From Sporosarcina koreensis (GTDB lineage Bacteria; Bacillota; Bacilli; Bacillales_A; Planococcaceae): a stretch of DNA of 64,000 nt. The position numbers and the translations under genes are program-made. The stretch spans positions 1,057,774 through 1,121,773 of the forward strand of contig NZ_LN651337.1 of assembly GCF_000826145.2 (NCBI RefSeq), given 5' to 3'. The notes beneath the pieces were generated by a model. That model saw only the letters and a program-made list of their open reading frames with translations. It was not told the DNA's origin and did no database searches. Below, piece by piece: positions 1-64,000 of this stretch (position 1 is the stretch's first letter; each line of letters starts with the position of its first letter).

Positions 1-629
1 ATCTTGTAGGCATGGAGGACACCGGGGCTGATCGTGCGGAATCCGTCCAGGAAGCGGACGAGTGCTTCCTGCTTGCCATCGGTGTAGACGGACGTAATCC
101 AGCCGGCTTCCTCAAGCGTCCGGGCCTCATGGAGTTTCGCGCCCATCAGGAGCTGCAGTGCCGGCGCATGCAGGCTCTCTTTCTCATACAGGAGGGACGC
201 ACCGCCCCATCCTGTCGTGATAGCGAGGGTCCCTTGGATGAACCCTGCCCGGGCATCTGCACGCATCAGCCTGAAATCGCAGGCGGCGGCAAGTTCACAG
301 CCGCCCCCGACCGCCGTGCCGTCCATGAGGGCGATGACCGGGACAGGTACAGCTGCCAGCCGGTACAGCAGCCGGGTCATCCGCAGGAGCATCGGACGCG
401 CCTCGTCAGCGGTCCGAAGCGTGTGGAACTCCGACAGGTCCCCGCCTGAACAGAACGCTTTCCTGCCGGTGGATGTGACGACTCCCCATTCGACGGACCC
501 ATCCGTCTCCAGCTGCCGGATGAACTTCTCCAGCCCGTCCATCACGTCATGGCTGACCGCATTGCGCACACCCGGCCGCTCAATCGAAAACGTCAGCAGT
601 TGTCCGTCCCTGGAAATTGAATAAGACAT
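1..629 (-). CDS. enoyl-CoA hydratase/isomerase family protein (3' end cut by window)
   Basis: Crotonase-fold protein, about 209 codons visible, C-terminus beyond the window edge. The translation opens MSYSISRDGQLLTFSIERPG, followed by the crotonase signatures AFCSGGDLSEF (first oxyanion-hole loop) and GGGCELAAACDFR (second oxyanion loop and helix). Members hydrate or isomerise acyl-CoA thioesters in fatty-acid or amino-acid catabolism in the cytosol; the exact substrate cannot be told from sequence. The ATG at 629 follows AGGGGGTGCTGAA, a good Shine-Dalgarno. It lies just downstream of the rpmF terminator, so it probably has its own promoter. In B. subtilis the neighbouring ylb region differs at this point. 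Family sure, function open. Confidence 0.85.
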   Translation of the reverse strand, partial: MSYSISRDGQLLTFSIERPGVRNAVSHDVMDGLEKFIRQLETDGSVEWGVVTSTGRKAFCSGGDLSEFHTLRTADEARPMLLRMTRLLYRLAAVPVPVIALMDGTAVGGGCELAAACDFRLMRADARAGFIQGTLAITTGWGGASLLYEKESLHAPALQLLMGAKLHEARTLEEAGWITSVYTDGKQEALVRFLDGFRTISPGVLHAYK

Positions 630-660
630 TTCAGCACCCCCTGTTGGTTTTCCGCATAGA

Positions 661-700
661 AAAAGACTGCCGGGAACCATGGTTTCCCGGCAGTCTTCGA
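661..700 (-). terminator. rho-independent terminator after rpmF
   Basis: Inverted repeat GACTGCCGGGAA / TTCCCGGCAGTC around 666-696, followed on the minus strand by a T run (plus-strand AAAAA at 661-665). It sits 40 bases past the rpmF stop and before the enoyl-CoA hydratase start. Confidence 0.85.
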
Positions 701-740
701 GACAGCGATGAGCTGCCAAAGTATTGCGGCAGAATCTTGA

Positions 741-914
741 TTATTCGCCTGCAACAACTTTCCCTTTGTATTGACCGCATGATTTGCAAACGCGGTGTGC
801 CAACTTCATTTCACCGCAATTTTCACAAGTTGTCATACCTGGAACCTGTAATTTGTAATGTGTACGGCGCATGTTCTTTTTGGTCTTAGATGTTCTTCTC
901 TTTGGTACTGCCAT
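741..914 (-). CDS. rpmF: 50S ribosomal protein L32
   Basis: 57-residue bL32, starting [20 protein letters not shown], a near-invariant bacterial L32 N-terminus. Four cysteines (CENC and CKSC) form a zinc ribbon, so this is the zinc-binding C+ paralogue type. The start at 914 is fixed by AAGGAGGTGCCTCTA directly upstream; a longer in-frame extension lacks any homology. It follows yceD on the same strand with a 22-base gap, the classic yceD-rpmF pair, and ends at a strong terminator. Confidence 0.97.
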
Positions 915-936
915 TAGAGGCACCTCCTTATTTCGA

Positions 937-1470
937 CTAGTCGTTATCGGATTCAAAAAATCTTGCTAAGTCCGCAAGTCTCGGATCCGTCTTGGTCTCC
1001 TGCTCTTCCTCCAGCTGCTTATTGTACTCTTCATCGGTCGTATAGGACCAGCCTGTTCCGGATGCTTCCGTCATGGCTTCCGCCCCTTCGCAGTAGACCT
1101 GCATCGGGACTTCCAGAAGGATCAGCTCCTCGAAAAGCGGCATTGGATCGATCGTATCCCCCGTCACCGGGAAGATTTCATCATCCTGTGCCAGAACGTA
1201 TTCGTCCCAGCTGAACTGCTCGTCCGTCTCGATGGAAAACGGATAATCCACATCATTCCATGTGCGGGCACACGGCAGGATCATCTTACCTTCCAACCGG
1301 AAATGGAACGAAATTTTCTTGGAACCGACTGTACAGTAGCCTGTCAGATGAACAGGTGAGATCTCCCGGATTTCGGGATTCTTCTCCTTGACGGAACTGA
1401 GATCCACCACTTCGTCAAGCGGTATACTTCCCTGCTTGAACTTTCGCAATTGATGAATTGACCATTTCAT
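937..1470 (-). CDS. yceD: YceD/DUF177 family protein (YlbN)
   Basis: 177 residues, starting [11 protein letters not shown] behind TTGAGGTGATAGGC at 1470. It is acidic throughout and ends in a Glu/Asp-rich tail ([19 protein letters not shown]). DUF177 proteins are encoded next to rpmF in most bacteria and have been linked to 23S rRNA accumulation; the link to ribosome assembly is family knowledge, not visible here. A 24-codon in-frame N-terminal extension exists but lacks a ribosome site and is not typical of the family. Operon with rpmF. Confidence 0.9.
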
Positions 1471-1605
1471 GCCTATCACCTCAAGACAACACTTTTGATT
1501 ATATAGCGGAGTAAAATAGATGTCAAGATATTTTCTTGTCACCAGCTTCCGTTATTCTTTATACTGAATACTATGCGGACCACAGACCAAAGGAGCGTGA
1601 GACTC

Positions 1606-2823
1606 ATGAAAGCAGTCGGAATTGTTGCCGAATACAACCCGTTCCATAACGGACACCGCTATCACGCCGAACAGGCAAGACAGCTGACCGGATCGGACGC
1701 TGTCATCGCTGTGATGAGCGGCAACTTCCTGCAGCGCGGTGAACCTGCACTTGTCGATAAATGGACGAGGACGGCGATGGCGCTCGAGAACGGCATCGAC
1801 CTCGTCATCGAACTGCCGTATGAAACGGCGACGGCGAACGCATCCGGCTTCGCGGACGGCGCCATCCGCCTCCTGGATGCGGCATGCTGTTCAAGCTACT
1901 GCTTCGGAAGCGAACAGGGAGCGATCGGGCCATTCGCCGAAACACTCAGGCGGATCAAATCGAATCGGCCATATTACGAAGAACAGGTGCGGAATGCGGT
2001 GAAGTCGGGCATCAGCTATCCAAAAGCCCTCAATGACGCGTATGAACTGACAATCCGCCAATCACAGGAGGATCCCGTCTGTGCAGACCTGTCCAAACCG
2101 AACAACATCCTCGGGTTCCACTATATGGAGGCGGCGGATGAAATCGGATCCCGCATGGGAGCCGTCACGATTCCCCGCTTAGGCGCCGGGTATTACGATG
2201 ATATCTCTGCCGATACGCATATCGCAAGCGCGACAGGCATCCGGAAAGAACTGTTCAGCGAGGGAGGCCGGCTGGAAGGCATCCGGGCATACGTCCCGGC
2301 AGCGACCTATGAGCTCCTCAGCGACTGGCTTGCACAGCGTTCCCGGTTCGGCAGCTGGGACTCGTTCTATCCGCTGCTCCGCTTCCAGATCCTGCGTGAC
2401 GGGCCGGAACGGCTTGGCGGAATAGCTGATATTACTGAAGGCATCGAGCACCTGCTGTACAAAGCGGCGAAACAATCGGAGGACTTTGCTTCGTTCATGG
2501 CACAGGTGAAATCGAAACGGTATACATGGACACGCCTGCAGCGCATGCTCGTCCATATCCTCACAGGGTTCACCTATGAGCAGCGCATCGCGGCGGGAAA
2601 TCCGGATCATCTGCGGGTGCTCGGCATGACAGCGGCAGGCCGGCGCTATCTGAAAGAACAGAAAGGCCGGCTCGCACTCCCGGCTGTCAGCCGTCTCGCC
2701 GCCCACGACAGCGTATCAGCCGATATCTCTGCACATGTCTCGGACTGTTATGCATTCGGTATCGATCCGGTCCATCCGCTGACTGGCCTCGACTTCAGGA
2801 CCCCTCCGCTTCTTTCGGACTGA
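1606..2823 (+). CDS. tmcAL: tRNA(Met) cytidine acetate ligase (YlbM)
   Basis: 405 residues. TmcAL activates acetate with ATP and makes N4-acetylcytidine at the wobble C34 of elongator tRNA-Met. The N-terminus MKAVGIVAEYNPFHNGHRYH carries the nucleotidyltransferase HxGH-type motif (NGH at residues 16-18), and AVMSGNFLQRGEPA is a family block. The start at 1606 follows AAAGGAGCGTGAGACTC. It is divergent from yceD and converges on ylbL with a single base between stops, the same gene adjacency as in B. subtilis. No obvious terminator fits in the gap. Confidence 0.93.
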   Translation: MKAVGIVAEYNPFHNGHRYHAEQARQLTGSDAVIAVMSGNFLQRGEPALVDKWTRTAMALENGIDLVIELPYETATANASGFADGAIRLLDAACCSSYCFGSEQGAIGPFAETLRRIKSNRPYYEEQVRNAVKSGISYPKALNDAYELTIRQSQEDPVCADLSKPNNILGFHYMEAADEIGSRMGAVTIPRLGAGYYDDISADTHIASATGIRKELFSEGGRLEGIRAYVPAATYELLSDWLAQRSRFGSWDSFYPLLRFQILRDGPERLGGIADITEGIEHLLYKAAKQSEDFASFMAQVKSKRYTWTRLQRMLVHILTGFTYEQRIAAGNPDHLRVLGMTAAGRRYLKEQKGRLALPAVSRLAAHDSVSADISAHVSDCYAFGIDPVHPLTGLDFRTPPLLSD

Positions 2824-2824
2824 A

Positions 2825-3874
2825 TCATTTCTTCGGTTCCAGACCATCCAGATACTTCAGGGCATCATCGACGGTCTTCACCGGCACGATCTTCATGGTC
2901 GTGCCGATTTTTTCTGCCGTTTCCGCGGCTTCCTCATAGTTGCTCCTGATGCCCGGGTTCGCTGCTTTCACTTCTTCAGGAAGCTCATCATCCGGTGCAA
3001 AGAAAATCTCCATTCCGTCCCGATCAGCTGCCATCACCTTGAAGTCGATACCGCCGATGCGGCCGACTGTGCCGCCCGGCAGCATTTCACCGGTACCGGC
3101 GATCGTATAGCCTTTCGTAATATCCCGGCTGTCGAGCTGGTTGATGATTTCAAGAGTGAACATGAGGCCGGCGGAAGGCCCGCCGATATCGGACGTGTTG
3201 AATGTCACTTTCGGGATTGTTTTCAATGACCTGTCTTCCTGGTACTGGATTCCGAGGCCCACTTTCCCTTTCGCTCCAGGGATCTCCTTCAAGGTGATCT
3301 CCTCTTTGAAGGGTTTCCCTTCACGGGCGCCTTCAACCTCTATCGTATCCCCTTTTCTCTGGTCCGTCACGTACGCTGCAAACTGGTCCGGTTCCGTCAG
3401 ACGCTTCCCGTCGACGCCGGTGATCCGGTCTCCGGCTTCCAGCTTCCCATCCGAGGCACTGCCGTCGACGACCAGCTGGACATAGATCCCGGCAAAATCG
3501 ATTTCCACAGGCTTCCCGGCTTTTTCGAAAGCGACGGTGATGGCATTGAATTGGGAGTCCGACATGAGCCGGAGCTGGCGGATATTATACTCCCGGTCGT
3601 CTTCACCATGCCGGCGCACTTTATCCGCCGGCAGAAGTTTCATCTTATCCGAGAGGTGCGCCCACAGATAAGTGGCAGGTGTGGCCTTGCCGACCGAAAT
3701 CGTCATCAGGCTGAATGTCCCGGTGTCTTCTTCGTCTCCGTCCTCCACATGGACGAGCGGGGACAGTTCATAGGCGCCCCCCGGCTGGGATACATAACCG
3801 TCCAGTGGTAAGACCATGAACAGTGTGACCAAAACGGCCAGCAGGGCAGTTATGCCGATTCGCTTGAAAGTAAT
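2825..3874 (-). CDS. ylbL: SepM/YlbL family PDZ-Lon serine protease, probable ATT start
   Basis: About 349 residues: one N-terminal membrane helix, extracellular part opening YVSQPGGAYEL, a PDZ domain (roughly residues 120-200, KLEAGDRITGVDGK), then a Lon-type Ser-Lys protease domain with GGPSAGLMF (catalytic Ser) and RIGGIDFKV (catalytic Lys). Relatives cleave exported proteins or pheromones. The first ATG/GTG/TTG codons all lie inside the membrane helix. The only start that keeps the helix and has a ribosome site is ATT at 3874, eight bases after GGAGGTG (3883-3889). Start call is inference; function call is solid. Confidence 0.85.
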   Translation of the reverse strand: MTFKRIGITALLAVLVTLFMVLPLDGYVSQPGGAYELSPLVHVEDGDEEDTGTFSLMTISVGKATPATYLWAHLSDKMKLLPADKVRRHGEDDREYNIRQLRLMSDSQFNAITVAFEKAGKPVEIDFAGIYVQLVVDGSASDGKLEAGDRITGVDGKRLTEPDQFAAYVTDQRKGDTIEVEGAREGKPFKEEITLKEIPGAKGKVGLGIQYQEDRSLKTIPKVTFNTSDIGGPSAGLMFTLEIINQLDSRDITKGYTIAGTGEMLPGGTVGRIGGIDFKVMAADRDGMEIFFAPDDELPEEVKAANPGIRSNYEEAAETAEKIGTTMKIVPVKTVDDALKYLDGLEPKK

Positions 3875-3999
3875 TTTACCTGCACCTCCGTTAATAGCCT
3901 GTACTTTGTTTACATATGGTTAAGTGTACCATCGGGAAAATAAGCAGCACAACGATTACACTCTTGGCTGACCAGAGTGCTATGAAAGGAGCCGCACAT

Positions 4000-4041
4000 G
4001 TGAAAGTTATCCTGACCGGCTGTGCCATGACGGCATGGTGA
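4000..4041 (+). CDS. possible 13-residue leader ORF upstream of ylbJ-like gene
   Basis: GTG at 4000 lies eight bases after AAAGGAG (3985-3991) and opens MKVILTGCAMTAW, ending at TGA 4039-4041. The stop overlaps the ATG (4035) of the next gene, which has no ribosome site of its own. This arrangement would allow translational coupling. No homology is recognised; it may equally be a decayed 5' end. Confidence 0.35.
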   Translation: MKVILTGCAMTAW

Positions 4042-4925
4042 ACGTACTGATGATCTGGGCGCTGATCGCTTTGTTCATCCTCCGTCCGGGGATCGCCCAC
4101 GATGGAGCCGTGACAGGCGCCTCATTATTCACCCAGGCGCTGCTTCCTTATTTGCTTCCCTACATCATTCTTACCCAATGGCTGTTGAAATTACCGGCTA
4201 CCGGCACAAATTCGAAAGGATGGCTGCGTTATCTCAAAGCCTACACGCTCGGATCGTTCGGCGGTTTCCCTGTCGGTGCAGTAACGGTCAGTGAAATGAA
4301 GCGGAATGGCCAGCTGTCCGCCTATGAAAGCAGCCTGCTGCTTGCGGCCTGCCATGCGCCCGGCCCGATGTTCATCGTCGGGTATATCGGGCTTGAGCTG
4401 TTCGGGGATACCTGGTCGGGATGGAAGCTGCTGATTGCTATCCACCTTGCCAATATCATTTTCTTCCTGGGTGTCCTCCTGCTGCTGGCGAACCGTAGAC
4501 CGCCGGCGGACCGGCAGCTGTCTGTTCCGCAGCGCAAACCGAGCACCGCTCCGCTGCTGGACGCCTTCAAGGAGTCTTCGGGAATCATCATCCTGGTCGC
4601 CACGACGGTCGTCTTCTTCTCCTCCCTCGGGAGTGTGCTGACGGATGTCATCCAGGCGGCCGCCCCGGTCGAGATGGGAATCGTGAAGACGGCTGTCCTG
4701 TCCGTATTCGAGATGACGTCGGGGGTCCAGTCGGCCGCTCAGCATTTTTTCGGTTCACCGATGTTCCCGTACCTGATCGCGGCAATCCTGTCCGTCAATG
4801 GACTGAGTATCCATATGCAGGTGTTCGTCATCGCCCGCTCTGCTGAACTGTCGCTGAAGCCCTATGTCATCGGCCGGATCTTCAGCGTCGCGGCTGTCCC
4901 GCTCTTTCTTTATCTCCTTCTTTGA
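4035..4925 (+). CDS. YlbJ-like nucleoside-recognition (Gate) domain membrane protein
   Basis: 296 residues with about eight hydrophobic helices and no signal peptide. The N-terminal pattern (ILRPG...SLFTQALLPYLLPYIILTQWL), the FGGFPVGAVTVSEMKRNGQLS block and the terminal SIHMQVFVIARSAEL block follow the layout of B. subtilis YlbJ, a sporulation membrane protein, but this protein is about 100 residues shorter. Position between ylbL and coaD matches ylbJ. No good Shine-Dalgarno precedes ATG 4035; expression may be coupled to the short ORF above. Whether it acts in sporulation here is unknown. Confidence 0.7.
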   Translation: MVNVLMIWALIALFILRPGIAHDGAVTGASLFTQALLPYLLPYIILTQWLLKLPATGTNSKGWLRYLKAYTLGSFGGFPVGAVTVSEMKRNGQLSAYESSLLLAACHAPGPMFIVGYIGLELFGDTWSGWKLLIAIHLANIIFFLGVLLLLANRRPPADRQLSVPQRKPSTAPLLDAFKESSGIIILVATTVVFFSSLGSVLTDVIQAAAPVEMGIVKTAVLSVFEMTSGVQSAAQHFFGSPMFPYLIAAILSVNGLSIHMQVFVIARSAELSLKPYVIGRIFSVAAVPLFLYLLL

Positions 4926-4960
4926 GATATGCAGAATCAGCGGAAATTTGTCCTGAACCT

Positions 4961-4996
4961 AAAAAACAATGGGAATGGCATCCGCCTTCCCATTGC
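4961..4996 (-). terminator. terminator after coaD
   Basis: CAATGGGAA (4967-4975) pairs with TTCCCATTG (4987-4995); on the minus strand it is followed by TTTTTT. Confidence 0.8.
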
Positions 4997-5000
4997 CTGT

Positions 5001-5489
<489 letters not shown>

Positions 5490-6038
5490 TCATTTCCTGT
5501 AAATAGATAGTGCACTTCCCCCGTACACCGTCGGACCGCTTGTTGTATAACTGCCGAAAGATGCAGGCAGTTCAAGCTGTTTGTCATGCTCGCATATGAT
5601 AGCCGCCCGGTCCGTCAGCAGTCCGGCCTCCGCAAACTGAAGCGCCAGATCATAGTACTCCCGTTTGGCATAAGGCGGATCCAGGAACAGCAGGTCAGCT
5701 TTCACACCTTCCGCATCCAGCCGCTTGGCTGCCGTCCTTGCATCACCGCGGACAATATGCAGCTCCGATGTGAACCTGCATTTCTCGGCATTCGCTTTCA
5801 TGATGGCGCAGGCTTTCGGATTCTTCTCGAACGCCCACGCCTCATCTGCACCGCGCGATAAGGATTCCAATGACAGCGAACCGCTGCCGCCGAAAAGCTC
5901 AACAGCAATCCCTCCGTCAAAAAAAGAACCCAGCTTACTGAACAACGCTTCTTTAACTTTGTCTGAAGTCGGGCGGGTATTCGTCCCGTCTATCGTCTTC
6001 AGGGGAATGCCTCTCCGGCTCCCTGCGATCACTCTCAT
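5490..6038 (-). CDS. rsmD: 16S rRNA (guanine966-N2)-methyltransferase
   Basis: 182 residues from MRVIAGSRRGIPLKT at 6038, chosen because AAAGGAGTGGCACGG precedes it and because family members begin at this point; the 19-codon extension upstream is not conserved. SAM-binding motif VELFGGSGSLSLESLSRGA (about residues 46-64) and catalytic LFLDPPY (NPPY-type motif IV) are present. It methylates G966 of 16S rRNA on the assembled small subunit. First gene of the rsmD-coaD pair, divergent from the next gene. Confidence 0.95.
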   Translation of the reverse strand: MRVIAGSRRGIPLKTIDGTNTRPTSDKVKEALFSKLGSFFDGGIAVELFGGSGSLSLESLSRGADEAWAFEKNPKACAIMKANAEKCRFTSELHIVRGDARTAAKRLDAEGVKADLLFLDPPYAKREYYDLALQFAEAGLLTDRAAIICEHDKQLELPASFGSYTTSGPTVYGGSALSIYRK

Positions 6039-6137
6039 CCGTGCCACTCCTTTGGCTGCTCCTGTCATCCGGGTCTGCAAACGTGCTGCAGCCATGCTAT
6101 GATTAGGAAAGATACTTTTTGAAAGGTGTGCTTTCTT

Positions 6138-6530
6138 ATGAAACAGCAGCGATTCATCGAGCTGGGTGAAGGGTACTCTGATATTTACGAACTATGTGAA
6201 CTGATTACTGCGAATGCGTCGCGTCTCCAGCGGACCTTCCTGTTTACGTCCACAGCTGGCGGCAAGCGCGTACTGTCGCCCGCGGCATCCTTTTCACCGG
6301 CGGGAGACGGCGGATTCTGCCCGATCTACATCTGCCGGGAAGGGATACCGGCTGACAGCGGCCGTATGTCCAGACGGCAGCAGCTGTTCGAAGATGCTGC
6401 CGCAGCCGCGGGCAGCCGTCCTGTACCGGTCGAGCTCAAGCATTCTTCCGAGTTCCCGGAGACAAGACTGTATTATCAGTATGTCACGGGCGTGCTCAGG
6501 CTGAACCATCTGCTTCCGCCGCTCGACTGA
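6138..6530 (+). CDS. uncharacterised conserved protein (DUF7147-like)
   Basis: 130 residues starting MKQQRFIELGEGYSDIYEL at 6138 behind GAAAGGTG; an upstream in-frame ATG lacks a site. I recall close relatives of this protein in Bacillales, sometimes labelled methylthioribose kinase without good reason; nothing here resembles a kinase (no P-loop, no HxD catalytic loop). Blocks such as FCPIYICREGIP and the C-terminal LYYQYVTGVLRLNHLLPPL look like a small soluble fold. It is convergent with ylbG, with only two bases between stops. Function unknown. Confidence 0.75.
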   Translation: MKQQRFIELGEGYSDIYELCELITANASRLQRTFLFTSTAGGKRVLSPAASFSPAGDGGFCPIYICREGIPADSGRMSRRQQLFEDAAAAAGSRPVPVELKHSSEFPETRLYYQYVTGVLRLNHLLPPLD

Positions 6531-6532
6531 TA

Positions 6533-6805
6533 TCAGAGCCCTGTTTTATAGTCGTACTCTTTCGCCTTGTCAGGACGTGCGTTTTCATACTCCGTCCGGA
6601 CGAACGGCCGGTAGGAAGGGACGGCTTTTTTTACGGAAGACAACTTTTCCACTTTCCGTATGACGTCATCGACCTCTTCCTGACGGCAATAGAGCACGAC
6701 GTATTTCATGCGTCTTGATATATAATGGACATGACCGTATTTACGGAACGATTTCGCCTGTTTCAAGTGATGGAGGTAAATGATGACTCCTTGACGATCA
6801 ACCAA
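6533..6805 (-). CDS. ylbG: YlbG family protein (DUF2129)
   Basis: 90 residues from TTG 6805 (MVDRQGVIIYLHHLKQAKSF), five bases after GGGA. DUF2129 proteins are small cytosolic proteins conserved in Bacilli and found between ylbF and rsmD, exactly as here. The body is a compact basic domain with an arginine/tyrosine-rich end (SYRPFVRTEYENARPDKAKEY). Function not established in the family. Confidence 0.9.
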   Translation of the reverse strand: MVDRQGVIIYLHHLKQAKSFRKYGHVHYISRRMKYVVLYCRQEEVDDVIRKVEKLSSVKKAVPSYRPFVRTEYENARPDKAKEYDYKTGL

Positions 6806-6932
6806 TGGGATCCCTCTTTTCTTACCCTTTACAATACCATATTTGTTGAAAAATCAGCAACCGGGCTTTACTGACAGCTCGCCTGTTATGTCATATAATG
6901 GACCCAGCAACAGCTAAAAGGAGGAATGGGAC

Positions 6933-7718
6933 ATGGGAAAGAAGACGAAGGTTGCCCTTTCAGTCGGTGCGGCGGGAGCCGCAGCTTGGGCCGCTTCCAA
7001 AGCACTCATCCGGCCGTCTGCACGCGGGAACAAAGAAGCATTGGATTTTGACGGACCGATTGTAGTGCAGCAGCTTGCCGGTTCGGCGGACTGCGATGTT
7101 CAAGCAGCGGATGCCGCAGCTCTAGGCGTCCATGGACTGGCTGTGGATATCCGGCTCACACCGGAAGAAGAGATCATCATCACTTCACATGACGATACCG
7201 ATCATCAGTCTGCACAGCCCTGCCTTCTGCAAAATATGCTCGCCGCATACCCCCATCTGCTGTTCGTCATCCGTCTGGCCGACTCGCCGGATACATATGA
7301 AGGCAGCCTGATGCCGTCCAAACTATGGAAACTGCTGGAGGAATGTGACGCTCAGGATCAGGTGGCAGTTATCAGTCCGTACGATGACCAAGTGGACCGG
7401 TTCAATTTATATACGCAATACAGGGCAGCATCCGGCGCAGGACGTGATGAACTGAAACAGGCCTATGCAGCCTATTCAAGCCGGTTCGGCCATCTGTATA
7501 AGCCGCGCAGCGATTTCTTCGTGCTGTCAGGCAAGCTGGGGCCTTTTCAGACTGCAAGCGTTGGCTTCATCCAGTTCTTGAGGAGACTGAACATTGCCGT
7601 TTACGTTGAAAACGCACCATCGGATTCTGTCGTCAAGCTGGCAGGCGCAGGTGTGTCAGGGTTCATCACGTCCGAGCCGCGTACTGTGATGGCATCGCTC
7701 GACCCGGATGCCGAATGA
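6933..7718 (+). CDS. GDPD-like domain protein, probably catalytically degenerate
   Basis: 261 residues, start behind AAAAGGAGGAATGGGAC. A short hydrophobic N-terminal stretch (VALSVGAAGAAAWAASKALI) may anchor it. The following part has the glycerophosphodiester phosphodiesterase pattern: GLAVDIRLTPEEEIIITSHDDT matches the usual ELDVxxTxDGxxVxxHD strand-turn-strand. However, the N-terminal catalytic HRG is replaced (VVQQLAGSAD) and the metal-binding ELD reads AVD. The rest is a TIM-barrel-like pattern ending GVSGFITSEPRTV, typical of the GDPD end. Likely a non-enzymatic or altered homologue. Faces ricF across a shared terminator. Confidence 0.65.
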   Translation: MGKKTKVALSVGAAGAAAWAASKALIRPSARGNKEALDFDGPIVVQQLAGSADCDVQAADAAALGVHGLAVDIRLTPEEEIIITSHDDTDHQSAQPCLLQNMLAAYPHLLFVIRLADSPDTYEGSLMPSKLWKLLEECDAQDQVAVISPYDDQVDRFNLYTQYRAASGAGRDELKQAYAAYSSRFGHLYKPRSDFFVLSGKLGPFQTASVGFIQFLRRLNIAVYVENAPSDSVVKLAGAGVSGFITSEPRTVMASLDPDAE

Positions 7719-7720
7719 GA

Positions 7721-7770
7721 AGAAGGCTGTACGGCAGTACCGGGAATCCCGGTTGCCGTACAGCCTTTTC
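7721..7770. terminator. bidirectional terminator between GDPD-like gene and ricF
   Basis: AAGGCTGTACGGCA (7723-7736) pairs perfectly with TGCCGTACAGCCTT (7754-7767), with an inner CCGGGAATCCCGG stem and T/A runs on both sides. Confidence 0.85.
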
Positions 7771-7785
7771 AGTTTGCCGGTATGT

Positions 7786-8229
7786 TCATGCAGAGCAGGA
7801 ACAGCCTCCCCCCGATCCGCAGCCGCCTCCGCAGCTCTCTTCCGTGACAAACGTATTGTCGGAAGGCAGTTTGACGGATTCGGATACGGCGCGGGCAACC
7901 GTGGCGCTGATTTCATCCAGCAGATACTGGACGTCATTTTCCGCCAGCCGCAGTGCCGCGACTTTTTCATTCATATCTAAGGCCCTCTTGTCGAGGCGTA
8001 TCGTTTTCATCACTCTATTGTAATCCGGATGATATCGTCCGAACCGCTGCACTTCCTCATACCGTTCCTTCAGTTCGGAGAATTCCCTGATCTTACGGAC
8101 CAGTTCGGCATCCCCGTAAACTGCACGGTGGGCGGAGCGATAATCAGACAGGACATCGGATGTCAGGATCATGTCTGCCAATTCGTCTGATTGTTCGATG
8201 ATGTCGAGCCATTCGTTGGTCATCATCAT
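7786..8229 (-). CDS. ricF: RicF/YlbF regulator of RNase Y
   Basis: 147 residues, YlbF/YmcA family, mainly helical. In B. subtilis RicF, RicA and RicT form the Y-complex that carries [4Fe-4S] clusters and redirects RNase Y, affecting competence, biofilm and sporulation. The N-terminus (MTNEWLDIIEQSDELADMIL) and the HxDYNRVMKTIRLDKRALDMNEKV region follow RicF. The C-terminal tail has four cysteines in a Gly-rich context (ESCGGGCGSGGGCSCSA), consistent with cluster ligation. Three ATGs in a row follow GGAGGGAATGTATTT. Neighbour of ylbG as in Bacillus. Confidence 0.88.
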   Translation of the reverse strand: MMMTNEWLDIIEQSDELADMILTSDVLSDYRSAHRAVYGDAELVRKIREFSELKERYEEVQRFGRYHPDYNRVMKTIRLDKRALDMNEKVAALRLAENDVQYLLDEISATVARAVSESVKLPSDNTFVTEESCGGGCGSGGGCSCSA

Positions 8230-8293
8230 AAATACATTCCCTCCATTCTCCTACAGTATACCAAATAGAGGGAACAAGTGCATCCGCTGATTC

Positions 8294-9718
8294 TTACAGG
8301 AGCTGATCCGCCTTCAGCGCTTCCATCGCCTCTTCATAATCGGAAAAGAGGATGCTGTCTTCATTGATGATCTGGACAGTCTCATGCCCTTTGCCGGCAA
8401 TCACGACAATATCATCCGGCCCGCTGCTGCCTACCGCCCTGCGGATCGCCGTCCGACGGTCCAGCTCGACCTCTATCTTATGCGGATGCTTGACGCCGTG
8501 CAGTATATGCTGGGCAATCATCCCGGGGTCCTCATCTCTCGGATTATCGGATGTGATGACGACATGGTCGCAGTACTTCTCTGCAATCCGCCCCATGAGC
8601 GGCCGTTTCTCACGGTCCCTGTTCCCTCCGCACCCGAATACACAGACAAGCCTTTTCGGATTCAGCCCGGAGACCGCCTGCAGGACCGCTTCCAGTGCAT
8701 CCGGTGAATGGGCGTAATCGATATACACCCTTCTGTTCACACTTTCCGCGAGCTGGAGCCGGCCGGGCGGCAGCGCCAGCGCACTGAACGACCGTTCTAT
8801 GACCTGTTCGGGTATGCCGAGCAGCCGGACCGCACTTGCAGCGGCCATGGCATTCAGCCTGTTATGGAGTCCGGTCGGCATCTTGCTGATCATGCTGCCG
8901 GACGCCAAACAGCCGATATACTCGCTGCGGCAGAATCTGTATACCGGCACAGCAGCGTCTTCCGCCATCTTCATGCAGACGGGGTCTTCCTCGTTGACGA
9001 TGACCTGACGGGACAGGGTGACCAGCTTCTTTTTGGCTGCGACATACGCTTCCCGGCCGCCATGGTCTTCGAGGTGATCCGTGCCGACATTGAGGAGGAT
9101 GCCGATATCGATGGCACAGTCAGCAAGCCGTCCTCTTTCCAAACCGATGGATGAGGCTTCCAGGGCGACATGTGTGACACCTTCCAGCCTGCACACTTGC
9201 AGTAATGGATGCAGGTACTCCGCGGTCGGTGTAGTCAATGAAGGAATCGGGATGTCCAGCCGCTTCCCGTCTATATAACAGCCCGTCGTTCCGATGACAG
9301 CCGCTTTCACACCTGTTTCCTTCAGCAGCTGACCGATGAAATGGGTCACTGTCGTCTTACCATTCGTTCCTGTCACAGCGATGACTTGCAGCTCTTCCGA
9401 TGGGTTGCCTGCCAGTTCTGCAGCACTGTACGACAGGAATCTGCTGCTGTCCGGCACAGTCACGATCGCCGTTCCTGTCTCTGCCCATTTTGCAAGTTTC
9501 AATGAAGAAACCGGACGGTCGATCACCACTGCAGCCGCCCCTTTCGCAATCGCTTCATCGATCGCCTGGTGACCGTCGAACCTAGCGCCTTTCCGTGCGA
9601 CAAATAAGCTGTTCCGAGAGACGCGGGCAGGATGCTCCGTAACACTCCTGATTTTGACATCCCGCCATTCCCCTTTCACCGTGCACGGCCAGTTTTTCAG
9701 CAGCTCAATCAGATGCAT
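8294..9718 (-). CDS. MurE-type Mur ligase (UDP-MurNAc-tripeptide synthetase family)
   Basis: 474 residues from MHLIELLKNWPCTV at 9718, after GGGAAGGAGTCATATA. Mur ligase order is complete: N-terminal UMP-binding domain, central ATP domain with VTGTNGKTTV (residues about 107-116), EASSIGLERGR, then C-terminal domain with VFGCGGNRDREKRP. SDNPRDEDP matches the DNPR motif that in MurE reads meso-diaminopimelate. The gene is away from any division/cell-wall cluster, next to ricF and divergent from an aspartokinase-like gene, so it is either the sole murE relocated or a paralogue. Planococcaceae commonly have lysine in peptidoglycan, which makes the DNPR motif worth testing. Confidence 0.82.
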   Translation of the reverse strand: MHLIELLKNWPCTVKGEWRDVKIRSVTEHPARVSRNSLFVARKGARFDGHQAIDEAIAKGAAAVVIDRPVSSLKLAKWAETGTAIVTVPDSSRFLSYSAAELAGNPSEELQVIAVTGTNGKTTVTHFIGQLLKETGVKAAVIGTTGCYIDGKRLDIPIPSLTTPTAEYLHPLLQVCRLEGVTHVALEASSIGLERGRLADCAIDIGILLNVGTDHLEDHGGREAYVAAKKKLVTLSRQVIVNEEDPVCMKMAEDAAVPVYRFCRSEYIGCLASGSMISKMPTGLHNRLNAMAAASAVRLLGIPEQVIERSFSALALPPGRLQLAESVNRRVYIDYAHSPDALEAVLQAVSGLNPKRLVCVFGCGGNRDREKRPLMGRIAEKYCDHVVITSDNPRDEDPGMIAQHILHGVKHPHKIEVELDRRTAIRRAVGSSGPDDIVVIAGKGHETVQIINEDSILFSDYEEAMEALKADQLL

Positions 9719-9831
9719 TATATATGACTCCTTCCCGAACGTTTTCCAACCTGCAGAATATAGTAAGGATGAACCTACTGTAAGGTATGAAACATCATGA
9801 GCAAATGTCACGAGGAAAGTTGGGAGAAGAG

Positions 9832-10569
9832 ATGATCATACAAAAATTCGGCGGCGCTGCCATGAAGGATAGGGTGCAGCGCCGGTTATGTATTGAGCGG
9901 ATTCGTGAAGGATTGCTGGAGCACGGGAAAGCAGTTGTAGTCGTGTCCGCAATCGGACGGCAGGAGAGCCCTTATTCCACTGACCGGCTCCTGTCGATCA
10001 CCCCGTCCTTCCATCCCGGAACAGCGGCCTCTGATCTCGCCGCCTCCTGCGGTGAACTGCTTGCCTCAGCAGTGCTGAGTGCCGAACTTGAAGAAGCGGG
10101 CATAGCGAACAAAGTGATGCACAGCCGCCAGTCCGGCATCTTCACAGAAGGGGAATTCGGTAATGCGGCAATCAGCCGAGTGGAGACAAGCGCCTACGAA
10201 CAGGCATTCAAGCAGGTGCCTTGCGTCATAATTCCGGGTTTCCAGGGTATCAGCGGAGACGGTGAGTATATGACACTCGGCCGGGGAGGCAGCGATCTCA
10301 CTGCGGTGGTGCTCGCCAGCTGCCTGAACGCCCGGCATGTCGAGTTCTTCAAGGATGTCCCCGGCGTCATGACTGCCGATCCCCGTCGGCATGAAGGTGC
10401 ACGCAAACTCGAAGAATTGACCATCGACCAATTCCTGCCCCTCCTGCAGACCGGTCATCCGATCATCCAGCAGCGCGCTGCTGATTATGCAAAAAAAACA
10501 GCAACCCCTCTCTATATACGAGGGATTGCCGGAACCGAGGAAGGCACATGGGTCCATCCGGCTCCTTGA
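9832..10569 (+). CDS. aspartokinase-like kinase without ACT domains
   Basis: 245 residues from MIIQKFGGAAM at 9832 behind GGGAGAAGAG. Amino-acid kinase fold with KFGG (ATP phosphates), ITPSFHPGTAASDLAASCGELL, MTLGRGGSDLTAVVLA (substrate/nucleotide loop) and FFKDVPGVMTADPR, all aspartokinase hallmarks. Known aspartokinases carry two C-terminal ACT domains for lysine/threonine feedback; here the protein ends straight after the kinase domain, so it would be insensitive or regulated differently. It is divergent from the MurE-type gene with 113 bases between them. Role in lysine/DAP supply is inference. Confidence 0.8.
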   Translation: MIIQKFGGAAMKDRVQRRLCIERIREGLLEHGKAVVVVSAIGRQESPYSTDRLLSITPSFHPGTAASDLAASCGELLASAVLSAELEEAGIANKVMHSRQSGIFTEGEFGNAAISRVETSAYEQAFKQVPCVIIPGFQGISGDGEYMTLGRGGSDLTAVVLASCLNARHVEFFKDVPGVMTADPRRHEGARKLEELTIDQFLPLLQTGHPIIQQRAADYAKKTATPLYIRGIAGTEEGTWVHPAP

Positions 10570-10572
10570 CTG

Positions 10573-11640
10573 TCAGGGAGCCGGTTTTTCGATTTCCTGA
10601 ACAAGATTCTGTGTATAGTAATTGCCGTAGGCACCCGTTCCGATATGGGTGAAATCTTCATCCAGCAGCACGTCCCGGTGTGCAGGGGAATTCAGCCAGC
10701 CATGGACGGCCTCGATGGCGTCCGTATAGTTCAGCGCTATGTTCTCCCCAGCCTTCTTCACCTCGATGTCCGCCAGCTTCAGCCGGTTGGCGAGTGTCCC
10801 GGATGTCGGCGAATCTTGTGAAAAGTAATTCTCCAGCGCCATTTCCTTGCTGTGTTCCCGGGCGACAACCTGCAGCCGGTAGTCCTTCTTCAGCTTATTC
10901 AGTCCGTGATTCCCCCGGTACAGATTCGTAATATCGAGAATCTGCCGTTCCAGTGCCCGATCGACAGCAAACTGGTCTTCCGATGAAGGTTTCTTGACGT
11001 CCACCATCTCACCTTTATAGAAAAGGTCGTACGGCTGCTGCTTCACAAGTGTCATCGGCTCGACGAACCGCACGGCTTCCAGTTCCCCCTGTGTCTCGTC
11101 GATATAGAGCTGTGCGAACAGGCCGTCATACTGGATCAGCATCTTATTCTTGATGTCCTCACCGTTCAGGACAAATGTATATTGGTTGTCTCCCTCGCCG
11201 ACCGCCAGTTCCGATTCTATGAGGGAGCTCCGGTAAATGTCCTCACTGCTCTGCCCATTGCTGTATGGATAGACATCCGCCTCCCGGTCTCCACTGTAGA
11301 TCTGGTTCACCACGTTATCTGAAACTCCAGCCATCACCATCGGATCAGAGGGGTAGATCCACCATTCGAAGCCAAACGCCGACAAGTCCTTCCGTTCCGG
11401 ATTCCCGAACGCTTCCAGCAGTTCGGATGCCGGTTTACCGACAAATGTAGAAATCCCGCGGTCCGGCCGTTTGGCCATGCTGCCTTCCTCCTGCTGCTGA
11501 AGCCCTTCCCCCCCGCTGATGGCCGTTCCTGGTTTGACAGGGGACTCGAGCGGATCGTTCTCCTTGAACCCGTCATCCCAAAAATAGAAGAACGCCAGGA
11601 CCACAACTAACAGCAGTGCCACTTTCCAGATCCGTTTCAC
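10573..11640 (-). CDS. ylbC: CAP-domain protein with CAP-associated N-domain (YlbC)
   Basis: 355 residues from GTG 11640, ten bases or so after GGAGGGAGAAC. An N-terminal membrane helix (VALLLVVVLAFFYFW) is followed by a CAP-associated domain (about residues 70-210, STFVGKPASELLEAFGNP) and a C-terminal SCP/CAP domain (DITNLYRGNHGLNKL ... VVAREHSKEMALENYFSQDSP ... AGENIALNYTDA ... WLNSPAHRDVLLD ... HIGTGAY). The conserved His/Glu pair of CAP domains is visible in REHSKEM and AGENI. It is anchored outside the cell membrane. Stop only three bases from the converging aspartokinase-like gene. Substrate unknown. Confidence 0.88.
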   Translation of the reverse strand: MKRIWKVALLLVVVLAFFYFWDDGFKENDPLESPVKPGTAISGGEGLQQQEEGSMAKRPDRGISTFVGKPASELLEAFGNPERKDLSAFGFEWWIYPSDPMVMAGVSDNVVNQIYSGDREADVYPYSNGQSSEDIYRSSLIESELAVGEGDNQYTFVLNGEDIKNKMLIQYDGLFAQLYIDETQGELEAVRFVEPMTLVKQQPYDLFYKGEMVDVKKPSSEDQFAVDRALERQILDITNLYRGNHGLNKLKKDYRLQVVAREHSKEMALENYFSQDSPTSGTLANRLKLADIEVKKAGENIALNYTDAIEAVHGWLNSPAHRDVLLDEDFTHIGTGAYGNYYTQNLVQEIEKPAP

Positions 11641-11834
11641 GTTCTCCCTCCTCCTTACGCGAACTGTCTTTCCTCCATTGTAATGGACTTGCCGGCAGGA
11701 AGTCACTCTTTTCCCACCCGTTTGCCGGACAGCAGCCGGCGCCACAATGTTGCCATTGCAACCGCTCCCCTTTTGTTCTATGATTAAAGACGAATCATTA
11801 TCGATGAACTGCTGTTTAAGGAGGAAATTGGGAT

Positions 11835-12197
11835 ATGGACTTTATCAACACAGGTTTGGAAGACATTTCGGTCACATTTCCGATCGCTAAAGAAGTCGCG
11901 GCCAAGTATGACCTGGTTCTGGCCGGCCAGTGGGATTATGAGCGTGTGACGTTCGACAAGAAATATACAGTCGCAGAAGGGATCTACTACCTTCGCGTCT
12001 ACGCTATCACACCCGGCGGCGATATCGGCAGCAATGATGCAGTTTTGGAATTCATCACACCGCAGCTTGGGAAGCATTACTATCCGCATGGCGTCGAATA
12101 CGGCGAGGACGAGTTCTATCCGCCATTCGTCGTGAACGACTGCAAGAAGACGATTGCAGCGTTCGTGAAAGACCTGCAGGCTGTAAATTTGAAATAA
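11835..12197 (+). CDS. YugN-like family protein
   Basis: 120 residues, start after GGAGGAAATTGGGAT. Pattern of the YugN-like family: MDFINTGLEDISVTFPIAKE, then AGQWDYERVTFDKKY and a C-terminal EFYPPFVVNDCKKTIAAF. Soluble, acidic, no membrane helix. Function of the family is unknown. Monocistronic, with its own strong terminator. Confidence 0.8.
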   Translation: MDFINTGLEDISVTFPIAKEVAAKYDLVLAGQWDYERVTFDKKYTVAEGIYYLRVYAITPGGDIGSNDAVLEFITPQLGKHYYPHGVEYGEDEFYPPFVVNDCKKTIAAFVKDLQAVNLK

Positions 12198-12215
12198 CGC
12201 TGATCCGGCACTAAG

Positions 12216-12257
12216 AGACGCCGGCGGTCTGTCCGTAGACAGGCCGCCGGCATTTTT
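12216..12257 (+). terminator. terminator after YugN-like gene
   Basis: GCCGGCGGTCTGTC - CGTA - GACAGGCCGCCGGC stem (12219-12251) followed by ATTTTTG. Confidence 0.85.
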
Positions 12258-12358
12258 GTTCTGCCGCCCCGCTATATCAGAAACACTCGCCTTTTGCATA
12301 TCCATTTCCAGCCGGATTGGCTATAATAGATATAATACACGTTTTGGAGGTATGCCGG

Positions 12359-13417
12359 GTGTCGAAGTGGTTGACAAAGAGAACGTTGTTCATTTTGCTT
12401 TTTGCAGTGATCGCCATCACTGCGTTAGTTTTTATACTCCCGGTTTCCATACCGCTCATTCTGGCGCTGCTGACCGCTCTGCTGATCGACCCGCTTGTGA
12501 AACTTGTGGAGCGGAGATTCAAGTGGAAGCGGAAGCTTGCGGTCATTTCCGTTTTCATCTTCGTCGTCCTGCTTGTGGCAGTCGGGATCTACTACTCTGT
12601 CACGTCGCTGATCGGACGCATTGTCCAGTTCACGAAAGACGCACCTGAGTATCTGAACTCGCTGTCAGGCGTCTGGATCGATATGCAGGACAAACTGCTG
12701 AGGTACACATCCGGTCTTCCATCGGATATTGTGAAAGCGACACAAGAACAGTTCACGGCGGCGCTCAAGTCCATGCAGACATCGCTCCTTGAACTGGTGA
12801 GTTACGAACGGATTATCGCACTCGCAGCGGAGATCCCGAATTTCCTTGTCAGTTTCATCGTATTCCTGATCGCCCTGTTCCTATTCATGCTGGAACTGCC
12901 GCAGCTGAAACGGGGAGTGTACAACCGCCTTACAATCAGGACAGCTGAAAAAGTCAGGTACATGACAACACGGCTGAATGCCACAGTGATCGGATTCCTG
13001 AAAGCGCAGCTGCTCGTCAGCTTCATCATCCTGGCGGCAGCCTTTGTCGGCCTGCTCCTGATCGTGCCGAGATATGCAGTGGTCATGTCAATCATCATAT
13101 GGATCATCGACGTCATTCCGATACTAGGCTCGATCATCATCCTGGCACCGTGGGCGCTCTATGAATTTGTCAGCGGCGATGTCGCCATGGGAACGAAGCT
13201 GGCCATTCTGGCGGCTGTCCTCCTGATCATCCGGCGGACGGTCGAGCCGAAAGTGATGGGCTCCCAGATCGGCCTGTCGCCGCTTCCGACGCTGATCGGC
13301 ATGTTCATCGGCCTGAAGCTATTCGGTGTCCTCGGGTTCTTCATCGGCCCGATGGTCGTCATCCTGTTCACGACCGCGATTGAGGCGGGGATCATCAAGC
13401 TGAATTTCAAAATATAG
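12359..13417 (+). CDS. YtvI/AI-2E transporter family membrane protein
   Basis: 352 residues from GTG 12359, eight bases after GGAGG (12346-12350). About seven to eight membrane helices with the AI-2E exporter/PerM layout: two N-terminal helices (LFILLFAVIAITALVF; IPLILALLTALLIDPLV), a soluble middle domain, then IDVIPILGSIIILAPWALY and a final GLKLFGVLGFFIGPMVVILF. The best named relative I can offer is YtvI of Bacillus (sporulation-associated). Two TATAAT boxes lie just upstream (about 12322-12336). Ends at a shared terminator with ctaM. Confidence 0.78.
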   Translation: MSKWLTKRTLFILLFAVIAITALVFILPVSIPLILALLTALLIDPLVKLVERRFKWKRKLAVISVFIFVVLLVAVGIYYSVTSLIGRIVQFTKDAPEYLNSLSGVWIDMQDKLLRYTSGLPSDIVKATQEQFTAALKSMQTSLLELVSYERIIALAAEIPNFLVSFIVFLIALFLFMLELPQLKRGVYNRLTIRTAEKVRYMTTRLNATVIGFLKAQLLVSFIILAAAFVGLLLIVPRYAVVMSIIIWIIDVIPILGSIIILAPWALYEFVSGDVAMGTKLAILAAVLLIIRRTVEPKVMGSQIGLSPLPTLIGMFIGLKLFGVLGFFIGPMVVILFTTAIEAGIIKLNFKI

Positions 13418-13426
13418 ACCGGCACA

Positions 13427-13471
13427 ACGAAAAAACACGCACACCCGTCAGCGGGTATGCGTGTTTTTTCG
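13427..13471. terminator. bidirectional terminator between YtvI-like gene and ctaM
   Basis: GAAAAAACACGCACACCCG (13429-13447) pairs with CGGGTATGCGTGTTTTTTC (13452-13470), A run on one side and T run on the other. Confidence 0.88.
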
Positions 13472-13933
13472 TCAGAATCCGAGGATGGCTTTGATCATAG
13501 AGGTGGTTTCCCCGCCTTTGTAGAAGACGTACAGCAGCAGATAGACCGCAACGCCCGTGAGTGCTGCAAACACCCACACAAGGCTTGTGACGGGGCCCAG
13601 CTTCCTGTGTCTGGGCAGGTTATCCTTCAACCCGGTCACCAGCGAGAACACACCGAGCACAGCACCGAACGTTGCCAGGCAGATATGGAAGATCAGGAAT
13701 ACCGTGTAATAGATCTTGATGCTGTCCGGACCGCCGAAGGATGTGTTCCCGACAATAACAGTCCGGGACAAGTAGATGATCAGAAACATCAGTGCCGCGG
13801 CCGCCGCAGCAATCATGACATTCTTATGCGCCTGTCTGTGCTGTTTCTTGATGAGAACCCATCCGATGATGACGAGCACACCCGACAGGACAATGAGTGC
13901 GGTACTCAGCGTCGGTAAAAAAGGGATGTCCAT
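13472..13933 (-). CDS. ctaM: DUF420 membrane protein, CtaM-type oxidase maturation factor
   Basis: 153 residues, start after GGAGAACGCCT at 13933. Four to five membrane helices with conserved histidines (KKQHRQAHKN; VFLIFHICLA; RHRKLG). DUF420 proteins correspond to B. subtilis YozB and to S. aureus CtaM, which is needed to mature aa3-type heme-copper oxidases. Its place directly after ctaG, at the end of the oxidase locus, supports that role. Naming by family and context. Confidence 0.82.
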   Translation of the reverse strand: MDIPFLPTLSTALIVLSGVLVIIGWVLIKKQHRQAHKNVMIAAAAAALMFLIIYLSRTVIVGNTSFGGPDSIKIYYTVFLIFHICLATFGAVLGVFSLVTGLKDNLPRHRKLGPVTSLVWVFAALTGVAVYLLLYVFYKGGETTSMIKAILGF

Positions 13934-13966
13934 AGGCGTTCTCCATTTCTATTCAGGGTACAGTGA

Positions 13967-14881
13967 TTATCCGTGTACAGACAGCTTTTTGCGTTCCAGC
14001 AGGTCTCTCTGCGTGATTTCGTCGGCATTGTCCTGCTCTTCCTGAGCCCAGGTGAAGAAGACCTTGCCGATGATGAATACATACAGCAGTTCCTGTATGA
14101 CTTTCATGATAATTCCGCCGAGCTGCTGATCATAGACGGACGGCATACTGGTGAACAGTTCCGGCCCGGAAATCGACAGGCCTGACAAGGTTCCGGCCGG
14201 CACGCAGAGAGCCATTGCCTGCAGCCACGCTTCCCCGCTGTTGTACGTCTCGTACACCGGCACATCTGCGAAGATGATGAGCGAGCAGGCAGGTGTGAGG
14301 AAGATGGCACTGAGGATGACATAGCCGATCTTTTTCAGACCATGCAGCTTCGGCTCACCCGGCAGTGTGTTGAAGACCGGCCACCAGAGGAACAAGGCTG
14401 ATGCGAAAAGGACGAGCGTGAACGCTGTATGCAACGGCAGGCTCAGCTTGATGGTATCGAGCACGAGCGGGTAGTGGTTGAGTGAAAACATCAGTGTGAA
14501 CAGCAGCAGGCTGATGACCGGTTTCGTGAAGAACCGGATGACTTTCGCAATCTTCGGATAGCTGAACACTTTCTTCCATAGGAAATTCGGAATCCCGATG
14601 ATGAAGAGCGGTGCGATCATCAGCAGCAGGATCGCCATCTGTGACATGTGGACCGAGAACAGGATATGCCCCATCAGGTCCATCGGTGATCCTTTCACAA
14701 TATACAGAAGGACCATCGCCGAGAGGAATGTTATGATCTGCCGGTTCGTCACCGGCTCAGTCCCTTCAAAACGCGATCTCCATTTTTTCGTCAGCAGAAA
14801 ATAGAGGAAGGTCAATGCAGCGAGAAAGATGAAAAAATACGGGCTCCACAGCGCCCGGAAGCCAAATATGCTTAACGGCAA
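13967..14881 (-). CDS. ctaG: cytochrome c oxidase assembly factor CtaG
   Basis: 304 residues from TTG 14881, nine bases after AAAGGAG. Seven or so membrane helices, starting MPLSIFGFRALWSPYFFIFLAA; typical caa3_CtaG blocks HMSQMAILLLMIAPLFIIGIP and CSLIIFADVPVYETY are present. Bacillus CtaG is required for active caa3 oxidase (copper-site formation in subunit I). It lies downstream of the ctaF terminator, so it probably has an extra promoter in the 140-base gap or depends on read-through. Followed by ctaM. Confidence 0.93.
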   Translation of the reverse strand: MPLSIFGFRALWSPYFFIFLAALTFLYFLLTKKWRSRFEGTEPVTNRQIITFLSAMVLLYIVKGSPMDLMGHILFSVHMSQMAILLLMIAPLFIIGIPNFLWKKVFSYPKIAKVIRFFTKPVISLLLFTLMFSLNHYPLVLDTIKLSLPLHTAFTLVLFASALFLWWPVFNTLPGEPKLHGLKKIGYVILSAIFLTPACSLIIFADVPVYETYNSGEAWLQAMALCVPAGTLSGLSISGPELFTSMPSVYDQQLGGIIMKVIQELLYVFIIGKVFFTWAQEEQDNADEITQRDLLERKKLSVHG

Positions 14882-14971
14882 TTGCCCCAGCTCCTTTTAT
14901 GAGTTCTGTTTTCATTATAGAACGTCCGGACGGATAACACAATGAACGTTCTTTGACATCAGACAAAACAG

Positions 14972-15012
14972 AAAACCCCCGACTTGGACCAATGGCCGAA
15001 GTCGGAGGTTGT
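14972..15012 (-). terminator. terminator after ctaF
   Basis: AACCCCCGACTT (14974-14985) pairs with AAGTCGGAGGTT (14999-15010); on the minus strand the stem is followed by TTTTC. It separates ctaCDEF from ctaG-ctaM. Confidence 0.8.
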
Positions 15013-15020
15013 TGAACTGC

Positions 15021-15368
15021 TTACCACCATACAATCGTGACGAATGCAAGCGGGATCAGGAAGCCGAGAAGGGCTCCAGTGAACATGAACATCTGAGGAA
15101 CGCCATGCTCTTTGTCTTTCATATGCATGAAATAATAAAGCTGCAGTGCTACTTGAACAGCCGCAAAGAGGAACAGTACCGGAATCACAAGATACTTCGT
15201 GAAGCCGTCGACTCCCTGCTGATAAGCTACAACGAACGTGAACGAGGCAAGCGTCATGAAAATCATAAGAGAGAACATCATCACCTGGCCGCGCATTGTT
15301 TCTTTCGAACGGCGGACGAGCAAGTCCTGCTCGACAGGTGTTCTCTTGTACATTTCTACTTCTGCCAT
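15021..15368 (-). CDS. ctaF: cytochrome c oxidase subunit IV
   Basis: 115 residues with three membrane helices (MMFSLMIFMTLASFTFVVAY; YLVIPVLFLFAAVQVALQLYYF; MFMFTGALLGFLIPLAFVTIVWW). Short cytosolic N-terminus MAEVEMYKRTPVEQ. Small structural subunit of the caa3 oxidase. One base separates it from the ctaE stop; last gene of ctaCDEF before a terminator. Confidence 0.93.
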   Translation of the reverse strand: MAEVEMYKRTPVEQDLLVRRSKETMRGQVMMFSLMIFMTLASFTFVVAYQQGVDGFTKYLVIPVLFLFAAVQVALQLYYFMHMKDKEHGVPQMFMFTGALLGFLIPLAFVTIVWW

Positions 15369-15369
15369 G

Positions 15370-15996
15370 TTATCCGATCACTCCCATCAAGTAAACTACT
15401 GTGAAGATGAATACCCACACAACGTCAATGAAGTGCCAGTAGAGCGAGAATGTATAATACTTCGTCGCGTTATACAAGTTCAGCCCGCGTCCCGCATTAC
15501 GGAACAGCAGCAGTGTAACCCATACGAGCCCAATCGCAACGTGGAAACCGTGCGTTCCGACAAGTGTGAAGAAGGAAGAACTGAACGCACTGTTGCCGAA
15601 CGTGAATCCTTCTTTCACATAGTGGGAGAACTCATACACTTCCAGTCCGAGGAACCCGAGTCCGAGCAGTGCCGTAATCCCGAGCCACAGCTGCATTTTC
15701 TTGAAGTTGAAGCTCTTCATATGGTGCATGGCGTACACACTTGTCAGTGAAGACGTCAGCAAAAGCAGCGTCATGACAAAGACCAATGGCAGTTCATATA
15801 GTTCCTGAGTGGAGAAACCGAATCCGCTAGGCCCTTTGTTCTTCAAAGCCATATACGTTGCGAACAGCGTCGCGAACAGGATCGTCTCCCCGCCAAGGAA
15901 GAGCCAGAACCCGACAAATTTGTTTTTTGCTTCGAGTGTCGCACGCTCCGGATGTTCCGGCCACGTTTCCGGGGTGAATTTCTTATTCAAATCCAT
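15370..15996 (-). CDS. ctaE: cytochrome c oxidase subunit III
   Basis: 208 residues, five membrane helices, with NKFVGFWLFLGGETILFATLF at the start and GTHGFHVAIGLVWVTLLL (conserved His of subunit III) near residue 155; ends with YWHFIDVVWVFIFTVVYLMG. The ATG shares its first base with the end of the ctaD stop region (15996), so the two are translationally coupled. Confidence 0.95.
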   Translation of the reverse strand: MDLNKKFTPETWPEHPERATLEAKNKFVGFWLFLGGETILFATLFATYMALKNKGPSGFGFSTQELYELPLVFVMTLLLLTSSLTSVYAMHHMKSFNFKKMQLWLGITALLGLGFLGLEVYEFSHYVKEGFTFGNSAFSSSFFTLVGTHGFHVAIGLVWVTLLLFRNAGRGLNLYNATKYYTFSLYWHFIDVVWVFIFTVVYLMGVIG

Positions 15997-17876
15997 CAGA
16001 TACGACCCCCTTTACTTGCATTGTCCACATCGCGCTGGATCTGTTCTTTCGTGACATGGAAACCGAGATCATCTTTCAATGAGCGCGCTGCCATTGCAAC
16101 GAATGTCCAGGCGAGACCGAAGATCAGCACCGGCAGACCCCAAGACGTTTCCTGGTGGAACATAGCACCGAATCCTGCGACGAACAGACCGAATGTCATG
16201 AGGAACGGAATGATGGAACCGTTCGGCATATGGATATCCGTAATCGGCTCAGCAGGCGTAAGGCCTGTCATGTTGCCTTCGGACTTCTCGATCCAGACTG
16301 TATCCAATCCGCGGACGAGCGGAGTGGCCGTGAAATTGTAGAACGGCGGTGGTGACGGGATCGCCCATTCGAGCGTACGTCCGTCTCCCCAAGGGTCGTT
16401 TCCGATCCGCTCGTTCTTCGCAACCGTCATGATGATGTTGATGACCAGTACGATGACACCGATAGCCATCAGCAGCGCACCGACTGAACTGATCACGTTG
16501 GCAGTATTCCAGCCCTGTCCGTCCATATATGTCCAGACACGGCGCGGCATTCCCCAGAACCCGAGCCAGTGCTGGATCAGGAACGTACAGTGGAAACCGA
16601 CAAAGAAGAAGATGAACGTGATCTTACCAAGTGCTTCATTGAGCATTGTACCGAACATTTTCGGCCAGTACAGATGCAGACCGCCCAGGATCGCAAGCAC
16701 GACACCACCGACGATGACGTAGTGGAAATGGGCGACGATGAAGTACGAATCGTGCAGCTGGTAGTCAAGAGGCGCAGCACCCTGCATGACGCCTGTGACA
16801 CCGCCCATTACGAAGGACGGGATGAAACCGAGTGCATACAGCATCGGTGTCGTGACACGGATGCTTCCGCCCCAGATCGTCAGGAGCCAGTTGAAGATCT
16901 TGACACCGGTCGGAACGGCGATCGCCATTGTCGCTACCGCGAAAATCGCGTTCGCTGTAGGCCCAAGACCGACAGTGAACATATGGTGAGCCCATACCAT
17001 GAAGCCGAGGAATCCGATCAGCACAGTCGCGAAGACCATCGCCGGATATCCGAACAGGCGCTTTCTCGAGAAGATCGGGAAGATCTCGGAGAAAATACCG
17101 AACGCCGGGAGAATCAGGATATATACTTCAGGGTGACCGAAGATCCAGAAAATATGCTCCCAGATGATTGTGTTTCCGCCCATTGTATGGTCGAAGAAAT
17201 TCGCACCGAACATCCGGTCGAATGTCAGGAAGAACAATCCGACAGTCAGCGGCGGGAATGCGAACAGGATCATCGCGGACGCAACGAACGTCGTCCATGT
17301 GAACAGCGGCATCCGCATGTATGTCATACCTGGTGCGCGCATGTTGATGATCGTGACAAGGAAATTGATCCCTGCCATGAGCGTACCGCCCCCGGCGATC
17401 TGAAGACCGATCGCATAGAAATCGATACCGTGGCCTGGTGAGGCAATGGACAAGGACGCATACGATGTCCACCCTGCATCAGGCACCTGGCCGAGGAACC
17501 AGGAAATATTCAGGAACAGTCCCCCGAAGAAGAACATCCAGAATCCGAGTGAGTTGATGAACGGGAATGCTACGTCACGGGCACCGATCTGGAGCGGCAT
17601 GATGTAGTTCATGAACCCGAATAATATCGGCATGGCTGCCAGGAAGATCATAGTGGTACCATGCATCGTGATTAAATCATTGTACAGACCGGCACTAACA
17701 AAGTCATTGTTCGGCTGTAGCAGCTGGATACGGATGAGCATCGCTTCGATTCCGCCGAGGACGAAGAAGAAACCGCCGCCGATCAGATATAGAATACCGA
17801 TCTTCTTATGGTCGACTGTTGTCATCCAATCCCAGAACGCTGCGCCGAAACTTCTCTTTTGAGCAACAGAACTCAC
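15996..17876 (-). CDS. ctaD: cytochrome c oxidase subunit I (aa3/caa3 type)
   Basis: 626 residues, the catalytic heme-copper subunit with at least 13 membrane helices. The low-spin heme His lies in LITMHGTTMIFL; the CuB/Tyr crosslink motif is FGHPEVYILILP; the double CuB histidines are in FMVWAHHMFTVG; the high-spin heme and low-spin heme histidines are in YFIVAHFHYVIVGG. It reduces O2 to water and pumps protons. Starts MSSVAQKRSFGAAFWDW after GAGGAGGGTAAAACAAC. The extra C-terminal part is normal for Bacillus CtaD, which carries additional helices. Confidence 0.98.
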   Translation of the reverse strand: MSSVAQKRSFGAAFWDWMTTVDHKKIGILYLIGGGFFFVLGGIEAMLIRIQLLQPNNDFVSAGLYNDLITMHGTTMIFLAAMPILFGFMNYIMPLQIGARDVAFPFINSLGFWMFFFGGLFLNISWFLGQVPDAGWTSYASLSIASPGHGIDFYAIGLQIAGGGTLMAGINFLVTIINMRAPGMTYMRMPLFTWTTFVASAMILFAFPPLTVGLFFLTFDRMFGANFFDHTMGGNTIIWEHIFWIFGHPEVYILILPAFGIFSEIFPIFSRKRLFGYPAMVFATVLIGFLGFMVWAHHMFTVGLGPTANAIFAVATMAIAVPTGVKIFNWLLTIWGGSIRVTTPMLYALGFIPSFVMGGVTGVMQGAAPLDYQLHDSYFIVAHFHYVIVGGVVLAILGGLHLYWPKMFGTMLNEALGKITFIFFFVGFHCTFLIQHWLGFWGMPRRVWTYMDGQGWNTANVISSVGALLMAIGVIVLVINIIMTVAKNERIGNDPWGDGRTLEWAIPSPPPFYNFTATPLVRGLDTVWIEKSEGNMTGLTPAEPITDIHMPNGSIIPFLMTFGLFVAGFGAMFHQETSWGLPVLIFGLAWTFVAMAARSLKDDLGFHVTKEQIQRDVDNASKGGRI

Positions 17877-17912
17877 GTTGTTTTACCCTCCTCTTCAATA
17901 TCGCATTGCGTG

Positions 17913-18977
17913 TTACTGCTCAACGGAAAGGCCAAGCAGGTATTCAGCTAAGTCGTCGATCTCCTGATCGGACAGCTGATCTTCGAAAGAAGGCATTTTG
18001 TTGCCCGGTTTCAGTTTCTGTGGATTTTTGATCCATTCTTTCAAATGTTCCTTATCGTGTTCGATGAATCCGGCAACACGGTTGCGGTCACCGAAGGCTG
18101 CTAGGTTAGGCCCTTGCGCCCCGCTGTCGCCGACACCTGAATTTGCGTGACAGCCGATACAGCTGGATTTGAATACTTCTTCACCATCTGCATTGGCAAC
18201 TTCGGTTTTATCCGCTGTCGCCTTCATGTTTTTCACCCATGTGTTGAAATCGTCACGCGGGAGAGTTTTGACTTTGAAGTCCATCAAGGAGTGGGACGGT
18301 CCGCAGAGCTCGGCACATTTACCGTAGAATACGCCGTCTTTCAGATCTTTCGACTCCTGATCGAACGTCAGATAGAACTTGTTCAGGTTCTCGACGTTCG
18401 TATCCAGCTTACCGCCGACTGCAGGAATCCAGAAGGAGTGCTTGACGTCAGCTGCCTTCAAGTTGAAGTATACTTTCTCGTCTGTCGGCACGACCAGCTC
18501 CTGTGCCGTCACAATACCGAGATCGGGATAACCGAATTCCCACCAGTACAGCTTGGCTGTGACATCGACAACGAGGTGTTTCGCATTTCCGTCATCGTCG
18601 ACTTCTTCCATCGCTTTCACATCACCCAGTTTGTATGTGTAATACACAGTAGGCACAGCGAGGATTGTGATGAGGATGATCGGGATGATCGTCCAGATCA
18701 GCTCCAGTTTCTGACTTCCTTCCGTTTGTTCAGGAATGAAGTCTTCTCCCCGTTTCTTACGGCCGAAACGAATCAGTGCTAATACATAAATTACGACTAC
18801 GACAATAATGACGAGCAGCATGATACCTGAAGCAAGCATAAGCAGCTTGAACTGGTCTTTACCTACCTGGCCGGCCGGCAAAAGCGTAGATAATTCCTGT
18901 TGACCGCAGCCTGCCAAGAAAACAGTCAATACAGCTAACAAGGACAGGAGACGCCATTTTTTGAGTCCTTTCATCAT
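17913..18977 (-). CDS. ctaC: cytochrome c oxidase subunit II with C-terminal cytochrome c domain
   Basis: About 354 residues. Lipoprotein signal LTVFLAGCGQ (lipobox Cys at about residue 24), a second hydrophobic hairpin (MLASGIMLLVIIVVVVIYVL; IWTIIPIILITILAVPTVYY), then the cupredoxin domain with CuA ligands in YGKCAELCGPSHSLMDF, and a fused class I cytochrome c domain with SSCIGCHANSG (CxxCH) and GNKMPSF (axial Met). This makes the enzyme a caa3 oxidase. Two tandem ATGs (18977, 18974) are possible; a longer upstream extension is not typical. First gene of ctaCDEF. Confidence 0.95.
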   Translation of the reverse strand: MMKGLKKWRLLSLLAVLTVFLAGCGQQELSTLLPAGQVGKDQFKLLMLASGIMLLVIIVVVVIYVLALIRFGRKKRGEDFIPEQTEGSQKLELIWTIIPIILITILAVPTVYYTYKLGDVKAMEEVDDDGNAKHLVVDVTAKLYWWEFGYPDLGIVTAQELVVPTDEKVYFNLKAADVKHSFWIPAVGGKLDTNVENLNKFYLTFDQESKDLKDGVFYGKCAELCGPSHSLMDFKVKTLPRDDFNTWVKNMKATADKTEVANADGEEVFKSSCIGCHANSGVGDSGAQGPNLAAFGDRNRVAGFIEHDKEHLKEWIKNPQKLKPGNKMPSFEDQLSDQEIDDLAEYLLGLSVEQ

Positions 18978-19076
18978 CGCTTCATAATCCCTCTCTTTCC
19001 AATAATGTTTTTCTTCCATTTGAGGAGCAGTGACCTCTCTATAATGAATTCCTGTCAAAGAAAGAATTCCGATGGG

Positions 19077-19997
19077 TTAGATGAATATCGAGAAGATAAT
19101 CATCGAGACAAACAAGATTGTCATGTAATTCAATGAGTAGATGAACATGGACATCGCCCATTTCAAATCGTCTTTTGCACGGAATCCATTCAGCGCAAGC
19201 ATCAGCCATCCGATATTCAGCAGCGTCGCCAGAATGATGAATGCAGTGCCGAGTCCGCTCAGCAGAAATGGCAGCGGGAACAGCAGCACGACCCATGCGA
19301 GCATGGATTTCTTCGTCCGCGCAAATCCTTTGACGACTGGGAGCATCGGGATACCGGCAGCCCGGTATTCTTCCGTCTTCTTCATGGCAAGCGCATAGAA
19401 ATGAGGCGGCTGCCAGACGAACATGATAAGGAAGAGCGCCCATGCACCGAGACCGAGCGTCGGGTCGACAGCAGCCCAGCCGATCAGCGGAGGGACAGCT
19501 CCGGAAAGGCTTCCGACAATCGTATTGGAGACGTGTCGGCGCTTCGACCACATGGAATAGAGCACAACGTAACTGAATATTCCGGCGAAACCAAGAAGGC
19601 CTGTCACCGTGTTCGCTGAGAACAGAAGTATTTCACCGATTAGAATGAAAAGTAGTGCGGCTGCGAGAACTGCAGGTGCTTTGAAACGTCCTGTGACCGT
19701 CGGCCTTGTCTTTGTCCGTGTCATGATCGGGTCGATATCCCGATCGATCAGGTTGTTCAGTGCGGCCGAGCCGGCAATGATGAGGGCGGTTCCAAAAAGC
19801 ACTGCAATCATGAGATCCAGTCTATGTATGAAGCTGACGCCGGCAAACTGGAATGCCAAGAAGAGACCTGTGAACGCAGTAATCAAGTTGGAATTCACAA
19901 TCCCAATTTTAATCAAGGCCAAGAAGTCTTTCAAGAATGTTGGTGTGATTGCAGTCTCCGGTGCTGTCTGTGCAGCAGTCGTCCGACTGTTCGACAT
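19077..19997 (-). CDS. ctaB: protoheme IX farnesyltransferase (heme O synthase)
   Basis: 306 residues with about nine membrane helices of the UbiA family. Prenyl-diphosphate/Mg2+ motif NNLIDRDIDPIMTRTKTRP (about residues 87-105) and the second Asp-rich loop WQPPHFYALAMKKTEEYRAAGIPMLPV are intact. It farnesylates heme B to heme O for the oxidase. Starts after GGGGGAGTCAA at 19997. Upstream of ctaC on the same strand and divergent from ctaA. Confidence 0.96.
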   Translation of the reverse strand: MSNSRTTAAQTAPETAITPTFLKDFLALIKIGIVNSNLITAFTGLFLAFQFAGVSFIHRLDLMIAVLFGTALIIAGSAALNNLIDRDIDPIMTRTKTRPTVTGRFKAPAVLAAALLFILIGEILLFSANTVTGLLGFAGIFSYVVLYSMWSKRRHVSNTIVGSLSGAVPPLIGWAAVDPTLGLGAWALFLIMFVWQPPHFYALAMKKTEEYRAAGIPMLPVVKGFARTKKSMLAWVVLLFPLPFLLSGLGTAFIILATLLNIGWLMLALNGFRAKDDLKWAMSMFIYSLNYMTILFVSMIIFSIFI

Positions 19998-20063
19998 TTG
20001 ACTCCCCCTTTCAATAACCGGTTGAAAATGACCGCTATACTTAACTATATCGAAAATCCTTCA

Positions 20064-20099
20064 CAATTTCTATACATAAACGCAATTTGTATAGAATTG
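20064..20099. promoter_or_regulatory. inverted repeat between ctaB and ctaA, candidate operator
   Basis: CAATTTCTATAC (20064-20075) and GTATAGAATTG (20089-20099) are reverse complements apart from one missing base; the inner arms TTCTATAC/GTATAGAA are perfect with a 13-base spacer. Not followed by a T run, so not a terminator. In B. subtilis these genes are under ResD; whether this is a ResD or other site is unknown. Confidence 0.5.
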
Positions 20100-20235
20100 C
20101 ACAGTCTTGCGAGGATTTATACAGTGCACCCTCTATAGTAAATCATTACTTGCTGCCGTTTGTGAAGTTATCGGGTCTTTTTTATGAACGTTTTGTGAAA
20201 AACTGGTCTGTCCTGCCGGTTCTCCCATTCCGCCA

Positions 20236-20264
20236 TTGTGTTTTAACACGGGATTCTCTATCAT
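20236..20264 (+). promoter_or_regulatory. probable ctaA promoter
   Basis: TTGTGT (20236-20241), 17-base spacer, TATCAT (20259-20264), 55 bases before the TTG start of ctaA. Confidence 0.5.
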
Positions 20265-20319
20265 TGAAAATTAGAGACCTGTCTGCTGGTCGATATTTAT
20301 CAAAAGAAGGTGCCTACGC

Positions 20320-21234
20320 TTGAAACGATATAATTATCTGAAGTGGTTTGCAGTCGCTGCGACAATCGGGATGCTGCTCATCATGCTGGGCGGTGCGCTC
20401 GTCACGAAAACCGACAGCGGAATGGGCTGCGGACGTCACTGGCCGGGCTGCAACGGTCAGCTCATCCCTGATGAGATCACGACCGAAGTGCTCATCGAAT
20501 TCTCCCACCGTCTCGTCACGGGTGTGGTCGGAATCCTGATCGTCGTGCTGGCCGTCTGGTCCTGGAAAGCGATCGGCCACGTGCGGGAAACGAAATTCCT
20601 CGCATTCATGGCGGTGTTCTTCCTGATACTCCAGGCTCTGATCGGGGCAGCGCAGGTAAAGTGGGGGCAGGGCGATTTCATCCTCGCCTTGCATTTCGGG
20701 ATTTCCCTTATTTCCTTTGCGGCTGTCCTGCTGCTCACCCTGCTCATATTCGAAGTCGATAAGAAGTTCGATGCCGACCGTCTGAAAGTCGGACGGACAC
20801 TCAAATTCCATACGATCGGCGTGACCGTCTATTCGTATCTCGTCATCTACACAGGCGCGCTCGTCCGTCACACGGAATCGAGTCTTGCCTGTGCGGATTG
20901 GCCGCTGTGCCGGAATGACCGCTTCGAACTGCCATCCACGCTGAACGAATGGGTCCAGATGGGCCACCGGACGGCTGCGGCACTCATCGTCGTGTGGCTC
21001 GCGTATATCGCGTTCCATGTCTATCGCAACTACCGTGATCAGAAAGTGCTCCTCTGGGGCTGGTCGATCGCCCTTCTGCTTGTGCTCGCACAGGCGGTCA
21101 CCGGCATGCTGTCCGTCTTCACACGGCTCAATCTGATAGTGGCGCTTCTCCATTCGCTCTTCATCACATTGCTGTTCGGACTGCTCACGTATATGATTCT
21201 GCTGTTGTCCCGCGTGCGTGTGCATAAGCCGTAA
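20320..21234 (+). CDS. ctaA: heme A synthase
   Basis: 304 residues from TTG 20320, seven bases after AGAAGGTG. Eight membrane helices. The conserved EFSHR (Glu-His of the EExxH-like motif in helix II, about residues 57-61), the extracellular cysteine pair CGRHWPGC (first loop) and CADWPLC (third loop), and [11 protein letters not shown] (His, second half) match Bacillus CtaA, which oxidises the heme O methyl to a formyl using the cysteine pair. Divergent from ctaB; single gene ended by a strong terminator. Confidence 0.96.
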
Positions 21235-21240
21235 GATGAA

Positions 21241-21277
21241 CAGCCGCCTGGTTTCTTGCACCAGGCGGCTGTTTTTT
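21241..21277 (+). terminator. terminator after ctaA
   Basis: AGCCGCCTGG (21242-21251) pairs with CCAGGCGGCT (21261-21270), followed by GTTTTTT. Confidence 0.88.
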
Positions 21278-21376
21278 GTAGGGGAATTACCTTCAGGGCG
21301 GAACCGGTTTATCCGGTAGTGCCTCTTGTGGCCAGCCGGCTATTTCACACGGTGCGGACCCAAGGAATCTGTGAAG

Positions 21377-21496
21377 TTATGAGCGGGATCTGCAGTTTAT
21401 GATCACTTTCGCCGGTTTATGAGCGGAATCCGAGATTTATGATTACTTTCCCGAGTTTATGAGCGAAAACGCCAAGTTATGATCACTTCGTGAGGA
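21377..21496. repeat. 20-bp-period repeat array 1 (six units, A-B alternating)
   Basis: Units begin every 20 bases with TTATGA: 21377, 21397, 21417, 21437, 21457, 21477. Odd units read TTATGAGCGGaatc (type A), even units TTATGATCACTTTc (type B; the fourth reads GATTACTTT). The first unit is preceded by TGTGAAG. A 20-base period is not a multiple of three and each unit carries TGA, so the array is not coding. Confidence 0.9.
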
Positions 21497-21635
21497 GAAG
21501 GCACCTTTGCCATGCAATTTCCACAGAAAATGCGGAGCGCAGCGGAGCCGACAAGCCAGGCTTTTACTGGCGCGCAGCGCACGGGGCAGGGTGCCAACAG
21601 GGCGCAGCAATCCGCCTGCAGGAGCCGGAAATTGT
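21497..21635. other. GC-rich noncoding module between repeat arrays
   Basis: About 140 bases without an ORF. CAATTTCC (21515-21522) is the exact reverse complement of GGAAATTG (21627-21634). Inside are a GCCAG/CTGGC hairpin (21555-21571) and a direct repeat GCGGAGC (about 21533-21547). No promoter or T-tract terminator was recognised. Confidence 0.5.
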
Positions 21636-21795
21636 GAAGTTATGAGCGGATACGCCGGTTTATGAGCGGAATCTGGTTTTTATGATCACTTTCCCGAGTT
21701 TATGAGCGGAATCCTCTTTTTATGATCACTTTCCCGAGTTTATGAGCGGAATCCGGCAGTTTATGAGCAAATCTCCGTATCGATGAGCCATATAT
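21636..21795. repeat. 20-bp-period repeat array 2 (eight units)
   Basis: TATGA occurs at 21641, 21661, 21681, 21701, 21721, 21741 and 21762, with a decayed unit (CGATGAGCC) at 21781. Order A A B A B A A A', where A is ATGAGCGGAatc and B is ATGATCACTTTCCCGAG. Like array 1 it opens with TGTGAAGTTATGAGCGG. Confidence 0.9.
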
Positions 21796-21806
21796 CTTTT
21801 CCATAG

Positions 21807-21843
21807 CCAAAAGACACCCGCCGAAATTCCGGCGGGTGTCTTC
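21807..21843 (-). terminator. terminator after pycA
   Basis: AAGACACCCGCCG (21811-21823) pairs with CGGCGGGTGTCTT (21830-21842); TTTT follows on the minus strand. Confidence 0.85.
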
Positions 21844-21847
21844 GTAT

Positions 21848-24800
21848 TCAATGCTCCAGCTCTATGAGGAGATCGCCTGTTGAAATTGCTTCCCCCGGCG
21901 AGACGTGGATTTCTTTCACGACGCCATCGTACGGTGTCTGGATGGTTGTCTCCATCTTCATCGCTTCGGTGATCAGCAGGTGCTGGCCGCGGCGGACGCG
22001 GTCGCCTTTCGACACGGCCACCTGGAGGACAGTGCCCGGCATCGTTGCGGCAATGTGCGCGTCGTTGCCCGGATCGGCCTTCTGCTTCTTCACGACATCC
22101 GTTTCGACACTGACGTCCTGGATGACCACTTCACGCGGCTGGCCGTTCAGTTCAAAGTAGACGATCCGCGTGCCGTCCGCCTGAGGTTCTCCGATGGACA
22201 CCAGTTTGACGATGAGGGTCTTCCCCTTTTCGATCTCGACTTCGATCTCTTCGCCGAGCCGCATGCCGTACAGGAACTCCGGCGTCTGGATGACCGAGAG
22301 ATTGCCGAAATCGTTATGGATCGCCGCGTATTCATCGAACACCTTCGGATACAGCGCAGACGCCAGAGCGTCTTTCATCGTCACCGGACGGTCCAATTTT
22401 TCGGCAAGGTCCTTTTTCACCTTTTCGAAATCGACTGCTTCCAGCAGTTCGCCCGGCCGCTCCGTCAGCGGCTTTCGGCCTTTTAGCACGACTTTCTGCA
22501 GTTCCTCGGGGAATCCGCCGTATGGCTGTCCGATATACCCCTCGAAGAATTCGATGACGGATTCAGGGAAGTCGATCGACTGTCCGCGCTCGAGCACCGC
22601 TTTCTCATCGAGATCATTCTGGACCATGAACAGCGCCATATCGCCGACCACTTTTGAAGACGGTGTCACTTTCACAATGTCCCCGAACAGCATGTTGACC
22701 CGGGAGAACATATCCTTGACCTCTTTCCATCGGTTTCCGAGCCCGACACCCTTCGCCTGCTGCTGCAGGTTGGAATACTGGCCGCCCGGCATTTCATGGA
22801 CATAGACTTCTGAATGAGGGCTGATCATCCCGCTTTCGAAATGGGAATAGTAGGCACGGACGTCTTCCCAATAGAAGGAGAGCTCCTCAAGTGCCTGGAT
22901 GTCTGTCCGGACACCCCGGCTGCCGTATTGCAGCGCATAATAGAGCGAGTTTGCGGACGGCTGGGAGGTCAGGCCGGACATGGCGCCGAGTGCCGTGTCG
23001 ACAATATCGACACCCGCTTCGATCGCCCGCTTGTACATGGCGATCCCATTGCCGCTCGTGTCATGTGAGTGGAGATGGATCGGAATGGCCACTGTCTCTT
23101 TCAGCTCGGAGATGAGCTGGTAGGCAGCTTCCGGCTTCAGCAGTCCGGCCATGTCCTTCAATGAAAGGATATGCGCGCCGGCGCTCTCCAGTTCCTTCGC
23201 CATCTCTTTATAGTAGGAAATCGAATATTTTGTCCGCATCGGATCGAGCACGTCGCCTGTATAGCAGAGAGCCGCTTCTGCGACCTTGTTCTCCTGGCGG
23301 ACGGCATCGATCGCCGTTTCCATGCCTTTGATCCAGTTCAGGCTGTCGAAGATCCGGAAGACATCGATGCCGGAAGAGGCCGCTTCCTTCACGAATTCCC
23401 GGATCACATTGTCCGGATAGTTTTTGTAGCCGACCGCATTGGCGCCGCGGAACAGCATTTGGAACAAGACATTCGGGATCTGCTCCCGCAGGCGTGCAAG
23501 CCGTTCCCACGGATCCTCTTTCAGGAACCGGTAGGACACGTCGAATGTGGCGCCGCCCCACATTTCGAATGAAAACAGATCCGGCATGAGACGCGCGGAT
23601 TCCGCTGCGATATTTGTCATGTCGGCCGTCCTGACCCGAGTGGCCAGCAAGGATTGGTGTGCATCCCGGAATGTCGTATCCGTCAGCAGGACATCCTTCT
23701 GGTCCTTGACCCACTCTGCCAGCCCTTCGGGACCCCGTTCGTCCAATATCTGTTTCGTTCCTGGCTTCGGCGGTACTGACAGATCCAGTTCCGGCTTGCG
23801 GGGAGTGCCATAGACCGGCTTCGAACCGCGGCCGATTCCCGGGAAGCCGTTGACGGTGATCGTCCCCAGATAGTTGAGCACTTTCGTTCCACGGTCTTTT
23901 TTAACTGGGAATTCAAATAATTCAGGAGCCTCGTCGATGAAGTTCGTCGTATAGTCCCCTGTTATGAAACTTTCATGCCGGACGACATTTTCAAGGAACG
24001 GGATGTTTGTCTTGATGCCCCGGATCCGGAACTCCTGCAGGTTCCTGTCCATCTTGGCCGCTGCTTCCCTGAATGTGGTTCCCCATGTCGATACTTTCAC
24101 GAGAAGGGAGTCATAATAAGGTGTGATGACGGCACCCTGGAAGCCATTCCCTGCATCCAGCCGGACACCGAATCCTCCTCCTGATCTGTATACTGACAGC
24201 TTGCCTGTATCGGGCATGAAGTCATTGAGCGGATCTTCCGTCGTGACGCGCGCTTGGATTGCATACCCGAACAAGGGGATCTGTTCCTGTTCCGGCACTG
24301 CAGCATGGCCTGTGTGCAGATTCCCGCCATCCGCTACGAAGATCTGCGTATGGACGATATCGATGCCGGTCACCATCTCGGTGATCGTATGCTCCACCTG
24401 GATACGGGGGTTCACTTCGATGAAGTAATACTCGCCATCTGCCACCAGGAATTCCACGGTTCCGGCGTTTATGTAACTGACATTCGCCATCAGCTTGACA
24501 GCCGCATCACAGATCTCCCGTCGTAATTCAGCTGAGAGCGAGATGGCCGGAGCGATTTCGACGAGTTTCTGATGCCGGCGCTGCACTGAACAGTCACGTT
24601 CATACAAATGTACAATATTTCCATGTGTATCACCGATGATCTGCACTTCAATATGCTTCGGATTGCGGATCAGCTTTTCGACATACACTTCATCGGAGCC
24701 GAATGCTGATTTCGCTTCCGACTTCGCACGGCTGAAAGCTTCCTGAACATCGTCAGCCCGCTCGACGATCCGCATGCCGCGTCCGCCTCCGCCAAGTGAA

Positions 24801-25285
24801 GCTTTGATGATGATCGGGTAGCCGTGGGCAGTACCGAACGCCCCCACTTCTTCCACAGAACGTACCGGTCCGTCCGTACCCGGAATGACCGGAATGCCCG
24901 CCCGGACAGCCTGCGTGCGTGCTTTGACCTTGTCTCCGAACATATCGAGATGACGCGAGGTCGGCCCGATGAAAATGATGCCTTCCTGTTCAAGACGTGC
25001 CGCAAATTCTTCGTGTTCCGCCAGAAAACCGTATCCGGGGTGGATGGCATTGGCACCGGACCTTTTTGCGATGTCGATGATCCCTTCGATATCCAGATAG
25101 GCATCGATTGGCTTCTTCCCTTCCCCCACCAGATAGGATTCATCTGCTTTATAACGATGGAACGACCCGCGGTCTTCTGCTGAATAGATACCGACTGTCG
25201 GGATCTGAAGCTCTGTACAGGCTCTGAAAATACGGATTGCAATCTCCCCGCGGTTTGCAACCAGAATCTTTTTGATCGATTTCAT
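21848..25285 (-). CDS. pycA: pyruvate carboxylase
   Basis: 1145 residues, the normal length of the single-chain enzyme. Order: biotin carboxylase (KKILVANRGEIAIRIFRACTE; ATP-grasp loop GGGGRGMRIV; EVNPRIQVEHTITEMVTGID), carboxyltransferase (LTDTTFRDAHQSLLATRVR; LHSHDTSGNGIAMY with metal-binding HxH; GGQYSNLQQQAKGVG), allosteric linker, and C-terminal biotinyl domain with ITEAMKMETT (biotinylated Lys). It makes oxaloacetate from pyruvate and bicarbonate. ATG 25285 follows AAGGTGGAA; a GTG five codons upstream (25300) is an alternative. Next to ftsW as in B. subtilis. Confidence 0.98.
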   Translation of the reverse strand: MKSIKKILVANRGEIAIRIFRACTELQIPTVGIYSAEDRGSFHRYKADESYLVGEGKKPIDAYLDIEGIIDIAKRSGANAIHPGYGFLAEHEEFAARLEQEGIIFIGPTSRHLDMFGDKVKARTQAVRAGIPVIPGTDGPVRSVEEVGAFGTAHGYPIIIKASLGGGGRGMRIVERADDVQEAFSRAKSEAKSAFGSDEVYVEKLIRNPKHIEVQIIGDTHGNIVHLYERDCSVQRRHQKLVEIAPAISLSAELRREICDAAVKLMANVSYINAGTVEFLVADGEYYFIEVNPRIQVEHTITEMVTGIDIVHTQIFVADGGNLHTGHAAVPEQEQIPLFGYAIQARVTTEDPLNDFMPDTGKLSVYRSGGGFGVRLDAGNGFQGAVITPYYDSLLVKVSTWGTTFREAAAKMDRNLQEFRIRGIKTNIPFLENVVRHESFITGDYTTNFIDEAPELFEFPVKKDRGTKVLNYLGTITVNGFPGIGRGSKPVYGTPRKPELDLSVPPKPGTKQILDERGPEGLAEWVKDQKDVLLTDTTFRDAHQSLLATRVRTADMTNIAAESARLMPDLFSFEMWGGATFDVSYRFLKEDPWERLARLREQIPNVLFQMLFRGANAVGYKNYPDNVIREFVKEAASSGIDVFRIFDSLNWIKGMETAIDAVRQENKVAEAALCYTGDVLDPMRTKYSISYYKEMAKELESAGAHILSLKDMAGLLKPEAAYQLISELKETVAIPIHLHSHDTSGNGIAMYKRAIEAGVDIVDTALGAMSGLTSQPSANSLYYALQYGSRGVRTDIQALEELSFYWEDVRAYYSHFESGMISPHSEVYVHEMPGGQYSNLQQQAKGVGLGNRWKEVKDMFSRVNMLFGDIVKVTPSSKVVGDMALFMVQNDLDEKAVLERGQSIDFPESVIEFFEGYIGQPYGGFPEELQKVVLKGRKPLTERPGELLEAVDFEKVKKDLAEKLDRPVTMKDALASALYPKVFDEYAAIHNDFGNLSVIQTPEFLYGMRLGEEIEVEIEKGKTLIVKLVSIGEPQADGTRIVYFELNGQPREVVIQDVSVETDVVKKQKADPGNDAHIAATMPGTVLQVAVSKGDRVRRGQHLLITEAMKMETTIQTPYDGVVKEIHVSPGEAISTGDLLIELEH

Positions 25286-25308
25286 TTCCACCTTCGGCAC
25301 GCCCTTTT

Positions 25309-26472
25309 CTATTTATTCTTTTCGTATCTCGTGAACATTGAAATATTCATCAATATTCCTAATGCTAAAGATAACAGAATAATCGAAGTTCCGCCATAAC
25401 TAATAAACGGAAGCGTGACACCCGTCAGCGGAATGAGCCCTGTCAGGCCGCCCAAGTTGACGAATGTCTGGATGCCGATCAGGGCGCCGATGCCGGAAGC
25501 GAGCATCCTCGCATGCGGATCAGCCGTCTTCAGTGCAAGTGAGAATGCACGGAAGACAAGGAAGCCGAGACCGCCGATAACGATTACCGTACCGAAGATT
25601 CCGAGTTCCTCGGAAATGATCGCCATGATGAAATCCGTGTGCGGCTCCGGCAAGTAGCCCATTTTCTGGACGGAGTTCCCGAGTCCCAGGCCGAACAGGC
25701 CGCCCGCGCCGATCGCAATGAAACCATTGACGATCTGGAGGCCGGACCCCTGCATGTATTCGAAAGGTGCACGGTACGCAGCAAAGCGCCCGAGCCTGCC
25801 CTCTGTCATTATGTTATCCCATGTGAAGAACAGGAAGATGCCGACAAGGACAAGTATTCCGGCAACGAATCCGCTCAGTTTGCCGAAAGTTTTCAGATTG
25901 ATGCCGCTTGCGGCCATGACACAGATCGAAGTTGTAATGATGATAAAGGTTGCACCGATATCCGTCTCGGACATGACAGACGCGACAGCGAGCCCAAGGA
26001 TGACGATTGGCGGTGCAATCCCTTTATTGATACTGTTGATGGTACCGGCGTCATATTTGTTCGCAAACACGCCTGCAAAATAGATGATCATGACAATCTT
26101 CGCGACTTCTGACGGCTGCAGGCTGCCGATCGGGAGATTGATCCAGCTCTGCGATCCGACTTCGCCTCCGAAACCGATGAAATGGACGAGAAGCAGCAGG
26201 ACGAGCATGACAAATACCGATATGATCATGAACTGCTTCTTCCTGTACAGTTTGTAAGGAAGGAATGCCGTGAAGAGGAACGCCGGGATTGCGATGAACA
26301 CGCTTCTGAGCTGCTGGCTGAAGAAGTAGTCCGCCGGCTTCCCATACCGGTTGGCAGCCCATACCATACTGGAGGAGTAGACCATGACCAAACCGAACAG
26401 GAGCAATACTAAATATATGAAAAATAGTGGGAAATCAAAATGGCGGAACAGCCGCTTGGCATAACTTTTCAA
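25309..26472 (-). CDS. ftsW: FtsW/RodA/SpoVE family peptidoglycan glycosyltransferase (FtsW)
   Basis: 387 residues, ten membrane helices of the SEDS family. Starts TTG 26472 after GAGGGATTTTTC (MKSYAKRLFRHFDFPLFF). SEDS signatures SSMVWAANRYGKPADYFFSQQL, LPIGSLQPSEVAKI, GNSVQKMGYLPEPHTDFIMAII (catalytic-loop region) and GGLTGLIPLTGVTLPFISYGGTS are visible. Position beside pycA corresponds to ylaO/ftsW of B. subtilis. It polymerises lipid II at the septum. Confidence 0.93.
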   Translation of the reverse strand: MKSYAKRLFRHFDFPLFFIYLVLLLFGLVMVYSSSMVWAANRYGKPADYFFSQQLRSVFIAIPAFLFTAFLPYKLYRKKQFMIISVFVMLVLLLLVHFIGFGGEVGSQSWINLPIGSLQPSEVAKIVMIIYFAGVFANKYDAGTINSINKGIAPPIVILGLAVASVMSETDIGATFIIITTSICVMAASGINLKTFGKLSGFVAGILVLVGIFLFFTWDNIMTEGRLGRFAAYRAPFEYMQGSGLQIVNGFIAIGAGGLFGLGLGNSVQKMGYLPEPHTDFIMAIISEELGIFGTVIVIGGLGFLVFRAFSLALKTADPHARMLASGIGALIGIQTFVNLGGLTGLIPLTGVTLPFISYGGTSIILLSLALGILMNISMFTRYEKNK

Positions 26473-26495
26473 GAAAAATCCCTCGTATCTGTAAA

Positions 26496-26531
26496 TAAAA
26501 AACTCAAACTGTGAGTGAGTTTGAGTCTTTT
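26496..26531 (-). terminator. terminator after ylaN
   Basis: On the minus strand ACTCAAACT - CACTCAC - AGTTTGAGT is followed by TTTTTTATTT; it lies between ylaN and ftsW. Confidence 0.8.
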
Positions 26532-26533
26532 GT

Positions 26534-26815
26534 TTATTTTTTCATGCTGAGTTCATGCAATATATTCATTTCTTTTTCGAGAGCCGAAAGAATACTCTTT
26601 CCGCGTTCCCTGTCAATTAGGCCGAGCTTGGCAGCAAAGTCGATTTCACGGGACAGCCCATACATCTGTGTGTCCAGAACTTCTTCGTACAAAGGGCATT
26701 GCGGCATCGTCAAGTTATCCATCTGCACTTTAATGAGCTGTGCGATCTTATCTGCATCCGCCTGCAGCTGCATGATAGCCTTCTCCTGATATGTTTCCTG
26801 CACTTCCGTATCCAT
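26534..26815 (-). CDS. ylaN: YlaN family protein
   Basis: 93 residues from [15 protein letters not shown] at 26815, preceded by a GGGGGGG run that can pair with the anti-SD. All helical, with [21 protein letters not shown] and [12 protein letters not shown] blocks that are nearly fixed in Bacilli. In B. subtilis/S. aureus YlaN is tied to iron homeostasis through Fur; that role is family knowledge. Monocistronic with a terminator. Confidence 0.92.
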
Positions 26816-26994
26816 GAGGACGCCCCCCCAAACCTCTTTTTTCTGCAAGGTGCTATACCCTAAATTGTAGCTTTATAGCGTCGAAATTGCAAGTAATTCC
26901 CGAAAGAGTGCAGTCGCCCGGCTGGATGACTACCGGTCGGACGCAAAAGGCGTTATACTGGTACTGACATATGACTGAGCTGGGAGGCTTTACT

Positions 26995-27492
26995 TTGGAA
27001 ACCATCATACCGATCACAGGAAACGTCAAGCATACGATTACAATAGATCCGACTGTCTGGATATTCGATGACCGCCGGATCGACCTGGACACCTATTTCA
27101 CGACGGAACAAGAGGAGATCGACGAAATGGAAGATTACAAAGAACGGATGGGCAAGCACTGGTCGCGTGAAATCATGGAAGGCGCAACCTATCCTCCGAC
27201 TTTGAAATCCGAAAAGAAATACGAGAAGCAGAAAATGCTGACCGGAACGTTCGGCATGATTTTCGAACCGTTCCTGAAGAACGCCGAACCGGCCCCCGAT
27301 GCAGCAACGATGACATTCGTGACGGCGCAAGGGGATGTCGACTTCCCCATCGAGGAAGCGAAGAACCTGATCTTCCAATTCAGCCTCAAAGGCAAGCCGA
27401 TCAAAGAAGACGGACCGGTCCATATCCTGAAAAAAGACGGATCCAATCTGGACAGCCCCATCAAAGGTGTCACTTCCATCCGGATCAGCTGA
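26995..27492 (+). CDS. conserved protein in the ylaL position
   Basis: 165 residues from TTG 26995, seven bases after GGGAGG (26982-26987): METIIPITGNVKHTITIDPTVWIFDDRRIDL. Acidic, soluble, no membrane helix. The gene sits where ylaL lies in B. subtilis (between ylaN and ylaI) and I judge it the counterpart, though identity is recalled by position rather than motif. Some relatives carry peptidyl-prolyl isomerase labels; I see no FKBP, cyclophilin or parvulin signature. Runs into ylaI 14 bases later. Confidence 0.7.
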   Translation: METIIPITGNVKHTITIDPTVWIFDDRRIDLDTYFTTEQEEIDEMEDYKERMGKHWSREIMEGATYPPTLKSEKKYEKQKMLTGTFGMIFEPFLKNAEPAPDAATMTFVTAQGDVDFPIEEAKNLIFQFSLKGKPIKEDGPVHILKKDGSNLDSPIKGVTSIRIS

Positions 27493-27506
27493 AATGAGGT
27501 GAAGCA

Positions 27507-27710
27507 ATGCGCGTGAAATGTGTACTATGCGATGAAATCAGTAAACTCGACGATGAGGATCCGCTGGCGAAGAAGCTCCGGAACCGGCCGATCCATACGT
27601 TCATGTGTGAATCCTGCAGGGACCGGATCGGTGCATTGACCGAACAGCGGAAGGAAAGCGGTCATTATGTATTCCGCCGCAGTTCCCATCCCGCTGAAGA
27701 CGGATTCTAA
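27507..27710 (+). CDS. ylaI: YlaI family zinc-ribbon protein (DUF2197)
   Basis: 67 residues, MRVKCVLCDEISKLDDEDP with two CxxC pairs (CVLC and CESC) about 30 residues apart, a rubredoxin-like knuckle. Starts after GAGGTGAAGC. Cotranscribed with the preceding gene. Function unknown. Confidence 0.88.
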   Translation: MRVKCVLCDEISKLDDEDPLAKKLRNRPIHTFMCESCRDRIGALTEQRKESGHYVFRRSSHPAEDGF

Positions 27711-27750
27711 AAAAAGATCCAGCCGCAAATTATGCGACTGGATCTTTTTT
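27709..27750. terminator. bidirectional terminator overlapping the 3' end of ylaH
   Basis: AAAAAAGATCCAGCCGCA pairs with TGCGACTGGATCTTTTTT across AATTA. The right arm also encodes the last codons of ylaH (Lys-Lys-Asp-Pro-Val-Ala-stop). Confidence 0.88.
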
Positions 27751-28062
27751 GTGTTCGTTGAGACGGCGGACTCTGTAAATGATCAGAATCAGTGCCGCCA
27801 CGATCAGTCCTTCCACAATCGGAAGGAAAAATGCTAAGAACGTCAGCACGAGGCAGCCGATGAACAAAAAGATGTAAATGACAAGATTTTGCACCGGTCT
27901 CAGTTTCCTGGCAAACCCCAGCTTATAGACGAGGGCCGACAGTAAAAACACGAGGGCGAACAGCACGTAGCCGGCGGCATCGAAATTCGGCATCAGTTCA
28001 TAGATGAACTTTGCGATCCCGGACATCTTCGTCGCTACGAGCTCTGAATCCTCCACCTTCAT
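27730..28062 (-). CDS. ylaH: YlaH-like membrane protein
   Basis: 110 residues, three membrane helices (AAGYVLFALVFLLSALVYKL; LVIYIFLFIGCLVLTFLAFFLP; VEGLIVAALILIIYRV). Starts MKVEDSELVATKM behind GGAAAGGAATGTGTTGA. Downstream of typA on the same strand with 26 bases between, as in B. subtilis. Function unknown. Its stop codon lies inside a terminator arm. Confidence 0.88.
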   Translation of the reverse strand: MKVEDSELVATKMSGIAKFIYELMPNFDAAGYVLFALVFLLSALVYKLGFARKLRPVQNLVIYIFLFIGCLVLTFLAFFLPIVEGLIVAALILIIYRVRRLNEHKKDPVA

Positions 28063-28088
28063 TCAACACATTCCTTTCCCTGCGCAGC

Positions 28089-29921
28089 TTATTTGCTCTT
28101 TTTCTGCGCTTTTTCCCGTTCGTTCTTATCCAGGATCTTCTTCCGCAGGCGGATGGATACCGGAGTGACCTCGCAGTACTCATCGTCCGCTGCATATTGA
28201 AGGGCTTCTTCAAGTGTCAGCAGCTTCGGCTTCTTCGTCGATACTGTCTGATCCTTCGTTGCGGAACGGACGTTTGTCGCGTGCTTCACACGTGTCAGGT
28301 TGATGGTGATATCATTTTCGCGCGTGTTTTCGCCAACGACCATGCCGGCATAAATATCAGTTCCCGCTTCGACGAACATCGTGCCGCGGTCTTCGAGCTG
28401 CATGATACTGTACGCAGTCACTTTTCCGTTTTCCATGGAGACGAGCACTCCGTTGCGGCGTCCGCCGACTTTCTCTGCAGACATCGGCTTGTATTCTGCG
28501 AATGAATGGTTCAGGATACCGTAGCCGCGGGTCAGCGTCAGGAAGTCGGTCGAATACCCGATCAGGCCGCGTGCCGGTACAAGGAATGTCAGACGGACTT
28601 GTCCGTTTCCGTTGTTCACCATGTCCAGCATTTCGCCTTTCCGCTCACCCATCGACTCGATGACAGCGCCGGTATACTCTTCAGGCACGTCGATCTGGAC
28701 ATTCTCCACAGGCTCACAGCGCTGGCCGTCAATCGTTTTCACGATGACCTCCGGCTTCGATACTTGCAGCTCGAACCCTTCACGCCGCATATTCTCGATG
28801 AGGATGGACAAATGCAGTTCACCGCGGCCTGATACGATCCAGGCATCCGGGGAATCTGTAGGATCCACTCGGAGCGATACGTCTGTTTCCAGCTGCTGCT
28901 CCAGGCGTTCTTCAATCTTCCGGGATGTGACCCACTTGCCTTCCCTGCCTGCAAACGGACTGTTATTCACGAGGAATTTCATCTGCAGTGTCGGTTCGTC
29001 AACATGCAGGAGCGGCAGTGCTTCCTGATGATCGGTTGGGCAGACTGTCTCGCCGACATCCAGATCATCCATTCCTGAAATGGCGATCAGGTCGCCCGCA
29101 TACGCTTCCTGGATCTCGATCCGTTTCAGACCGAGGAATCCGAACATTTTCGTGACACGGAAGTTCTTGACCGAACCGTCCCGTTTCATGACACTTACCT
29201 GCTGACCGACTTTCATTGTTCCGCGGAAGACGCGGCCGATACCGATACGGCCCATGTAGTCGCTGTAATCGAGAAGCGATACTTGGAACTGGAGCGGCTC
29301 GTCACGGTTGTCGACCGGCGCAGGAATTTTGTTGAGGATTGCATCATAGAGCACTTTCAAAGTATCTTCCTGATCAGCAGGATCCGGTGACAGGCTCGCT
29401 GTTCCGTTGAACCCTGAGGCGAAGACGACAGGGAATTCAAGCTGGTCATCATTGGCATCGAGTTCGATGAACAGTTCCAGCACTTCATCGACCACTTCTT
29501 CCGGACGGGCGAATTCGCGGTCGATCTTATTGACGACGACAATCGGCTTCAAATCGATTTCCAGGGCTTTCTTCAAGACGAAACGGGTTTGCGGCATGCA
29601 GCCTTCGAATGCATCGACGACGAGCACGACACCGTCGACCATCTTGAGGATCCGTTCCACTTCCCCGCCGAAGTCGGCGTGTCCCGGTGTGTCCAGAATG
29701 TTGATTTTTGTGCCTTCGTATTCGATTGCTGTATTCTTTGCAAGAATCGTGATTCCGCGTTCGCGTTCCAGTTCGTTCGAGTCCATCGCCCGCTCATCGA
29801 CATGCTCGTTCGAGCGGAAGATCCCCGACTGTTTGAGCAGCTGGTCGACCAGTGTCGTTTTTCCGTGGTCAACGTGGGCGATAATGGCTATATTTCTAAT
29901 ATCATTGCGTAAAGTTGTCAT
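28089..29921 (-). CDS. typA: translational GTPase TypA/BipA
   Basis: 610 residues from MTTLRNDIRNIAIIAHVDHG at 29921 (GGAGTGAAACA upstream). GTPase motifs: G1 AHVDHGKTT, G2 region RERGITI, G3 DTPGHADFGGEV, G4 NKID; then EF-Tu-like domain II, two EF-G-like domains and the BipA-specific C-terminal domain (VRSATKDQTV ... LRKKILDKNEREK). Binds ribosomes and aids 50S assembly at low temperature. Followed by ylaH. Confidence 0.97.
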   Translation of the reverse strand: MTTLRNDIRNIAIIAHVDHGKTTLVDQLLKQSGIFRSNEHVDERAMDSNELERERGITILAKNTAIEYEGTKINILDTPGHADFGGEVERILKMVDGVVLVVDAFEGCMPQTRFVLKKALEIDLKPIVVVNKIDREFARPEEVVDEVLELFIELDANDDQLEFPVVFASGFNGTASLSPDPADQEDTLKVLYDAILNKIPAPVDNRDEPLQFQVSLLDYSDYMGRIGIGRVFRGTMKVGQQVSVMKRDGSVKNFRVTKMFGFLGLKRIEIQEAYAGDLIAISGMDDLDVGETVCPTDHQEALPLLHVDEPTLQMKFLVNNSPFAGREGKWVTSRKIEERLEQQLETDVSLRVDPTDSPDAWIVSGRGELHLSILIENMRREGFELQVSKPEVIVKTIDGQRCEPVENVQIDVPEEYTGAVIESMGERKGEMLDMVNNGNGQVRLTFLVPARGLIGYSTDFLTLTRGYGILNHSFAEYKPMSAEKVGGRRNGVLVSMENGKVTAYSIMQLEDRGTMFVEAGTDIYAGMVVGENTRENDITINLTRVKHATNVRSATKDQTVSTKKPKLLTLEEALQYAADDEYCEVTPVSIRLRKKILDKNEREKAQKKSK

Positions 29922-30022
29922 TGTTTCACTCCATCTGTCTTTATTCAGTTGATTAACTGTGTTATTATAGCACAAGAACCATCGAGAAAAAACGATTTAC
30001 TTTTATCGGGAGGCGTATTTTT

Positions 30023-30208
30023 TTGAAAAATGTCAAATGGGTGTTCGTCGTCTACTCCCTGGGTGCGATTCTTTCGATGTTCATGATCGGGATTGCGGTC
30101 GGCGTGAAAAGCTATCTGCTCGCTTTCGCGGCCATACTTTCCCTTGTGCTGGTCATGGGCAACGGCTTCAAAACAAAAAAGAAATACCGTGAACAAGGTC
30201 TTCTATAA
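30023..30208 (+). CDS. ylaF: YlaF-like small membrane protein (DUF5325)
   Basis: 61 residues from TTG 30023 after GGGAGGCGTATTTT. Two membrane helices (WVFVVYSLGAILSMFMIGIAVG; YLLAFAAILSLVLVMGNGF) and a basic C-terminus KTKKKYREQ. Divergent from typA. Function unknown. Confidence 0.82.
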   Translation: MKNVKWVFVVYSLGAILSMFMIGIAVGVKSYLLAFAAILSLVLVMGNGFKTKKKYREQGLL

Positions 30209-30216
30209 AATGGACA

Positions 30217-30260
30217 AGTGAAGAACGAACCGGCTGCCCGGTCTGTTCTTCACTTTTTCA
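30217..30260. terminator. bidirectional terminator overlapping the suhB stop
   Basis: AAGTGAAGAACGAACCGG (30217-30234) pairs with CCGGTCTGTTCTTCACTT (30239-30256) with one mismatch; the suhB stop (30250-30252) is in the right arm. Confidence 0.82.
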
Positions 30261-31044
30261 ATTTCAGATGGTCATCCAGCAGCCGCTGATGCAGCGACGG
30301 GTTCGCGACAACGAATGTCTCCTGGCCGAGGAGGCTGAGCGGCTCCCCATCCATATTGGATGCAACGGCGCCTGTTTCGCCTGCAATCACCATTCCGCCT
30401 GCAACATCCCATGGCGACAGGCGCATCGACAAGTACGCATCGATCCTCCCGGCTGCTACGTGTGTGAGTTCAAGAGCGGCAGAGCCATAAGAGCGTGTCC
30501 CTCTGCAGCGGTTCACAAGTTCGATCATCGGTTCGTGCTCCGCATAGCGGTTCGGCGCGACCCAGCTCGCATTCACGCCAATGATCGCCTGCTCCAGCTC
30601 AACTTCCTGCAGGGGCAGAAGCCGGATATCGTTCAGATAGGCCCCTTCGCCTCGCGCTGCCGAATACAGGTCGTCCGCCATGACGTCATAGACATACCCG
30701 AGTTCTCCGATACCGTCCCGGTAAATTCCGAGCGAAATGGCGAAATTCCGTTTCTGATGGATGAAGTTCATCGTCCCGTCGATCGGGTCCAGGAACCAGA
30801 TGACACCATCCAGAGAATCGATCCGGTCCCCGAAACCCTCCTCCCCCATAATACGGTGATCAGGGAAGTCCTGGCGGATGCGGCGGATGAAGAACTGCTC
30901 GATCTCCTTGTCGATATTCGTCACGAGATCGTCCGGCGAGGATTTTGCACTAACTTCTATATCGGTGAAAAATGAATATCTTATATGGTGCCCCGCTTCT
31001 TTAATGAGCGATTTCGCATAACGGTCAATAGCCCCCCAGTCCAT
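30250..31044 (-). CDS. suhB: inositol monophosphatase family protein (YktC/SuhB)
   Basis: 264 residues from MDWGAIDRYAKSLIKEAGHH at 31044 (GGAGGGATCGGAC). FIG-superfamily metal sites: GEEGFG (first acidic site), WFLDPIDGTMNFIHQ (WxxDPxDGTxN motif), and SPWDVAGGMVIAGETGA (WDxAAG-type motif). Mg2+-dependent phosphatase of inositol phosphate or NADP/AMP-like substrates. An upstream in-frame extension is not conserved. Near yktA/yktB as in B. subtilis. Confidence 0.93.
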   Translation of the reverse strand: MDWGAIDRYAKSLIKEAGHHIRYSFFTDIEVSAKSSPDDLVTNIDKEIEQFFIRRIRQDFPDHRIMGEEGFGDRIDSLDGVIWFLDPIDGTMNFIHQKRNFAISLGIYRDGIGELGYVYDVMADDLYSAARGEGAYLNDIRLLPLQEVELEQAIIGVNASWVAPNRYAEHEPMIELVNRCRGTRSYGSAALELTHVAAGRIDAYLSMRLSPWDVAGGMVIAGETGAVASNMDGEPLSLLGQETFVVANPSLHQRLLDDHLKLKK

Positions 31045-31179
31045 GTCCGATCCCTCCAGTTCTGCTTCCCTCAGTATAGCACAGCTTGTATGCCCCAAAC
31101 AAAAAAGGCTCCTGTGCATGATCCCTTTTCAGAGAACAATGACCAGAGGCCTTTCTAATGATAAAGGATAGGTATCAAG

Positions 31180-31374
31180 TTAAAACCCATTCAGTTTCTC
31201 CAGTTCACTATGGATTTCAGTGAGCCGTTTTTTACTTTTCGCAATCTGCTTGGCATCCTCTTCCTCCAGTGCATCATGGAGAGTGGCCAATTCATAGTCA
31301 AGTTCCAAGTTCAGCACTTTCAGGAATTCCTTCTCAACGTCAGCTTTGCGTATCACATGAACGACCTGTTTCAT
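31180..31374 (-). CDS. small conserved protein (YkzI-like)
   Basis: 64 residues from MKQVVHVIRKADVEKEFLKV at 31374, eight bases after AAGGGG. Predicted two-helix coiled protein, strongly charged (ALEEEDAKQIAKSKKRLTEIHSELEKL). Lies between suhB and yktB, the position of ykzI in B. subtilis; assignment is by size and position. Function unknown. Confidence 0.65.
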   Translation of the reverse strand: MKQVVHVIRKADVEKEFLKVLNLELDYELATLHDALEEEDAKQIAKSKKRLTEIHSELEKLNGF

Positions 31375-31526
31375 GGTGAACACCCCTTTTTTGAAAGTAT
31401 GTGCCTTTTCCTGTTACCATAAGATATGCGGGAACCGTTGGGACAACTAGTTGTATGCCCTCTTGTCTTAAATTGTTCCCCATTGCCTTTAGTTATAAAC
31501 ACGGAAAAAGGAAAGGGGAATATGAA

Positions 31527-32153
31527 TTGTCGAAAACCTTCTGGACGGAGATGGATTTTACCGTATTCGAATTACCCGGACTGGAGGCACGCATGAGTGC
31601 GCTGCAAAACCAGATCCAGCCGAAGTTCGCCATGCTCGGCGACCGGTATGCGCCGATTCTTTCGGCGTGGGGAAAAGGGGAATTCTTCGCTCATATTGCA
31701 AAACACGCCCGGCGCACGGTGAATCCGCCGTCGGACAGCTGGGTCGCTTTCGCACCTGCAAAACGGGGCTACAAGGCGCTTCCGCACTTCCAGATCGGCC
31801 TGTGGAAGACCCATCTGTTCATCATACTGGCGGTCATTTATGAGAACCCTGACAAAAAAGGGATTTCCGAGCGCCTGCAGAACGATATAAAGCTGCTGAC
31901 CGCGCTCCCTTCGGATTATATCGTCTCAGGGGATCATATGAAGCCTGACGCCCAAACGATCGGGGAAGTGGGCGAAGAAGGGATCCGCAAGCTCTTGGAA
32001 CGGCTGAACGATGTCAAGAAGGCCGAATTCCTCGTCGGGCGTCATCTGAAGCGTGAGGAAGCTGCCCGGATGACCGAAGAGGAATTCCTGGCATATGCAG
32101 ACGAGACATTCGAAACACTCCTGCCCGTATATGAGAAGGTCGCCGGGCAATAA
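31527..32153 (+). CDS. yktB: YktB family protein (DUF1054)
   Basis: 208 residues from TTG 31527, eight bases after AAAGGGG (MSKTFWTEMDFTVFELPGLEARM). DUF1054 blocks HARRTVNPPSDSWVAFAP, RGYKALPHFQIGLW and the C-terminal EEFLAYADETFETLLPVY are intact. Soluble, function unknown. Convergent with yktA across a shared terminator. Confidence 0.9.
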   Translation: MSKTFWTEMDFTVFELPGLEARMSALQNQIQPKFAMLGDRYAPILSAWGKGEFFAHIAKHARRTVNPPSDSWVAFAPAKRGYKALPHFQIGLWKTHLFIILAVIYENPDKKGISERLQNDIKLLTALPSDYIVSGDHMKPDAQTIGEVGEEGIRKLLERLNDVKKAEFLVGRHLKREEAARMTEEEFLAYADETFETLLPVYEKVAGQ

Positions 32154-32156
32154 GCG

Positions 32157-32213
32157 GTAAAAAACGATTTGGACAGTATGCTTGTACCGCACACTGCCCA
32201 AATCGTTTTTTGT
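32157..32213. terminator. bidirectional terminator between yktB and yktA
   Basis: AAAAAACGATTTGG-CAGT pairs with ACTG-CCAAATCGTTTTTT around a GC loop. Confidence 0.85.
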
Positions 32214-32492
32214 TCAGATTGCTCCGACTTTGATGAGGTCCCCGTCGGCGCCTTCCTTGGCCGGTTTCACGGCTTTGTAGCTCTCGTAACCGCTCACTTC
32301 CTTGAACTCCCTGAAAAGCGTTTTCTCTTCCGCCATGGACGGAACGACTTTTTTGAACGCATTATACGCCTGCAGGAGGTCCCTTCGCGTGATTCCGTTC
32401 TCGAATGCTTGTTCAATCGCATTGAAAAACTCGGTGACCATCACAATCTCCTCTGTCGACCAGTCGGCCCGTATCGGATAGCTGTATTCCAT
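32214..32492 (-). CDS. yktA: UPF0223 family protein (YktA)
   Basis: 92 residues from MEYSYPIRADWSTEEIVMV at 32492 (GGAGGGAGTCAG). All-helical UPF0223 protein with GITRRDLLQAYNAFKKVVPS and GYESYKAVK blocks. Function unknown. Next to pdhD, same strand, but pdhD ends at its own terminator. Confidence 0.92.
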   Translation of the reverse strand: MEYSYPIRADWSTEEIVMVTEFFNAIEQAFENGITRRDLLQAYNAFKKVVPSMAEEKTLFREFKEVSGYESYKAVKPAKEGADGDLIKVGAI

Positions 32493-32530
32493 CTGACTCC
32501 CTCCATTCATGAACAGTGTATGCATAGTTG

Positions 32531-32562
32531 AAAAAACCTATCCGGCGCATGCCGGACAGGCT
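32531..32562 (-). terminator. terminator after pdhABCD
   Basis: CCTATCCGGC (32537-32546) pairs with GCCGGACAGG (32551-32560) with a GCAT loop; T6 follows on the minus strand. Confidence 0.85.
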
Positions 32563-32573
32563 CTTTCAGGTGA

Positions 32574-33986
32574 TTATTTCGAAAGGATATGGATCGGTTT
32601 GCCAAGCGCCACTTCGGCTGCTTCCATTGCGATCTCCCCGAGTGTCGGGTGTGCATGGATGGTCATCGAAACATCCTCCAGTGTCATGCCGCTTTCGATA
32701 GCGATCGCCATTTCAGCGATCATGTCAGATGCATTCTCACCTGCAATCTGAGCCCCAAGCAGGAGGCCGTCTTCCTTGCGTGCAACGAGTTTCACGAAAC
32801 CATCAGTTGCGTTCAGGGAAAGCGCACGGCCGTTTGCTGCGAACGGGAACTTACCGACTGCTACTTCATAACCTTCGTCTTTTGCCTGTTTCTCATTCAG
32901 GCCGACTGTTGCAAGCTCAGGATCTGTGAAACAGACAGCCGGGATTGCCAGGTAGTCCACTTCCGATTTTTGTCCATCGATCGCTTCCGCAGCGATTTTC
33001 CCTTCATAGGAAGCTTTGTGTGCAAGCTGGAGGCCCGGCACGATATCACCGATCGCGTAAATGTTCGGGATGCTCGTACGGCTCTGCTTGTCGACGCTGA
33101 GAAGGCCTTTGTCTTCAAACTTGAGGCCAAGCTCTTCCAGGCCCATTTCATCAGTGTTCGGACGGCGCCCGACAGTCACAAGTACATAGTCCGCTTCGAC
33201 AGTCTTTTCTTCGCCTTTTGCCTCATATGTCACTTTGACACCGCTGTCCGTCTCTTCAGCACCTTTGGCAGTCGCTTTCACGACGACTTCGACGCCTTTT
33301 TTCTTCAGGTCTTTTTTCACAAGCTGCGTCATCTGCTTCTCGAAGCCGGACAGGATGTCGTCCGCACCTTCGATGATCGTCACTTCCGACCCGAGGTTCG
33401 CATAGGCGGAACCGAGCTCCGTACCGATGTAGCCTCCGCCGATGACGACGAGTTTCTTCGGCAGCTCTTTCAATGCGAGTGCACCTGTCGAGTTGATGAT
33501 GCGCTCGGAGAATTTGAAGTTCGGGATTTCGACAGGACGTGCGCCTGTTGCGATGATCGCATTTTTGAATTTATACGTCTGTGCGGATTTTTCGTCCATC
33601 ACACGGACTGTATTCGCATCAGAGAAGTAGGCTTCCCCCTGGACGATTTCGACTTGGTTCCCTTTCAGAAGGCCTTCAACACCGCCGGTGAGCTTCTTCA
33701 CGACGCTCTCTTTGAATGCCATCGCTTTGCTGAAGTCGAGCTTGACGTCTGATGCTGTGATCCCCATGTCATCGGATCCTTGCGCGTGCACAAAGCGGTG
33801 TCCGACTGAGATGAGTGCTTTCGACGGAATGCATCCCACATTCAGGCAGACGCCGCCGATTGTATTCTTCTCGACGATCGTCACTTTCTGGCCGAGCTGT
33901 GCTGCGCGGATCGCTGCAACGTATCCTCCGGGACCTGAACCGACTACGAGCGTATCTGTTTCAATTGGAAAGTCTCCTACTACCAT
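32574..33986 (-). CDS. pdhD: dihydrolipoyl dehydrogenase (E3)
   Basis: 470 residues. FAD-binding [17 protein letters not shown], redox disulfide [13 protein letters not shown] (about residues 43-55), NAD-binding [16 protein letters not shown], second FAD motif [10 protein letters not shown], and the dimer-interface catalytic HxxPTxxE ([10 protein letters not shown]). It reoxidises lipoamide for pyruvate dehydrogenase and other complexes. Start at 33986 after GGAGGCGTAAACC. Last gene of pdhABCD, three bases after pdhC. Confidence 0.98.
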
Positions 33987-33989
33987 GGT

Positions 33990-35363
33990 TTACGCCTCCA
34001 TTAATAAAAGTTCTGGATTTCCGAGTAAGTGCTTAATATGGTTGAGCGCCTGCTGGCCTGTTGCACCATCGATCACCCGATGATCAAACACTAATGATAA
34101 TGCTAACATAGGTGCAGCAACGATTTCACCATTTTTGACGACCGGTTTTTCGGAAATACGGCCGATGCCGAGAATCGCGACTTCCGGATGGTTGATGATC
34201 GGAGTGAACCACTGACCGCCGGCCGATCCGATATTCGTGATCGAGCATGACGCGCCTTTCATCTCCGCTGGTGACAGCTTGCCGTCACGCGCTTTTCCGC
34301 CGAGTTCCGAAATCTCTTTCGAAATCGCGAACATCGATTTGCGGTCAGCATGCTTGATGACCGGCACAAGGAGTCCGCGGTCCGTATCCGCCGCGATACC
34401 GATATTGAAGTAATGCTTGTAGATCAGTTCATCCGCAGCATCGTCGAGCGATGTATTGAGTTCCGGGAACTTGCGCAGTGTCGAAACGAGTGCTTTCACG
34501 ACATACGGCAAGTACGTCAGCTTGATGTCCTGTTCCGCCGCGATTTCCTTGAATTTCTTGCGGTGTGCTACAAGCTCGGTCACGTCGACTTCGTCGAGCA
34601 ATGTGACATGCGGCGCTGTATGCTTCGAATTTACCATCGCTTTTGCGATCGCCTTCCGGATACCGGACAGTTTCTCACGGGTTTCAGGGAAGTCCCCTTC
34701 AGGGATCGCCTGTTCTGCAGGTTTCGTTTCTGCTGTTTGTGCTGCTTCAGCAGAAGCTCCGGATGCTTCCTCTGCCACCGGCTGTTCCGCCTGCGGCTTG
34801 CCTCCGCCCTGTTTGAATGCCTCGATGTCTTCTTTCATTACGCGGCCGTTTTTGCCTGACCCCGATACCTGGCGGATGTCGACGCCCTCTTCCCGTGCGA
34901 ATTTACGGACGGACGGCATCGCGATCACCCGGCGGTTCGGATCTGCATTACCGGAACCCGCTGCAGGCGTCGTATCTTCACCCTTACCTGCCTCTTGCTG
35001 AGGAGCCTCTTCCTTATCGATTTTCTGGCCGGCTTCAGCCACGGACTGGACTTGCGCTTCCGTTTCTTCCTTCTTTTCCTCCGGCTGTTCTGCCGGAGCT
35101 TCGTCATCTTCTGCGTCTTCGTGATCCGGGGAGTCGATACGGATCAGCTTGTCCCCTACGACAGCGACCGTCCCTTCCTGGACGAGGATTTCCTCTATTG
35201 TCCCGGAGACCGGGGATGGGATTTCCACAACTGATTTGTCGTTCTGCACTTCAAGCAATGTATCGTCTTCGTTGATGGTGTCCCCTTTGGAAACGAACCA
35301 TTTTACGATTTCGCCTTCGTGAATTCCTTCTCCGATATCTGGTAAGCGAAAATGATATGCCAC
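33990..35363 (-). CDS. pdhC: pyruvate dehydrogenase E2, dihydrolipoamide acetyltransferase
   Basis: 457 residues from GTG 35363, with AGAGGG about nine bases upstream, giving [20 protein letters not shown], the standard E2 start; a GTG three codons earlier is less well placed. Single lipoyl domain with [14 protein letters not shown] (lipoyl-Lys), an Ala/Glu-rich linker (about residues 85-130), peripheral-subunit-binding domain ([27 protein letters not shown]), second linker, and catalytic domain ending [16 protein letters not shown] (DHRxxDG catalytic His). Core of the complex. Confidence 0.97.
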
Positions 35364-35400
35364 GTGATCCACCCTCTCTTTTTAGTCTGTCGGTAGTTTT

Positions 35401-36378
35401 TTAGAAGTCCAGGACTTTCTTGGCTGTTTCAGTGATGTCGGCAGCATTCGGCAGCCAAGTGTTCTCACCTTGTGCGAATGGGTAGACCGTATCCGGCGCA
35501 GTCACACGGAGGACAGGCGCTTCCAGGCTGAGGACAGCGCGCTCCATGATTTCCGAAACGACGTTTGCGGCGATTCCTGCCTGGCGTTGCGCTTCCTGCA
35601 CGACGATGGCGCGGTTCGTCTTTTCAACGGAGGCAATGATCGTCTCCACGTCGAGCGGCTGGACTGTGCGCAGGTCGACCACTTCCGCTGAGTGGCCATC
35701 CTTTTCAAGCGCTTCTGCAGCTTTCAGGCTCTCTTGCACCATCGCACCGTAAGCGATGATCGTAATATCCGACCCTTCCCGCTTCACGTCTGCCTTGCCA
35801 AGGGGAATCGTGTATTCCTCTTCAGGGACCTCCTGACGGAACGAACGGTACAGTTTCATGTGCTCCAGGAACACGACCGGGTTTTCGTCTTTGATAGCTG
35901 AGATCAGCAGGCCTTTCGCATCATACGGAGTCGACGGGATGACGACTTTGATGCCCGGCTGGGACGCAACGATCCCTTCGAGACTGTCTGCATGCATTTC
36001 AGGTGTCGCTACGCCGCCGCCGAATGGTGAACGGATTGTGATCGGCGCGTTCAGCTTGCCTGCAGTACGGAAACTCTGCCGTGCAGCCTGACCGCTGACC
36101 GAGTCGATGACTTCGAACAGGAAGCCGAAGAACTGGATCTCCATGACCGGACGGAAGCCTGTGAGGGACAGACCGATCGCCAGGCCGCCGATTCCGGATT
36201 CCGCAAGCGGTGTATCGAATACACGCTCTTCGCCGAATTCTTTCTGGAGACCTTCTGTCGCGCGGAAAACGCCTCCGTTTTTCCCGACGTCCTCACCGAA
36301 TACGAGCACGTTTTCATCATTCTTCAATTCCGTGCGCATTGCATCGGTAATTGCTTGGATCATCGTCATTTGTGCCAT
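35401..36378 (-). CDS. pdhB: pyruvate dehydrogenase E1 beta subunit
   Basis: 325 residues, [19 protein letters not shown]. Transketolase pyrimidine-binding domain with [15 protein letters not shown] and a C-terminal transketolase_C domain ending [20 protein letters not shown]. Pairs with PdhA in the thiamine-diphosphate E1. Starts three bases after the pdhA stop. Confidence 0.97.
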
Positions 36379-36381
36379 CGG

Positions 36382-37533
<1,152 letters not shown>

Positions 37534-37570
37534 TTATCCTGATTTTCATTGATACAACGTTCGTTCCTTA

Positions 37571-37602
37571 TTCAGTATACTGAAACTGGATAGAACGGTC
37601 AA
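37571..37602 (-). promoter_or_regulatory. pdhA promoter with overlapping palindrome
   Basis: On the minus strand TTGACC (complement of 37597-37602), 17-base spacer, TATACT (complement of 37574-37579). The 14-base perfect palindrome TTCAGTATACTGAA (37571-37584) covers the -10 box, a likely repressor site. About 75 bases upstream of the pdhA ATG. Confidence 0.65.
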
Positions 37603-37675
37603 TCCATGGAGCGCCGGCCTTCCACAGTATCCCGCCGCTCACTGAGCGGCAGGCTGCAGAACGTATTTCTGTAGT

Positions 37676-37712
37676 AATACAAGGTATTATCTGTACTATA
37701 ATACAATGTATT
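37676..37712. promoter_or_regulatory. pair of 13-bp palindromic boxes downstream of ykyA
   Basis: AATACAAGGTATT (37676-37688) and AATACAATGTATT (37700-37712) share palindromic AATAC/GTATT arms and start 24 bases apart. They lie three bases beyond the ykyA stop and about 180-215 bases upstream of pdhA. Confidence 0.5.
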
Positions 37713-37714
37713 CA

Positions 37715-38347
37715 TCACTCTTCTGTCTTCTGGGTTTCTTCAAGGGCGCTGTTCACTTCCTGGGTCGACTGGTTGAAGACACGAATGGTGTCCGTAAGCT
37801 TTCCCCGCTGTTCATTCACTTCGGCGACAGACTCTTCCAGCTGTACCCGTTTTACATTTTCATCAATCAGCAGATCATAGACTTCCCTTTGTTTTTCGAG
37901 AAGTTCCCTGTAGGTGACTGCGACTTGGTGATGCAGGTCATACCGTTTTTCCAAAGCTGCCTTTAAATCTGCAGCTGCCTGCGTGCCTTTCTCGGTTTCC
38001 GATTGTGGAAGATCCCGCAGCTGTTCCGATGCTTCCTGTGCGGCAAGAATTGCTTTGTCTTCGTCATCGAGCAGGTCTTCACGTTCGTCCAGCAGCGTAC
38101 GGAGTCTCATTACATTGTTTTCCAGTGCCTCCCTGTCCTCGATATTCAGTTCGACTGTCTTGCTGAACAGCGCCTGCTCCTTCTTTTCAAGGTCTTTCAG
38201 CTGATTGTCGATGTCCGCAATATCTTTCTCCTGGTTTTGCACGTCTTCCAGGATACTGTCTAGCCCATGCTGGAATTGGTCCTTATCAGGCGTACAGCCT
38301 GCCATGAGCATCAGCCAGATCGGCAGAAACAAGAATACTTTCCGCAA
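37715..38347 (-). CDS. ykyA: YkyA-type cell-wall-binding lipoprotein
   Basis: 210 residues. Lipoprotein signal IWLMLMAGCTPD with lipobox Cys at residue 18; the rest is long charged helix (coiled coil), e.g. DNQLKDLEKKEQALFSK and RLRTLLDEREDLLDDEDKA. B. subtilis YkyA lies between pdhA and defB, as here. Anchored on the outer face of the membrane. Function not defined. No standard terminator was seen after it. Confidence 0.85.
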   Translation of the reverse strand: MRKVFLFLPIWLMLMAGCTPDKDQFQHGLDSILEDVQNQEKDIADIDNQLKDLEKKEQALFSKTVELNIEDREALENNVMRLRTLLDEREDLLDDEDKAILAAQEASEQLRDLPQSETEKGTQAAADLKAALEKRYDLHHQVAVTYRELLEKQREVYDLLIDENVKRVQLEESVAEVNEQRGKLTDTIRVFNQSTQEVNSALEETQKTEE

Positions 38348-38465
38348 TTTCCTGTCACCTCACTTTTTCCCAGGCTCCAGCCTGAATTTCTTTTCGATGC
38401 ATCCGAATTCCATTATACTGATACTACGTACATTCACGCACCAAATTGTAAAGGAGCAAACCACC

Positions 38466-39020
38466 ATGATCTTAATGGAAGATATTATACGGGAAGGCCA
38501 TCCTGCACTGCGGCAGCGTGCAGAGGAAGTAACATTCCCCCTATCTGCGGAGGACAAACAGCTCGCGGCTGATCTGCATGAGTATGTCGTCAACAGTCAA
38601 GATGATGAAATCTCGGAGAAGTACGGGCTGCGCGCCGGCATCGGATTGGCCGCCCCGCAAGTGAATAGACCGAAACGGATTTTCGCACTCCATATCGAAT
38701 CGGACGAGGAAAAAGGCATCAGCCTGATCGCCATCAACCCGCGGATTGTCAGCCATTCCGTTGAAAAGACCTATCTATCGACCGGCGAAGGCTGCCTGTC
38801 GGTCGACCGTGACGTGGAAGGGTATGTCCCCCGGTATGCCCGGATTACAGTAAAAGCATTCGATACGGAGGGCAAGGAATACAAAAAGCGTCTGAAAGGT
38901 CTCCCGGCAATCGCTTTCCAGCATGAGCTGGATCATCTGAACGGTGTCATGTTCTATGATCATATCGATCCGAGAGATCCTTATAAACCTATTCCAGATG
39001 CCACCCCATTCGAACGGTGA
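38466..39020 (+). CDS. def: peptide deformylase
   Basis: 184 residues from MILMEDIIREGHPALRQRAE at 38466 (GGAG, nine-base spacer). All three motifs: GIGLAAPQV (I), EGCLSV (II, metal Cys), QHELDHLNG (III, HExxH). Type 2 deformylase by its insertions and length. It removes the N-formyl group from nascent proteins. Corresponds to defB/ykrB beside ykyA in B. subtilis; divergent from ykyA. Confidence 0.96.
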   Translation: MILMEDIIREGHPALRQRAEEVTFPLSAEDKQLAADLHEYVVNSQDDEISEKYGLRAGIGLAAPQVNRPKRIFALHIESDEEKGISLIAINPRIVSHSVEKTYLSTGEGCLSVDRDVEGYVPRYARITVKAFDTEGKEYKKRLKGLPAIAFQHELDHLNGVMFYDHIDPRDPYKPIPDATPFER

Positions 39021-39026
39021 TTCTAC

Positions 39027-39055
39027 TTGACAGAATTTTAAGTCTATGATACACT
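39027..39055 (+). promoter_or_regulatory. sigma-A promoter of the 23-residue peptide gene
   Basis: Consensus TTGACA (39027-39032), 17-base spacer, TACACT (39050-39055) with an extended -10 TG at 39047-39048. It begins seven bases after the def stop. Confidence 0.7.
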
Positions 39056-39077
39056 TCACTCAAGGAGTGATACCGCC

Positions 39078-39149
39078 ATGTATAAACGTCTGAAACGTAA
39101 ACTGTTGAAGCGTCTTAATGGCATCCTCGGCAAAAAATCCATCGCATAA
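39078..39149 (+). CDS. 23-residue cationic peptide, own promoter and terminator
   Basis: MYKRLKRKLLKRLNGILGKK followed by SIA and stop. ATG 39078 is ten bases after AAGGAG (39062-39067). Nine of 23 residues are Lys or Arg (net charge about +9) spaced with Leu/Ile so that a helix would be amphipathic. A consensus promoter ends at 39055 and a hairpin terminator starts at 39160, so the unit is a complete monocistronic gene between def and rpoY. I do not recognise the peptide. It could be a toxin, antimicrobial or membrane/ribosome-binding peptide; none of this is shown. Confidence 0.65.
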   Translation: MYKRLKRKLLKRLNGILGKKSIA

Positions 39150-39159
39150 CGACATTCCG

Positions 39160-39190
39160 CCCGCCTGCTGTGCAGGTGGGCTTTTCTTTA
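39160..39190 (+). terminator. terminator after small peptide gene
   Basis: CCCGCCTGC (39160-39168) - TGT - GCAGGTGGG (39172-39180), followed by CTTTTCTTT. Confidence 0.85.
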
Positions 39191-39263
39191 TTTTCAGAGG
39201 GTGACGTGGTACTATTAAACATATCAGTCCAAAATCGAACGAAAGAAAAAAGGAGAGCACAAC

Positions 39264-39473
39264 ATGATTTTTAAAGTTTATTATCAAGACAGCAAGACTC
39301 AAGTGCCGGTCCGCGAGAACACGAAAACACTATACGTAGAAGCTGAAACGCAGCGGGAAGTGCGTCAGAAGCTGCAAGACCGCAAGTACAACATCGAATT
39401 CATCCAGCAGCTTGAAGGGGAGCATCTCGAGTATGAACAGGCTTCCGAGCACTTCGAGCTCGAGCAGGTGTAA
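39264..39473 (+). CDS. rpoY: RNA polymerase epsilon subunit
   Basis: 69 residues, [19 protein letters not shown]. The small epsilon (YkzG) subunit of Firmicute RNA polymerase, with the conserved [18 protein letters not shown] and the [16 protein letters not shown] end. Starts after AAAGGAGAGCACAAC. Three bases between its stop and the rnjA ATG, the same rpoY-rnjA operon as in B. subtilis. Confidence 0.94.
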
Positions 39474-39476
39474 TTC

Positions 39477-41144
39477 ATGAAATCGATAAAGAACAATGAG
39501 ACAGCTGTTTTCGCACTGGGCGGACTGGGCGAAATCGGCAAAAACACGTATGCAGTGCAATTCCAGGACGAAATCATCCTGATCGATGCAGGCATCAAAT
39601 TCCCGGAAGACGACCTGCTCGGAATCGATTATGTCATTCCTGATTATACGTACCTAAAACGGAATGCAGACAAGATCAAAGGTCTGTTCATCACCCATGG
39701 TCACGAAGACCATATCGGCGGCATCCCCTACTTGCTCCGCCAGGTGAACATGCCGGTATACGGAGGCAAACTTGCACTCGGCCTGCTTCGGAACAAACTT
39801 GAAGAGCACGGTCTGATGCGTTCGACCAAGCTGATCGAGTTCGGCGAAGATGACGTATTCAAGTTCAGGAAGACCTCCGTCTCCTTCTTCCGCACGACAC
39901 ACAGTATTCCGGATGCCTATGGAGTTGTCGTCAAGACACCTTCCGGCAATATCGTGCATACAGGAGACTTCAAATTCGACTTCACACCAGTCGGTGAACC
40001 GGCTAACCTTGCCAAGATGGCAAAAATCGGCAGCGAGGGGGTCCTCTGCCTGCTGTCCGACAGTACGAATGCGGAAGTTCCAAACTTCACGATGTCCGAA
40101 CGGAAAGTCGGCGACAGCCTGAACGACATCTTCCGCAAAGTGGACGGGCGTATCATTTTCGCGACATTCGCCTCGAATATCCACCGTCTGCAGCAGGTGA
40201 TCGAAGCGGCACAGATCCATAACCGGAAAGTCGCCGTATTCGGACGCAGCATGGACAATGCGATTACGATCGGCCGTGAACTTGGGTACATCGACGCACC
40301 GAAAGACTTGTTTGTCGATGCCCAGAGCATCAACCGGCTTCCGGCGAACGAAGTGATGATCCTCTGTACAGGCAGTCAGGGGGAACCGATGGCAGCACTT
40401 TCGCGCATCGCAAACGGGACGCACCGCCAAGTGCAGATCCAGCCTGGCGATACAGTCATCTTCTCCTCGTCTCCGATTCCGGGCAACACGCTGAGCGTCA
40501 ACAAGACGATCAACGCCCTGTTCCGCGCCGGCGCCGAGGTCATACACGGAGCGCTGAACAACATCCATACATCCGGACACGGATCACAGGAAGAACAGAA
40601 GCTCATGCTCCGTCTCATCCAGCCAAAGTTCTTCATGCCGATCCACGGTGAATACCGGATGCTGAAGATGCATGAAGAGCTCGCTGTCGCATGCGATGTC
40701 GAGCCGGATAATATCTTCATCATGTCGAACGGGGATGTCCTGGCACTCACGGAAGACAGCGCCCGCCCAGCAGGACGGGTCCCTTCGGGCGATGTCTACA
40801 TTGACGGCAGCGGAATCGGCGACATCGGCAACGTCGTCCTCCGCGACCGGAAAAACCTGTCGGAAGACGGTCTCGTGATCGTCGTTGCAACGATCGACAA
40901 GAGACGGAACCGTGTCGTCTCCGGTCCCGATCTCATTTCCCGCGGCTTCGTCTACATGCGGGAGTCCGGTGCGATGATCAACGAAGCGCAGTATATGCTG
41001 ACGCGACAGATGCATCGGAAACTCGCCGGCGGTCCTGCCGATATCGGCGTACTGAAGAGTGATATCATCGATTCGCTCAGTTCCTATTTGTACGACAAGA
41101 CAAAACGTAAACCGATGATCTTGCCGGTCATCCTGGAAGTATAA
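39477..41144 (+). CDS. rnjA: ribonuclease J1
   Basis: 555 residues. Metallo-beta-lactamase/beta-CASP RNase: [10 protein letters not shown] (HxHxDH zinc motif, about residues 73-82), [11 protein letters not shown], beta-[21 protein letters not shown], and [11 protein letters not shown]. 5'-3' exonuclease and endonuclease for mRNA decay and rRNA maturation. Start just after the rpoY stop with AGGTGTAATTC upstream, so translation may be coupled. Ends at a strong bidirectional terminator. Confidence 0.97.
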
Positions 41145-41147
41145 CTG

Positions 41148-41196
41148 AAAAGGCTGTCCCGGAGAGTCAGATGACTTTCCGGGACAGCCTTTTTTC
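41148..41196. terminator. bidirectional terminator between rnjA and ktrC
   Basis: AAAAGGCTGTCCCGG (41148-41162) pairs with TCCGGGACAGCCTTTTTT (41178-41195). Confidence 0.88.
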
Positions 41197-41854
41197 AATG
41201 GAGCACTTTCTTTTCAAAGCGGTGGATGTCCACATCCGAACCGATGACGATCAGAATATCATTCAATTGGATTTCCTCGATCGCCTGCGGAGATACTAAA
41301 ATATGATCCTCCCGTTTGATGGCGACAATGTTGACGCCATATTTCGCACGGATGTCCAGGTCGATCAGAGACGCTCCTGCCAGACGTGCGTTCGCCCGTA
41401 TTTCGACAATCGAGTATTCTTCCGACAGTTCGAGATAATCGAGGATGTCATTGGAGACAAGCCGGTTGGCGATGCGCCGTCCCATGTCGCGTTCCGGGTG
41501 GATGACATGGTCTGCGCCGATCTTGCGCAGCACTTTTTCGTGATAATCGTTCTGGGCTTTCACCGTGATCATCGGGACACCGATCTCCTTGAGGATCAGC
41601 GTCGTTAAAATGCTCGCCTGGATATTCTCTCCGATCGCGACAACGACATGCTCGAAATTCCGGATACCGAGTGACCGCAGCGTGGATTCATCCGTCGTAT
41701 CGGCAGCGACAGCCTGCGTGGCAATCTGCGCGTATTCCGACACACGTTCCTGCGATATGTCGATCGCCATCACAGACGCATCAAGTTCAATGAGCTCATT
41801 GACGATACTGCCCCCGAACCGGCCCAGTCCAATGACGACAAATTCTTTCTTCAT
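41195..41854 (-). CDS. ktrC: Ktr potassium uptake regulatory subunit (RCK, KtrC type)
   Basis: 219 residues from MKKEFVVIGLGRFGGSIVNE at 41854 (GGAGAGATCGACT). RCK_N with the nucleotide-binding GLGRFGGS and acidic DASVMAIDISQERV, then an RCK_C domain (from about residue 135, SIVEIRANARLAGASLIDLDI). Gates the membrane KtrB/KtrD channel in response to ATP/ADP and, in Firmicutes, c-di-AMP. Position next to rnjA matches ktrC (ykqB). The integral membrane partner is not in this window. Confidence 0.9.
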   Translation of the reverse strand: MKKEFVVIGLGRFGGSIVNELIELDASVMAIDISQERVSEYAQIATQAVAADTTDESTLRSLGIRNFEHVVVAIGENIQASILTTLILKEIGVPMITVKAQNDYHEKVLRKIGADHVIHPERDMGRRIANRLVSNDILDYLELSEEYSIVEIRANARLAGASLIDLDIRAKYGVNIVAIKREDHILVSPQAIEEIQLNDILIVIGSDVDIHRFEKKVLH

Positions 41855-41969
41855 AGTCGATCTCTCCGCTTCACATAAGAATGCGTTTAGTTTACCACAG
41901 CCGTTCTTGACACTCAAACCACAGGAAAACCCGGCGTTCCTGAACTAGGATCGCCGGGTTTTTGAGGTA

Positions 41970-42419
41970 TTACTTCTTCATTTCGTCGAGGACGCGGTTT
42001 ACACGCTTTTCAAGCATTTTCATGCCGCTGCCGCCCGCCTGGAAGTGACGGAGCTGGCCGTCTTTGTCGAAGACGTAGTAAGCCGGCACGTATTGGTTCT
42101 CCATTGCATCATTCAGCTTCAATTCACTATCGACGAAAATCGGCTGTGTAATATCGTGCTCGGCAGCCACTTCCTTGATATGGTCAAGGTTCGTGTCATC
42201 TTCCGAACGCGGCATATGGACGGCCACGACGTTCAGTTCGTCTTTGTATTTGTCACGGAATGCGTTCACTTCCGGCATCGCTTCTTTACACATATGGCAG
42301 CTCACTGACCAGAAGTGGATGATGGTCGGCTTTTCGCCTACCAGTTCGGACTTTGTCACTTCCCCATTGAGCCAGGCAGTAGCGCCGTTCAATTCAGGCA
42401 TTTGTTCACGAAGTTTCAT
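41970..42419 (-). CDS. ykuV: thiol-disulfide oxidoreductase YkuV
   Basis: 149 residues, thioredoxin-like TlpA/ResA fold without a signal peptide, so cytosolic. Active site SCHMCKEAMPEV (CxxC), cis-Pro region YVPAYYVFD, and a family-specific HFQAGGSGMKMLEKRV end matching B. subtilis YkuV. Start after AAAGGAGGATTTTTTTC. Downstream of ykuU with a hairpin between them. Confidence 0.95.
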   Translation of the reverse strand: MKLREQMPELNGATAWLNGEVTKSELVGEKPTIIHFWSVSCHMCKEAMPEVNAFRDKYKDELNVVAVHMPRSEDDTNLDHIKEVAAEHDITQPIFVDSELKLNDAMENQYVPAYYVFDKDGQLRHFQAGGSGMKMLEKRVNRVLDEMKK

Positions 42420-42443
42420 CGAAAAAAATCCTCCTTTAGAATA

Positions 42444-42475
42444 AATTCCCCGCAGCTTATGCTGAGCGGGGAATT
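42444..42475 (-). terminator. hairpin between ykuU and ykuV (attenuator or processing site)
   Basis: AATTCCCCGC (42444-42453) pairs with GCGGGGAATT (42466-42475), with an inner AGC-TTAT-GCT hairpin. The following minus-strand bases are only moderately T-rich, so termination may be partial. Confidence 0.55.
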
Positions 42476-42513
42476 GTCGGCTTGCGTTCCGGCAGGCTGC
42501 CGGTCAGTCAAAC

Positions 42514-43056
42514 TTATAGAGTTTCCTGACCCGGGCGCCAGTTTGCAGGGCAGAGACCGCCTGTTTGAAGTGCCTGGAGCACACGGAGAGTCTCGTCCAC
42601 ATCACGGCCGATATTATTGTGGAAGACAGTCTGGTACTGCAGTTCGCCTTCAGGATTGATGATGAACAATCCGCGGAGTGCGATCCCTTCTTCTTCGATC
42701 AATACGCCGTAGTCGCGTGCGACTTCGTGGTTCGTGTCTGCAGCAAGCGGGTAGTTCAGTTCACCGAGACCGTTATCTTTACGGTCTGTGTTGATCCACG
42801 CTTTGTGTGTGTGGATTGTATCCGTAGAGACGCCGATCACTTCTGCATCGAGGTCTTCGAATTCGTCATAGCGGTCGGACATCGCTGTGATTTCGGTAGG
42901 ACATACGAACGTGAAGTCCATCGGGTAGAAGAACAATACTGTCCATTTGTCGTCTTTCATGTTTTCTTCAAGACTTACTTTGCCGAAGGACTTGTCCTTC
43001 ATGACCGCTTCCATTTCAAATCGCGGTGCTTGTTTCCCAACCATACGCTCTGCCAT
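42514..43056 (-). CDS. ykuU: 2-Cys peroxiredoxin YkuU
   Basis: 180 residues from MAERMVGKQAPRFEMEAV at 43056 (GGAGGGATTTAGA). Typical 2-Cys Prx: peroxidatic Cys in PMDFTFVCPTEI and resolving Cys in TGGLCPANW near the C-terminus. It reduces hydroperoxides in the cytosol, presumably recycled by a thioredoxin-like partner such as YkuV. Promoter at 43112-43140 and a Fur/PerR-type box at 43158-43172 lie upstream. Confidence 0.96.
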   Translation of the reverse strand: MAERMVGKQAPRFEMEAVMKDKSFGKVSLEENMKDDKWTVLFFYPMDFTFVCPTEITAMSDRYDEFEDLDAEVIGVSTDTIHTHKAWINTDRKDNGLGELNYPLAADTNHEVARDYGVLIEEEGIALRGLFIINPEGELQYQTVFHNNIGRDVDETLRVLQALQTGGLCPANWRPGQETL

Positions 43057-43111
43057 TCTAAATCCCTCCATTATCTTAGAAGCAGTGTTCTCACCTGCTC
43101 AATTCCTCTAT

Positions 43112-43140
43112 ATCGTACCAAACATCCCGTTCTATATCAA
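43112..43140 (-). promoter_or_regulatory. ykuU promoter
   Basis: On the minus strand TTGATA (complement of 43135-43140), 17-base spacer, TACGAT (complement of 43112-43117), about 55 bases before the ykuU ATG. Confidence 0.55.
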
Positions 43141-43157
43141 TTAGAATGATTCACTTG

Positions 43158-43172
43158 TAATAATCATTATTG
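43158..43172. promoter_or_regulatory. Fur/PerR-family 7-1-7 box upstream of ykuU
   Basis: TAATAATCATTATTG is a 7-1-7 inverted repeat matching 11 of 14 arm positions of both the PerR (TTATAATnATTATAA) and Fur (TGATAATnATTATCA) consensus. It lies 18 bases upstream of the -35 box of ykuU. Confidence 0.6.
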
Positions 43173-43213
43173 AAAAAACGGGGTGTAATTGAGAAGGAAG
43201 CCGTCCGTCCTTC

Positions 43214-43528
43214 TCAGTCTGTGCAAAGCGACGGCCGGACAGGACGGGTGCCGCAATAGTCACAGAGCGGATCACTGCAGGCCTCTTCCCGCCATGCGTC
43301 GCAGTCCGCGCAGAAGACCGAATCATATTGCTCATTGTACAGCAGCGGTTCCATGCAGCAGACACAATGATTCGCCATCTCTTCCCACTCGATCACCGTC
43401 TCCTTGTGGTACAGGAAAAAACGTTTTTGGCCGTCGGTGACCGGTGCCCGGCCTTCCAGTGCCGACTTCAGCAGACTGTTCCAGTGCCGGTCTTCCGGGT
43501 CAAAAAAGAATGTCATTTTATCGCCCAA
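43214..43528 (-). CDS. small Cys-rich (zinc-ribbon-like) protein
   Basis: 104 residues from TTG 43528, seven bases after GGAGG: MGDKMTFFFDPEDRHWNSLL. C-terminal half has seven cysteines: CVCC, then VFCADC, then a CSDPLCDYC cluster and a last CTD end, suggesting one or two zinc knuckles. I do not recognise the family. Same strand as ykuU but separated by 157 bases; divergent from the XRE-cupin gene. A hairpin (43193-43219) overlaps its stop. Confidence 0.65.
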   Translation of the reverse strand: MGDKMTFFFDPEDRHWNSLLKSALEGRAPVTDGQKRFFLYHKETVIEWEEMANHCVCCMEPLLYNEQYDSVFCADCDAWREEACSDPLCDYCGTRPVRPSLCTD

Positions 43529-43616
43529 TCGGAGCCCTCCATTTCTTTGTTCCATTTTACTACGGGCATTGGCGTAACACAATGAAATGACGCTGTCCCG
43601 TGGATTCAATTGCCTA

Positions 43617-43644
43617 TTGCTTTCCTGCATGGATTTTGTATAAT
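43617..43644 (+). promoter_or_regulatory. promoter of the XRE-cupin/pot operon
   Basis: TTGCTT (43617-43622), 16-base spacer, TATAAT (43639-43644). Confidence 0.55.
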
Positions 43645-43684
43645 AAGAGACGCTAAAAGTAAACTTCAAGTACACTATTACTAA

Positions 43685-43698
43685 ACTTTCTAGAAAGT
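43685..43698. promoter_or_regulatory. palindromic operator candidate of the XRE-cupin regulator
   Basis: ACTTTCTAGAAAGT is a perfect 14-base palindrome, 41 bases after the -10 box and touching the ribosome site of the regulator gene. A related AAACTTCAAGT lies at about 43661. Confidence 0.55.
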
Positions 43699-43708
43699 GG
43701 GGAACGGA

Positions 43709-44251
43709 ATGCAGATCGGCAGCAAAATCAAACGGCTCCGATTACAAAATGGACTGACCCAGGAAGAACTCGGTGAACGCACTGACTTGACAAAAGGGTA
43801 CATCTCCCAGCTGGAGCGGGATTTGAACTCCCCTTCCATCGAGACACTGTTCTCCCTGCTGGACGTACTCGGCACGAGTCCGAAAGATTTTTTCGATGAA
43901 TCGAAAAAGACCGAGCCTGTCGTCTTTTCACCCGAAGATCAGACGACTTATGCGAACGAGGAAATGGGTTACAAAATCCGCTGGCTCATCCCCCGTTCCA
44001 ACGAGAACGAAATGGAACCGGTCTATATCACGTTCTCTTCCAAAGGAGAGCTCAAGCAATTCGCCCCTTCCCTGTCGGAAACGTTTATCTACATACTGTC
44101 AGGGAACGTGGAAATAGAGATCGGCCCCCGGGTGTACAGGGCAAAGACCGGGGATGCCGTCTATTATTCCGCAGAAGATCAGCACCGCATATCGAACGCA
44201 CACGACGGCATGAGTGAGCTGCTGCTCGTCGCCACGGAATCTTACTTATAA
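43709..44251 (+). CDS. XRE-family regulator with cupin domain, polyamine operon
   Basis: 180 residues from [20 protein letters not shown] at 43709. HTH domain (about residues 7-60, with [20 protein letters not shown] as recognition region) and a C-terminal cupin_2 domain ([18 protein letters not shown] ... [16 protein letters not shown]). This PuuR/SutR-like architecture is commonly placed ahead of potABCD and is thought to sense polyamines through the cupin. It overlaps nothing; potA begins 16 bases later. Probable autoregulator through the palindrome at 43685. Confidence 0.88.
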
Positions 44252-44267
44252 AAAAGGGGGACCCCCA

Positions 44268-45371
44268 TTGTCCACACAACCGATCATCCGCTTCGAGAAT
44301 GTCACCAAGCGTTTCAACGAAGAGACGACCGTCCTGAAAGACGTATCGTTCGAAATGGAGCGGGGAAAATTCTACACACTGCTCGGTCCTTCAGGCTGCG
44401 GCAAGACGACCATCCTGCGCCTGATCGCAGGGTTTTCGGACCCTACCGAAGGGACGATCTATTTTGACGGCAAGCCGATCAACGGGCTGCCGGCGAACGA
44501 GCGCCAAGTGAATACCGTATTTCAGGATTATGCGCTGTTTCCTCATCTGAATGTCTACGAAAACGTCGCGTTCGGACTGCGCATCAAAAAAGTGAAGAAA
44601 GCGGAAATCGACCGCCGTGTCAAAGAAGCGTTGAAGTTCGTCAACCTGGCCGGCTACGAATCACGTGAAATCACGGAAATGTCCGGCGGCCAGCGCCAGC
44701 GGGTCGCGATTGCACGAGCGATCATCAATGATCCTGAAATCATCCTGCTGGACGAGCCCCTGTCGGCACTTGACCTGAAGCTCCGTTCCGCGATGCAGTA
44801 TGAGCTGCGGGAACTGCAGCAGCGACTCGGCAAGACATTCATCTTCGTCACGCATGATCAGGAAGAAGCACTCGCCATGTCCGACGAGATATTCGTCATG
44901 AACTTCGGCGAGATCCAGCAGTCCGGAACACCGAACGATATCTATGATGAACCCATCAACCGCTTCGTCGCGGACTTCATCGGCGAGTCCAATATCGTGT
45001 CGGGTATCATGATCGAGGACTACTTGGTGGAATTCAACGGTAAACGGTTCGAATGTGCCGATGCCGGACTCCAGCCGAATGAGAAAGTCGATGTCGTCCT
45101 GCGTCCGGAAGATCTGGAGATCACACCGGTCGAACGCGGCAAACTCGATGTCACGGTCGACACGTCGCTGTTCCGCGGTGTCCACTATGAACTGTCCACA
45201 TATGATGAAGACGGCAACGAATGGCTCGTCCATTCGACGAAGAAAGCGGCTGTCGGCACGAAAATCGGACTGGATTTCAATCCGGAAGACATTCACGTCA
45301 TGAGACTGAACGAGTCTGAAGAGGATTATGATGCCCGTCTGGAAGCCTATGGTGCGGCTGATGAAGAATAA
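44268..45371 (+). CDS. potA: spermidine/putrescine ABC transporter ATPase
   Basis: 367 residues from TTG 44268 behind GGGGGACCCCCA. Walker [11 protein letters not shown]-loop [10 protein letters not shown], signature [14 protein letters not shown], Walker [14 protein letters not shown]-loop [14 protein letters not shown], then a TOBE regulatory domain (about residues 270-345). It energises PotBC for polyamine import. Overlaps potB by about ten bases. Confidence 0.95.
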
Positions 45372-46188
45372 CCGTGCGCATTCCCGGCTTCCGCTCGTCC
45401 CGTATTCGGTCTGGATCGTCTTGTTCGTCATCGTGCCGATCGGTCTGATCGTCTACTATTCGTTCTTCGATCTGCACGGCAATTTCACACTGGACAACTA
45501 TAAGAACTTCTTCACATCGGTGTATTTGAAACTGACAGTGAGCTCCTTCTGGTATGCATTCCTGATCACGTTCTTTTCCCTGCTGATCGCATACCCGACT
45601 GCCTATTTCCTGACCAAACTGAAGCATAAGCAGCTGTGGCTCCTGCTCATCATCATCCCTTCGTGGATCAACCTGCTGCTTAAAACGTACGCGTTCATCG
45701 GACTGATGGGGCTGTATGGACCGATCAACGCAGTGCTTGAAGCGTTCGGGATCGGCAAGCAGCAGATCCTGTTCACCGATTTCAGTTTCGTCTTCGTCTC
45801 CGTCTATATATTCATCCCATTCATGATCCTGCCGATCTTCAATGCGCTCGATAAGCTCAATCCGGCCTTGATCGACGCGTCGCGGGATCTGGGGGCGAAT
45901 GCATGGACGACGTTCCGGCGTGTCATCTGGCCGCTGACGCTGAATGGCGTGAAATCAGGTGTCCAGGTTGTCTTCATCCCGGCGCTGTCGCTCTTCATGA
46001 TCACCCGGCTGATCGCGGGCAACAAAGTCATCACGCTCGGTACGGCGATCGAGCAGCAATTCCTGGTCACACAGAACTGGGGCATGGGCTCCACCATTGC
46101 CGTGTTCCTCATACTTTTCATGGTAATAATTCTCTTGCTGACGACAGCGAACGAAAGGGGGATGGCGGGCAGTGCAAAAAAACGGTAA
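45361..46188 (+). CDS. potB: spermidine/putrescine ABC transporter permease PotB
   Basis: 275 residues, six membrane helices, with the EAA loop [23 protein letters not shown]. Start chosen at ATG 45361, within the potA end; ATG 45349 is an alternative and both lack a perfect SD, consistent with coupling. Forms the channel with PotC. Confidence 0.93.
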
Positions 46189-46972
46189 ATTCGCGAAGAT
46201 CTATCTGGCGCTCGTGTTCGTCATCCTGTACGCCCCGATTGCGTACCTGATCTTCTACTCGTTCAACTCAGGCGGCAAGATGTCCCATTTCGACTCGTTC
46301 ACTTTGGAACATTACGCAGCGGTATTCGAGGACAAACGGCTGATCGGAATCGTGCTGAACACGGTCATCGTCGCCCTTCTGTCCGCACTGATTTCAACAG
46401 CGATCGGCGTGCTCGGCGCCATTTCCATCCATTATATGCGCAGCAAAGCGATGCGGAATGTCATGCTGTCCATGAACTCGATCCTGATGGTGAGCCCCGA
46501 TGTCATCATCGGCGCCTCGTTCCTGATCCTGTTCACATTGGTCGGCATCAAGCTCGGATTTGCATCCGTCCTGCTGTCCCATATCGCATTCAGCATCCCG
46601 ATTGTCGTGATCATGGTGCTGCCGAAGCTGCAGGAGATGAGCCCTACACTCATCGACGCAGCGCTCGACCTTGGCGCGACCCGGAAAGAGATCATGTCGC
46701 GGGTCATCCTGCCGTTCATCCAGCCGGGCATCTTTGCCGGGTTCTTCCTTGCACTGACCTATTCACTGGATGACTTTGCGGTGACGTTCTTCGTGACCGG
46801 CAACGGATTCTCGACATTGTCCGTTGAGATCTACTCGATGGCACGGACAGGTGTCACGCTGACCATCAATGCCCTATCCGGCCTGATCTTCGTCATTACA
46901 GCAGGGCTGATCCTCGGCTATTATGCACTGAAAAACCGGCCGAAAACGCCGGCTGCGGGGGTGAAGCGATGA
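46172..46972 (+). CDS. potC: spermidine/putrescine ABC transporter permease PotC
   Basis: 266 residues from GTG 46172, overlapping potB by 17 bases and preceded by AAAGGGGGATGG. Six membrane helices; EAA loop DAALDLGATRKEIMSRVILPFI. Second channel subunit. Confidence 0.94.
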   Translation: MQKNGKFAKIYLALVFVILYAPIAYLIFYSFNSGGKMSHFDSFTLEHYAAVFEDKRLIGIVLNTVIVALLSALISTAIGVLGAISIHYMRSKAMRNVMLSMNSILMVSPDVIIGASFLILFTLVGIKLGFASVLLSHIAFSIPIVVIMVLPKLQEMSPTLIDAALDLGATRKEIMSRVILPFIQPGIFAGFFLALTYSLDDFAVTFFVTGNGFSTLSVEIYSMARTGVTLTINALSGLIFVITAGLILGYYALKNRPKTPAAGVKR

Positions 46973-48042
46973 AAGCGCTCATACGCGGCGCGGCATTGAT
47001 TGCCGCAACAGCCGTCATTCTCATGATCGTCAACGCACAGCTCGCAAAAAGCGGCTCCCAGGCGGGCGGCAACACGCTCACCGTCTACAACTGGGGCGAA
47101 TATATCGATCCCGATCTCATCAAACAGTTCGAACAGGAGACCGGCATGAACGTCATCTATGAAACGTTCGACTCGAACGAAGGGATGATGGGGAAGATCG
47201 AGCAGGGCGGCACTTCCTACGACATCACGGTCCCATCGGAGTACATGGTGGAGATGATGCGTGAGAAGGACCTCCTCATCCCGCTCGATTACAGCAAGAT
47301 CCCGAACTTCAAGAACATCGATCCGTATTTTACGGACCTGCCGTTCGATCCGGACAACAAGTATTCCATCCCCTACTTCTGGGGCACGCTCGGCATCGCC
47401 TATAACCCTTCCCTCCTGGATGGGCAGACATTCGAAAGCTGGGACAACCTGTGGGACCCTTCCCTGAAACAGGAAGCGGTCCTCGTCGACAGCGCCCGCG
47501 AAGTGATCGGGATGGGATTGAACTCCCTCGGCTATTCACTCAACTCGACAAACCCTGCCGAACTGCGCGAAGCGACGGACAAGCTGAAGACGCTGAGCCC
47601 CAACATCAAAGCGGTCATCGGTGACGAAGTGACCCAGATGATGATGAATAACGAAGCGGCCGTATCGCTGATCTGGTCTGGCCAGGCGGCGGATATGATG
47701 TCCGAAAATGAGGACATCACCTATGTTGTGCCGGAAGAAGGGTCCAACTTATGGTTCGACAACATCGTCATCCCGCGTACGGTGAAGAACATCGACGGTG
47801 CCTATGAATTCATCAACTTCATGCTGCGTCCTGATGTGGCCGCGCAGAATGCCGATTATGTCGGCTACTCGACGCCGAACATGAAAGCCCTCGATCTGAT
47901 GGATCCTGAAGTGACGTCTGATGAACGCTATTATCCGGACGAGCAGGCGCGCGAGCATTTGGAAGTATACAAAGATCTCGGCCTGGAGATGCTCGGCACG
48001 TATAATGAGCTGTTCCTCGAGTTCAAGATGGATATGAAGTGA
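46969..48042 (+). CDS. potD: spermidine/putrescine-binding protein PotD
   Basis: 357 residues. Polyamine-binding type 1 periplasmic protein: LTVYNWGEYIDPDLIKQFEQ, then YDITVPSEYMVEMM, FWGTLGIAYNPSLL, and AAVSLIWSGQAADMM (substrate-contact region). The N-terminal helix ALIAATAVILMIVNAQLA has no cysteine, so there is no lipobox; it is likely held by an uncleaved membrane anchor. ATG overlaps the potC stop (ATGA). Ends at a terminator. Confidence 0.94.
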   Translation: MKALIRGAALIAATAVILMIVNAQLAKSGSQAGGNTLTVYNWGEYIDPDLIKQFEQETGMNVIYETFDSNEGMMGKIEQGGTSYDITVPSEYMVEMMREKDLLIPLDYSKIPNFKNIDPYFTDLPFDPDNKYSIPYFWGTLGIAYNPSLLDGQTFESWDNLWDPSLKQEAVLVDSAREVIGMGLNSLGYSLNSTNPAELREATDKLKTLSPNIKAVIGDEVTQMMMNNEAAVSLIWSGQAADMMSENEDITYVVPEEGSNLWFDNIVIPRTVKNIDGAYEFINFMLRPDVAAQNADYVGYSTPNMKALDLMDPEVTSDERYYPDEQAREHLEVYKDLGLEMLGTYNELFLEFKMDMK

Positions 48043-48051
48043 TGTATGCAG

Positions 48052-48082
48052 AGCAGGAGCCCGCGGGCTCCTGCTTTTTTTT
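48052..48082 (+). terminator. terminator after potABCD
   Basis: AGCAGGAGC (48052-48060) pairs with GCTCCTGCT (48067-48075) followed by TTTTTTT. Confidence 0.88.
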
Positions 48083-48138
48083 GTCCGGGGTAGTCGGAGT
48101 TTGTGCACTGGCTGTTAGAAGTGCGATGGATAGTGTGA
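48083..48138. other. spacer between pot terminator and repeat array 3
   Basis: Short unannotated stretch with no ORF or hairpin. With array 3 and about 85 bases of MFS leader it makes up the roughly 318-base gene-free interval. Confidence 0.5.
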
Positions 48139-48312
48139 AGTTATGAGCGGTTTTGTGAGGTTTATGAGCGGAATTTCAAGTTTATGATCACTTTTGCCGG
48201 TTTATGATCACTTTCTTTGATTTATGATCACTTTCCCCGTTTTATGATCACTTTCCCGGGTTTATGATCACTTTCCTTAATTCATGATCAAAACTGCCGG
48301 ATTGCTGATCAG
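48139..48312. repeat. 20-bp-period repeat array 3 (about nine units)
   Basis: TATGA at 48142, 48163, 48183, 48203, 48223, 48243 and 48263, then CATGATCA at 48283 and a decayed CTGATCAG near 48305. Order A A B B B B B B' B''. It opens with GTGTGAAGTTATGAGCGG, the same head as arrays 1 and 2, and ends about 90 bases before the MFS start. Confidence 0.9.
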
Positions 48313-48400
48313 TTTCCGGCTGAGCTCTCTGAAACACTGCCGGCAAGCGCTGTGTGATACACTTGGACAAGTACATATCATGACTGAAGGAGGAACGCGC

Positions 48401-49600
48401 TTGACCGGCAAATCATCATCGTTTGCAATCTATATCCTGATGTTCAACATGTTCATCACCATGTCGGGCATCGGGCTGATCATCCCGATCATGCCCGACT
48501 ACCTCGGCACGTTCGGTGTCGCGGGTGCGGCGCTCGGCTCGCTGATCGCCGTCTTCTCGTTTGCGCAGTTCATCTTCTCCCCGGTGTCCGGTTCGCTCTC
48601 CGACCGGCATGGACGCAAGCGAATCATCATCTTCGGCTTGCTGCTGTACGGCGTTTCCCAGCTGGCGTTCGGCCTGTCCACCGAATTATGGATGCTGTTC
48701 GCGGCACGTTTCTTCTCGGGGATCGGCTCAGCCTTCCTCATTCCGCCGATGATGGCGTTCGTCGCGGACATTACAACCTACGAAGAACGGGGACGCGGCA
48801 TGGGTCTGCTCGGCGCTTCCATGTCACTCGGCTTCATGATCGGACCGGGGATCGGCGGGTTCCTGTCGAAGTTCGGCCTCCAGTTCCCGTTCTACTTCGC
48901 TGCGGGGGCGGCGATTTTCGCAGCGCTCCTGTCGATGTATATCCTTCCGAATCCGGCACCTGCGGCAGCGGCCGAAGGAGGCCCGAAACAGGCGGGCAAC
49001 CTGTTCCAGCAGATCACCCGCTCGGCGAAGACCCCCTACTTTGTCGTCCTTCTCGTCATGTTCGTCTTTTCATTCGGGCTGGCGAATTTCCAGTCGACCA
49101 TCTCGCTTTACGTCGGCATCAAGTACGATTATACGCCGCTCATGATCGCCGTCATCATCACAGTCGGCGGATTCGTCGGTGTCATCATCCAGACGTTCGT
49201 CATCAACCGGCTGTTCAAGCGGTATGGTGAAATGCGGGTCATCCTCATCAATCTTGTCGTGGCGGCCCTCGCCATGCTCGGCATCACATTTGTCAGCATG
49301 TTCTGGTCCATCCTGCTGGTTGCCACGATCTTCTCAACCGCAACAGCGCTGCTCCGTCCGGCGGTCAACACGCTCGTGTCCAAGCTTGCGGGTGACGAGC
49401 AGGGATACGCTGCCGGTATGATGAACGCCTATATGAGCCTCGGCAATATGATCGGGCCTGCCCTGGCCGGCTTCGTGTTCGACTGGAAGATGACTGCCCC
49501 GTACTTCCTCGGAACCGCCATCCTGCTCACCTGTTTTGCGATCGCCTCCACCTGGGCGAAACGGAACGCAGGCGTGCTGGCGGACACCCGTTCCTCGTGA
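48401..49600 (+). CDS. MFS drug:H+ antiporter family transporter
   Basis: 399 residues from TTG 48401, after GGAGGAACGCGC; an in-frame ATG at 48380 lacks an SD. Twelve membrane helices. Motif A GSLSDRHGRKR between helices 2 and 3; motif C-like GLLGASMSLGFMIGPGIGG in helix 5 marks an exporter of the Bmr/NorA/TetA type. N-terminal helix FMFNMFITMSGIGLIIPIMPDYL is characteristic of the family. Substrate unknown. Preceded by repeat array 3. Confidence 0.85.
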   Translation: MTGKSSSFAIYILMFNMFITMSGIGLIIPIMPDYLGTFGVAGAALGSLIAVFSFAQFIFSPVSGSLSDRHGRKRIIIFGLLLYGVSQLAFGLSTELWMLFAARFFSGIGSAFLIPPMMAFVADITTYEERGRGMGLLGASMSLGFMIGPGIGGFLSKFGLQFPFYFAAGAAIFAALLSMYILPNPAPAAAAEGGPKQAGNLFQQITRSAKTPYFVVLLVMFVFSFGLANFQSTISLYVGIKYDYTPLMIAVIITVGGFVGVIIQTFVINRLFKRYGEMRVILINLVVAALAMLGITFVSMFWSILLVATIFSTATALLRPAVNTLVSKLAGDEQGYAAGMMNAYMSLGNMIGPALAGFVFDWKMTAPYFLGTAILLTCFAIASTWAKRNAGVLADTRSS

Positions 49601-49616
49601 CGGGCAATAGGAACGT

Positions 49617-49665
49617 AAAAACCGCATGGAGTGCCCCGTCAGCCGGGAGCCTCCATGCGGTTTTC
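49617..49665. terminator. bidirectional terminator between MFS gene and vWA operon
   Basis: AAAACCGCATGGAG (49618-49631) pairs with CTCCATGCGGTTTT (49651-49664). Confidence 0.88.
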
Positions 49666-49695
49666 TGTATGCGCCGATGCGCTGCGGACCATCTG

Positions 49696-52281
49696 TCACC
49701 TGCGTTGCTGCCGTTTCAGCAGCTCGGATATATTGGATGCCTGCGCTGCAGCCGGCTGTTCATCAAGGATTTGAGGCTTCTTCCACCGCAAGCTGCGGCT
49801 GAATCGGCGCAGCGTGATATCCGCAAAGAAGAACAGCAGAGCAGCAAACAGAAGCCAGTTGGTCGGGCTGCGTTCATCCCTGCTTTTGTACGGATGCGGG
49901 CGGAAGACATCTTCCGGCTTTTCCAGCAGCAGCCCGCCCGTTGTCTCCGTGATTTCCTGCAGCAATGCGTCATTCGGCTCCTGCGGTTTGTATTCATCGC
50001 CATACGGGATGGTGACCCCTGTCTCGAAGAAACGGCCCTGGTCGTCTTTCACGCCGAGGTAGACAAGCCCCGGTTCCCCATCGAGCGTCACATCCACTTC
50101 ACCCGGTGCCGTCTGCTCTTCTGTCAGATCGACTTCCTTCCCGTCTTCCGTGACGGCCGTCACCTCAAGAAACGCGGACTCCCCGCCGGTATCCGAGATG
50201 GTGAAGGACCCGCCGGCCCCCTGCGTGACAAGGAAAGGCGCCGAGTCGTAGGACGGCAGGATCCGTTTTAGTGCGGTCTGCCAAAATGCCGGATACTCCG
50301 GCCATGCGGCAAGATCACCAGACCATTTCCCGGACGAATCGGATGTGAAAGCAGCCGTCCGGCCGAGACCGTACTGCCATTCAGCGATGATCGGGTCGTC
50401 TTTCGGACTTTTCCCTGCGAGTTCTGCAGTCTGCTTGGCCGATACGGCTACATAGGCATTCATCTGCGGCACGCCTTCTGCAAATAGGCTGTTCCAGTCG
50501 GGATTGCCGCCAAGCTGCATGTAGAACGGGTCGTCTTCGATGTATGTGCGCGTCATCGTGATCGTTTCGCGGGACAGGATTGCAGGGACCGTCGACTCGT
50601 CCGTCACGCCGTAGTACCGGCCGCCTCCAGCTTCAGCCATCTCTTCCAGAAGCCGCTGATCGGCATCCGTCCCGATGCCGACCGTTGACAGCGTCGTGTT
50701 GTTCCCCTTCCCTTCCGCGATCACATCGAGATATCCGGGCGGCATCTGCGACTGGCCGTCCGTCAGCAGGATGATATGCTTCCGCTGAAGATTGAGGTCT
50801 GCTAGATCCCCGTACGCCTTCTCGACGGACGGAAAGATGAGCGTGCCTCCGCCGGCTGTGACTGACAGGATCTTATCGGTCGTCCCTTGTTTGTCTTCCA
50901 GCGGGGCGACAGGAACGACTTCCCAGATATTCTCATCGAATGCGGTGAAGCCGAATGTGTTCTTCTCCCTGAGCAGGTCGACCGAACGGGCAGCCGCTTC
51001 GCGGGCGAGCGACAATTTGGCGCCGCTCATGCTGCCGGACCGGTCCATGATGATGATCAGACCGAGGGAGGGCAGTTCTTCCTTCCCCTTCACTTCCATC
51101 TCGACCGGCAAAAGGCGCTCGACCGGCGTCTTGAAATAACCGCCGAGCCCGAAGCTGTTTTCGCCGCCCGTCATCAGGAAGCCTGTTCCGAAGTTTTTCA
51201 CCGCCTGCTCGATCAGCGCCATTTTCTCTTCACCGACCAGTGTGCCGGGCACATTATCGAATATGATCGCCTGATACGGGAGATAGCCGCCGAGCGAAGC
51301 AGGCAGCTCGCCGGCTTTCATCGCCGTCACCTGCACAGTCCCGTTATCGAGCAGACCAGGAATGACAGATGGGTTTTCGTCCGTATCGACCACGAGGACG
51401 GAGGGCTTCCCCTGAATTGAAACGGCTGCGAACAGATGGTTGTTTTCGAGGAACTGATCATCATCGGCGATCAATTTCGCTTCGTATTTCACCATACCTG
51501 TCTTTTCGGTCTGAACAGGATGGGAGAATCTGTTCACACCCGGGACCAGATCGACCGCCTGTTCGTCGAGCAGCCGGTCGTTTTCATAGAGCAGCAGACG
51601 TCCTGCCGTCCTGCCGGAAGATTCGATCTCCACGGTCAGGACTTGCCGCTGTCCTGCAAATCCGGTGCGCGGCAGATCCATCCTGGTGACAGCCGCGTCT
51701 TTGGTAACACCGGAGCCGAGCGGGACGGCATCGATCTGCACGCGGTCCCCTGTCAGTTTCCGGAGATCGGCCAGGATGTCCCCTTTCGTCTCGAGACCGT
51801 CCGTCAGCAGGGCGATCCGCACAGCCTGTTTCTGGTCAGCCGCCGCAAGCGCCAGGGAGACAGCCTTCTCGAGATCCGTCTCTCCGCGATGCTCCATCGG
51901 TTTCATCTCCGGCAGGGCGGGAAGCGAATCGCTCAGCGGAATATCGGTCCGCAGCGATCCGGCGAATGAATAGATGCCCGCCTGCTGATTCGCCTTTTTG
52001 GAACGCACAGCTTCTGCGATCCAGTCGTCGATCTCCTTTGCAGATCCTGCTGCGGATGCGGAGCGGTCTGCCATAATGATCACCTGCTCCTGATCGTCCG
52101 GAAGCAGGAAATAAGGGGCTGTAAGTGTCAGAACGAGCAGCAGGACGGACATGCTGCGCAGCAGGAAGAGCAGTTTCGTCCGGCCTGTTTTCCTGCCTGC
52201 CGACCGCCACGACGCGATGAGAAGCACGGCCAGCGGCAGCAGGAGCAGCAGCCAGAAAGGATGTTCAATACGGATATCCAC
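49696..52281 (-). CDS. membrane protein with two vWA domains and GATase-like domain
   Basis: 861 residues. Two N-terminal helices (PFWLLLLLPLAVLLIASW; LRSMSVLLLVLTLTAPYFLL), a first vWA-like domain with ADRSASAA (DxSxS) near residue 70, a class I GATase-like segment (about 290-390, FLMTGGENSFGLGGY), a second vWA with full MIDAS IIIMDRSGSMSGAK and ILLTDGQSQMP, and a C-terminal helix (TNWLLFAALLFFFADITL) with basic tail. Large vWA domains would face outside. Last gene of the eight-gene operon; start overlaps the preceding gene by 17 bases. Function of such operons is not established. Confidence 0.85.
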   Translation of the reverse strand: MDIRIEHPFWLLLLLPLAVLLIASWRSAGRKTGRTKLLFLLRSMSVLLLVLTLTAPYFLLPDDQEQVIIMADRSASAAGSAKEIDDWIAEAVRSKKANQQAGIYSFAGSLRTDIPLSDSLPALPEMKPMEHRGETDLEKAVSLALAAADQKQAVRIALLTDGLETKGDILADLRKLTGDRVQIDAVPLGSGVTKDAAVTRMDLPRTGFAGQRQVLTVEIESSGRTAGRLLLYENDRLLDEQAVDLVPGVNRFSHPVQTEKTGMVKYEAKLIADDDQFLENNHLFAAVSIQGKPSVLVVDTDENPSVIPGLLDNGTVQVTAMKAGELPASLGGYLPYQAIIFDNVPGTLVGEEKMALIEQAVKNFGTGFLMTGGENSFGLGGYFKTPVERLLPVEMEVKGKEELPSLGLIIIMDRSGSMSGAKLSLAREAAARSVDLLREKNTFGFTAFDENIWEVVPVAPLEDKQGTTDKILSVTAGGGTLIFPSVEKAYGDLADLNLQRKHIILLTDGQSQMPPGYLDVIAEGKGNNTTLSTVGIGTDADQRLLEEMAEAGGGRYYGVTDESTVPAILSRETITMTRTYIEDDPFYMQLGGNPDWNSLFAEGVPQMNAYVAVSAKQTAELAGKSPKDDPIIAEWQYGLGRTAAFTSDSSGKWSGDLAAWPEYPAFWQTALKRILPSYDSAPFLVTQGAGGSFTISDTGGESAFLEVTAVTEDGKEVDLTEEQTAPGEVDVTLDGEPGLVYLGVKDDQGRFFETGVTIPYGDEYKPQEPNDALLQEITETTGGLLLEKPEDVFRPHPYKSRDERSPTNWLLFAALLFFFADITLRRFSRSLRWKKPQILDEQPAAAQASNISELLKRQQRR

Positions 52282-54013
52282 GTCGTCTCTGCACCTCCCA
52301 TTCGGCTGACATCAGCAGAAGCAGCGGCAGGACGAACGGCCACAGAATCGGAACCGTTTCCTGTTCATGCTCCGCCGTTTCCCCAAGCTTGCCGGCAATG
52401 TAGGAATCCCCTGTCCGTACACTGTGCTGTGACTCACTGAGCTGCACAGCCAGCAGCTTCTCGGATTCCGTGTCCGCCGCCTTGTATATTCCCGGTTTCA
52501 CAGGTGCCTGCAGCGTATTGGCGGATTCTGTAGAGGAAATGTACGAATCGTCCATGTCATAGAGATCCGCTGCTGATGAAAGAATTACATTTTTCCGCTG
52601 GCCGGGTGTGAATACGCCGAGGGATTCCGATCCATCCGCCAGGGAATGGACCGCACTCCAGATGAACAGCGGAAACGAAGGCTGCAGCGGCCAGTCCGTA
52701 GATTCCAGGTCCGCCAGAAAAACGATGTCCCCGTCCGGCGACCGCTGGATGAGCGGTGCTTCGCCGACTTTTGCAAGAACTTCATACTTGTCGTAAGGAG
52801 GATACACTTCCTTCACATACATATCTGTTGGCGGCGCGATTGCAAATAGGGGGTCTTCTTGCACGGTGATGCTGCCTTCCGCCTCCGCTGCCGTTTCATC
52901 ATCCCGGCCGAACAGCAGGACGGGCCGCCTGCTTTCCGCAAGGACATCGGAAGACCGGGTGATACGGAGGGCGTCTTCCGGAACTGCCGCCTTGCCGTCA
53001 TCGATGAGGATGTCATCACGGACGGCTTCCACCGCTTTCTTCAGCAGCTCATGCAGTTCAGTGTCGACCGTCACGGCAGGTGTGCCTGTTTCCAGCAGTG
53101 CAAATGCCGTATTGTCCGCTGAGTATTGGTCAGCTGATTCGAGTTCTGCCGTTACAGCGGGAGCTTCCGTTACGATATCTTTGAATGTAATATATTCATC
53201 CTCGCCTGGTTTTCCGGTGACCTGCTGTTGTGCGAGCTGTTCCCCTGTCACTGCATCCAGGAGGCGTATGATCCCCGGAAGTTCAGCATCCGCATCGTTC
53301 TGAAGCTTTGCGATCGCTGTGACTGCACCGCCGCGCCGGACTGCCCCGAAGCGGACAATCGACTGGTTGTCTGCCCGGTCCCCGTTCGCATGGACATGCC
53401 ATTCCGTCTCACCGGTTTCCTCGCTGAACTCTTCCCTGTCCAGCTTGTCCGTGAATATGTGCACTTCCCCTTCTTTCCCGCCGAGCAGTGTCCTTGCAAG
53501 CGCAACCGACTCACGCAGCGACGGATCTGCATAATTCACGGTGAGGCCCTCCAGGCTTGCCGCCGCTGCAGAAACACTCTGTCCGGAAGTGATCGTTTCA
53601 GGACCCGGTCCGCTGGCAATGATCGTGACCGGCCGCTCCTGCGTTTCATCCAGCAGCTTATGCATCTCCCTCAGGTGACGGTCGAACAGCGGCTCACCGT
53701 CAGGAGCGGCGAGCATCGCAGCAGACCGGTCCACAACGATCACGAGAGGCACACCGGTGGTCCTGTCTTGTTTCATATAAGGTCCGAGCAGCAGCCAGAC
53801 AAAGAGAAGGAGTGCCAGCAGCTGCAGATAGAATAACGCATTCCGCTGGAGATTGCGGATGAACGGTGACACATGCTCTTCCTTCCGATCCGGCTGCCAG
53901 AACAGGGTCGAGGAGACCGGCTGCGGGTAAAACCGTTTCCGGAACAGATAATACAAGATCAGCAACGCCGGAAAGATCAGCGTCCAGCTGTTATACAGAT
54001 TGGCGAATCCCAT
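52265..54013 (-). CDS. BatA-type membrane protein with degenerate vWA
   Basis: 582 residues. N-terminal BatA module: two helices (LIFPALLILYYLFRKRF; ALFYLQLLALLLFVWLLLGPYM) around the SSTLFWQPDRKEE loop, then a vWA-like domain whose MIDAS reads VDRSAAML, so the second Ser of DxSxS is Ala. A beta-rich region follows, and a last helix (VPILWPFVLPLLLLMSAEW) with the C-terminus RRRGYPY. Sits between DUF58 and the double-vWA gene. Probably a structural partner in a membrane complex. Confidence 0.82.
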   Translation of the reverse strand: MGFANLYNSWTLIFPALLILYYLFRKRFYPQPVSSTLFWQPDRKEEHVSPFIRNLQRNALFYLQLLALLLFVWLLLGPYMKQDRTTGVPLVIVVDRSAAMLAAPDGEPLFDRHLREMHKLLDETQERPVTIIASGPGPETITSGQSVSAAAASLEGLTVNYADPSLRESVALARTLLGGKEGEVHIFTDKLDREEFSEETGETEWHVHANGDRADNQSIVRFGAVRRGGAVTAIAKLQNDADAELPGIIRLLDAVTGEQLAQQQVTGKPGEDEYITFKDIVTEAPAVTAELESADQYSADNTAFALLETGTPAVTVDTELHELLKKAVEAVRDDILIDDGKAAVPEDALRITRSSDVLAESRRPVLLFGRDDETAAEAEGSITVQEDPLFAIAPPTDMYVKEVYPPYDKYEVLAKVGEAPLIQRSPDGDIVFLADLESTDWPLQPSFPLFIWSAVHSLADGSESLGVFTPGQRKNVILSSAADLYDMDDSYISSTESANTLQAPVKPGIYKAADTESEKLLAVQLSESQHSVRTGDSYIAGKLGETAEHEQETVPILWPFVLPLLLLMSAEWEVQRRRGYPY

Positions 54014-54028
54014 TGGCGCACCTCCTCA

Positions 54029-54892
54029 TCAGCGCACCCACTGTGCACGTCTCATCTGTCTGGTGAAAACATCTTCCGCTCCGTCTGCAGGTGATGTATA
54101 CAGCACGCTGATGCCGTATTTCCCCGCGTGTCCGAGCAGCCGCCTTTCGTGTTCCTCCATCCGCCGGGTATATGCGGATACGGAGGCGGCGGTCATCGAT
54201 ACCTCCGCTGCGGTATCCTGCTCTGCATCGATCAGCCGAACATCCCCTTCGAAAGCAGGCTGCTGCTCATCAGCGGAACGGACGATGAGCAGCCGGATGT
54301 CCTGACAGCGGGCCTTCAGTTTCCGGAACGTCTGCTCAAGCACTTCGGCAGGCTCCAGCGCATCCGTGATGACAAACAATATGGTCGTGCCGCGGGGGAT
54401 TGACGGTATCCCTTCCTGCAGTCCCGTGTTTTCCTCAGGAACCGGAAACGCCGCAATACGGGCACTCCAGGCATCCGCCTGCCGTGCGCCTTTCCGTCTG
54501 ACCACCGCCGGGTCCGGTGTCCGGCTGAGCGACGCCGTATCCCCATTCTTCAAAGCGATCTGGCCGAGGCCGATGGCGAGCTGCTGCGCAAATGGCCACT
54601 TGCCTCCGAAATCCATCGACTTGCTTGAATCGAGCAGGACATGGATGCGCATTTCCTGCTCGTCAAGGAATTGTTTGATGAAATACGTGTCCGTCCGTGC
54701 GTAGACATTCCAGTCGATATGCCGGATGTCATCACCCGGATGGTATTCCTTGAAATCCGAAAATTCCATGGACGCACCGCTCTTCTTCGACAGATGGGTC
54801 CCTTTATGATGGCCGAGCCGTCCTGAGCGCCGGTTGAACGCCAGCCGTCCGAGACGGGCGGCGAGCTTTGCGGGAAACAGGAGCGGCTTCAC
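54029..54892 (-). CDS. DUF58 domain protein
   Basis: 287 residues from GTG 54892, whose GTGA overlaps the MoxR stop. DUF58 core GDDIRHIDWNVYARTDTYFI and vWA-like VLLDSSKSMDFG (DxSxS MIDAS). It lacks the N-terminal membrane helices found in many DUF58 proteins, so it is probably cytosolic. DUF58 proteins pair with MoxR ATPases, as here. Confidence 0.9.
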   Translation of the reverse strand: MKPLLFPAKLAARLGRLAFNRRSGRLGHHKGTHLSKKSGASMEFSDFKEYHPGDDIRHIDWNVYARTDTYFIKQFLDEQEMRIHVLLDSSKSMDFGGKWPFAQQLAIGLGQIALKNGDTASLSRTPDPAVVRRKGARQADAWSARIAAFPVPEENTGLQEGIPSIPRGTTILFVITDALEPAEVLEQTFRKLKARCQDIRLLIVRSADEQQPAFEGDVRLIDAEQDTAAEVSMTAASVSAYTRRMEEHERRLLGHAGKYGISVLYTSPADGAEDVFTRQMRRAQWVR

Positions 54893-55881
54893 CCGGCCGT
54901 CTCCTTCCGCAGATTCCCGAGCACGTGATCCAGGAAGATCTCCTCCGTGATCCCTTCCGCCTCCGCTTCATAATTCAGCTGCAGGCGGTGCAGGAGCGCC
55001 GGCTTGGCCACTGTCCGGATATCGGCAATGGAGACGTGGACCCTGCCGGACAGGAAGGCTCTCGCCTTGGCGAGCCGGATGACCGACTGGAGGCCGCGGG
55101 GACCGCTCCCGAACTGGATATAGGAGGACCAGTCATCGCCAGTCCCGGTCTGCGGCTGTGTGGCTGTCACCAGACGGACGGCATAATCGATCATGTCTTC
55201 CGCGATGACGACCTCACGCACGAGCTGCTGGACTTCGAGCACTTGCCCGGCTGTCATCTTCTTTTCAATACGGACTGTTTCCGTTCCTGTGGTCCTCCTG
55301 ATGATTTCCTTCAGTTCGTCTGCGGACGGATACGGCAGATTGATTTTGCAGAGGAACCGGTCGAGCTGCGCCTCCGGCAGCGGGTATGTACCTTCCAGGT
55401 CGATCGGGTTCTGTGTCGCAAGCACAAAGAAGGGCGTGGGCATATCATAGGTCTGTCCGAGGACAGTCACCGTCTTCTCTCCCATCGCTTCCAGCAGTGC
55501 ACTTTGCGTCTTCGGTGTCGCCCGGTTGATTTCATCCGCCAGGACGAGCTGGCTGAACAGCGGCCCCTCGCTGAAGGTGAACCGCTGCTGTCCGTCCTCA
55601 CCGCGTTCCAGCAATGTTGTCCCGGTGATATCGGACGGCATCAGATCGGGGGTGAACTGGATCCGTTTGAATGTCAGATCGAGCACCTCACCGATTGTAC
55701 GGATGAGCATCGTCTTGCCGAGACCCGGCGCCCCTTCCAGCAGGGCATGGCCGCCTGCTGCGATGGACAGCAACGTATAGTCGACCGCCTCCTGCTGCCC
55801 GACGATGAACCGCCCGATCTCTTTTCGCACCTGTTCCATCTGTCCGCTCAGTTCCTCGAAATGTTGCATCGATACTTCCAT
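54889..55881 (-). CDS. MoxR-family AAA+ ATPase
   Basis: 330 residues. Walker A GAPGLGKTM (about residues 48-56), Walker B VLADEINRA, sensor/arginine region PEAQLDRFLCKINLPYPS, and C-terminal lid domain. MoxR ATPases act as chaperones that insert cofactors or activate vWA-containing partners; DUF58 and the two vWA proteins downstream are the obvious clients. ATG 55881 follows CGGGAGGGAACAGCAT. Four-base overlap with the DUF58 gene. Confidence 0.95.
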   Translation of the reverse strand: MEVSMQHFEELSGQMEQVRKEIGRFIVGQQEAVDYTLLSIAAGGHALLEGAPGLGKTMLIRTIGEVLDLTFKRIQFTPDLMPSDITGTTLLERGEDGQQRFTFSEGPLFSQLVLADEINRATPKTQSALLEAMGEKTVTVLGQTYDMPTPFFVLATQNPIDLEGTYPLPEAQLDRFLCKINLPYPSADELKEIIRRTTGTETVRIEKKMTAGQVLEVQQLVREVVIAEDMIDYAVRLVTATQPQTGTGDDWSSYIQFGSGPRGLQSVIRLAKARAFLSGRVHVSIADIRTVAKPALLHRLQLNYEAEAEGITEEIFLDHVLGNLRKETAG

Positions 55882-55901
55882 ATGCTGTTCCCTCCCGGGT
55901 G

Positions 55902-57482
55902 TTAGTCGATTGAAGAAAAATAGTCCGATACGAGTTTTTCCAGTTCCGGTGACAGCGGCAGGCGTTCGGTCTGCTCCAGATACGATTCTTTATACCTGCC
56001 GACGACCTCTTCATACGGCCGGATCGTCCCTTTCCGGTTCACAGTCTGTTTATCATTTGACTGCGCAGCGTCGCCCCTGCCGAGTTTTCCGGAATCCGTA
56101 TCAGGACTGCCGGCTTGGCCGAGACGGTCATTTGGGATCGACAGAAGATTCCTGCCGCCCGAGCCGGTCCCTGCCCCCGGGCCAAGCCCGCTGCCGGATC
56201 CTTGACCTTGACCTTGACCTTGCCCTTGGCCTTGGCCTTGGCCTTGGCCTTGGCCTTGGCCTTGGCCTTGCCCTTGGCCTTGACCTTGCCCTTGGCCTTG
56301 ACCTTGCCCTTGGCCTTGCCCTTGGCCTTGACCTTGCCCTTGGCCTTGACCTTGCCCTTGGCCTTGACCTTGCCCTTGCCCTTGACCTTGCCCTTGGCCT
56401 CGGCTATGCCCTTGACCTTGTTGCCCTTGTTGCCCTTGGCTTTGTCCCTGCCCTTGGCTCTGACCTGAGCCCCGGTCTGCTTGCGTACCGCCCTCCTGGC
56501 TGCCAGGGTGGCCGCTCTGCTGACCGGTTTTCTGCCCGTTTTGCTTATTGCCCCCTTGGCTGTCCTGCCCGGTCTGCCCCTGCCTGCCGTCAGTTCCCTG
56601 ACCGGCAGCGAGCTGCGGTAGCGGCGGAGCTTTTCCGATCGACTCCAGTTTCCGGTATGCCTGATCACCGGCGCCCGCAAGTTCCGCCGCGGATTTTTTC
56701 AGTTCCTCCAGTTCAGCGGTCTCACTTCCCGTCAGCTGTGCTGATTTGCCGCTGTCCGCCAGCCTTTCTTTCCCTTCCAGCTGCTGCTTGCGGAGCTGGA
56801 GCTCTTTCTGAGTCTTGACGACCTCTTTGAGGGCCTGCCCGGCATCAGATGTCTTCTTCAATTCATCCGCAAGCGTTTCCAGCTTCTTCTTCATCTTTGG
56901 ATCCGCCGTTTCAGCGGCCAATGCAGCTGCCTTCTTCCCGAGAGTGTCCACCGTTTTCCGGACAACCGCCGCATCGTCCGCTTCCTGCTGAGCGGGTGCC
57001 GGGAATAGGGTCAGCAGCAGCAGTCCCATCGCGGCCGCTGCCGCAGCTGCAGCCCTCCTCCAGTCAGGACGCCGCTTTTTCCGTCGTGAAAACAGCTGGT
57101 TTGCGGCTTCCATCCGGTCTGCGGTCCTTGCAATGAGCAATCTGCCAAGCGGGGACTGCTGTACGTCCTCATCGAGTACTGTCAGAAGCAGATTGTCCGG
57201 CAGATAGCGGTCCAGCTGCCGGGCCGCCTCGCGTTCCGAAGGCCGTTTCCGGAATATGACCACAGACAGGATCATGCCGGCTGAAAGTGCAGCCGCAAAT
57301 GCAAACAGCTTGTAAGAGGGGAAGACATAAAACCTGGATATGAGCAGGACAGCGGCTGCACTCAGCAGAGTCCAGATCATACCGTTCACCGACTCTACAT
57401 AGAACCGCTCGATACGCAAGCTTCTTCTTGCTTTCAACACTGAGCGGCGGATCTGCTGCAACTGCTCTTTCTGCTGGGTCAT
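55902..57482 (-). CDS. membrane protein with long Gly-Gln repeat
   Basis: 526 residues. N-terminal helical hairpin (MIWTLLSAAAVLLISRFYVF; KLFAFAAALSAGMILSVVIF), a third helix after a basic Arg/Lys stretch (AAAAMGLLLLTLFPAPA), then a charged helical region (about 165-265), a Gly/Gln/Ser-rich linker, an uninterrupted run of about 30 Gly-Gln pairs (roughly residues 358-425), and a conserved-looking C-terminus with TIRPYEEVVGRYKESYLEQTE. The overall plan resembles the DUF4175-type proteins of aerotolerance operons. In the MoxR operon, 20 bases before moxR. Confidence 0.75.
   Translation of the reverse strand: MTQQKEQLQQIRRSVLKARRSLRIERFYVESVNGMIWTLLSAAAVLLISRFYVFPSYKLFAFAAALSAGMILSVVIFRKRPSEREAARQLDRYLPDNLLLTVLDEDVQQSPLGRLLIARTADRMEAANQLFSRRKKRRPDWRRAAAAAAAAMGLLLLTLFPAPAQQEADDAAVVRKTVDTLGKKAAALAAETADPKMKKKLETLADELKKTSDAGQALKEVVKTQKELQLRKQQLEGKERLADSGKSAQLTGSETAELEELKKSAAELAGAGDQAYRKLESIGKAPPLPQLAAGQGTDGRQGQTGQDSQGGNKQNGQKTGQQSGHPGSQEGGTQADRGSGQSQGQGQSQGQQGQQGQGHSRGQGQGQGQGQGQGQGQGQGQGQGQGQGQGQGQGQGQGQGQGQGQGQGQGQGQGQGQGQGQGQGQGQGSGSGLGPGAGTGSGGRNLLSIPNDRLGQAGSPDTDSGKLGRGDAAQSNDKQTVNRKGTIRPYEEVVGRYKESYLEQTERLPLSPELEKLVSDYFSSID
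56208..56400. repeat. hexanucleotide tandem repeat encoding (Gly-Gln)n
   Basis: About 32 copies of a six-base unit CCTTGG / CCTTGA / CCTTGC on the plus strand (GGxCAA on the coding strand). Each unit adds one Gly-Gln pair, so slippage changes length in frame. The same period also keeps false ORFs open in other frames (Leu-Ala and Lys-Gly/Ala/Val repeats), which are not genes. Confidence 0.95.
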
Positions 57483-57496
57483 CCGCTATCGCCTCC

Positions 57497-58348
57497 TCAT
57501 TTCGGCTTCTTCATATTCACCCGCAGCCGTTTCGTCGCCAGCCAGATGGACAAGACGGCAATCAGACCGTAGAACAGGACATATACGATCCACATCGGGA
57601 ACTGCACTTGTGTCACTTCTTCCACCATGCCCCCGACTTCCGGGGCGAGCAATGAGGCAAAAAAGATCTCCGGATTGATGGCTGCCAGGAAGAAACCTGC
57701 GACCGATTTACCGGCCGTCCCTGAACCGAGTGCCGCCATCTGCTTCACCTGCACGATGATCAGGAAAAGGAACGGGATGACAGCCGTGAAGAACAGCATA
57801 CTGCCATACGTCACGATCATCGAAACTGTCGTCCTCCTGATCAGTGTGGAGAACAGGACACCGAGACTGCCGAGCGACAGCAGGGTGATGAACAGGAACA
57901 GCAGGGACTTCAGGAGCAGCACCGGTGAGATGCCGCCGAACAGGAACACCATGCTGTACACCGGCAGTCCGGCAACAATCAGCAGCAGCAGGAACAGCAC
58001 CGAAGACAGCAGTTTGCCGGAGATGATCTGGAATGAACTCTGCGATGTCGTCAGGAGCATGGGCAGTGTCTGCCGCTCCCGTTCGCCACTGATCGTGCCT
58101 GCCGTCAGCCCCGGCGTGATGAACAGCACGAGTCCGAGCTGGATGAACGTCAGGAACATGAACAGTACAACGCTCTCCGACGGTTTGAAGTAGATGGTGC
58201 CCGACAGGCTCGTTGTCGTATAGATGAACCCGAACACGAACAGGCACATCGCCGCCAGGTAAATGAGGATGCCCGTGAAACTTTTGGCGCTCCTGAATCG
58301 CAGTTTCACTTCTTTGGCGAGAACAGGATTATTGAACTGGGCTCTCAA
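57497..58348 (-). CDS. ABC-2 type transporter permease
   Basis: 283 residues from TTG 58348, six bases after GGGGAGG (MRAQFNNPVLAKEVKLRFRS). Six membrane helices with the ABC-2 layout: cytosolic start, helix I (FTGILIYLAAMCLFVFGFIY), the GTISGERERQTLPMLLTTS coupling loop after helix II, and a C-terminal helix with basic end RLRVNMKK. Overlaps the ATPase gene by 20 bases. A longer upstream reading is out of family. Exporter substrate unknown. Confidence 0.88.
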   Translation of the reverse strand: MRAQFNNPVLAKEVKLRFRSAKSFTGILIYLAAMCLFVFGFIYTTTSLSGTIYFKPSESVVLFMFLTFIQLGLVLFITPGLTAGTISGERERQTLPMLLTTSQSSFQIISGKLLSSVLFLLLLIVAGLPVYSMVFLFGGISPVLLLKSLLFLFITLLSLGSLGVLFSTLIRRTTVSMIVTYGSMLFFTAVIPFLFLIIVQVKQMAALGSGTAGKSVAGFFLAAINPEIFFASLLAPEVGGMVEEVTQVQFPMWIVYVLFYGLIAVLSIWLATKRLRVNMKKPK

Positions 58349-59279
58349 TCGGATCCTCCCCTTTCGTGATCTGCATGAAGACATCTTCCAGATCCGCAGA
58401 GTCCTCGGAGAAGGAGACGATCTGCACGCCGGACTGCACAGCATTCTTCAGAAGCCGGACCTGTTCTTCATCATTCCCTTTGAATGTAAACGACAGCATC
58501 CCTTCCCCCGCTTCCTGGCGGATATGGGAGACAGCCGGATCCTCTTCGAATACGGAGACCACAGCTGCTGCACTGCCGATGAAACGGACAGTGACCGTCT
58601 TCTCGCCCTTCAGCTGCGCCTGTATGTCCGGGACCGAACCGTGCGCGATCAGTCTGCCGCCATCGATCACACCGATTTCATCGCACATTTCTGCGAGCTC
58701 CGGCAGAATATGGGACGAGATCAAGATCGTTTTTCCCATTGCTCTCAGCGAACGGAGGATATCCCTCATCTCCACACGTGCCCGCGGGTCGAGACCTGAA
58801 GCCGGTTCATCCAGTATCAGCACTTTCGGGTCATGGATCAGGCTCCTTGCCAGGCAGAGGCGCTGCTTCATGCCGCGTGACAGGGAATCGACATACGTAT
58901 CGCGCTTGTCGGACAGATTGACGAGCTCAAGCAGATCCGTGATGAGCTTCGGACGGTCCGCTGCCGGGATTCCGTAGCTCGCTCCGTAGAAATCAAGGTA
59001 TTCATGGGCTTTCAGCTGATCATAGATGCCGAAGAAATCCGGCATGTAGCCGATACGCCGTCGGATCTCATCGGGTTTCTCCGTAATATTGATGCCATCG
59101 ATGAGAACCGTGCCGGCGGTCGGCTGCAGCAATGTCGACAGGATTAGGAACGTCGTCGACTTCCCGGCACCGTTCGCTCCGACAAACCCGAATACCGTGC
59201 CTTCAGGCAAGGATAATGTCAGGTTGTCGAGCGCTGTGAAATTGCCGTATTTCTTCGTCAGGTTTCTGATTTCAATCAT
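58329..59279 (-). CDS. ABC transporter ATP-binding protein
   Basis: 316 residues. Walker A GANGAGKSTT (about residues 37-46), signature LSRGMKQRLCLARS, Walker B VLILDEPASGLDP, H-loop ISSHILPEL, and a C-terminal DUF4162-like tail (VSVFEEDPAVSHIRQ) common in ABC-2 exporters. Works with the permease just downstream. Four-base overlap with the preceding gene. Confidence 0.94.
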   Translation of the reverse strand: MIEIRNLTKKYGNFTALDNLTLSLPEGTVFGFVGANGAGKSTTFLILSTLLQPTAGTVLIDGINITEKPDEIRRRIGYMPDFFGIYDQLKAHEYLDFYGASYGIPAADRPKLITDLLELVNLSDKRDTYVDSLSRGMKQRLCLARSLIHDPKVLILDEPASGLDPRARVEMRDILRSLRAMGKTILISSHILPELAEMCDEIGVIDGGRLIAHGSVPDIQAQLKGEKTVTVRFIGSAAAVVSVFEEDPAVSHIRQEAGEGMLSFTFKGNDEEQVRLLKNAVQSGVQIVSFSEDSADLEDVFMQITKGEDPIESPVQ

Positions 59280-61675
59280 TTCACTGCCTCCCCTGTCAGC
59301 CGGAGTTCAGGCGGGTGTACCGGTTCACCCATCCGCTGATCGCTGATCTCCAGTTTCACCGTGACGGCCCCTTCTTTCGATACATAAGGGTCTGCCGGTT
59401 CCACAGTGAGTGTGCTCTTCCCTTCGAGCGGTTCATATTCCCCGCTCTCCGTGTTCAGTATGCTGACGCTGTACGCCTGCATATCCGCACCGAGCAGGTC
59501 CAGTTTGCTCCAGCCCGCGACATCTTTCAGGAAATCGGCCGGGAGCCGCCACGTCTGCGTATAATCCTTTTCATAGAACATATAGTCCTTCGTCATGTCA
59601 TCCAGCAGCTCAGCGGACTGTCCGGTCGATGAGACCATCTCCATGTCCATCAGGTCACTGTCCACTTTCACGGTCCCTGACAGTACGGATCTGATATCGA
59701 CCGGCTGCAGGATGACCGAGAGCGCAGAAGACTCCGCCTTCCGTCCGTCAAGTGAAACGTCCATGAGCTGTGCCCGTGCAGTGCCTGCAAGAAGCGGTTT
59801 CGGAGAATCATTCATATGCAGGGATGAAAATTCAAGAAGTCCCTCTTTCCGCATCGCAATAAGATCGTCCTGTCCGGCTGGCTGCTGGATACTGAAACCT
59901 GACTGGCCGGAGATCCTCGGTCCGAGCACGCTTGCTTTGACTTCTTTCCGGACTGTCAACGTCTCGCCTGCCTGGACTGTACCGAGCTCGATCTTCTTGG
60001 TTCCCGACAGGACCATGACATCCTCCATTGCGAACGGGAACGAATTCGTTATTGTACCTGTCAGCCGGCCGTCCGCGACGGTCAGCTGTGCATCGAACTT
60101 ACCGGTGTCCGCCATTTCGGTCTTTCCGTAGAACGTCGCGACATTCCAGAAGCCGAGCTTGCGGAATGACAGCGTTTCAGCAGCCGGCCCCTTTTCGACG
60201 ACGGCCCGCTCATGTGCCGGCTGGCCGCTTCCGAACAGACCGTCCACGGACGAGCTGACGAAGACGGAGCTCGGTTTCTGAAGGCTGAATGAGAAATCAC
60301 CGCTTTTATCCGTCAGCAGCGATTCCACATAGTAGCCGGTCAGCCTGCCGTCCGGCTGCACTTCATAGACAGCGGAATGCTGCAGCTGCGATTTGCCGAG
60401 ACGGTCCTTCGCTCCGTACGCAAAAATCACAACCGACACGAGAACCGCGGCAGCCGGAATGATCCACCAGGCATGCTCCCGTCTGTCCTTTCTTTTCAGG
60501 ATGACGTACAGCAGCGGAATGATCAGGATCATATAGATCAGGATGAAACCGAAAAGAAGCGGTGTCGACACTTTGAAGGATGGGAACACTTCGTTGTTCT
60601 CACCGACACTCCATGCAAGATCATCCGCAGGACTGTTGTAGTATGACGAGACAGGACGCTGCGGGATGAGCAGGCTGCGCTTATCGAGGAGCGCCGGCCA
60701 GAACTTCTTCACGCCGATGGATGACCGGTAGGCGTCACTGCCGAATGTGAAGGATGTCTGGACGATCATACCGTTCCCGAGCTGTTTGGCAGCGGCAAGG
60801 ATAATGCCGTCCTTTTCGAGCAGGATAACAGCATCTTTGGCGGCTGCCGCCTTATACCCTGGTATGGGTTCCTTGAATTTGTCTCCGAAGATGGCAGGCG
60901 GCAGCTGCTCGGCAGCTCCGAGATCTAATGGAAGGTCTTCACGGAATATCCCTGCTTCCGCAGCGGGATTGTCAGATCCGCTGAGCAGAAGCGTCCCTCC
61001 GCCGTTGACCCAGTCGAGCATCGCCTGCTGCTGATCTGCAGTCAGATCCGCGATCGGGTATCTGTCGGCTGCGATGATATCTGCCGCCTCCCAGCCTGCA
61101 GCTGTATCCGGCAGCGGCGGGCCGTCCGGTTTGGACAGGTTCAGCAGCTCCATTCCCTGGCTGCCTTTCAGCTGGATGTCCTTCAGCGAGGACAGGCGGT
61201 CGATATTTTCTCCGAGACCTGCTATGAACAGCGTCTCCGGCGGATAGGACGCCGAAGAAACCATTTGTGTGCCGGAATGGGCAACCTCCTTGCCATTTCT
61301 CCAGCCGTTTTCAAACAGGAAGATGTTTTTCTTCGCCGGACTGCCTGTATACGTCTGGGGGTCTTCCAGGGAATCCACGACCATGGATACCGTCTGCTTC
61401 TCCCCTTCCCCGACAGTGACAGGGATCGCCTGGCCTACTCCTGAAGATTGGCCGGACGCCGTATCGAGGATGAGATCCCCTGTGAACAGGCTGCCCTTGT
61501 TCTCCACGGTGATGAAGAGCTGTGCCCCTTCCCCCATTTTCGTTTTGTTATCGAGTCCGGCCTGGACGGATATCGACAGGTCCGGTGCAGCTGATGCACG
61601 GCCTGCAGGCACTATTCCGAGCAGGAGGGTCAGGGCAGCCAGCAGGCTGAATAGATTGGTCAATCGGCGTCTCAT
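59276..61675 (-). CDS. exported/membrane protein heading the MoxR-vWA-ABC operon
   Basis: 799 residues. Signal peptide (LFSLLAALTLLLGIVPAGRASA), a beta-rich region (about 30-120), a Rossmann/GATase-like segment with LDWVNGGGTLLLSGSDNP (about 210-235), two membrane helices (about 370-420: LLFGFILIYMILIIPLLYVI and WWIIPAAAVLVSVVIFAYGA) joined by a basic loop KRKDRREH, and a second large external part. No known enzyme motif seen. Starts at 61675 after GAGGCGGACCT. First gene of the operon, 70 bases after ccpC. Confidence 0.75.
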   Translation of the reverse strand: MRRRLTNLFSLLAALTLLLGIVPAGRASAAPDLSISVQAGLDNKTKMGEGAQLFITVENKGSLFTGDLILDTASGQSSGVGQAIPVTVGEGEKQTVSMVVDSLEDPQTYTGSPAKKNIFLFENGWRNGKEVAHSGTQMVSSASYPPETLFIAGLGENIDRLSSLKDIQLKGSQGMELLNLSKPDGPPLPDTAAGWEAADIIAADRYPIADLTADQQQAMLDWVNGGGTLLLSGSDNPAAEAGIFREDLPLDLGAAEQLPPAIFGDKFKEPIPGYKAAAAKDAVILLEKDGIILAAAKQLGNGMIVQTSFTFGSDAYRSSIGVKKFWPALLDKRSLLIPQRPVSSYYNSPADDLAWSVGENNEVFPSFKVSTPLLFGFILIYMILIIPLLYVILKRKDRREHAWWIIPAAAVLVSVVIFAYGAKDRLGKSQLQHSAVYEVQPDGRLTGYYVESLLTDKSGDFSFSLQKPSSVFVSSSVDGLFGSGQPAHERAVVEKGPAAETLSFRKLGFWNVATFYGKTEMADTGKFDAQLTVADGRLTGTITNSFPFAMEDVMVLSGTKKIELGTVQAGETLTVRKEVKASVLGPRISGQSGFSIQQPAGQDDLIAMRKEGLLEFSSLHMNDSPKPLLAGTARAQLMDVSLDGRKAESSALSVILQPVDIRSVLSGTVKVDSDLMDMEMVSSTGQSAELLDDMTKDYMFYEKDYTQTWRLPADFLKDVAGWSKLDLLGADMQAYSVSILNTESGEYEPLEGKSTLTVEPADPYVSKEGAVTVKLEISDQRMGEPVHPPELRLTGEAVK

Positions 61676-61744
61676 AGGTCCGCCTCACTTTCTATTTGGT
61701 TTCTGTCTAACTAAGTAGTACGTACAAACCCTAATGAGGTTGCA

Positions 61745-62638
61745 TTATTCCAACAATCCAGAACTCTCTCTCAGCAGTTTTGCATGTTCTTCGATGACTT
61801 CCGCAAATGCTGCTACCTGTTTCAGATCAAAAATCGATTCATAGCCGATCAGATACGTATCCCTCGTCAGTTCGAACTCCGCTTCGCTGTTCAGCAGCGG
61901 AATCTTATTGACCGGTTCGTCCCCCCGCAACGTGATGGAGGGCAAAATGGCATAGCCGATTCCGTTAAGCGCCAGCTGCCGGCATGTCTCCATCTGATCC
62001 ACGGTCAGCTGCCTGCCTGGATTCTTCGAAAAATGCCGCTGCCACCATTGCTGGATCTCCATGTAGTAGTTCGAGTCGCTTTTGAATTGGATGTATGGCC
62101 GCTTCGTATCTTTCAGCTGCTCGATCGATGTCAGCTCCTGATCGACCAGATACAGCTGGTCACGGAAGAGATATGTCCTCCGGCTGTTCCAGTCGACTTC
62201 TCCCCGGACGATGCCGATATGCGCTTCCCCTTCGTAGAGCGCCCGAAGGATTTCCGACGTCCAGCCCGTCATCAGGGAGATTTTAGCGTCCGGATACCTT
62301 TTGACGAAGTCCTTCAGCACTTCAGGCAGCCATGTCTGACCGACAATCGATGCACAGGCGATATTGAGTGTACCGTGCACCCGATCCGCAAGGGAGGCGA
62401 TCCGCTCGATCGTCTCCTCCTTCCGGTGCACCGTCTCTTTAGCGTACTCGATAACCAGCTCTCCCGCTGCTGTCGGGACAAGCCCTTTCTGGGAACGCAC
62501 AAAAAGTTTCGCTCCCCATTCCTTTTCAATTGACTGCAGCCGCTGTGACAGCGCCGGCTGGGAGATGAACAGCCGGTCTGCCGCTTTCCGCATGTTCCCT
62601 TCTTCCGCCAGCACTTTAATAATCTCAGTCGTATTCAT
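61745..62638 (-). CDS. ccpC: LysR-type regulator CcpC
   Basis: 297 residues. N-terminal winged helix-turn-helix (GNMRKAADRLFISQPALSQRLQ shortened here to its core RKAADRLFISQPALSQRL), IEKEWGAKLFVRSQKGL, and a C-terminal sensor domain (ACASIVGQTWLPEVLKDFV; PYIQFKSDSNYYMEIQQWW). Strong resemblance to B. subtilis CcpC (YkuM), which represses citB and citZ and responds to citrate. Adjacent to darB as in Bacillus. ATG 62638 after GGAGGAACAGC. No terminator before the downstream operon. Confidence 0.92.
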   Translation of the reverse strand: MNTTEIIKVLAEEGNMRKAADRLFISQPALSQRLQSIEKEWGAKLFVRSQKGLVPTAAGELVIEYAKETVHRKEETIERIASLADRVHGTLNIACASIVGQTWLPEVLKDFVKRYPDAKISLMTGWTSEILRALYEGEAHIGIVRGEVDWNSRRTYLFRDQLYLVDQELTSIEQLKDTKRPYIQFKSDSNYYMEIQQWWQRHFSKNPGRQLTVDQMETCRQLALNGIGYAILPSITLRGDEPVNKIPLLNSEAEFELTRDTYLIGYESIFDLKQVAAFAEVIEEHAKLLRESSGLLE

Positions 62639-62697
62639 GCTGTTCCTCCTCTGACTCCCCTGTCCGTCTTTTCAAATTGTTCTTGTTGCCAAAGCTA

Positions 62698-62735
62698 TTA
62701 AAAAAGAGGCTCTTTTCGGGAGAAAGAGCCTCTGC
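62698..62735 (-). terminator. terminator after darB
   Basis: AGAGGCTCTTT (62705-62715) pairs with AAAGAGCCTCT (62723-62733); minus-strand T run complements 62700-62705. Confidence 0.88.
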
Positions 62736-62764
62736 TTATCCGGTCGAATGCTGCTGTTGCTGCA

Positions 62765-63205
62765 TTATTTTGCGCTATATACATACTTCTTGAATTGTTT
62801 CAGCATAACCCGCCGCGTCAGGATTCCGGCAAATGTCCCGTCTTCTTCCGTCACACAGAGGAAAGTATGGTTGATGAGCAGATCCAGACCTTTTTGGAAT
62901 CTGTCCGCAGTCCGGATGACCGGCAGTTCCGTCTGCATGATTTCATCGACTTTCAAATCCGACAGTTTCTCATATTCGATCCGTTCGAGTCCGAGGATGG
63001 CATCGGTGATCATACCGATCCCCAGCAGACCGCGCAGTTTGTATTTTGCATCGAGCACAGGAATGGCCGAGTATCCTGTCTTGGTCAGGACAAGCAGGGC
63101 GTGTTCGGCATTATTGCCGACTTGCACATGCGCCACTTTCTCTGCAGAGATCAGATAATCAGAAATCGGCATCACCAGAAATTCGTTGTTGTTCAAAGCA
63201 ACCAA
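62765..63205 (-). CDS. darB: c-di-AMP-binding CBS protein DarB/CbpB
   Basis: 146 residues from TTG 63205, nine bases after GGAGGAG. This start gives 22 residues before KVAHVQVGNN, the same spacing as B. subtilis DarB (YkuL), whereas longer readings do not. Two CBS motifs (TGYSAIPVLDAKYKLRGLLG and TFLCVTEEDGTFAGILTRR) and the hallmark KVAHVQVGNNAEHALLVL. Binds c-di-AMP; in B. subtilis the apo form activates the (p)ppGpp synthetase Rel and pyruvate carboxylase. Upstream of ccpC. Confidence 0.92.
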   Translation of the reverse strand: MVALNNNEFLVMPISDYLISAEKVAHVQVGNNAEHALLVLTKTGYSAIPVLDAKYKLRGLLGIGMITDAILGLERIEYEKLSDLKVDEIMQTELPVIRTADRFQKGLDLLINHTFLCVTEEDGTFAGILTRRVMLKQFKKYVYSAK

Positions 63206-63323
63206 TGTAAACCGCTCCTCCAGCAGCAACTTGTTACGACTCAATGCTGCTACTCTACTATATCATAGAGCCCGATGAAAAATGAAGGACGTCACGGAGA
63301 GAGGGCGGAAGTTTTTCCTCCAT

Positions 63324-63351
63324 GAAAAAAGCCTCCGGTTAATAGGAGGCC
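63324..63351 (-). terminator. terminator spanning the stop of the 79-residue membrane protein gene
   Basis: GCCTCC (63331-63336) pairs with GGAGGC (63345-63350); T6 follows on the minus strand. The gene's stop codon (63339-63341) lies in the loop. Confidence 0.75.
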
Positions 63352-63578
63352 CAGTAGTACATAATGATGACAGCCATAAAAAGCGCGGCGACCAGTATCA
63401 CCCAAAAAATAGGGTTCAGCCCGACCGGATGATCTTCAATCGGTTCGGCGACACTCCGATCCTGTCTATTCAGCGCTCCTTCAGGATTGTATGCCGGCTT
63501 CTTCAGCACCGACAGAAGCCCGATCAAAAGTATGACAGCAATGACAACCATGATCGGGACGACCCAAATATCGAACAT
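63339..63578 (-). CDS. small membrane protein, unknown
   Basis: 79 residues with two membrane helices (IWVVPIMVVIAVILLIGLLSVL; PIFWVILVAALFMAVIIMYYW) joined by a hydrophilic loop of about 33 residues (NPEGALNRQDRSVAEPIEDH). Starts after AGGAGGATGGAAG. Not recognised. Between fadH and darB, with its own terminator. Confidence 0.75.
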   Translation of the reverse strand: MFDIWVVPIMVVIAVILLIGLLSVLKKPAYNPEGALNRQDRSVAEPIEDHPVGLNPIFWVILVAALFMAVIIMYYWASY

Positions 63579-63655
63579 CTTCCATCCTCCTCTGCCGGAT
63601 TCCTTTTGTGGTATCAGGCAGTCTCAGCATGCGCAGTCTGCAACCGGTCTATCCG

Positions 63656-64000
63656 TCAAAACGGAAATTGGTTCAGCCACTGGCCGCCATCCAGCGTGAC
63701 AATCTCCCCATTCATATACGCGGCTTTGTCGGACATGATGAAAGCGGCGAGTTCCGCGATTTCCTCCGGCTTGCCGACACGTCCGAGCGGAACCGACTGG
63801 ATCGTCCTCGCCGCGGCCTTTTCGGACTGGAACAGTTTTTCAGCACCGCCTGTGCGTTCAATCGGTCCCGGTGCAATGCCGTTCACCCGGACGCCGTACT
63901 TCCGTCCCCATTCCACAGCAAGTGTCCTTGTCAGGGACATGACGCCGGCTTTTGCGGCTGCCGAGTGGACAACACCCGGGCCGGCATCCCATGCGTATGT
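63656..64000 (-). CDS. fadH: 2,4-dienoyl-CoA reductase, SDR family (5' end cut by window)
   Basis: About 114 C-terminal residues of a short-chain dehydrogenase. HSAAAKAGVMSLTRTLAVEW carries the active-site Lys (the usual Tyr position lies at HSAAAK in this subfamily), followed by VRVNGIAPGPIERTGGAEKLF and LDGGQWLNQFPF. The close match to B. subtilis FadH (YkuF), including the GPIERTGGAEKLF block and C-terminus, supports an NADPH-dependent role in oxidising unsaturated fatty acids. The N-terminal Rossmann motif is outside the window. Confidence 0.88.
   Translation of the reverse strand, partial: TYAWDAGPGVVHSAAAKAGVMSLTRTLAVEWGRKYGVRVNGIAPGPIERTGGAEKLFQSEKAAARTIQSVPLGRVGKPEEIAELAAFIMSDKAAYMNGEIVTLDGGQWLNQFPF

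Follow-up and report, generated by a model that had tools for sequence, protein, structure and literature searches.

Phased arrays of a 20-bp repeat, mostly at gene 3' ends, in Sporosarcina koreensis and other genomes

Results

Three phased arrays in the window

The window, the 64,000-nucleotide stretch of S. koreensis DNA analysed here, contains two tandem repeat arrays between ctaA and pycA, two genes that both turn their 3' ends towards the arrays. The left neighbour ctaA (20320..21234, + strand) encodes a COX15-CtaA protein (PF02628, E 7.8e-47; an NCBIfam search of the product gave no match). The right neighbour pycA (21848..25300, - strand) encodes pyruvate carboxylase (TIGR01235, 1871 bits), in agreement with the location given in a preliminary description of this DNA. 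A probable terminator follows each gene: an inverted repeat with a T run after ctaA (21239..21273, + strand) and an inverted repeat after pycA (21811..21842, - strand). Both came from an inverted-repeat search and are unlisted by a consensus terminator scanner.

Array 1 (21377..21496, + strand) consists of six 20-bp units of two types in the order A B A B A B, starting at 21377, 21397, 21417, 21437, 21457 and 21477. Array 2 (21640..21780, + strand) holds seven units in the order A A B A B A a, with starts at 21640, 21660, 21680, 21700, 21720, 21740 and 21761. The preliminary description had fourteen units, each beginning with TTATGA, in strict 20-bp phase. The word is indeed intact at the start of every one of the 13 intact units (6 + 7); the fourteenth would be a degenerate slot at approximately 21781 (TCGATGAGCC). 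Ten of the 11 steps are 20 bp, and the final step of array 2 is 21 bp. Both arrays share the opening described earlier, TGTGAAG-TTATGAGCGG, in which TGTGAAG forms a leader (21370..21376 and 21633..21639, + strand).

A third array, absent from the earlier account, lies at 48141..48301 (+ strand) behind its own TGTGAAG leader (48134..48140, + strand). It has seven intact units, A A B B B B B, and one degenerate unit, with a first step of 21 bp. To its left are a solute-binding protein gene (46969-48042) and a terminator-like site after that gene (48050..48077, + strand); an MFS gene starts to its right at about 48401. Array neighbours were annotated in the window, where they are these two genes, ctaA and pycA. 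When the window was simulated 200 times with a first-order Markov model, no surrogate contained two TTATGA words 19-21 bp apart, which excludes a chance origin of the arrays. The window has 21 TTATGAKC words, 19 of them in arrays, where 3.5 would be expected overall.

A genome-wide family with a fixed core and step

The S. koreensis genome carries at least 58 arrays with 415 units. They come from 50 regions retrieved for pattern matches or blastn matches, including those of the leader and of module M (see below), and 49 of these regions hold arrays; the number is a lower bound because the count covers only these regions. The one region without an array (L365) had been taken for a weak module M match. 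TTATGA pairs with gaps of 8-38 bp number 382 genome-wide (205 forward, 177 reverse), whereas the reversed pattern gives 4 (3 forward, 1 reverse). The preliminary description had named confinement to this locus and irregular spacing elsewhere as signs against a functional array, and neither was found.

The core of the array is T-TTATGA-(G/T)-C, and the remainder of the unit is variable. TTATGA is intact in 400 of the 415 units, as scored by an array finder that tolerated one mismatch inside a chain; the C at position 8, not required by the finder, is present in 99%. Among 357 steps, 283 are 20 bp, 70 are 21 bp and 4 are 19 bp. Arrays often open with a 21-bp step (42 of 58), and 229 of 241 inner steps are exactly 20 bp. 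Units fall into the types TCA (198), GCG (154), other GC (53), other TC (6) and other (4), and neighbouring units switch type more often than by chance (215/351, p 3e-5). Most arrays have 7-8 units, about 140-160 bp. The longest, of 12 units (L361 1992-2233), sits in a divergent gap, contrary to the rule for gene context described below.

Leader and module M

GTGAAG or GTAAAG precedes 41 of the 58 S. koreensis arrays. Searched without mismatch, the leader pattern occurs 41 times in this genome, 39 times in the sister strain G253 and not at all in the sister species G021, which has 260 four-unit array matches. No leader was seen by eye before the arrays of named Sporosarcina species.

Module M is a separate repeat of 45-60 bp with an imperfect hairpin (21527..21571 in the window, + strand; nhmmer E 9.7e-13). 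It has 23 nhmmer matches in the 50 S. koreensis regions, where a stricter initial regular expression had found it at only 2 of 58 arrays. An array lies downstream on the same strand in 22 cases, and one match is elsewhere; 20 of the 23 end 14-96 nt before the first array unit, and two end at 231 and 383. Weak relatives (E 0.012) were present in two loci of Sporosarcina sp. D27. At five loci (L355, L358, L333, L351 and L324) the entire element of module M, leader and array is tandemly repeated at a distance of approximately 290-340 bp, and at L333 one tandem copy is missing from strain G253.

Position relative to genes

Gene calls were codon-score calls made in this analysis. Among 153 arrays from S. 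koreensis and the named loci, none has half or more of its length inside a called ORF, and none of 40 arrays from the genus g153, which belongs to another family (see below), overlaps one by more than 40 bp. This bears out the earlier claim that the repeats are not protein-coding. Reverse-strand 'SDHK/KVIIN' peptides from such arrays might be expected in databases, but one such query returned no homologue.

The arrays favour gaps between converging genes. In S. koreensis the convergent, co-directional and divergent array gaps number 24/21/2, against 2/15/15 for other gaps (Fisher p for convergent 2e-5). The counts are 37/24/2 against 9/80/48 in other Sporosarcina (p 3e-15) and 22/11/0 against 0/17/8 in g153 (p 4e-8). 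The control gaps were other gaps of at least 100 bp within the loci chosen for their arrays, and thus represent neighbouring gaps rather than the whole genome; loci L177 and L191 were excluded from the Sporosarcina counts, both here and for the orthologous gaps. Only 4 of 143 array gaps over the three sets are divergent. Different counting rules give 3 divergent of 48 S. koreensis arrays instead of 2 of 47. No DNA-binding partner stood out by eye among the genes at divergent gaps. Array orientation is unbiased with respect to gene direction (++ 11, -- 10).

A hairpin-plus-T finder detected a probable terminator separating the gene end from the array on 23 of 36 left sides and 22 of 34 right sides (45/70), against 3/36 in a control inside genes. 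Where such a probable terminator precedes, the arrays probably lie outside the transcripts. In the named Sporosarcina loci, inspection by eye of arrays more than 60 bp from the locus end found purine-rich DNA to the left and pyrimidine-rich DNA to the right, a skew that may follow the converging transcripts. A hand count places 14 of 39 G253 array starts within 6.4% of the chromosome (G253:C1:2087169-2282518, corresponding to S. koreensis C4 at about 1.64-1.84 Mb).

Arrays recur at the same places in different species. Among gaps with both flanking genes matched between S. koreensis and the named loci, 20 hold an array in both, 49 in neither, 1 in S. koreensis only and 0 in the other species only. 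The 20 shared gaps represent 9 distinct S. koreensis gaps, and 20 of 63 array gaps of other species coincide with S. koreensis ones. Both samples were centred on arrays, which limits the discordant gaps that can be seen but would not by itself place arrays in matching gaps. Seven array gaps, matched by eye, recur in at least two g153 genomes, and no Sporosarcina array gap has the two flanking genes of any of the 33 g153 array gaps. The gap between ctaA and pycA itself is variable: it holds 13 units in S. koreensis, 2 in G253 and none in G021, so that this copy is dispensable. Arrays with a spelling of their own occupy it in five other genomes (G007, G009, G019, G242 and G248).

Changes between two strains

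All 31 array regions from G253, which were picked by the leader, match an S. koreensis array region, and 17 of the 50 S. koreensis regions have no counterpart among those 31; because the presence of arrays guided the choice of strain and species loci, they are a poor test of the loss of whole arrays. At non-rearranged loci the array indels in G253 are +40, +40, +37, -40, -61, -338 and -363 bp, plus two 1-bp changes. Every larger indel except the +37 leaves the units in register. The two 1-bp changes concern two of the four 19-bp steps in S. koreensis, which are 20 bp in G253. Between these two strains, array length changes through slippage or recombination that mostly keeps the register.

Substitutions were counted in 30 of 33 locus pairs, omitting L347, L350 and L354, which are rearranged between the strains. 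There were 4 in 1600 core sites, 43 in 2977 other unit positions and 814 in 114599 sites outside the arrays. Five loci with at least three changes each account for 35 of the 47 unit substitutions, some of them with quiet flanks; L341 has 11 changes in 152 array sites and 4 in 3849 flank sites. Such clustering points to unit exchange between arrays, by which spacers would pass from one locus to another. With the five loci removed, 12 changes remain, 2 of them in the core (p 0.15); this is not significant, so selection on the core over this short term is suggested and not more.

Occurrence in other genomes

The preliminary description proposed a search of other Planococcaceae for the 20-bp-spaced pattern. 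Of 261 genomes from the family, 22 carry a four-unit TTATGA pattern, and 20 of these 22 belong to the genus, which is represented by 68 genomes. At least 147 matches each were counted in the ten genomes with a PycA tail 85% or more identical to that of S. koreensis; the others have at most 67, and most have zero. The arrays are massively present in one Sporosarcina clade. In a scan of named genomes, 79 of 80 loci among the matches listed (at least 92 stretches) were from Sporosarcina and one was on a contig labelled as an archaeal MAG. Matches in genomes of two other genera of the family (G067, G186) do not rise above the reversed control, which in that search matched four genomes. Three stretches in these two genomes (G186:C4:81146, G186:C11:838147 and G067:C6:245222) have TTATGA at 20-bp steps with different following letters, and the unit at the two G186 loci is identical.

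A stricter pattern that includes K and C was searched in a class-wide sample of 398 genomes. It matched three, S. koreensis, G031 and G612 (reversed control 0), and G612 belongs to a different family from Sporosarcina. A three-unit pattern was found in 14 of 18 genomes of its genus, g153, and in none of 16 genomes of the three sister genera (reversed control 0). In the order of S. koreensis, which comprises the same 261 genomes as the family, the identical pattern matched 21, 20 from this genus and G077 once. The g153 arrays are mostly pure A or pure B, and their spacers are unrelated to those of Sporosarcina. Their steps are 20 bp in 198 of 206 cases and 40 bp in 6, and a T precedes the core in 98%. 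The pattern itself required TTATGA, K, C and the 20-bp step, so the independent observations in g153 are the number of matches, the reversed control, the preceding T and the steps beyond three units.

A blastn search of phages with array 2 gave no match, and viral contigs searched with one pattern gave a single match to an unrelated 10-bp repeat, a tandem run of ATAAATGCTC in IMGVR_UViG_3300046804_004006 (L366 2580-2660). Among the titles listed from an open-access library, none points to this repeat family, and papers that contain the literal repeat words look, by title, like chance matches in primers.

Spacer composition and predicted DNA shape

Positions 10-13 of the unit are more AT-rich than positions 14-18 in 165 of 170 arrays (47/47, 93/94 and 25/29 in the three sets), counted over arrays that are not independent within one genome. 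The AT block falls one helical turn after the core. The spacer is thus free in sequence and constrained in composition. Two static wedge models predict more bending for the arrays than for arrays with permuted spacer columns. In an Olson-type model the arrays bend by 32-47 degrees per 100 bp, permuted spacers by 18-24 and flanks by 17. The BMHT91 model gives the same direction, more weakly, and in it the other Sporosarcina arrays equal the flanks in absolute curvature (37.8 against 37.7). The predicted bend would be larger at a 21-bp step, and a 10-bp Fourier component is significant in one of the three sets (p 0.03, 0.09 and 0.15). The 20-bp step falls short of two turns at about 10.5 bp each; as reasoned for nucleosomal DNA, this favours a left-handed path.

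Discussion

Comparison with known repeat systems

In plasmid iterons, repeats of 17-22 bp follow each other directly at roughly two helical turns, and the array repeat falls within this length. The arrays differ in lying in about 50 chromosomal gaps, and array 2 as a query had 0 matches among 72,556 plasmid records (blastn, 'distant'). A CRISPR array was considered and rejected: CRISPR repeats are 24-48 bp with unique spacers of similar length, against the fixed 8-9 bp in a 20-bp unit found here.

REP and BIME elements of enterobacteria and Pseudomonas are described as many dispersed intergenic copies, frequent in convergent gaps, with a proposed role in chromosome organisation (PMC1525189, PMC3733652, PMC6379681). 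The arrays are likewise dispersed, intergenic and frequent in convergent gaps. However, REPs are palindromic and alternate in orientation within BIMEs, whereas the array units are head-to-tail at a strict 20-bp step. The arrays resemble BIMEs in place and number, yet they are not BIMEs because the unit is non-palindromic: the window arrays contain no inverted repeat of 12 nt or more, and B units have only the 6-bp TGATCA.

BOX elements of Streptococcus pneumoniae have end modules around a variable tandem run and are over-represented between convergent genes (PMC3049150). The arrays appear composite as well, with module M and the leader on the left, and they are also biased towards convergent gaps. 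In contrast to BOX, they lack visible terminal inverted repeats (58 arrays, by eye) and a conserved right end (by eye), their 20-bp unit has a fixed core and a free spacer, and their sites recur between species. No target duplications were seen by eye at the 58 arrays. The nearest empty site, the gap between ctaA and pycA in G021, shows no clean insertion. The TAACTGA direct repeats of Beggiatoaceae and others are intergenic and occur in several lineages; in the genome studied most of them are found just upstream of start codons, and they have a proposed role in translation (PMC4679880). They share with the arrays the direct repetition of a short fixed word in the intergenic DNA of several lineages, and differ in that the arrays lie at gene 3' ends and are phased at 20 bp.

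Interpretation of the arrays

We tentatively read the arrays as putative phased binding sites for a protein with a DNA-bending or architectural role. Located at gene 3' ends, they would act as a boundary between converging units, and we give this reading a probability of roughly 0.42. A phased protein-binding array was among the roles first proposed, and the strict step and conserved core of these non-coding arrays are consistent with it. The protein would read T-TTATGA-K-C once per two helical turns. Two turns of B-DNA take slightly more than 20 bp, so each site would be rotated a little against the one before, and a bound array may wrap as a shallow left-handed superhelix. Such a nucleoprotein block could keep converging transcription units apart, either because it halts read-through or because it takes up supercoils. 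The fuller version of this proposal, taken as a whole, seems unlikely. In it, arrays of 60-700 bp would be wrapped in a left-handed, nucleosome-like manner and insulate converging genes. A chromosome would have dozens of such blocks, and in two or more Bacillota families these would stay at orthologous gaps on the time scale of a genus, with the spacers free to drift.

The strongest rival, to which we give less than even odds, is a selfish or neutral dispersed minisatellite of BOX or MITE kind. It would have spread long ago, been copied by gene conversion and slippage, and survived downstream of genes where harm is least. The composite build of module M, leader and array, the tandem duplication of whole elements, a leader so species-specific that it is missing from G021, and the gains and losses of units between strains, among them the loss of one of two tandem arrays at L333, are all as expected of such a repeat. 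Tolerated parasites such as BOX, RUP and SPRITE also show a convergent bias (PMC3049150), so this bias alone cannot separate the two readings. Such a repeat fits less well with the observation that no recent insertion was seen, all 31 G253 regions having S. koreensis counterparts, and with array ends where no inverted terminal repeats were seen by eye. Two further observations sit poorly with it: arrays occupy orthologous gaps in species with differing units, and a second family shows the core and step together with spacers of its own. We favour the architectural-protein reading over a tolerated repeat because core, step and place are conserved together while the spacers vary freely. An improbable alternative is that the arrays are strong DNA gyrase sites, a Gram-positive counterpart of BIME-2, where converging transcription accumulates positive supercoils and phased AT/GC blocks wrap gyrase. 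The convergent location, the usual length of 7-8 units and the AT/GC alternation inside the unit suit this idea. Against it, a fixed core of 8-9 bp is not expected, and the arrays are found in few genera, whereas gyrase is, to our knowledge, universal. One study describes BIME-2 as gyrase sites and a gyrase motif with periodic GC changes (PMC6379681); the period given there is 10.75 bp, against 10.0 bp here, which fits left-handed and not gyrase-type right-handed wrapping.

Other roles have still less in their favour. An RNA with repeated hairpins had been suggested at the outset; such an element could be a transcribed repeat with a folding or sponge function, or a terminator acting in both directions, and we consider it very improbable. 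The module M hairpin does show paired changes by eye (GACAAG/CTTGTC and GGCAAG/CTTGCC), and copies of UUUAUGAGC appear able to pair via G-U (by eye). The arrays themselves give six folds in the window with z from -1.78 to +0.84. An Rfam scan of window positions 20000-23000 matched no family and gave one sub-threshold match (21166-21275) outside the arrays. Terminator-like matches occur inside 5 of 50 array stretches, and a probable terminator separates the array from the facing gene end in 45 of 70 cases. The suggestion of a replication site does not agree with dozens of loci per genome, nor with 17 of 39 G253 array starts running with replication (a hand count that assumes that the contig begins at oriC). 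The TGT start and the repeats of approximately 20 bp also recall the end arrays of a dead transposon, with TnsB- or MuA-type sites, and the GTGAAG or GTAAAG ahead of most S. koreensis arrays fits this idea. This is scarcely credible for a leader missing in G021 and not seen before the named-species arrays, and no inverted partner end was seen.

Conclusions

If the arrays are neutral, they still offer a clear example of concerted evolution across a genome at fixed places, and they can serve as a marker for strain typing. If instead they are seats of an architectural protein, they would be ready-made and countable boundary sites in about 50 gaps per genome. In that case the natural length variants between near-identical strains would help to ask how converging units are separated.
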